From NCBI GenBank assembly GCA_030447005.1, contig JAUJME010000014.1:1-17795 (forward strand): a stretch of 17,795 nt of DNA. Direction: 5' to 3'. This stretch comes from Solirubrobacteraceae bacterium (lineage in GTDB: Bacteria; Actinomycetota; Thermoleophilia; Solirubrobacterales; Solirubrobacteraceae). Below are positions 1 to 17,795 of the stretch, one piece after another; within the stretch, counting starts at the first letter, position 1, and every line of letters begins with the position of its first letter. The translations under genes were made by a program, and so were the position numbers. The notes below the pieces were generated by a model, which was not told the origin of the DNA, searched no databases, and saw only the letters and a program-made list of their open reading frames with translations.

Positions 1-456
1 CTCGCCCGCCGCAAGCCCTACGAGGTCCGCTTCATCGAGTTCATGCCGCTCGACGGCGACCGCGCGTGGGACCAGTCCAAGGTCCTGCCCAACGCCGAGG
101 TCCGCGACCTCATCCACGCGGTCCATCCGCTCGAGCCGATCGGCCGCGCGCCGAGCGGGACGGCGCGTCGCTACCGCTTCGCCGACGGGGAGGGGGAGAT
201 CGGCTTCATCTCCCCCGTCACCGAGCCGTTCTGCGGCGACTGCAACCGCATCCGGCTGACCGCCGACGGCCGCATGCGCACCTGCCTGTTCTCCGTCGAG
301 GAGACCGACCTGCGCGGCCCGCTGCGCGCCGGCGCCTCCGACTCAGAGCTCGAGGCGATCGTGCGCGACGCGGTCTGGCACAAGGAGCTCAAGCACCACG
401 TCAACGAGCCGGGCTTCGTGCCGCCCGCGCGGTCCATGTCGCAGATCGGTGGCTGA
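1..456 (+). CDS. moaA: GTP 3',8-cyclase MoaA, C-terminal part (5' end outside window)
   Basis: Radical-SAM enzyme that starts molybdenum cofactor synthesis by converting GTP to 3',8-cyclo-GTP. The reading frame is open from base 1, so only the last ~151 residues are present and the N-terminal radical-SAM CxxxCxxC cluster lies upstream of the window. What is visible is diagnostic. The C-terminal [4Fe-4S] ligand motif C-x2-C-x13-C (CGDCNRIRL...RTC, bases about 232-285) binds the GTP-side cluster. The protein ends in a Gly-Gly dipeptide (SQIGG), the conserved MoaA tail needed for activity in the family. It is followed by the mogA-like gene with an 8-bp overlap and then moeA, which gives strong operon support. 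Confidence 0.96.
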   Translation, partial: LARRKPYEVRFIEFMPLDGDRAWDQSKVLPNAEVRDLIHAVHPLEPIGRAPSGTARRYRFADGEGEIGFISPVTEPFCGDCNRIRLTADGRMRTCLFSVEETDLRGPLRAGASDSELEAIVRDAVWHKELKHHVNEPGFVPPARSMSQIGG

Positions 457-994
457 GCACGCGGTCGCCGTCCTCGGCGTCTCGGACACCCGCTCGCGCG
501 GCGAGCGCGAGGACGAGACGACGGGGATCATCGTCGCGGCGCTCGAGGCGGCCGGCGGCTTCACGATCGCCGAGACCGCGCTGGTCGCCGACGAGCGGGA
601 GGCGATCGAGGCCGAGCTGATCCGCCTCTGCGACGACGTCGGCTGCGCGCTCGTGCTCACCACGGGCGGCACGGGGCTCGCGCCGCGCGACGTCACCCCC
701 GAGGCCACCCGGGCGGTCGCGCCGGTCGACGTGCCCGGGCTGCCCGAGGCGGTGCGCGTGCAGAGCGCGGCCTCGTTCCCCAAGGCCTGGCTGTCGCGCG
801 CGGTGGCGGGCCTGCGCGGCGACGCGCTGATCGTCAACCTGCCCGGCTCCCCGGGCGGCGTGCGCGACGCCCTGGAGATCCTGCTCGAGCTGCTGCCCCA
901 CGCGCTGGCGGTCCGCGCCGGCGGCGGCCACCCGCACGGCGGCGTCCCGAAGGTCGAGCCGGCCCCCGGCGCCCCCGGAGGCGAGGACGCGTGA
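449..994 (+). CDS. mogA: Molybdopterin adenylyltransferase (MogA/MoaB family)
   Basis: Predicted 181-residue cytosolic enzyme of the MoCF_biosynth fold, which adenylylates molybdopterin before metal insertion. Family motifs are visible: the early VLGVSDTRSRGEREDETT segment, the TTGGTGLAPRDVTPEAT nucleotide/MPT-binding segment (about residues 71-87), and the later GDALIVNLPGSPGG strand-loop. The start chosen is GTG at 449, which overlaps the moaA stop by 8 bp; no earlier in-frame start fits better. The last ~25 residues are Gly/Pro/His-rich and probably disordered. It sits between moaA and moeA, so translation is probably coupled to both. MogA and MoaB cannot be separated by eye; the symbol follows the usual actinobacterial naming. 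Confidence 0.92.
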   Translation: MAEHAVAVLGVSDTRSRGEREDETTGIIVAALEAAGGFTIAETALVADEREAIEAELIRLCDDVGCALVLTTGGTGLAPRDVTPEATRAVAPVDVPGLPEAVRVQSAASFPKAWLSRAVAGLRGDALIVNLPGSPGGVRDALEILLELLPHALAVRAGGGHPHGGVPKVEPAPGAPGGEDA

Positions 995-2193
995 TCGACA
1001 TCGACGAGGCGTGGGCGCTGATCGCCGGCGCCGCCCGCCCGCTCCCGTCCGAGATCCGCCCGCTCCGCGACGCGGTCGGCCGGATCGCCGCCGAGCCGAT
1101 CCGCTCCCCGCTCGACCTCCCCGGCTTCGACCGCTCGGCGATGGACGGCTACGCCGTCCGCGCCGCCGACACGGCGCCCGGCTCCGCCCCGCTGCGGCTC
1201 GCGGGCGCGGTGGCGGCGGGCGAGGACGCGGCCGTGGCGGTCGGGCCGGGCGAGGCGGTCGGGATCACCACGGGGGCGGCGCTGCCCGCCGGCGCCGACG
1301 CGATCCTGCGCTCCGAACACGCGACCCTGACCGAGGACGGCCACGTCGCCCCGTCACAGCCCGTCGAGCCCGGCACGTCGGTCCGCTACCGCGGCGAGGA
1401 CGTCCGCTCGGGCGACGTCCTGCTCGAGGCGGGCGAGCCCGTCACGCTCGGCCGCCTCGCCGTGCTGGCGTCGGCCGGCGTGACCGGGGTGACGGTCCGC
1501 CGCGCGGCGCGCGTGCACCTGCTCACCACGGGCGACGAGCTCGTCCCGGCCGGCACGCCGCTCGCGCCGGGCCAGATCCACGACTCCAACGGGCCCGTCC
1601 TCGCCGAGCTCATCCGGCGGGCGGGCGCCGAGGTCACCGACCACGGCGCCGCCCCCGACGACCCGGAGGCGATCGCCGCGCGGGTGCGGGCCGCGCTGGC
1701 CGCCGCCGACGTGCTGCTCATCTCGGGCGGCGTCTCGGTCGGCGAGCACGACCACGTCAAGGACGTGCTGGCCGGGGAAGGGGTGGGCGAGCTCTTCTGG
1801 CGGGTGCGGATCAAGCCGGGCAAGCCGGTGTTCTGCGGCACGCACGGCGAGACGTTCGTGTTCGGGATGCCCGGCAACCCGCTGTCGGTCGTCGTCTGCT
1901 TCCTGGCCTTCGTCGCGCCGCTGCTGCGGGTGCTCCACGGCGGCGACCCCGACGCGGGGATCGGCCTCCAGCCCGGGCGCCTCGCGGTCGGCGCGAAGGC
2001 CGACGACGGGCGCACCACCTTTCTCACCGCGCGCCTCGAGCGCGCCGCCGACGGCGTGCTCGAGGCGACGCCCACCACCCGGCAGGGCTCCCACATGACC
2101 GGGGCGCTCGCCGAGGCCGACGGGTTCGTGGTCGCCCCGCACGACCCCGGGGTGCTCGACCCCGGGGCGCGCGTCGACGTCCTCCTGCTCTAG
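991..2193 (+). CDS. moeA: Molybdopterin molybdenumtransferase MoeA
   Basis: 400-residue enzyme that inserts molybdate into adenylylated molybdopterin, the last core step of cofactor synthesis, in the cytosol. The length is normal for MoeA. Motifs in order: the LPGFDRSAMDGYAVR signature near residues 43-57, the linker/beta domains, then the MPT-binding domain with LLTTGDELV (about residue 177), DSNGPVL, LLISGGVSVGEHD (about 243-255), GKPVFCG and FGMPGNPLSVVVCF (about 291-304). It starts at GTG 991 in a GTGA overlap with the mogA stop, so it is probably translationally coupled. It is the last gene of the visible moaA-mogA-moeA operon; the next gene has its own promoter-like sequence. Confidence 0.96.
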   Translation: MIDIDEAWALIAGAARPLPSEIRPLRDAVGRIAAEPIRSPLDLPGFDRSAMDGYAVRAADTAPGSAPLRLAGAVAAGEDAAVAVGPGEAVGITTGAALPAGADAILRSEHATLTEDGHVAPSQPVEPGTSVRYRGEDVRSGDVLLEAGEPVTLGRLAVLASAGVTGVTVRRAARVHLLTTGDELVPAGTPLAPGQIHDSNGPVLAELIRRAGAEVTDHGAAPDDPEAIAARVRAALAAADVLLISGGVSVGEHDHVKDVLAGEGVGELFWRVRIKPGKPVFCGTHGETFVFGMPGNPLSVVVCFLAFVAPLLRVLHGGDPDAGIGLQPGRLAVGAKADDGRTTFLTARLERAADGVLEATPTTRQGSHMTGALAEADGFVVAPHDPGVLDPGARVDVLLL

Positions 2194-2212
2194 CCAATTC
2201 CTGCAAAGGCAC

Positions 2213-2218
2213 TAGGGT
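2213..2218 (+). promoter_or_regulatory. Putative -10 box (TAGGGT) for the carbonic anhydrase gene
   Basis: The 56-bp gap between moeA and the carbonic anhydrase gene contains CACTAGGGTTTT. TAGGGT fits the actinobacterial TAnnnT -10 pattern. A transcript starting about 7 bases later would have a leader of about 25 bases that includes the GAGAGGAG ribosome binding site at 2235-2242. I see no convincing -35 hexamer. The same ACTAGGGT string occurs before the start codon at 17777. Confidence 0.45.
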
Positions 2219-2249
2219 TTTACGGCAACCGACCGAGAGGAGCTGCGGG

Positions 2250-2741
2250 ATGTCCGTCACCGACGAGCTGGTCCGCAACGCCGAGAGCTACGCCGAGAAC
2301 TTCGACAAGGGCGACCTTCCGCTTCCCCCGGGCCGCAAGGTGGCGGTGGTCGCCTGCATGGACGCGCGCCTGAACCCGTACGGGCTGCTCGGCCTGCAGG
2401 AGGGCGACGCCCACGTCATCCGCAACGCGGGCGGGGTCATCACCGACGACGAGATCCGCTCCCTCTCCATCTCCCAGCGCCTGCTGGGCACGGAGGAGAT
2501 CATTCTCATCCACCACACGGACTGCGGGATGCTCACCTTCACCGACGACGAGTTCCGCCGCTCCGTGCAGGACGACACCGGGATCAAGCCCGAGTGGGCG
2601 GCCGAGGCGTTTCCGGATCTCGAGGAGGACGTGCGCCAGTCCGTCGCCCGGATCCAGGCGAGCCCCTTCATCCCCCGCAAGGACAGCGTTCGCGGGTTCG
2701 TCTACGAGGTCGAGACGGGCCGGCTGCGCGAGGTCGCGTAG
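2250..2741 (+). CDS. Beta-carbonic anhydrase (Rv1284-like, class D type)
   Basis: 163-residue zinc enzyme that interconverts CO2 and bicarbonate. The beta-class Zn site is complete: Cys36, Asp38 and Arg40 in ACMDARL, then His89 and Cys92 in HHTDCGML. The segments EGDAHVIRNAGG, SISQRLLGTEEIILIHHTDC and FTDDEFRR closely resemble, from memory, the short mycobacterial Rv1284 enzyme, which is also about 163 residues. The ATG at 2250 is supported by the Shine-Dalgarno GAGAGGAG (2235-2242) with 7-base spacing and by N-terminal alignment to that family (MSVTDE). The frame stays open far upstream, but that is moeA antiframe. It stands alone after moeA and is closed by the 2752-2784 hairpin. A link to molybdenum cofactor genes is probably positional only. 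Confidence 0.95.
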   Translation: MSVTDELVRNAESYAENFDKGDLPLPPGRKVAVVACMDARLNPYGLLGLQEGDAHVIRNAGGVITDDEIRSLSISQRLLGTEEIILIHHTDCGMLTFTDDEFRRSVQDDTGIKPEWAAEAFPDLEEDVRQSVARIQASPFIPRKDSVRGFVYEVETGRLREVA

Positions 2742-2751
2742 GCGGGCGGTA

Positions 2752-2784
2752 CAGCGCTCCGGGATGCCGTGGCCCGGAGCGCTG
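2752..2784. terminator. Bidirectional hairpin terminator between convergent genes
   Basis: CAGCGCTCCGGG (2752-2763) and CCCGGAGCGCTG (2773-2784) are perfect 12-bp complements around a 9-base loop. The hairpin sits in the 57-bp gap between the carbonic anhydrase stop and the convergent SPW-like gene stop. No U-tract is present on either side, as is common for GC-rich actinobacterial terminators. Confidence 0.75.
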
Positions 2785-2798
2785 ACGGTGCCGCCGCC

Positions 2799-3743
2799 TC
2801 AGCTGCGCTCCGAGTGCAGGTTCGGGCCGGCGCCCGGGTCGTCGCCCTCGACCTCGGGGTCGTCGACGATCTCCGTCGACGGCAGGCGGTTGCCCGCGGC
2901 GTACTCGACGCCCGAGAGGTCGGACTCGGCCTCCGGGTGGAAGGCATCGCGCAGCGGGTTGCCGTCGCCGTCGCCGTGGGTGGCGTTCTCGATCAGGTCG
3001 GCCTCGGCCGCCTCCCATCCGTCCTGCTCGCCGCCGCCGGCCTGGTAGACCGGGTCCATCGCGGGGTCGTCGGAGTCGTGCGCGACGACGCCGCCGATGA
3101 GCGCCGCCTCGGCGGCCGCGGCGGCCTCCTCCTCGGCGACCACCGGGTCGGTGGCGCTCGTCGCCGCGAGGTACTCCATGTCGGTCGTGTGGGCCTCGGC
3201 CCACTCGCGGCGCTCCGTCTCGGACTCGGGCAGCGCCGGCGCGGTCACCGACGGCCCCGGGGTCTCGATCGGCGGCGTGGCGACGCGCGGCGAGAGGCCG
3301 GCGCGCGGCTCGGCGGCGGCGACGGGGGCGTCGACGCCGTTGGTGGCGCCGGGCATGGGCGCGTCGCGGCCGATCTTCGGCTCGTCGGCGCGGTCGCCGG
3401 GGGTGCGGTCGGTGAGCGCCGCGGCGGCGATCTCACCGGCGCCGAAGACGACGTGCGGAAGCCAGCCGCCGAGGCCGGAGCTCTTGCTGCGCAGCAGCCA
3501 GGGGGAGGCGAGCAGGGCGGCGCCCGTGGCGGCGTCGAGGGCGAGGTGGGCCTTCATCGGGATCAGGCGGCGAAGGCCGAGCTCGTAGTCGGTGAGCAGG
3601 CTGGTGGCCAGCACGCCGCCGCCGGCCACCGACAGCGCGAGCTTCCCGCGCGCGTCGGCGCCGCGCAGGAGGAACGGCGCGGCCAGCAGGGATCCGGCGG
3701 TGGCGTAGTCGACCACGCCGTGGGTCTTGGTGGAGACGGGCAT
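2799..3743 (-). CDS. SPW-repeat-like membrane protein with long acidic C-terminal tail
   Basis: 314 residues, function unknown. The first ~110 residues contain about four hydrophobic segments (around 14-27, 35-51, 66-84 and 92-108). They begin with STKTHGVVDYATAGSLLAAPFLL and include ALDAATGAALLASPWLL, whose Ser-Pro-Trp resembles the SPW repeat (PF03779) membrane family. The remaining ~200 residues are low-complexity, rich in Pro, Ala, Asp and Glu, with a Glu/Ala-rich stretch and an Asp-rich end, so probably disordered. The ATG at 3743 is preceded by AGAGGAC (bases 3748-3754 on this strand) at 4-5-base spacing. It is the last gene of a minus-strand series. The acidic tail is compositionally similar to the 53-residue protein at 6569. 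The frame has many long antisense shadows; the codon pattern and membrane N-terminus favour this strand. Confidence 0.8.
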   Translation of the reverse strand: MPVSTKTHGVVDYATAGSLLAAPFLLRGADARGKLALSVAGGGVLATSLLTDYELGLRRLIPMKAHLALDAATGAALLASPWLLRSKSSGLGGWLPHVVFGAGEIAAAALTDRTPGDRADEPKIGRDAPMPGATNGVDAPVAAAEPRAGLSPRVATPPIETPGPSVTAPALPESETERREWAEAHTTDMEYLAATSATDPVVAEEEAAAAAEAALIGGVVAHDSDDPAMDPVYQAGGGEQDGWEAAEADLIENATHGDGDGNPLRDAFHPEAESDLSGVEYAAGNRLPSTEIVDDPEVEGDDPGAGPNLHSERS

Positions 3744-3792
3744 AGCCGTCCTCTACCCATCCGGCGCGAGCGCAGGCCTGGCGCGCCGGGGC

Positions 3793-4278
3793 TCAGAGCC
3801 GGAAGACGGCCGACCCCAGGCGGATCTCGTCGCCCGCGCGGACCTCGGCGTCGTAGACCCGGCGGCCGTTGACCCACGTGCCGTTGCTCGACCCGAGGTC
3901 GGCGATGAACCAGCGCCCGTCGCGCAGGCGCAGGCCGGCGTGGCGGCGGGAGACCGTGTCGTCGGCGAAGACGAGCTCGCAGGAGGGCGCGCGGCCCAGG
4001 GTCAGCCGCCCGCCCTGGAGCGCTGCGGTACCGAGCAGCGACTCGGGCTCGGGCGCGCCACCGCCTCCGAGTGCGCCGCGGAGCGCCCGCGCCGCCCGCG
4101 CGAAGCTGCCCTCGACGGCCGGGAGGTCGGCGGTGAGGCCGTCGAGCTCGTGGCGGGTGCCCGCGTGCAGCGCGCGCTCGACGCGGGCGGTGAAGGTCCC
4201 CGTCTCGATCTCCCCGCACGCGTAGCCCTCGCGCAGCCGCGCCAGGGTCCGCTCGCGAGTGTCGTGGCCCGCTCTCAT
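3793..4278 (-). CDS. DUF1707-FHA domain protein
   Basis: 161 residues. Residues 3-53 match the DUF1707 (SHOCT-like) pattern: an RE..L...Y..GEI....F..RVERAL.A.TR.EL..L.ADLP layout. A short linker follows, then a forkhead-associated domain from about 90 to the end. The FHA phosphothreonine-binding residues are all present: Gly95-Arg96 (LGRAPSC), Ser110-Arg111-x-His113 (SRRHAGL) and the LGSSNGTWVNGRRV loop (128-141). FHA domains read Ser/Thr-kinase phosphorylation, and DUF1707 usually sits at the N-terminus of actinobacterial envelope or regulatory proteins. No membrane segment is seen, so it is probably cytosolic. The ATG at 4278 lies directly after GAGGAGG with no spacer, and a TAGCCT -10-like box is 13 bases upstream. 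No kinase gene is in the window. Confidence 0.93.
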   Translation of the reverse strand: MRAGHDTRERTLARLREGYACGEIETGTFTARVERALHAGTRHELDGLTADLPAVEGSFARAARALRGALGGGGAPEPESLLGTAALQGGRLTLGRAPSCELVFADDTVSRRHAGLRLRDGRWFIADLGSSNGTWVNGRRVYDAEVRAGDEIRLGSAVFRL

Positions 4279-4291
4279 CCTCCTCGGGGTG

Positions 4292-4297
4292 AGGCTA
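4292..4297 (-). promoter_or_regulatory. Putative -10 box (TAGCCT) for the DUF1707-FHA gene
   Basis: On the minus strand TAGCCT lies in the 24-bp gap between the HNH-repeat gene stop (4303) and the FHA start (4278), 13 bases before ATG. The identical hexamer precedes the DUF2298 gene. The predicted leader would be only about 6 bases, so the adjacent GAGGAGG may act only on read-through transcripts. Confidence 0.35.
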
Positions 4298-4302
4298 CGC
4301 CT

Positions 4303-5091
4303 TCAGACCGCGTCGCGCCAGCGCACGGCGGCGGAGGCCACGTCGCCGAGCGCGCGGGCGAGCCCTGCGCGGTCGCCGCTCGCGCGGGCGACGGCCAGCG
4401 ACCGCAGCGCGGCGGCGAGGACCGCGGGCCCGGACGGCCCGCCGTCGCGCAGCCGCGCGAGCTCGCCGGCGCCCAGGGAGCGCCGCGCGCCGGCGGGACC
4501 CCGCGCCTCGGACTCGCGGGCGCGGGCGCGGTCGGAGGCCGCGTCGCGGACCGCCGCCTCGGCCTGGTCGCTCGCCGCGCGGACGCGCGCGTCGGCCTCC
4601 TCGATCGCCCGCGCGGCCTCCTCGACCACGCGGTCGCGCCACTCGGCCTGTGCCTCGTGGGCGCGGGCGAGCGCGCGGCGGGCGCGGCCGGCCTGCTCGC
4701 TCGCGCGGCGGGCGCGCCGGCGGGCGGCGTCGAGCTTGGCCTCGGCCCGCTGGGCGCGGCGCTCGGCGGCCGCACCGTCGGGCGCCGCGACCTCCGCCAC
4801 GGCCCGCGGCCGCGGGCCGGGACGGCGGGGCGTCAGGCCGGCGGCGCGGACGGCGGCGTCGAAGGAGCCGCCGAACGGCCGCTTGACGGCGTTGGTCGAG
4901 GGCCAGACCCCGTCGCGGTAGCGCTCGATGCGCCACTCCTGCGCGCGCCAGCGCGCCAGCGACGGGTTCCAGTCGGCCGAGCACGGCGGCTCGCCGTACC
5001 GGTCGTTCCACTCGCCGATCTTCTCGATGATCGTCTCGCGGGTCCAGCGCGTCACTCGACGCCCGCCCGCGGTCTGCGCGGACGGGGTCAT
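4303..5091 (-). CDS. HNH-associated-repeat (DNA-binding-like) protein with coiled coil
   Basis: 262 residues in three parts. Residues about 15-86 resemble the homing-endonuclease-associated repeat (PF18780 type): TRWTRETIIEKIGEW, a Gly-x-Pro-Pro-Cys turn, DWNP, then VKRPFGGSFDAAVRAAGL, where the family has a small DNA-binding helical unit ending FG-w-aal-AG. Residues about 105-205 are an Ala/Arg/Glu-rich helix predicted to form a coiled coil. The last ~55 residues are helical and Ala-rich. No HNH nuclease motif is present, so nuclease activity is not supported; a DNA-binding structural or regulatory role is a guess. ATG 5091 is chosen, with GTG 5055 (VTRWTRE) as a possible later start. It lies 24 bp upstream of the FHA gene on the same strand. 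Confidence 0.78.
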   Translation of the reverse strand: MTPSAQTAGGRRVTRWTRETIIEKIGEWNDRYGEPPCSADWNPSLARWRAQEWRIERYRDGVWPSTNAVKRPFGGSFDAAVRAAGLTPRRPGPRPRAVAEVAAPDGAAAERRAQRAEAKLDAARRRARRASEQAGRARRALARAHEAQAEWRDRVVEEAARAIEEADARVRAASDQAEAAVRDAASDRARARESEARGPAGARRSLGAGELARLRDGGPSGPAVLAAALRSLAVARASGDRAGLARALGDVASAAVRWRDAV

Positions 5092-5106
5092 TGGCTGACT
5101 CGTCCG

Positions 5107-5205
5107 CTAGGGGCCCGTCGGGACGGCGGCCGCGACCGCGTCGACGCTCAGCGCCAGGCCCGTGAGGGCGGCGGGCATGAGGGTCCGGGCGCGGCGGGAG
5201 AGCAT
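5107..5205 (-). CDS. Possible 32-residue signal-peptide-like miniprotein
   Basis: The 173-bp gap between the HNH-repeat gene and the secreted-protein gene contains a short frame on the minus strand encoding a basic N-terminus (MLSRRAR), a hydrophobic core (LMPAALTGLALSVDAVAAA) and a short VPTGP end. It looks like a signal peptide with almost no mature part. It may be a remnant of a secreted protein or chance. A TACCGT sequence (5216-5221, minus strand) lies 10 bases before its ATG, matching the -10-to-start spacing of other genes here. No homologue is recognised. Confidence 0.22.
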   Translation of the reverse strand: MLSRRARTLMPAALTGLALSVDAVAAAVPTGP

Positions 5206-5279
5206 GACCCGCGGGACGGTACCGGCCGGCGCCGCGCGCGTCCAGGGCGGGCGCGCCGAGATCGGGTTCGAACCCGCTT

Positions 5280-5846
5280 TCAGTCGCCGGCGGCGCCCAC
5301 GAAGACCTCGAAGCGGATGACGCGCCCCTTGCTGACCTTGGCCATCAGCCGGGGGGTCGGCTGCGGCACGGAGGCGTCGTCCTGGAGCTCGAGGACGTAG
5401 AGGTTCTTCTCGAACTCGTCGTCGATCGCCCCGTAGACCTCGCGTGCGCGGTCGAGCGAGTCGCCGATGGTCAGGCCGCGGTCGGTCGTCCAGCCCGGCC
5501 GGCTGACGGCGATCTGCTGGACCGAGAGGCGGCGGGAGTCGCAGCGCCGGCGCGGCGGCGTGTCGAAGGTGACGGCGAGCACGGTGATGCCGGGGTCCTG
5601 CCAGCGGACCCTGCACGCCGAGCGGCCGCCGACGGAGCGCTTGCGGGTCGGCTTGCCGTAGGCGCGCAGCGCCTTGCGCAGGCGGTCGCTCCCGCCGAGG
5701 CTCAGCGCGCCTACCTGCCTGGGCTCGTTGTCGACCAGGCGGATCAGCCGGTCCGGCGGGACCTGGGCGCCCGCGGCCGGGAGCCCAGCCGCCGCCGTCC
5801 CCGCCGCCGCCACCGCCCCTGCCACCAGCCATCGCCGCGTTGTCAT
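5280..5846 (-). CDS. Secreted protein of unknown function
   Basis: 188 residues. MTTRRWLVAGAVAAAGTAAA followed by GLPAAGAQ is a clear export signal with probable cleavage after AGA (residue about 27); the Arg-Arg pair is not a full Tat consensus. The mature part has two conserved-looking cysteines (SACRVRW and RRRCDSRR), which may form a disulfide outside the cell, plus several beta-strand-like segments, and ends RFEVFVGAAGD. I do not recognise a family. The start is ATG 5846, inside an ATGA overlap with the stop of the VOC gene, so the two are translationally coupled. The frame stays open further upstream (to 6425), but that is the antiframe of the VOC gene and the signal peptide decides the start. 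Confidence 0.85.
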   Translation of the reverse strand: MTTRRWLVAGAVAAAGTAAAGLPAAGAQVPPDRLIRLVDNEPRQVGALSLGGSDRLRKALRAYGKPTRKRSVGGRSACRVRWQDPGITVLAVTFDTPPRRRCDSRRLSVQQIAVSRPGWTTDRGLTIGDSLDRAREVYGAIDDEFEKNLYVLELQDDASVPQPTPRLMAKVSKGRVIRFEVFVGAAGD

Positions 5847-6469
5847 CCCGGCACCGTAGAGCGCGATCGCCGCACGTGCGCCGTCATCAGCGCGAGCGCG
5901 ACGCCGAGCCCCGCCTCGCGGCGGACCGTCGCGATCCGCCGTCCGGGCTGGACTGCGGGGCGAATGGCTCCGAGGGCGCCGCCGAGGCGCGCGGCGGCCG
6001 CGTCGAGGTCGGCGACCACGGCGACCAGGCCCCAGAAGCGCGGCGGGTCCTCCCCCGTCTCGACGACCTCGGCGATCACCTCCCCGAGGCGCAGGAACGC
6101 CTGGCGGGCGGGCGCCTCGGGCGGCTCGCGGATGCGGCGGACCTCGGCGCCGGCCCTCGCGAAGGCGCCCGTCGTGCGGTCGAGCTCGGCCGTGAGGACG
6201 ACGACGTGGTCGAGGGAGACCGCGCCGTTGGGGTGGGGGTCCGGCGCGCCCGGCGGCTCGGACGCCGCGGCGGCCCACCGCGTCGGCAGCCCGTCGAGCG
6301 AGGGCGGCCCGCCGCCGCCCGCGAGCGTCCAGGCGCGGAGCCCGCCGCCGGCGCCCGTGAGCGCGAGCGTCACCCCGCCGATGGCGCACGCGCCGTCGCG
6401 GACGGCGAAGCCGAGGGCCGACCACGCGTCGGGCGCGTCGCCGATCTCGAGCGCGCGCAGGGCCGGCAC
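5843..6469 (-). CDS. VOC-fold (glyoxalase-like) protein
   Basis: 208 residues built from two betaalphabetabetabeta-like halves, as in vicinal-oxygen-chelate proteins. The second module begins at AVSLDHVVVLTAELDRTTGAFARAGAEVRRIREPP, a typical VOC strand-helix start with His, and later QAFLRLGEVIAEVVE supplies the metal-ligand-like Glu position. The first half is degenerate. Substrate unknown. The start chosen is GTG 6469 (VPALRALEIG): the frame is open above it, but a TAGGAT -10-like box (6477-6482) lies just 7 bases upstream, which suggests a leaderless transcript starting at this GTG. It is followed by the secreted-protein gene with an ATGA overlap. Confidence 0.8.
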   Translation of the reverse strand: MPALRALEIGDAPDAWSALGFAVRDGACAIGGVTLALTGAGGGLRAWTLAGGGGPPSLDGLPTRWAAAASEPPGAPDPHPNGAVSLDHVVVLTAELDRTTGAFARAGAEVRRIREPPEAPARQAFLRLGEVIAEVVETGEDPPRFWGLVAVVADLDAAAARLGGALGAIRPAVQPGRRIATVRREAGLGVALALMTAHVRRSRSTVPG

Positions 6470-6476
6470 GCGGCGG

Positions 6477-6482
6477 ATCCTA
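6477..6482 (-). promoter_or_regulatory. Putative leaderless -10 box (TAGGAT) for the VOC gene
   Basis: On the minus strand CGTAGGATCCGCCGC immediately precedes GTG 6469; TAGGAT ends 7 bases before the start codon. Transcription beginning 6-8 bases after the box would place the mRNA end at or next to the start codon. No Shine-Dalgarno sequence is visible. Confidence 0.45.
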
Positions 6483-6568
6483 CGGCCGGCGCAGGGCCGG
6501 CGGGTGGTGCGGGTGCTAAGACCGGGTAGACCCATGCCGTCCGCCCACCGCACGAGAGGATCTGACCC

Positions 6569-6730
6569 ATGGACGAGCAGAGCAATCGCGAGCCCCTCGA
6601 GGATGAGCCCGGCACCCCCGGCGCAGAGGGCGGCTCGGGCGGCGACCAGGACACGATTCCCGGCGCCCCGTCGGACAACGACGAGACCGACGCCGGCGAC
6701 ACCGACCAGCACTCGACCGCGGACGCCTAG
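6569..6730 (+). CDS. Small acidic, probably disordered protein (53 residues)
   Basis: Starts MDEQSNREPLEDEPGTPGAE and continues Gly/Asp/Thr-rich to DQHSTADA. It has many Asp and Glu, almost no hydrophobic residues and no Cys, so it should be soluble, highly acidic and unfolded. The start is well supported by GAGAGGA (6554-6560), 8 bases before ATG, essentially the same ribosome binding site as the carbonic anhydrase gene. It is 39 bp upstream of the flippase-like gene on the same strand. No family recognised; small acidic proteins of this kind are common and poorly annotated in actinobacteria. Confidence 0.7.
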   Translation: MDEQSNREPLEDEPGTPGAEGGSGGDQDTIPGAPSDNDETDAGDTDQHSTADA

Positions 6731-6769
6731 GGGTCCGCTGACCGCCGGCCCGCACGCCGGAGGGCTCGG

Positions 6770-7759
6770 GTGAGCGCGCCCGGCGGCGCGCCGGACCCCG
6801 TGCCCGCCGCCGCGCGCGCGGGCTCGCGCGCTTCCCTCCTCGGGCTGGCGGTCTCCGTCGTCGCGGTCGCCGGCGTGGTGTGGTGGGCGCTGCGCCAGGA
6901 GCCGCCGCAGCTGCCCTCGACGCCCGGCCAGCTCGCGGCCCTGGCCGGCGCGATCGCCCTCTACGCCGTGGCGACCGTCGTGCGCGCGGAGCGCTGGGAG
7001 CGGCTGCTGGCCCGTGACGGCGCCCACGCCCCGCGCGCCGACGTCTACGCCCTCACCGTCGTCGGCTACGCGGTCAACAACGTCCTCCCCGCCCGGGCCG
7101 GCGACGCCGTCCGGGTGCTGCTGCTCGCCCCGCGCACCCAGGCGGGGCGCCGGACCATCCTCGGGACGCTGCTGGCCGAGCGCCTGCTCGACATCGCCGT
7201 CATCGTCGGGCTGTTCCTGATCGTGGGCTACGCGCTGCTCGGCGAGGTGGGGGCCGGCTCGCTCGAGGTCATCGCAGGGGTGACCGTGGCCGGCGTGGCG
7301 CTCGCGGCGATCGCCTTCCTCGTCCTGCGCCGCAACGAGCGGCTGCGCGCCCTGCTCGCCCCGATCCTCTCCTCCACGCTGAACCTACGGGGCGCGCACG
7401 GCGCATACCTCCTCGCGATGACCGTGGTGGTGTGGGGGATCGAATCGGCGATGTGGATGACCATCGGCAGCGCCGTCGGCTTCGGCATGGACCCGATCGA
7501 GGGCGTCTACCTCGTGGCGCTCGCCAGCGTGTTCGCCCTCATCCCGTCGGGCCCGGGTTACGCGGGCACCCAGGACGCCGCCGCGGTGATCGGCATCCGG
7601 GCGATCGGCGGCAGCGGCTCGATCGCCGTCTCCTACATCGTCATGCTGCGCTTCGTCCTCGTGGTCCCGATCACCCTCCTCGGCTTCGTCCTCATCGCCA
7701 CCCGCTACGGCGGGCTCGCGCGGCTGCGAGCGGCGCGGCGCGAGGCGTTCGCGCGCTAA
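6770..7759 (+). CDS. Flippase-like integral membrane protein (UPF0104 / LPG_synthase_TM family)
   Basis: 329 residues with about eight hydrophobic segments. Family signatures include ALYAVATVVRAERWERLL, VNNVLPARAGDAVRVLLLA (the usual P-x-R-x-G-[DE]-x-x-R), LLAERLLDIAVIV, and near the C-terminus ALIPSGPGYAGTQDAA (the PxGPGxxG..E/Q loop). Members resemble the membrane part of lysylphosphatidylglycerol synthase (PF03706/TIGR00374) and are often found beside glycosyltransferases, where a lipid-flipping role is suggested. The start GTG 6770 has GGAGGG (6759-6764) at 5-base spacing. The next gene starts 9 bp after its stop, so they are very likely co-transcribed. Substrate unknown. Confidence 0.9.
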   Translation: MSAPGGAPDPVPAAARAGSRASLLGLAVSVVAVAGVVWWALRQEPPQLPSTPGQLAALAGAIALYAVATVVRAERWERLLARDGAHAPRADVYALTVVGYAVNNVLPARAGDAVRVLLLAPRTQAGRRTILGTLLAERLLDIAVIVGLFLIVGYALLGEVGAGSLEVIAGVTVAGVALAAIAFLVLRRNERLRALLAPILSSTLNLRGAHGAYLLAMTVVVWGIESAMWMTIGSAVGFGMDPIEGVYLVALASVFALIPSGPGYAGTQDAAAVIGIRAIGGSGSIAVSYIVMLRFVLVVPITLLGFVLIATRYGGLARLRAARREAFAR

Positions 7760-7768
7760 AAACCGACC

Positions 7769-9346
7769 GTGCGCTCCTGGCTCAAGGACCGATCCCGCGG
7801 CGAGCTGGCCGCCTACGGCGTGCTGGTGGCGATCGCCCTCGCGCTGCGGCTGATCGACCTCGGAGCCCGCCCGTTCCACCACGACGAGAGCCAGGACGCC
7901 TACTTCTCCTGGCGGCTGTTCACCGAGGGCGACTACGCCTACAACCCGCTGCTGCACGGGCCGCTGCGCTTCTACCTGACCACCGCGATGTACGCGATCT
8001 TCGGCGCGAGCGACACCGTGGCCCGCCTCGCGCCGGCGCTGATGGGGACCGCCATGGTCGCCCTCCCCTACCTCGTGCGCCGCCAGATCGGGCGGATCGC
8101 CGCCTTCACCGCCGCGGTCCTGCTCGCCGTGGGCCCCAGCTACCTCTACTTCTCGCGGTTCGCCCGCGAGGACATCTACATCGCCTGCATCACGCTCGCG
8201 CTGCTGGCGGTCGTGCTCCGCTTCCTCGACTCACCGCGCCGCCACCATCCGGCGCTGATGGGCGCCCTGCTGGCGGCCAGCTTCGCCACCAAGGAGTCGA
8301 CCTTCATCACCGTCTTCGTGGCCGGCACCTTCTTCGGCCCGCTCGCGCTCTGGCAGATCCGGCGGGCGGCCGGCGGCTGGCGCGAGGCGCCGCTCGTCCG
8401 CACGTTCCTCAGCGTCGGCTGGGAGGCGTGGGCGTGGGGCTTCGCCGCGTTCTGGCTCGTCTTCACGGTCCTGTTCACCGTCTTTCTCACGAACCCGGGC
8501 GGGCTGTGGGACGGTATCTACGACGGCCTGGCCTACTGGCTCGGCCAGCAGCCGGTCGGCCGCGGCGGCGAGCCGGTCGGCTTCTACGTCTTCCTGCTCG
8601 GGGGCGTCGAATGGCCCGTGCTGGCGCTCGCGGTGGTCGGCGTGGTCGCCGTCGTGCGCGCGCCGAGCACCGGGCGCTGGCTGATCGTGTGGATGTTCGC
8701 CATGTCGCTCGCGGTCTACTCGTGGGCGAGCGAGAAGTTCGCCTGGCTGGTGCTGCACCCGCTGCTGCCGCTGATCCTGCTCGCGGGGATCGGGGTCCAG
8801 GCGCTGTGGGCGTCCCGGCGCCACTGGACGGGCCGCGCCGGCCTCGCGGTCGCCGTCGCCGGCGCCGTCTATCTCGGCTGGACGAGCTTCCAGGTCAACG
8901 CCGTGCGCCCCGCGGACCCCCGCGAGCTGCTGGTCTCCACCCAGTCCTCGGAGGAGGTCGTCGACGTGCGCGACCGCGTCTACGCCCTCGCGAGGCGCTC
9001 CGGGCCGCCCGTGACCATCGCCATCGACGAGGCGGAGGGCGCGACCTTCCCGTGGGCGTGGTACTTCCGCGACCTCCCGGTGGGCTACATCGACATGACC
9101 CAGCCCGGCTACACGCCGGAGGCCGAGGTGCTCATCCTCACCGAGGCGTCGCGGCAGAAGCTGGGCGCGAAGCTCGACGGCTACGAGGGCCGCGAGTTCG
9201 ACTTCCGCGTCTGGTGGGTCAAGGACTACGGCAAGGCGTTCTCCCCCGCCAACTGGGCGACGTGGGTCGCCACCCGCGAGCCGTGGAGCCCGACGGGCGG
9301 CATGCCGGAGTACCTCTACGTGCGGCGCGGGCTCACGTCGGGTTGA
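7769..9346 (+). CDS. TIGR03663 family (Agl23-like) glycosyltransferase-like membrane protein
   Basis: 525 residues, an N-terminal GT-C/PMT-like multi-pass domain and a C-terminal soluble part from about residue 385. The few invariant residues known for TIGR03663 are present: the Asp-Glu pair at 39-40 (PFHHDESQDAYF), His-Gly-Pro at 63-65 (LLHGPLRFYL) and nearby arginines (Arg67; FSRFARED). GT-C enzymes use polyprenyl-phosphate sugars and place the catalytic acidic pair in the first outer loop. The family nearly always co-occurs with TIGR03662, which is the neighbouring convergent gene (14-bp 3' overlap). GTG 7769 follows the flippase-like gene by 9 bp without a clear Shine-Dalgarno; TAAAAA overlapping the previous stop lies 6 bases before GTG. 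Confidence 0.92.
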   Translation: MRSWLKDRSRGELAAYGVLVAIALALRLIDLGARPFHHDESQDAYFSWRLFTEGDYAYNPLLHGPLRFYLTTAMYAIFGASDTVARLAPALMGTAMVALPYLVRRQIGRIAAFTAAVLLAVGPSYLYFSRFAREDIYIACITLALLAVVLRFLDSPRRHHPALMGALLAASFATKESTFITVFVAGTFFGPLALWQIRRAAGGWREAPLVRTFLSVGWEAWAWGFAAFWLVFTVLFTVFLTNPGGLWDGIYDGLAYWLGQQPVGRGGEPVGFYVFLLGGVEWPVLALAVVGVVAVVRAPSTGRWLIVWMFAMSLAVYSWASEKFAWLVLHPLLPLILLAGIGVQALWASRRHWTGRAGLAVAVAGAVYLGWTSFQVNAVRPADPRELLVSTQSSEEVVDVRDRVYALARRSGPPVTIAIDEAEGATFPWAWYFRDLPVGYIDMTQPGYTPEAEVLILTEASRQKLGAKLDGYEGREFDFRVWWVKDYGKAFSPANWATWVATREPWSPTGGMPEYLYVRRGLTSG

Positions 9347-11435
9347 GCCGCCACACCGTCGTCCCGTCGCGGTCGAGGACGCGGCGGCCGAGGCGGTCGA
9401 ACTTGGCCAGGCCGTCGTCGCCGTAGTCGGCGCGCTCGAGCGGGCCGGCCACCACGTAGTCGACGCCGTAGCGCTCGAGCAGCGGGCGCACGGCGGCGGG
9501 GTCGGGATCGCGGTACATCCGCTCGACGTCGGCCCGCCGCGAGCCCACGTCGTGACCCCACTGGAGCTCGTGGCCCGGCCAGCCGAGGACCGTCGCGCGG
9601 CCCGAGAACGTCGAGATCCGCGCGTGGCCGAACTCCGAGTAGTCGTCGCCGACCGCCTCGAGCACGACGGCGTCGCCCGCCGCCTCGTCGCGCAGCCAGC
9701 CGATCGCGGCCACGTCGCCGGGCGCGTCGCGCTCGAGCCACGCCAGCCCGCTGAGCCGCGGGCCGTCGGCGAAGGCCGCCTTGCGGGAGTAGGTCCCCGC
9801 GAAGGGATAGATCGCGGCGAGCGCCAGCCCGACGACCGCCACCGGCGCCCACAGCCGCCAGGCGCCCGCCGGCAGCCACCGCCGCCCCAGCGGGAAGACG
9901 ACCGCGGCCATCAGCGCGAGCAGGATCCACGCCTGGAAGCCCAGCTTGAAGATCGTGTTCATGCGGAAGAGGTCCGAGCCCTCGAACTCGTCGCGGACGT
10001 AGACGAGCTCCGGGCCCAGCACGCAGGCGAGGCCCGCGGCGATCACGAGCCAGCCCCAGCGCTCGGCGGCCTCCTCGGCGTCCCACGCCGCGCAGGCCGC
10101 CACCGCGACCAGCGCCGCCATGAGCGCCGGCCCGGCGAGGTCGGCGGGGGCCAGCAGCGAGCCGGCGACGATCGCCGCGACGGCCACCCAGGCCGCCGTC
10201 CGCAGCGGGCGGCCCGTGGCGAGCAGCAGGCGGGCGAACGCGGCGAGCAGGATCCAGAGCAGGACGCCGAGGAAGAGCGACTGGTCGCCGACGAACTGCG
10301 AGAAGGAGCGCCGCTCCTCCACGACCCCGATCCCGCCCGTCGCCGCGTCGAAGGTCAGCCAGAACGGCAGCACCGCCAGCACGGAGATCCACAGGACGCC
10401 GACGCTCCACAGGGCCGCCGCCCGCCACGCGCCCGGTCGTGGGCGGCCGCGCAGCCACACGAGCGCCGAGAGCGCCACGATCCCGGCGGCCACGGGATAG
10501 GACCACGAGTTGATCGCGTAGAGGACGCCGACCGCGATCCCGGCGGGCACCACGTCGCGGCGGCTCGGCCCGCCGCGCGCGGCCTGGAGGCCGAAGGCGA
10601 GCGCCAGGAGCGTGAAGGGGACGGCGAGCAGGTGGGCGTGGAGGTCGCCGAGCAGGAAGGCGAAGGCCGGGAACTCGGTGATCGCCTGCGGGATCGCCCG
10701 CGACGGCCCGAACCAGTCGTAGGCGCGCAGCGGGCCGCCCTCGCGGAAGAGCTCGATGCCGGAGTCGAGCGTCCCCGCCCCGCAGACCAGGCAGGCCGCC
10801 AGCACGCCGGCCAGGACGCGCCGGCGCCCGCCCGCCGCGGCGGTCAGCGCCGCGCCGAGGCCGAACGCCGCCACGGCCGAGAGCGCGAAGGTCAGCGCCA
10901 GCGAGAGGTTGTAGCCGGCGCTCGGGGCCACCCCGGTGAGGCGGACGACGAACGCCATCAGGTAGTGGCCGAGGTAGTAGTAGTTGAGCTCCTCCCCCGC
11001 CATCCACGGGTCGTGCGGCGGCATGTCGCCGCTGGCGTTGATCGCCGTGAGGAACGCCATGTCCATCGGCTTCTCCGTCCCGCGGACGTCGGGCGAGTAG
11101 GCGGCCAGCAGCGCCCCGCCGGCGAAGGCGGCGACGAACACCGCCTCGGCGGCCAGGGCCAGGCGGCGGTCGCCGAGCGGATCGCCGTGGCGCCACCACA
11201 GCCAGGCACCCGCCAGACCGAGCGCCACCACGCCCGCGACCGCCGTGCCGGTCCCGTACGGCACGACGCCCGCGGACGCGAGCAGCCACACGGGATAGGC
11301 CGCGGCGAGCAGCCCGAGCGGCTTGGCGAACGCCGCCGCGCCGCCCGGCAGGCGGCCCAGCGCGAACGCCGCGAGCGGGAGCGCGGCGAGCCCGATCAGC
11401 TCTGAGAGCAGGAGGAAGCGCAGCGCCTCGGACAC
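9333..11435 (-). CDS. TIGR03662 / DUF2298 'YYY' multi-pass membrane protein
   Basis: 700 residues, about 14 or more hydrophobic segments, then a soluble C-terminal region from about residue 565. The hallmark block lies at residues 118-158: RGTEKPMDMAFLTAINAS, then HDPWMAGEELNYYYLGHY with the three tyrosines (152-154) that name the family. A second conserved block is EFPAFAFLLGDLHAHLLAVPF (255-275). Function is unproven; GT-C-like topology and linkage to TIGR03663 suggest a role in making or transferring a lipid-linked glycan at the membrane. The start is GTG 11435, 6 bases after a TAGCCT -10-like box, with no ribosome binding site. It overlaps the TIGR03663 gene by 14 bp at the 3' ends and is divergent from the gene at 11477. 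Confidence 0.93.
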   Translation of the reverse strand: MSEALRFLLLSELIGLAALPLAAFALGRLPGGAAAFAKPLGLLAAAYPVWLLASAGVVPYGTGTAVAGVVALGLAGAWLWWRHGDPLGDRRLALAAEAVFVAAFAGGALLAAYSPDVRGTEKPMDMAFLTAINASGDMPPHDPWMAGEELNYYYLGHYLMAFVVRLTGVAPSAGYNLSLALTFALSAVAAFGLGAALTAAAGGRRRVLAGVLAACLVCGAGTLDSGIELFREGGPLRAYDWFGPSRAIPQAITEFPAFAFLLGDLHAHLLAVPFTLLALAFGLQAARGGPSRRDVVPAGIAVGVLYAINSWSYPVAAGIVALSALVWLRGRPRPGAWRAAALWSVGVLWISVLAVLPFWLTFDAATGGIGVVEERRSFSQFVGDQSLFLGVLLWILLAAFARLLLATGRPLRTAAWVAVAAIVAGSLLAPADLAGPALMAALVAVAACAAWDAEEAAERWGWLVIAAGLACVLGPELVYVRDEFEGSDLFRMNTIFKLGFQAWILLALMAAVVFPLGRRWLPAGAWRLWAPVAVVGLALAAIYPFAGTYSRKAAFADGPRLSGLAWLERDAPGDVAAIGWLRDEAAGDAVVLEAVGDDYSEFGHARISTFSGRATVLGWPGHELQWGHDVGSRRADVERMYRDPDPAAVRPLLERYGVDYVVAGPLERADYGDDGLAKFDRLGRRVLDRDGTTVWRLNPT

Positions 11436-11441
11436 GCCCTG

Positions 11442-11447
11442 AGGCTA
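11442..11447 (-). promoter_or_regulatory. Putative leaderless -10 box (TAGCCT) for the DUF2298 gene
   Basis: On the minus strand CACTAGCCTCAGGGC precedes GTG 11435; TAGCCT ends 6 bases before the start codon. It lies in a 41-bp divergent intergenic region together with the box at 11463-11468. Confidence 0.45.
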
Positions 11448-11462
11448 GTGGCGGCGCAGGCG

Positions 11463-11468
11463 TACACT
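11463..11468 (+). promoter_or_regulatory. Putative leaderless -10 box (TACACT) for the enolase-superfamily gene
   Basis: GGCGTACACTCGCCGCCG directly precedes ATG 11477. TACACT fits TAnnnT and ends 8 bases before the start codon, so the mRNA would begin at or within two bases of ATG. No Shine-Dalgarno sequence is present. Confidence 0.5.
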
Positions 11469-11476
11469 CGCCGCCG

Positions 11477-12532
11477 ATGCCGACCTACGACCTGATCGCC
11501 GGGCTGCCGCTGCGGATCGACGGCTACGCGCTCGAGGGCCGCTCGCGCACCGTCTCGAGCGGCTTCGAGCGCCTCACCACGGTCATCCGCCTCCACGGTG
11601 GCGGCGAGGAGGGGGTCGGCGAGGACGTCACCTACGAGGCCGGGGACCACGTCCGCCAGCAGGAGCGCGGCGCCGTCCTGCCGCTCGCCGGCGAGTGGAC
11701 GCTCGACGGCTTCTCCACCCACCTCGACGGCCTCGACCTCTTCCCGGCGCAGGCCCCCGGCTTCCCCGTCTACCGCAACTACCGCCGCTGGGCGTTCGAG
11801 AGCGCGGCGCTCGACCTCGCGCTGCGCCAGGCGGGCCGCTCGCTCGCCGACGTGCTCGGGCGCGCGCCGCGGCCCGTCCGCTTCGTCGTCTCCTCGCGGC
11901 TGGGCGAGCCGCCCACCTTCGGTCCCGTCGAGCGCCGGTTGGCCGTCTATCCCGACCTCCGCTTCAAGCTCGACGCGACGCCCGACTGGGACGACGCGCT
12001 GATCGCCCGGCTCGTGGAGACGGGCGCGGTCGACTCCATCGACCTCAAGGGCGCCTACAAGGGGACGTCGGTCGACGTCGCGACGGACCCCGAGCTCTAC
12101 CGCCGCGTGGCCGAGGCGTTCCCGGACGCCTGGCTCGAGGACCCCGACCTCACCGTTCCGGAGGCCGCCGAGGCGCTCGCGCCCCACCGCGACCGCATCA
12201 CCTGGGACGCGCCGATCCACTCCGTCGACGACATCCTGGCGCTCGACCACCTGCCGCGGACGGTCAACCTCAAGCCGTCGCGGTTCGGCTCGCTGCGCGC
12301 GCTCTGCGCGGGCTATGACTTCTGCGAGGAGCGCGGGATCGGCGCCTACGGCGGCGGCCAGTACGAGCTCGACGCCGGGCGCGGCCAGATCCAGTACCTC
12401 GCCGCGCTCTTCCATCCCGACGGCCCCAACGACATCGCCCCGGGCGGCTACGACGCGCTCGACCCGCCCCCCGGTCTCCCGGCCAGTCCGCTCGAGCCCC
12501 GCTTGGCGCCGGCGGGCTTCCGCTGGGCCTAG
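11477..12532 (+). CDS. Enolase-superfamily enzyme (MLE/OSBS-like barrel), specificity unknown
   Basis: 351 residues. An N-terminal capping domain (about 1-125, with RWAFESAALDLALRQAGRSL as in muconate-lactonizing-type enzymes) precedes a beta-barrel carrying a full set of candidate active-site residues. These are Lys164 (RFKLDA), Asp189 (SIDLKG), Glu221 (AWLEDPD), Asp244 (TWDAPIH) and Lys266 (VNLKPSRFGS). Asp/Glu/Asp would hold Mg2+, and the two lysines on opposite faces are the usual acid/base pair for proton abstraction next to a carboxylate. This points to racemase, cycloisomerase or dehydratase-type chemistry; the substrate cannot be told. It could resemble o-succinylbenzoate synthase, but no menaquinone genes are nearby. 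Leaderless start at ATG 11477. Confidence 0.8.
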   Translation: MPTYDLIAGLPLRIDGYALEGRSRTVSSGFERLTTVIRLHGGGEEGVGEDVTYEAGDHVRQQERGAVLPLAGEWTLDGFSTHLDGLDLFPAQAPGFPVYRNYRRWAFESAALDLALRQAGRSLADVLGRAPRPVRFVVSSRLGEPPTFGPVERRLAVYPDLRFKLDATPDWDDALIARLVETGAVDSIDLKGAYKGTSVDVATDPELYRRVAEAFPDAWLEDPDLTVPEAAEALAPHRDRITWDAPIHSVDDILALDHLPRTVNLKPSRFGSLRALCAGYDFCEERGIGAYGGGQYELDAGRGQIQYLAALFHPDGPNDIAPGGYDALDPPPGLPASPLEPRLAPAGFRWA

Positions 12533-12535
12533 ACT
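12530..12535 (+). promoter_or_regulatory. Putative -10 box (TAGACT) overlapping the preceding stop codon
   Basis: The stop codon TAG (12530-12532) of the enolase-superfamily gene is the first half of TAGACT, which ends 10 bases before ATG 12546. It may drive a nearly leaderless mRNA for the two-TM protein, in addition to read-through from upstream. Confidence 0.4.
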
Positions 12536-12545
12536 CTCTCGCCGC

Positions 12546-13154
12546 ATGCCTCCCAAGCCGCGCCAGGTCAAGGTCGAGCAGAAGTCGGCGCTCGCCGCGA
12601 TGCAGAAGCTCGAGACCCGCTCCGACGAGGAGCTCGCGGCGGAGACGAAGTACAGGTCCGCCGCTCAGGCGCTGCTCGGCGCGCGTGCCGCGGAGCGCTA
12701 CGACGCCAAGCGCGCCCGCGAGCACTTCCGCGCGGCGATCGCGGCGGCCCGGCCGCAGGAGCGCCTCCAGCTGCGGCGGATGGCGGAGGCCTCGCTCGCC
12801 CTCGCCGAGCGGCGCCCGGACGACCTCAAGGCGGCCGCCGAGCGCCTCGGCCAGACCCCGCCGACCAACCGCCAGCTCATGCTGCTGCGCTTCATGGGGA
12901 TCGTCGCCCCGCCCGCCAGCGCCGGCGGCCTGGCCCGCGCCCGCGGCATCCTCGTCCTCGTCCTGCTCGTCGTGGCGCTGCTCGCGCTCGGCTGGGGGAT
13001 CGTCCAGCTCGTCTCGCTGCCCTTCGGCGGCATCGACGCCGGCGTGAGCATCTTCTGGGGCTTCCTGCTCGTCTGCGTCGCGCTCGGCGTGATGGCCTTC
13101 ATCGGCCGGCGCCGCCAGCGGCGCGCCCAGGCCGCCCGCGCCGGCGCGGGCTAG
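12546..13154 (+). CDS. Two-TM membrane protein with helical cytosolic N-terminus, unknown function
   Basis: 202 residues. Residues 1-115 are charged and Ala/Arg/Glu-rich, probably a helical bundle or TPR-like region (RYDAKRAREHFRAAIAAARPQERLQ). Two hydrophobic segments follow, about 134-158 (GILVLVLLVVALLALGWG...) and 166-187 (VSIFWGFLLVCVALGVMAFI), with a basic tail GRRRQRRAQAAR that should stay inside. No signal peptide. No family recognised. ATG 12546 is chosen because the upstream open frame is the antiframe of the previous gene and a -10-like TAGACT sits 10 bases before it. It lies 13 bp after the enolase-superfamily gene and 34 bp before the next small gene, all on one strand. Confidence 0.8.
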   Translation: MPPKPRQVKVEQKSALAAMQKLETRSDEELAAETKYRSAAQALLGARAAERYDAKRAREHFRAAIAAARPQERLQLRRMAEASLALAERRPDDLKAAAERLGQTPPTNRQLMLLRFMGIVAPPASAGGLARARGILVLVLLVVALLALGWGIVQLVSLPFGGIDAGVSIFWGFLLVCVALGVMAFIGRRRQRRAQAARAGAG

Positions 13155-13188
13155 TTTGCGCTCGCCCCGCCGCGGCTAGGGGCGGGCG

Positions 13189-13419
13189 ATGGGCTTCTTC
13201 CGCCGCGCGGCGCGCGACTACCTCGTCTACCGGATCTTCGGCGGCGGCGGGCACCGCCGCGGGCGCCATCACCGGCACCGGCGGTCCGTCTACTACGGCC
13301 GCCCGCGCCACCGCCGGCGCTCCAACGTCCACGTGACGGGCTGCTGCCTGCCCATCCCGCTCGGCGTCGTCGCCGCCACGGCGATCGGCGGCCGCGCCGT
13401 CGTCAGGAGGTCTCGTTGA
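13189..13419 (+). CDS. Small His/Arg-rich protein (76 residues)
   Basis: Begins MGFFRRAARDYLVYRIFGGG, then a dense basic tract (GHRRGRHHRHRRSVYYGRPRHRRRS, residues about 20-45), then TGCCLPIPLGVVAATAIGGRA with a Cys-Cys pair and a weakly hydrophobic segment. No family recognised. The His/Arg cluster could bind nucleic acid, acidic lipid or metal; this is speculation. ATG 13189 follows AGGGGCGGGCG, a possible ribosome binding site. A TAGTTT sequence overlapping the preceding stop (13152-13157) could be a -10 box. Its stop overlaps the start of the next small gene by one base (TGATG), so the two are a coupled pair. Confidence 0.6.
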   Translation: MGFFRRAARDYLVYRIFGGGGHRRGRHHRHRRSVYYGRPRHRRRSNVHVTGCCLPIPLGVVAATAIGGRAVVRRSR

Positions 13420-13523
13420 TGTTCTTCTTCTCCAACCGCATGGGCTGCCTCCCGTCGCTCGCGCTCTCGATCTTCCTGACGCTGATCCTGCTGACGATCA
13501 CCGGCGTCATCAACCTGTTCTAG
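13419..13523 (+). CDS. Small hydrophobic membrane protein (34 residues)
   Basis: A 34-residue frame: MFFFSNRMGCLPSLALSIFL, then a hydrophobic stretch TLILLTITGVINLF to the stop, giving one likely transmembrane helix. It is supported by a strong Shine-Dalgarno AGGAGG (13405-13410) with 8-base spacing, the best in this part of the window, and by TGATG coupling to the His/Arg-rich gene. The opening MGFFRR of the neighbour and MFFFSN here are similar in style. Its TAG stop overlaps the convergent DUF72 stop by 4 bp (CTAG). Function unknown. Confidence 0.6.
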   Translation: MFFFSNRMGCLPSLALSIFLTLILLTITGVINLF

Positions 13524-14408
13524 GCCCCGGCCCGCTGGCCGAGCAGCTCGCGGAAGCGCTCGGCGGCGACGGGCGCGTCCGAGCCGCGGTTGTTGTTGAA
13601 GAACACCCGCACGTCCTGCGCGGTCTCGGCCATGGCCCGGGCCCGGGTGGCGATCTCCTCGAGCTCTGAGTCGGCGTAGCGGTAGGCGAAGCGCTCGGCG
13701 ACCGAGCGGCCCTGGGTGTACCCCTCGAGGTTGCGGCCGTGGGCGCGCAGGTAGGCGAGCCGCGGGTGGGTCACCGCGTCGATCGCCGGGAGGATCGTCA
13801 CCTGCTCGCCCGCCGGCGCGTCGACGGCGACGAACGCCGCGCCGTGCTCCTCGTACCAGCCCAGCGTGCGCTCGATGCGCTCCGGCTTGAGCCACGAGCG
13901 GTGGCGGAGCTCGACGGCGACCGTCGCCGGCGCGAGGCGCTCGAGGAGCGGGGCGAGCTCGCCGAGCTCGTGCTCGTGCGGGCTGAAGGCCGGCGAGCTG
14001 GAGCAGGTAGGCGCTCAGCTTGCCCGCCGCCGCCAGCGGCGCGACCGCGGCGGCGACCTCCCCGGCCAATGCCGCCTCGAGCTGGGGGGTGAGCAGGACG
14101 CGGCCGCGGGGCCCGACCCGGGCGCCGTCGCGCAGCTCCGGCGGCAGCGCGTCGAGCGTGGCGGCGTGGCGGGAGAGCGCCTTGTGGAGCTTGACGTCGA
14201 AGCTGAAGCCCTCGGGCGTCGCCTCGGCCCAGCGCTCGACCGTCGCGCGCGCGGGGACGGCGTAGAAGGTCGAGTTGACCTCGACCGCCTCGAAGCGCTG
14301 GGCGTACCAGGGGAGCCGGTCGCGGGCGGGAAGGCCCGCCGGATACCACTCCTCGACGAAGCCGGGGTCGGCCCAGCTCGACGTCCCCACCGTGATCGTG
14401 CCGGCCAC
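13520..14408 (-). pseudogene. DUF72 family gene interrupted by a frameshift
   Basis: The N-terminal part (GTG 14408, MAGTITVGTSSWADPGFVEEWYP... FEAVEVNSTFYAVPAR...FSFDVKLHKALS) and the C-terminal part (LPAIDAVTHPRLAYLRAHGRNLEGYTQ...FNNNRGSDAPVAAERFRELLG) are both clear DUF72 (YecE-like, TIM-barrel) sequence but lie in different frames. The break is at about 13993-13997. Reading ...YLLQL in the first frame and SPAFSPHEHELGEL in the second rebuilds the family's LLQFPPSF-like segment if two bases (a TC) were lost; one extra base is the alternative. After the shift, VAVELRHRSWLKPERIERTLGWYEEHG continues intact to the stop. With no other damage, this is either a very recent mutation or a sequencing error. 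The family's function is unknown. Confidence 0.85.
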
Positions 14409-14463
14409 GACCTTCGCCTACCCGGCGGCGCTCACACGGGGACGCCATGCTGCGTTGGACGAG

Positions 14464-14952
14464 ATGGTGCGCGCCGCTCCGCCCCCCACCCTGCCCCCGT
14501 TCTGGTCGCTCGTCGAGCGTCACGGCGACGAGCTGCTGCGCCACGCGCGGCGCCTGGCCGGTGACGGCGAGGCCGAGGACGTCCTCCAGGAGGCGCTCCT
14601 GCGGGCGCTGCGCGCCTACCCTCGGCTCCGCCACGCCGAGCACCTGCGCGCGTGGCTCTATCGCGTGACCACCACCACCGCCTACGACGCCCACCGCACC
14701 CGGCGCGCGCGCCGCCCCGAGGCGCTGACCGACGAGCCGCCAGCGGTTGCGATCGACCCCGAGCACTACGACGGCGCCTTCGAGGCGCTGATCGCCTCGC
14801 TGCCCGACGGCGCGCAGGCCGCGCTGCGCCTGCGCTTCGTCGAGGACCTCGACTACGAGGGCGTCGCCGCCGCGCTCGGCTGCTCCCCCGTCGCCGCGCG
14901 CCAGCGCGTCTCCACCGCCGTCCGCACGCTCAGAGAGCAGGTCGCCGCATGA
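14464..14952 (+). CDS. ECF-type sigma-70 family RNA polymerase sigma factor
   Basis: 162 residues. Sigma region 2 spans about 18-83: RHARRLAGDGEAEDVLQEALLRALRAYPRL with the core-binding DVLQE motif, then HLRAWLYRVTTTTAYDAHRTRRARRP. Sigma-4 spans about 105-158: LIASLPDGAQAALRLRFVEDLDYEGVAAALGCSPVAARQRVSTAVRTLREQV, a clear helix-turn-helix of the ECF type. It should direct transcription of a small regulon. No anti-sigma gene follows; the next gene, overlapping by ATGA, is a DNA alkyltransferase. ATG 14464 (or GTG 14467) is chosen because the upstream frame is non-homologous and runs into the divergent DUF72 gene, 55 bp away. Confidence 0.92.
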   Translation: MVRAAPPPTLPPFWSLVERHGDELLRHARRLAGDGEAEDVLQEALLRALRAYPRLRHAEHLRAWLYRVTTTTAYDAHRTRRARRPEALTDEPPAVAIDPEHYDGAFEALIASLPDGAQAALRLRFVEDLDYEGVAAALGCSPVAARQRVSTAVRTLREQVAA

Positions 14953-15539
14953 GCCCGTCCCTTCCCGCCTCCCTGCTCGAGTCGCTGGCCTCCGCCGCGG
15001 TCGCCGAGGGGCTCGCCGACGCCGTCTTCACCCGGCTGAGCACGCCGATCGGGAAGCTGCTGCTCGTCGAGGGCCCGCAGGGGCTGGTCCGCATCGGGTT
15101 CGAGGAGGAGCCCGAGGACGCCGCCCTGGCGGAGGTCGCGGCGCGGTTCGGCCCGCGGATCGTCGCCTCCGACGCCGAGCTCGCGACGGTCCGCGACGCC
15201 CTGTCGGCCTACCTGGAGGGCGGCGACGAGGACCTTCGGTCGCTCCCCGTCGACCTCTCGCTCGTCCCGACCCCGTTCCGCCGCGAGGTGCTCGAGACGC
15301 TTCGCCGCGAGGTCGGCCCGGGGCGCACGACCCACTACGGCACCCTCGCCGCGCAGGCCGGCCATCCGGGTGCCGCGCGGGCGGTGGGGACCACGATGGC
15401 CCGCAACCCGGTCCCGATCGTCGTCCCCTGCCACCGCGTCCTGCCCGGCTCGGGCGGCGTCGGCGGCTACGGTGGCGGCCCGGAGCGCAAGCGCGCGCTG
15501 CTCGAGCTCGAGGGCGCGCTACCGCGGTCGCTGGGCTGA
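14949..15539 (+). CDS. ogt: Methylated-DNA--protein-cysteine methyltransferase (O6-alkylguanine repair)
   Basis: 196-residue suicide DNA-repair protein that moves the alkyl group from O6-alkylguanine to its own cysteine. The active site is PCHR with Cys161 in NPVPIVVPCHRVLPGSGGVGGYGGG. The preceding helix-turn-helix and arginine finger are seen in HYGTLAAQAGHPGAARAVGTTMARNP (Arg144). The N-terminal half (FTRLSTPIGKLLLVEGPQGLVRIGF) is the usual RNase-H-like domain. About 25 extra residues precede it (LLESLASAAVAEGLADAVF), which is a little unusual. ATG 14949 overlaps the sigma-factor stop (ATGA), so expression is probably coupled. The 3' end overlaps the convergent GNAT gene by 21 bp. Confidence 0.95.
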   Translation: MSPSLPASLLESLASAAVAEGLADAVFTRLSTPIGKLLLVEGPQGLVRIGFEEEPEDAALAEVAARFGPRIVASDAELATVRDALSAYLEGGDEDLRSLPVDLSLVPTPFRREVLETLRREVGPGRTTHYGTLAAQAGHPGAARAVGTTMARNPVPIVVPCHRVLPGSGGVGGYGGGPERKRALLELEGALPRSLG

Positions 15540-16022
15540 GCTCAGCACCAGCTCCATCAACAGGTCGTCGACGGAGTGTCCCTCGAGGCGATACTCGTCG
15601 CGAAGGACGCCGACCACCTCGAAGCCGCAGCGCGCATAGAGGGCTCGCGCGCTGCCGTTGGGTTCGAAGACGCGGAGGCCGAGCTTGGCCGCGCCGCGCT
15701 CGCGGGCCTCGTCGATCGCCGCCCCCAGGAGCCTGCGCCCCAGGCCGCGGCCCTGGTACTCGCGGAGCACGGCCAGGCCGCGGATCTCGAGGACGTGCCG
15801 GTTGCTCGCCACGTCCTCACGCCGCCCCAGCTTCACGTAGCCGACGACCCCGCCGGCCGCCTCGGCGACCAGGACGTCCTCGGGAGCAGACGACCGGAAG
15901 AACCGGTCGCCTTGCGGCGCGACGGGTCCGACGAACCAGCTCCAGGTCCGCTCGTCGATGCGCAGCAGCGCCGGGTCATCCCCCGCGGCCGCCCGGCGCA
16001 GCGACGCGGAGCCGCGGATCAG
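15519..16022 (-). CDS. GNAT N-acetyltransferase with probable CTG start
   Basis: 167 residues with a complete GNAT fold. Motif A is HVLEIRGLAVLREYQGRGLGRRLLGAAIDEA, with the acetyl-CoA pyrophosphate loop Q-G-R-G-L-G at 90-95. Motif B follows as KLGLRVFEPNGSARALYARCGFEVVG. The substrate is unknown; small-molecule or protein amines are typical. No ATG, GTG or TTG occurs in frame near the N-terminus. The first plausible codon is CTG at 16022-16020, in a CTGA overlap with the cyclophilin stop and just after GGAG, which gives the expected family start (IRGSASLRRAAAGD). Translation is therefore probably coupled to the cyclophilin gene. Confidence 0.85.
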   Translation of the reverse strand: MIRGSASLRRAAAGDDPALLRIDERTWSWFVGPVAPQGDRFFRSSAPEDVLVAEAAGGVVGYVKLGRREDVASNRHVLEIRGLAVLREYQGRGLGRRLLGAAIDEARERGAAKLGLRVFEPNGSARALYARCGFEVVGVLRDEYRLEGHSVDDLLMELVLSSAQRPR

Positions 16023-16711
16023 GACTCCGCGATGGTGACCGACTCGATGACGACCGGGTCGACCGGGCGCTCGTCGGGGCCGGTCGGCGACGCGCCGATC
16101 AGGTCGACGACGTCGATGCCCTTGGTCACCTCGCCGAGCAGCGCGTACTCGGGCGGCAGGCCGGCGTCCTCGCCCGTCACGACGTAGAACTGGCTGCCCG
16201 ACGCGCCGGGCGGCTCGTTGCCCGCCTTGGCCATCGCGACGACGCCCTTCTTGTAGGCGAGGTCCTCCGGCGGCGCCTCGGTCACGGAGTAGCCGGGGCC
16301 GCCCATGCCCGTGCCGGTCGGGTCGCCGCCCTGGATGACGAAGCCGGGGACGATGCGGTGGAAGATCGTCCCGGCGTAGAAGTCCTTGCGGGCCAGGTTC
16401 ACGAACGACGCCGCGGTCTTGGGCGCGCGCTTGACGTCGAGGGTGATCTCGAAGTCGCCGCACGACGTGGCGACCGTGGCGACGTAGGTCTTGGCGGGGT
16501 CGAGCTTGGTCTTCGGGCGCGGGAGGTCGCCGTCGGGCTTGGCCTCGGGCTCGGAGACCTTCTTGCACTCCGCGGGGGCATCCGACGTCTGGGCCGGTGT
16601 CTCGGCCGGGGTGGGGGTCGGCTTGGCGGCAGCCTGCTCGTCGTCCTCGCCGCAGGCGGCGAGCAGGAGGCAGAGCGTGGGGATGCAGAGGAGGCGGAGG
16701 AGGCGCGACAT
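16019..16711 (-). CDS. Lipoprotein peptidyl-prolyl cis-trans isomerase (cyclophilin type)
   Basis: 230 residues. MSRLLRLLCIPTLCLLLAAC is a lipoprotein signal with lipobox LAAC, so Cys20 should be lipidated and the protein anchored outside the membrane. A Pro/Thr/Glu-rich linker (about 21-72) leads to a cyclophilin domain (about 73-228). Catalytic-site segments are FHRIVPGFVIQGGDP (117-131, with the key Arg119) and SQFYVVTGEDAGLPPEYALLGEVTKGIDVVD (173-203). It is expected to speed folding of exported proteins. ATG 16711 is preferred to TTG 16720, because a TATCCT -10-like box sits 8 bases before the ATG and would be inside the longer gene. The downstream GNAT gene overlaps its stop. Confidence 0.93.
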   Translation of the reverse strand: MSRLLRLLCIPTLCLLLAACGEDDEQAAAKPTPTPAETPAQTSDAPAECKKVSEPEAKPDGDLPRPKTKLDPAKTYVATVATSCGDFEITLDVKRAPKTAASFVNLARKDFYAGTIFHRIVPGFVIQGGDPTGTGMGGPGYSVTEAPPEDLAYKKGVVAMAKAGNEPPGASGSQFYVVTGEDAGLPPEYALLGEVTKGIDVVDLIGASPTGPDERPVDPVVIESVTIAES

Positions 16712-16719
16712 GGCGAGCA

Positions 16720-16727
16720 AGGATAAT
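16720..16727. promoter_or_regulatory. Overlapping divergent -10 boxes (bidirectional promoter)
   Basis: The 25-bp gap between ATG 16711 (minus) and GTG 16737 (plus) contains AGGATAAT. On the plus strand GATAAT (16722-16727, one change from TATAAT) ends 9 bases before GTG. On the minus strand TATCCT (16725-16720) ends 8 bases before ATG. Both spacings predict leaderless or nearly leaderless transcripts, and the two boxes share four base pairs, so only one direction could be open at a time. Confidence 0.55.
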
Positions 16728-16736
16728 CGCCCGCTC

Positions 16737-17534
16737 GTGCCCCTCTCCCCCGCAGTCGCCGGCTACGACCACCTCCTCCTCGACCTCGACGGCTGCATCT
16801 GGATCGGCGACGCGCCGACCGCCCGCGCGCCGGAGGCGGTCGAGGCGCTGCGGGAGGCCGGCAAGCGGCTGATGTTCCTCACCAACGACCCGCAGAAGTC
16901 GGCGGAGGACCTGGTGCGCAAGCTCTGGCGCCTCGGGTTTCGCGCGTCGGTGGACGAGATCGCCTCGGTCGGCGCCGCCGTCCAGCGGCTGCTCGTGGAG
17001 CGCGGCGGCGGCTCGGCGTTCGTGATCGGCGCCCAGGCGATGATCGACCACGTCGCCGCCGCGGGGCTCCGGGTGGTCAACAACACGGAGTTCGCCTCGC
17101 GCGCCGACGTCGTGGTCGTCTCGAGCCACGACCACTTCACCTACACGGAGCTGCGCGTCGCCACCCAGGCCGTCCTGCGCGGCGCGGAGCTGATCGGGGC
17201 CACGCGCGACCCGGTCTTCCCGATGCCCGACGGCCCCTGGCCGGGCACCGGCGCGCTGCTCGCGGCGGTCGAGGCCGCGACGGGGGTCCGCGCCTCCGTG
17301 CTCGCGGGCAAGCCGGAGCCCGCCTTCTACGCCGCGGTGCTAGAGCGGCTCGGCCCGGGGCGCACGCTGGGGGTCGGCGACCGGCTCGACATCGACGTCA
17401 AGGGCGCCCAGGGCGCCGGCATCGACGCCGCCCTCGTCCTCACGGGCGGCGCGACGCGCGTGGCCGCCTCCGAGGCCGATCCGCCGCCGCTGCACGTCGC
17501 CGACTCGCTGGCGGACCTGGTCCTGCGCGGGTAG
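16737..17534 (+). CDS. HAD-IIA (NagD-like) phosphatase
   Basis: 265 residues, haloacid-dehalogenase superfamily. Motif I is HLLLDLDGCIWIG, with nucleophile Asp16 and acid/base Asp18. Motif II is FLTND (Thr49). The cap domain spans about 75-185 (type IIA). Motif III is Lys192 in LAGKPEPAFY and motif IV is VGDRLDIDVKGAQGAG (Asp215, Asp220). NagD-like enzymes dephosphorylate nucleotides, sugar phosphates or glycolytic by-products such as phosphoglycolate or glycerol phosphate; the substrate here is unknown. GTG 16737 is preferred because of the GATAAT box 9 bases upstream; an in-frame ATG at 16710 would add nine residues (MASKDNRPL) and would overlap the opposite gene's start. Confidence 0.92.
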   Translation: MPLSPAVAGYDHLLLDLDGCIWIGDAPTARAPEAVEALREAGKRLMFLTNDPQKSAEDLVRKLWRLGFRASVDEIASVGAAVQRLLVERGGGSAFVIGAQAMIDHVAAAGLRVVNNTEFASRADVVVVSSHDHFTYTELRVATQAVLRGAELIGATRDPVFPMPDGPWPGTGALLAAVEAATGVRASVLAGKPEPAFYAAVLERLGPGRTLGVGDRLDIDVKGAQGAGIDAALVLTGGATRVAASEADPPPLHVADSLADLVLRG

Positions 17535-17607
17535 CCCGCCCTTCGCCAGCCGCGTTGTCGTTCGAACGGCGAACGGCGGCGGGTGAGGGAGGAGGCGGTC
17601 GGACGGG

Positions 17608-17648
17608 AACGTCACACCCGGCGCGGATCCCACCGCGAGTGTGACGTT
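17608..17648. repeat. Internal hairpin 1 (AACGTCACAC / GTGTGACGTT)
   Basis: AACGTCACAC (17608-17617) and GTGTGACGTT (17639-17648) are perfect 10-bp complements; weaker pairing continues inward to a GGATCC centre. It is about 74% identical by eye to the segment 60 bp downstream, so the two are diverged tandem copies of one unit. Confidence 0.6.
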
Positions 17649-17664
17649 GACCGCGAATATGACC

Positions 17665-17711
17665 GTCAACGTCACTCTCGTGGCCGATTCGGCCGCGAGC
17701 GTGACGTTGTC
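17665..17711. repeat. Internal hairpin 2 (long near-perfect palindrome)
   Basis: The left arm 17668-17687 and right arm 17689-17708 match as inverted repeats with two mismatches in 20, and pairing extends outward through 17665/17711. The centre is GGCCGATTCGGCC. It also contains the third and fourth copies of the GTGACGTT core. Far longer than a usual terminator stem and without a U-tract. Confidence 0.7.
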
Positions 17712-17761
17712 GGCACCGCCGGACGAGATCCCCCCTCACCCGCCGCAGTCGCCGTTCCCAC

Positions 17762-17767
17762 TAGGGT
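17762..17767 (+). promoter_or_regulatory. Putative -10 box (TAGGGT) for the gene starting at 17777
   Basis: CCACTAGGGTCTG lies 4 bases beyond the palindromic element. TAGGGT ends 9 bases before GTG 17777, the same arrangement as other leaderless-type starts here, and repeats the ACTAGGGT seen before the carbonic anhydrase gene. Confidence 0.4.
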
Positions 17768-17776
17768 CTGCGCCGA

Positions 17777-17795
17777 GTGCGCGACGTCCTGCTCA
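17777..17795 (+). CDS. Start of an unidentified gene (5' fragment)
   Basis: GTG CGC GAC GTC CTG CTC reads (M)RDVLL and runs off the window. Only six codons are visible, so no function can be given. The call rests on the -10-like TAGGGT 9 bases upstream and on hydrophobic-strand-like coding. Confidence 0.35.

Follow-up and report, generated by a model that had tools for sequence, protein, structure and literature searches.

Bacterial MITEs, in the extracts of PMC2229807 used here, are elements of ~100-200 bp with highly base-paired transcripts. The terminal inverted repeats (TIRs) of the Correia/NEMIS, ERIC, RUP and RPE families are 7-24 bp long (Table 1 of that source), and several MITE families carry a terminal TA. 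In the consulted sections of PMC3733652, REPs are described as 20-40 bp sequences whose GTAG or CGTC tag is unpaired, the CGTC form having its tag beside a stem of 8-9 bp with a loop of 4-5 nt. The same sections describe REP dimers enclosed in a longer palindrome, as for GTAG-15 in A. variabilis and CGTC-1 in H. neapolitanus, and TIRtron repeats, whose source is the long TIRs of genes for tyrosine transposases (section 16). REPINs, as presented in the relevant parts of PMC3116915, are inverted doublets that can form one large hairpin, and they are associated with a highly repeated 16-mer and with RAYT genes.

The window analyzed here is the whole stretch of 17,795 nt from a Solirubrobacteraceae bacterium, and close to its right end, at 17564-17757, lies a nested palindromic element of 194 bp and 69.6% G+C; no strand is assigned to the element or to its tips, arms, hairpins and linker. 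The preliminary description had reported a nested palindrome of this length with perfect 9-bp and 14-bp inverted repeats, offset by one base, and two internal hairpins, and inspection of the sequence together with a repeat search recovered every one of these parts at its coordinates. The 9-bp left tip GAACGGCGA (17564-17572) and right tip TCGCCGTTC (17749-17757) are 100% complementary. The left arm GCGGCGGGTGAGGG (17576-17589) is an exact 14-mer whose reverse complement constitutes the right arm (17733-17746). Tip and arm are spaced by 3 nt on the left and by 2 nt on the right, which accounts for the offset of one base. Tip and 14-bp arm together make up a TIR of ~26 bp with 24 matches, 1 mismatch and 1 gap. 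This outermost stretch is the best conserved part of the element, with 24 of 26 columns alike between the left end GAACGGCGAACGGCGGCGGGTGAGGG and the reverse complement of the right end GAACGGCGACTGCGGCGGGTGAGGG. The inner parts of the left arm (17590-17607) and right arm (17709-17732) have drifted from one another according to the repeat search and the palindrome alignment, the latter containing an 8-base gap in this section, and an ungapped comparison found the 34-nt arms to be 76% complementary. The symmetry centre of the element falls at ~17660. A second inverted pair of 12 nt (92%; 17536-17547 and 17568-17579) was also returned by the repeat search; it links the sequence directly 3' of the stop codon of the upstream HAD gene with the left arm of the element, and could compete with the outer stem.

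Within the arms are two hairpins of 41 nt, hairpin 1 (17608-17648) and hairpin 2 (17668-17708), both of which have the form AACGTCAC...GTGACGTT, and between them a 19-nt central linker, GACCGCGAATATGACCGTC (17649-17667), occupies the symmetry centre. The repeat search located hairpin 1 through arms at 17608-17620 and 17636-17648 (92% complementary over 13 nt) and hairpin 2 through arms at 17663-17687 and 17689-17713 (88% complementary over 25 nt). In the plus-strand fold, hairpin 1 is predicted to have a stem of 15 pairs and a loop of 6 nt, and hairpin 2 a stem of 18 pairs and a loop of 3 nt. The two are copies of each other in both senses: as direct copies, they show 77% identity over 47 nt ungapped at a start-to-start distance of 60 bases, and as inverted copies, they are 75% complementary over 44 nt. 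A 17-mer, CCGCGAGNGTGACGTTG, is present three times in the element, with exact plus-strand copies at 17633 and 17693 and a minus-strand copy with one mismatch at 17667. Allowing up to 3 mismatches, 5 matches to the 17-mer occur in the window against 0.83 expected, a count of at least 5 being reached in 1 of 200 shuffles; because the motif was drawn from the element itself, this enrichment is not an independent test.

The nested palindrome is real and strongly non-random. A comparison with shuffled sequence, which the preliminary description had suggested, was made with 200 dinucleotide shuffles each for RNA and DNA, and inverted pairing in the element far exceeded that of the shuffles in both cases (z of -9.6). 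The RNA fold reached -131.9 kcal/mol against a shuffle mean of -86.7 (z -9.57) and the DNA fold -80.4 against -47.1 (z -9.56), with 0 of 200 shuffles as stable in either set. A fold scan of the window in 177 windows of 200 nt, the steps of which left none centred on the element, gave a mean z of -0.46 (sd 1.2). Windows that overlap the element account for the two lowest values (-4.87 and -3.86), and the third (-3.80) comes from a window outside it, at 1901-2100. When left and right halves were scored for palindromy, the element obtained 70, whereas stretches before the element, sampled every 3 bases, obtained at most 45. The highest of these scores (45 at 4387 and 4402) mark a region at 4387-4595 that lies within long open frames. 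Apart from the arms of the element, the window has no exact inverted 14-mer pair with members up to 400 bp apart. By themselves, the 9-bp tips are not notable, because 137 exact 9-mer inverted pairs within 200 bp of each other occur in the window. The core (17608-17708) has a G+C content of 63.4% compared with 75.5% for the window, a value matched or undercut by 177 of 17,695 windows of 101 nt, 175 of which lie before 17500.

Folding of the opposite strand yielded a slightly more stable structure for the whole element (-137.5 kcal/mol on the minus strand vs -131.9 on the plus strand), with 5 wobble pairs against 1. This preference does not extend to the individual hairpins, the minus strand giving the more stable fold for hairpin 1 and the plus strand for hairpin 2. 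Since the hairpins favour opposite strands, the pattern weakly suggests a decaying DNA palindrome that has been changed on both sides, a reading of a single sequence against which the overall minus-strand balance argues.

Set beside the described families, the element resembles bacterial MITEs (as covered by the extracts of PMC2229807) in its size of 194 bp, in its long stable stem (z -9.6) and in its TIRs of ~26 bp, of which the perfect blocks of 9 and 14 bp can be compared with the TIRs of Correia/NEMIS, ERIC, RUP and RPE. This likeness is one of architecture, and the TA found at the ends of several MITE families is absent from the ends of the element. The resemblance to REPs is more restricted. 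There are 0 GTAG and 0 CTAC in the element, and its 41-nt hairpins, with their longer stems, differ from the hairpin shape of the CGTC form as given in the consulted sections of PMC3733652. Copies of CGTC are fully paired at 17610 and 17670 and have three of four bases paired at 17664; its complement GACG is paired at 17643 and 17703, half paired at 17602, and unpaired at 17722, 13 nt from hairpin 2. The lack of GTAG and the unfitting hairpin shape exclude a strict REP or BIME. Thus, where the preliminary description had spoken of an element of the REP/BIME or MITE-like kind, the MITE-like nested anatomy is upheld and a strict REP/BIME is not. The closest architectural precedents seen in those sections are REP dimers in palindromes and TIRtron repeats. 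With the former, the element shares two inverted hairpins nested in an outer palindrome, and with the latter, long TIRs that are in some cases self-complementary and sometimes arranged as dimers. The sequence CGGGTGAG, found in both arms, agrees by eye with 7 of 8 letters of the TIRtron motif GGGGWSAS, which is likely a chance agreement in G+C-rich DNA. The element differs from TIRtron repeats, as portrayed there, in that a Pfam scan of 10 window proteins showed no transposase gene. It resembles REPINs in being an inverted doublet that could fold as a single large hairpin; neither a highly repeated 16-mer nor a RAYT gene, both of which the relevant parts of PMC3116915 give for REPINs, was seen for the element.

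The gene to the left of the element (16710-17534, plus strand) encodes a HAD-IIA family hydrolase, as judged from Pfam (Hydrolase_6 and Hydrolase_like), a TIGR01460 match above cut-off and its protein relatives. Among the best 120 of 2462 relatives, the highest identity is 91%, the eight closest being 75-91% identical, and a Solirubrobacter protein is 66% identical, which would suit a Solirubrobacterales-type host. The element begins 30 bases after the stop codon of this gene (17532-17534). To the right, 4 bases beyond the end of the element, is TAGGGT (17762-17767, plus strand), a -10-like box of the TANNNT type described in the passages of PMC3898074 and PMC3160421 drawn on here. It is followed by a possible leaderless start (17777-17795, plus strand), a GTG continuing as VRDVLL... 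until cut by the window end. The distance from TAGGGT to the GTG is 9 bases, or 15 when counted from the first T of the box. According to those passages, leaderless genes are frequent in Actinobacteria, with TANNNT signals ~12 bp before leaderless starts when counted from the first T (PMC3160421), so a count of 15 is at the edge of the published range; the M. tuberculosis motif is centred 7-12 bp before the transcription start and has no conserved -35 (PMC3898074). TAGGGT and the GTG may thus represent a leaderless promoter with the element upstream of its box and, if so, the element would be outside the 5' end of the next gene. The preliminary description had rightly placed the right end of the element 4 bases short of a -10-like box. 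Its proposal that the element could bring or control a promoter is tenable insofar as the element could supply upstream DNA, but the box itself is outside the element. Of the two genes between which it had placed the gap, the first is the HAD-IIA gene, and the start of the new gene is presumed. A simple scan of 16600-17795 found 0 sigma-70-type promoters and 0 T-run terminators, results of little weight because shuffles lead one to expect just 0.0 and 0.1, respectively.

Other genes of the window include a row of molybdenum cofactor genes at 1-2193, encoding the C-terminal part of MoaA, a MoCF_biosynth protein and a MoeA-like protein, followed by a carbonic-anhydrase-like frame that extends to 2741 and scores below NCBIfam cut-offs. 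Coding sequence of the MoeA-like gene at 1901-2200 has unusually stable predicted RNA folds in two overlapping windows (z -3.8 and -3.5). A convergent pair (7769-9343, plus strand, and 9333-11435, minus strand) matches TIGR03663 (flippase activity-associated protein Agl23) and TIGR03662 (chlor_Arch_YYY domain; Pfam DUF2298), both above NCBIfam cut-offs. The 351-aa protein encoded at 11477-12529 (plus strand) has no Pfam match, and the one NCBIfam family it weakly resembles, o-succinylbenzoate synthase, is matched at a score far under the cut-off.

Further copies of the element were sought in the window and in collections of mobile DNA. Elsewhere in the 17.8-kb window, no match to the element exceeded 30.1 bits, which is below the mean of 34.8 bits for 60 control stretches. 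Searches with blastn matched 114 plasmid records (E of 0.2 to 9 for the best 25 of the 114) and 9 phage records, 0 of which covered 80% of the query in either collection. The best phage match (E 0.02) comprises 39 bases inside a resolvase gene and was taken as chance, like the plasmid matches. In viral contigs, the exact 17-mer CCGCGAGNGTGACGTTG was found in 50 stretches with one match each; AACGTCAC occurred within 40 nt upstream in 0 of these 50, and the longest match around the 17-mer (in L053) was 24 bases at 96%. Pattern scans of the viral contigs for the outer arms, the TIR, the centre and the hairpin 2 form each returned 0, and composite patterns were matched in one contig each, L054 and L055. 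The L054 match contains two hairpins with AACGTCAC/GTGACGTT ends 70 bases apart and was rejected as a relative for want of further likeness; that in L055 lies over open frames, folds with a z of -1.82 (10 of 200 shuffles as good) and was likewise rejected. At 2880-3034, where a 455-aa open frame ends, L054 also carries an iteron-like array of the 9-mers AACGTCACC and GGTGACGTT with nested inverted repeats; this contig has, in addition, an open frame that resembles a tyrosine integrase by eye. Relatives of the HAD protein gave 128 pattern matches in viral contigs, with 0 confirmed, and a scan of genome contigs for its locus, using the HAD protein and not the element as the query, confirmed 0 of 49 matched stretches. 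No clear target site duplication was recognized at the ends of the element, the only candidate being the 4-bp GTTC, which lies outside the left end but inside the right end. Searches of an open-access library found no description of such elements in Solirubrobacter or Solirubrobacterales, the papers returned for the order dealing with rhizosphere and pond communities.

From these features, we propose, with a confidence that stands at about even, that the locus is a miniature non-autonomous mobile element (MITE-like) or the remnant of one, with one known copy and putative mobility. Under this proposal, the TIRs of ~26 bp, seen directly in the sequence, would serve as sites for a transposase whose gene lies elsewhere and may itself be flanked by GAACGGCGANNGCGGCGGGTGAGGG, and the core would be the observed pair of mutually inverted, self-complementary hairpin copies. 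If the ends were once recognition sites, the expected pattern would be ends that are kept (24 of 26) and inner arms that have drifted (76%). The role of the element in its present host would be passive. In any RNA that reads through from the HAD gene, a branched hairpin of high stability would form and may protect or end the transcript, and the right arm, which takes up the DNA immediately before the following gene's -10-like box, may affect that gene. We count in favor of a MITE-like origin the excess of pairing, the kept ends, the size, the long stem, the low G+C of the core, the opposite strand preferences of the hairpins, the lack of a protein match at E up to 10 for the two reading frames searched and the hairpin-dimer precedent in the consulted part of PMC3733652. 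Counted against it are the lack of a second copy in the window and of a convincing plasmid, phage or viral relative, the lack of a clear target duplication and of a terminal TA, and the fact that the low core G+C is not unique. The excess of wobble pairs on the minus strand could be a hint of RNA and would, as such, argue against a MITE-like origin.

The strongest alternative is a structured RNA or 3' end element, that is, a hairpin bound to this locus that stops or protects the HAD-IIA transcript, or an RNA of the minus strand, and we consider this improbable but deserving of serious attention. It would suit the intergenic location 30 bases past the end of the HAD gene, the stability far above that of shuffled sequence and the better fold and additional wobble pairs of the minus strand, but neither strand is better for both hairpins, and no T-run terminator was found, though shuffles expect just 0.1. 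Rfam also speaks against it, as no family reached its gathering score anywhere in the window. The 15 matches at a low threshold are all below their own cut-offs, the best being MIR1858 (E 3.4e-05, 38 bits where 137 are required), and 7 of the 15 are to microRNA models, a class that rewards any long hairpin.

A regulatory DNA region, in which a putative regulator would bind repeated CCGCGAGNGTGACGTTG sites upstream of the promoter of the next gene, is in our estimation unlikely. The two exact copies and one near-exact copy in both orientations and the proximity of TAGGGT, 4 bases to the right, are what such a region might display, but the outer arms, which lack the 17-mer, are left unexplained. 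Moreover, the 17-mer was drawn from the element, its copies follow in part from the duplication of the hairpin, and the 50 exact matches in viral contigs, one per stretch, are not accompanied by AACGTCAC.

It is very unlikely that the palindrome is an assembly or amplification artefact. A position 38 bases before the window end, which, given the odd window length, may also be the contig end, would be in keeping with one, but a template-switch artefact would be a near-perfect mirror, and the arms here are interrupted by gaps and have diverged in their inner sections (76%). Least probable of all, and barely worth entertaining, is a coding gene fragment, live or relic, in the valine-threonine rich plus-strand frame VTLTANMTVNVTLVADSAASVTLSA, which is open from 17587 to the window end. 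Protein searches gave 0 matches at E up to 10 both for this frame (2 candidates) and for a minus-strand frame (98 candidates, from a query that also extended across the HAD gene's end, on its opposite strand), and a similar VTL frame can be read from the minus strand, which is what an inverted repeat would produce.

Beyond the MITE-like reading of this single locus, we raise as a tentative and rather doubtful possibility that the element represents an undescribed compound palindromic mobile family of Thermoleophilia-type actinobacteria, in which a AACGTCAC/GTGACGTT hairpin dimer within GAACGGCGA...GCGGCGGGTGAGGG terminal repeats would land upstream of leaderless promoters and supply their upstream region. 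Should the element be single, it would be one more strong intergenic hairpin. Should it be repeated in the host genome, it would define a small mobile-element family in an actinobacterial group for which the open-access library searches yielded no such description, and, with a possible leaderless promoter lying next to it, the effects of such insertions on expression could then be tested directly.
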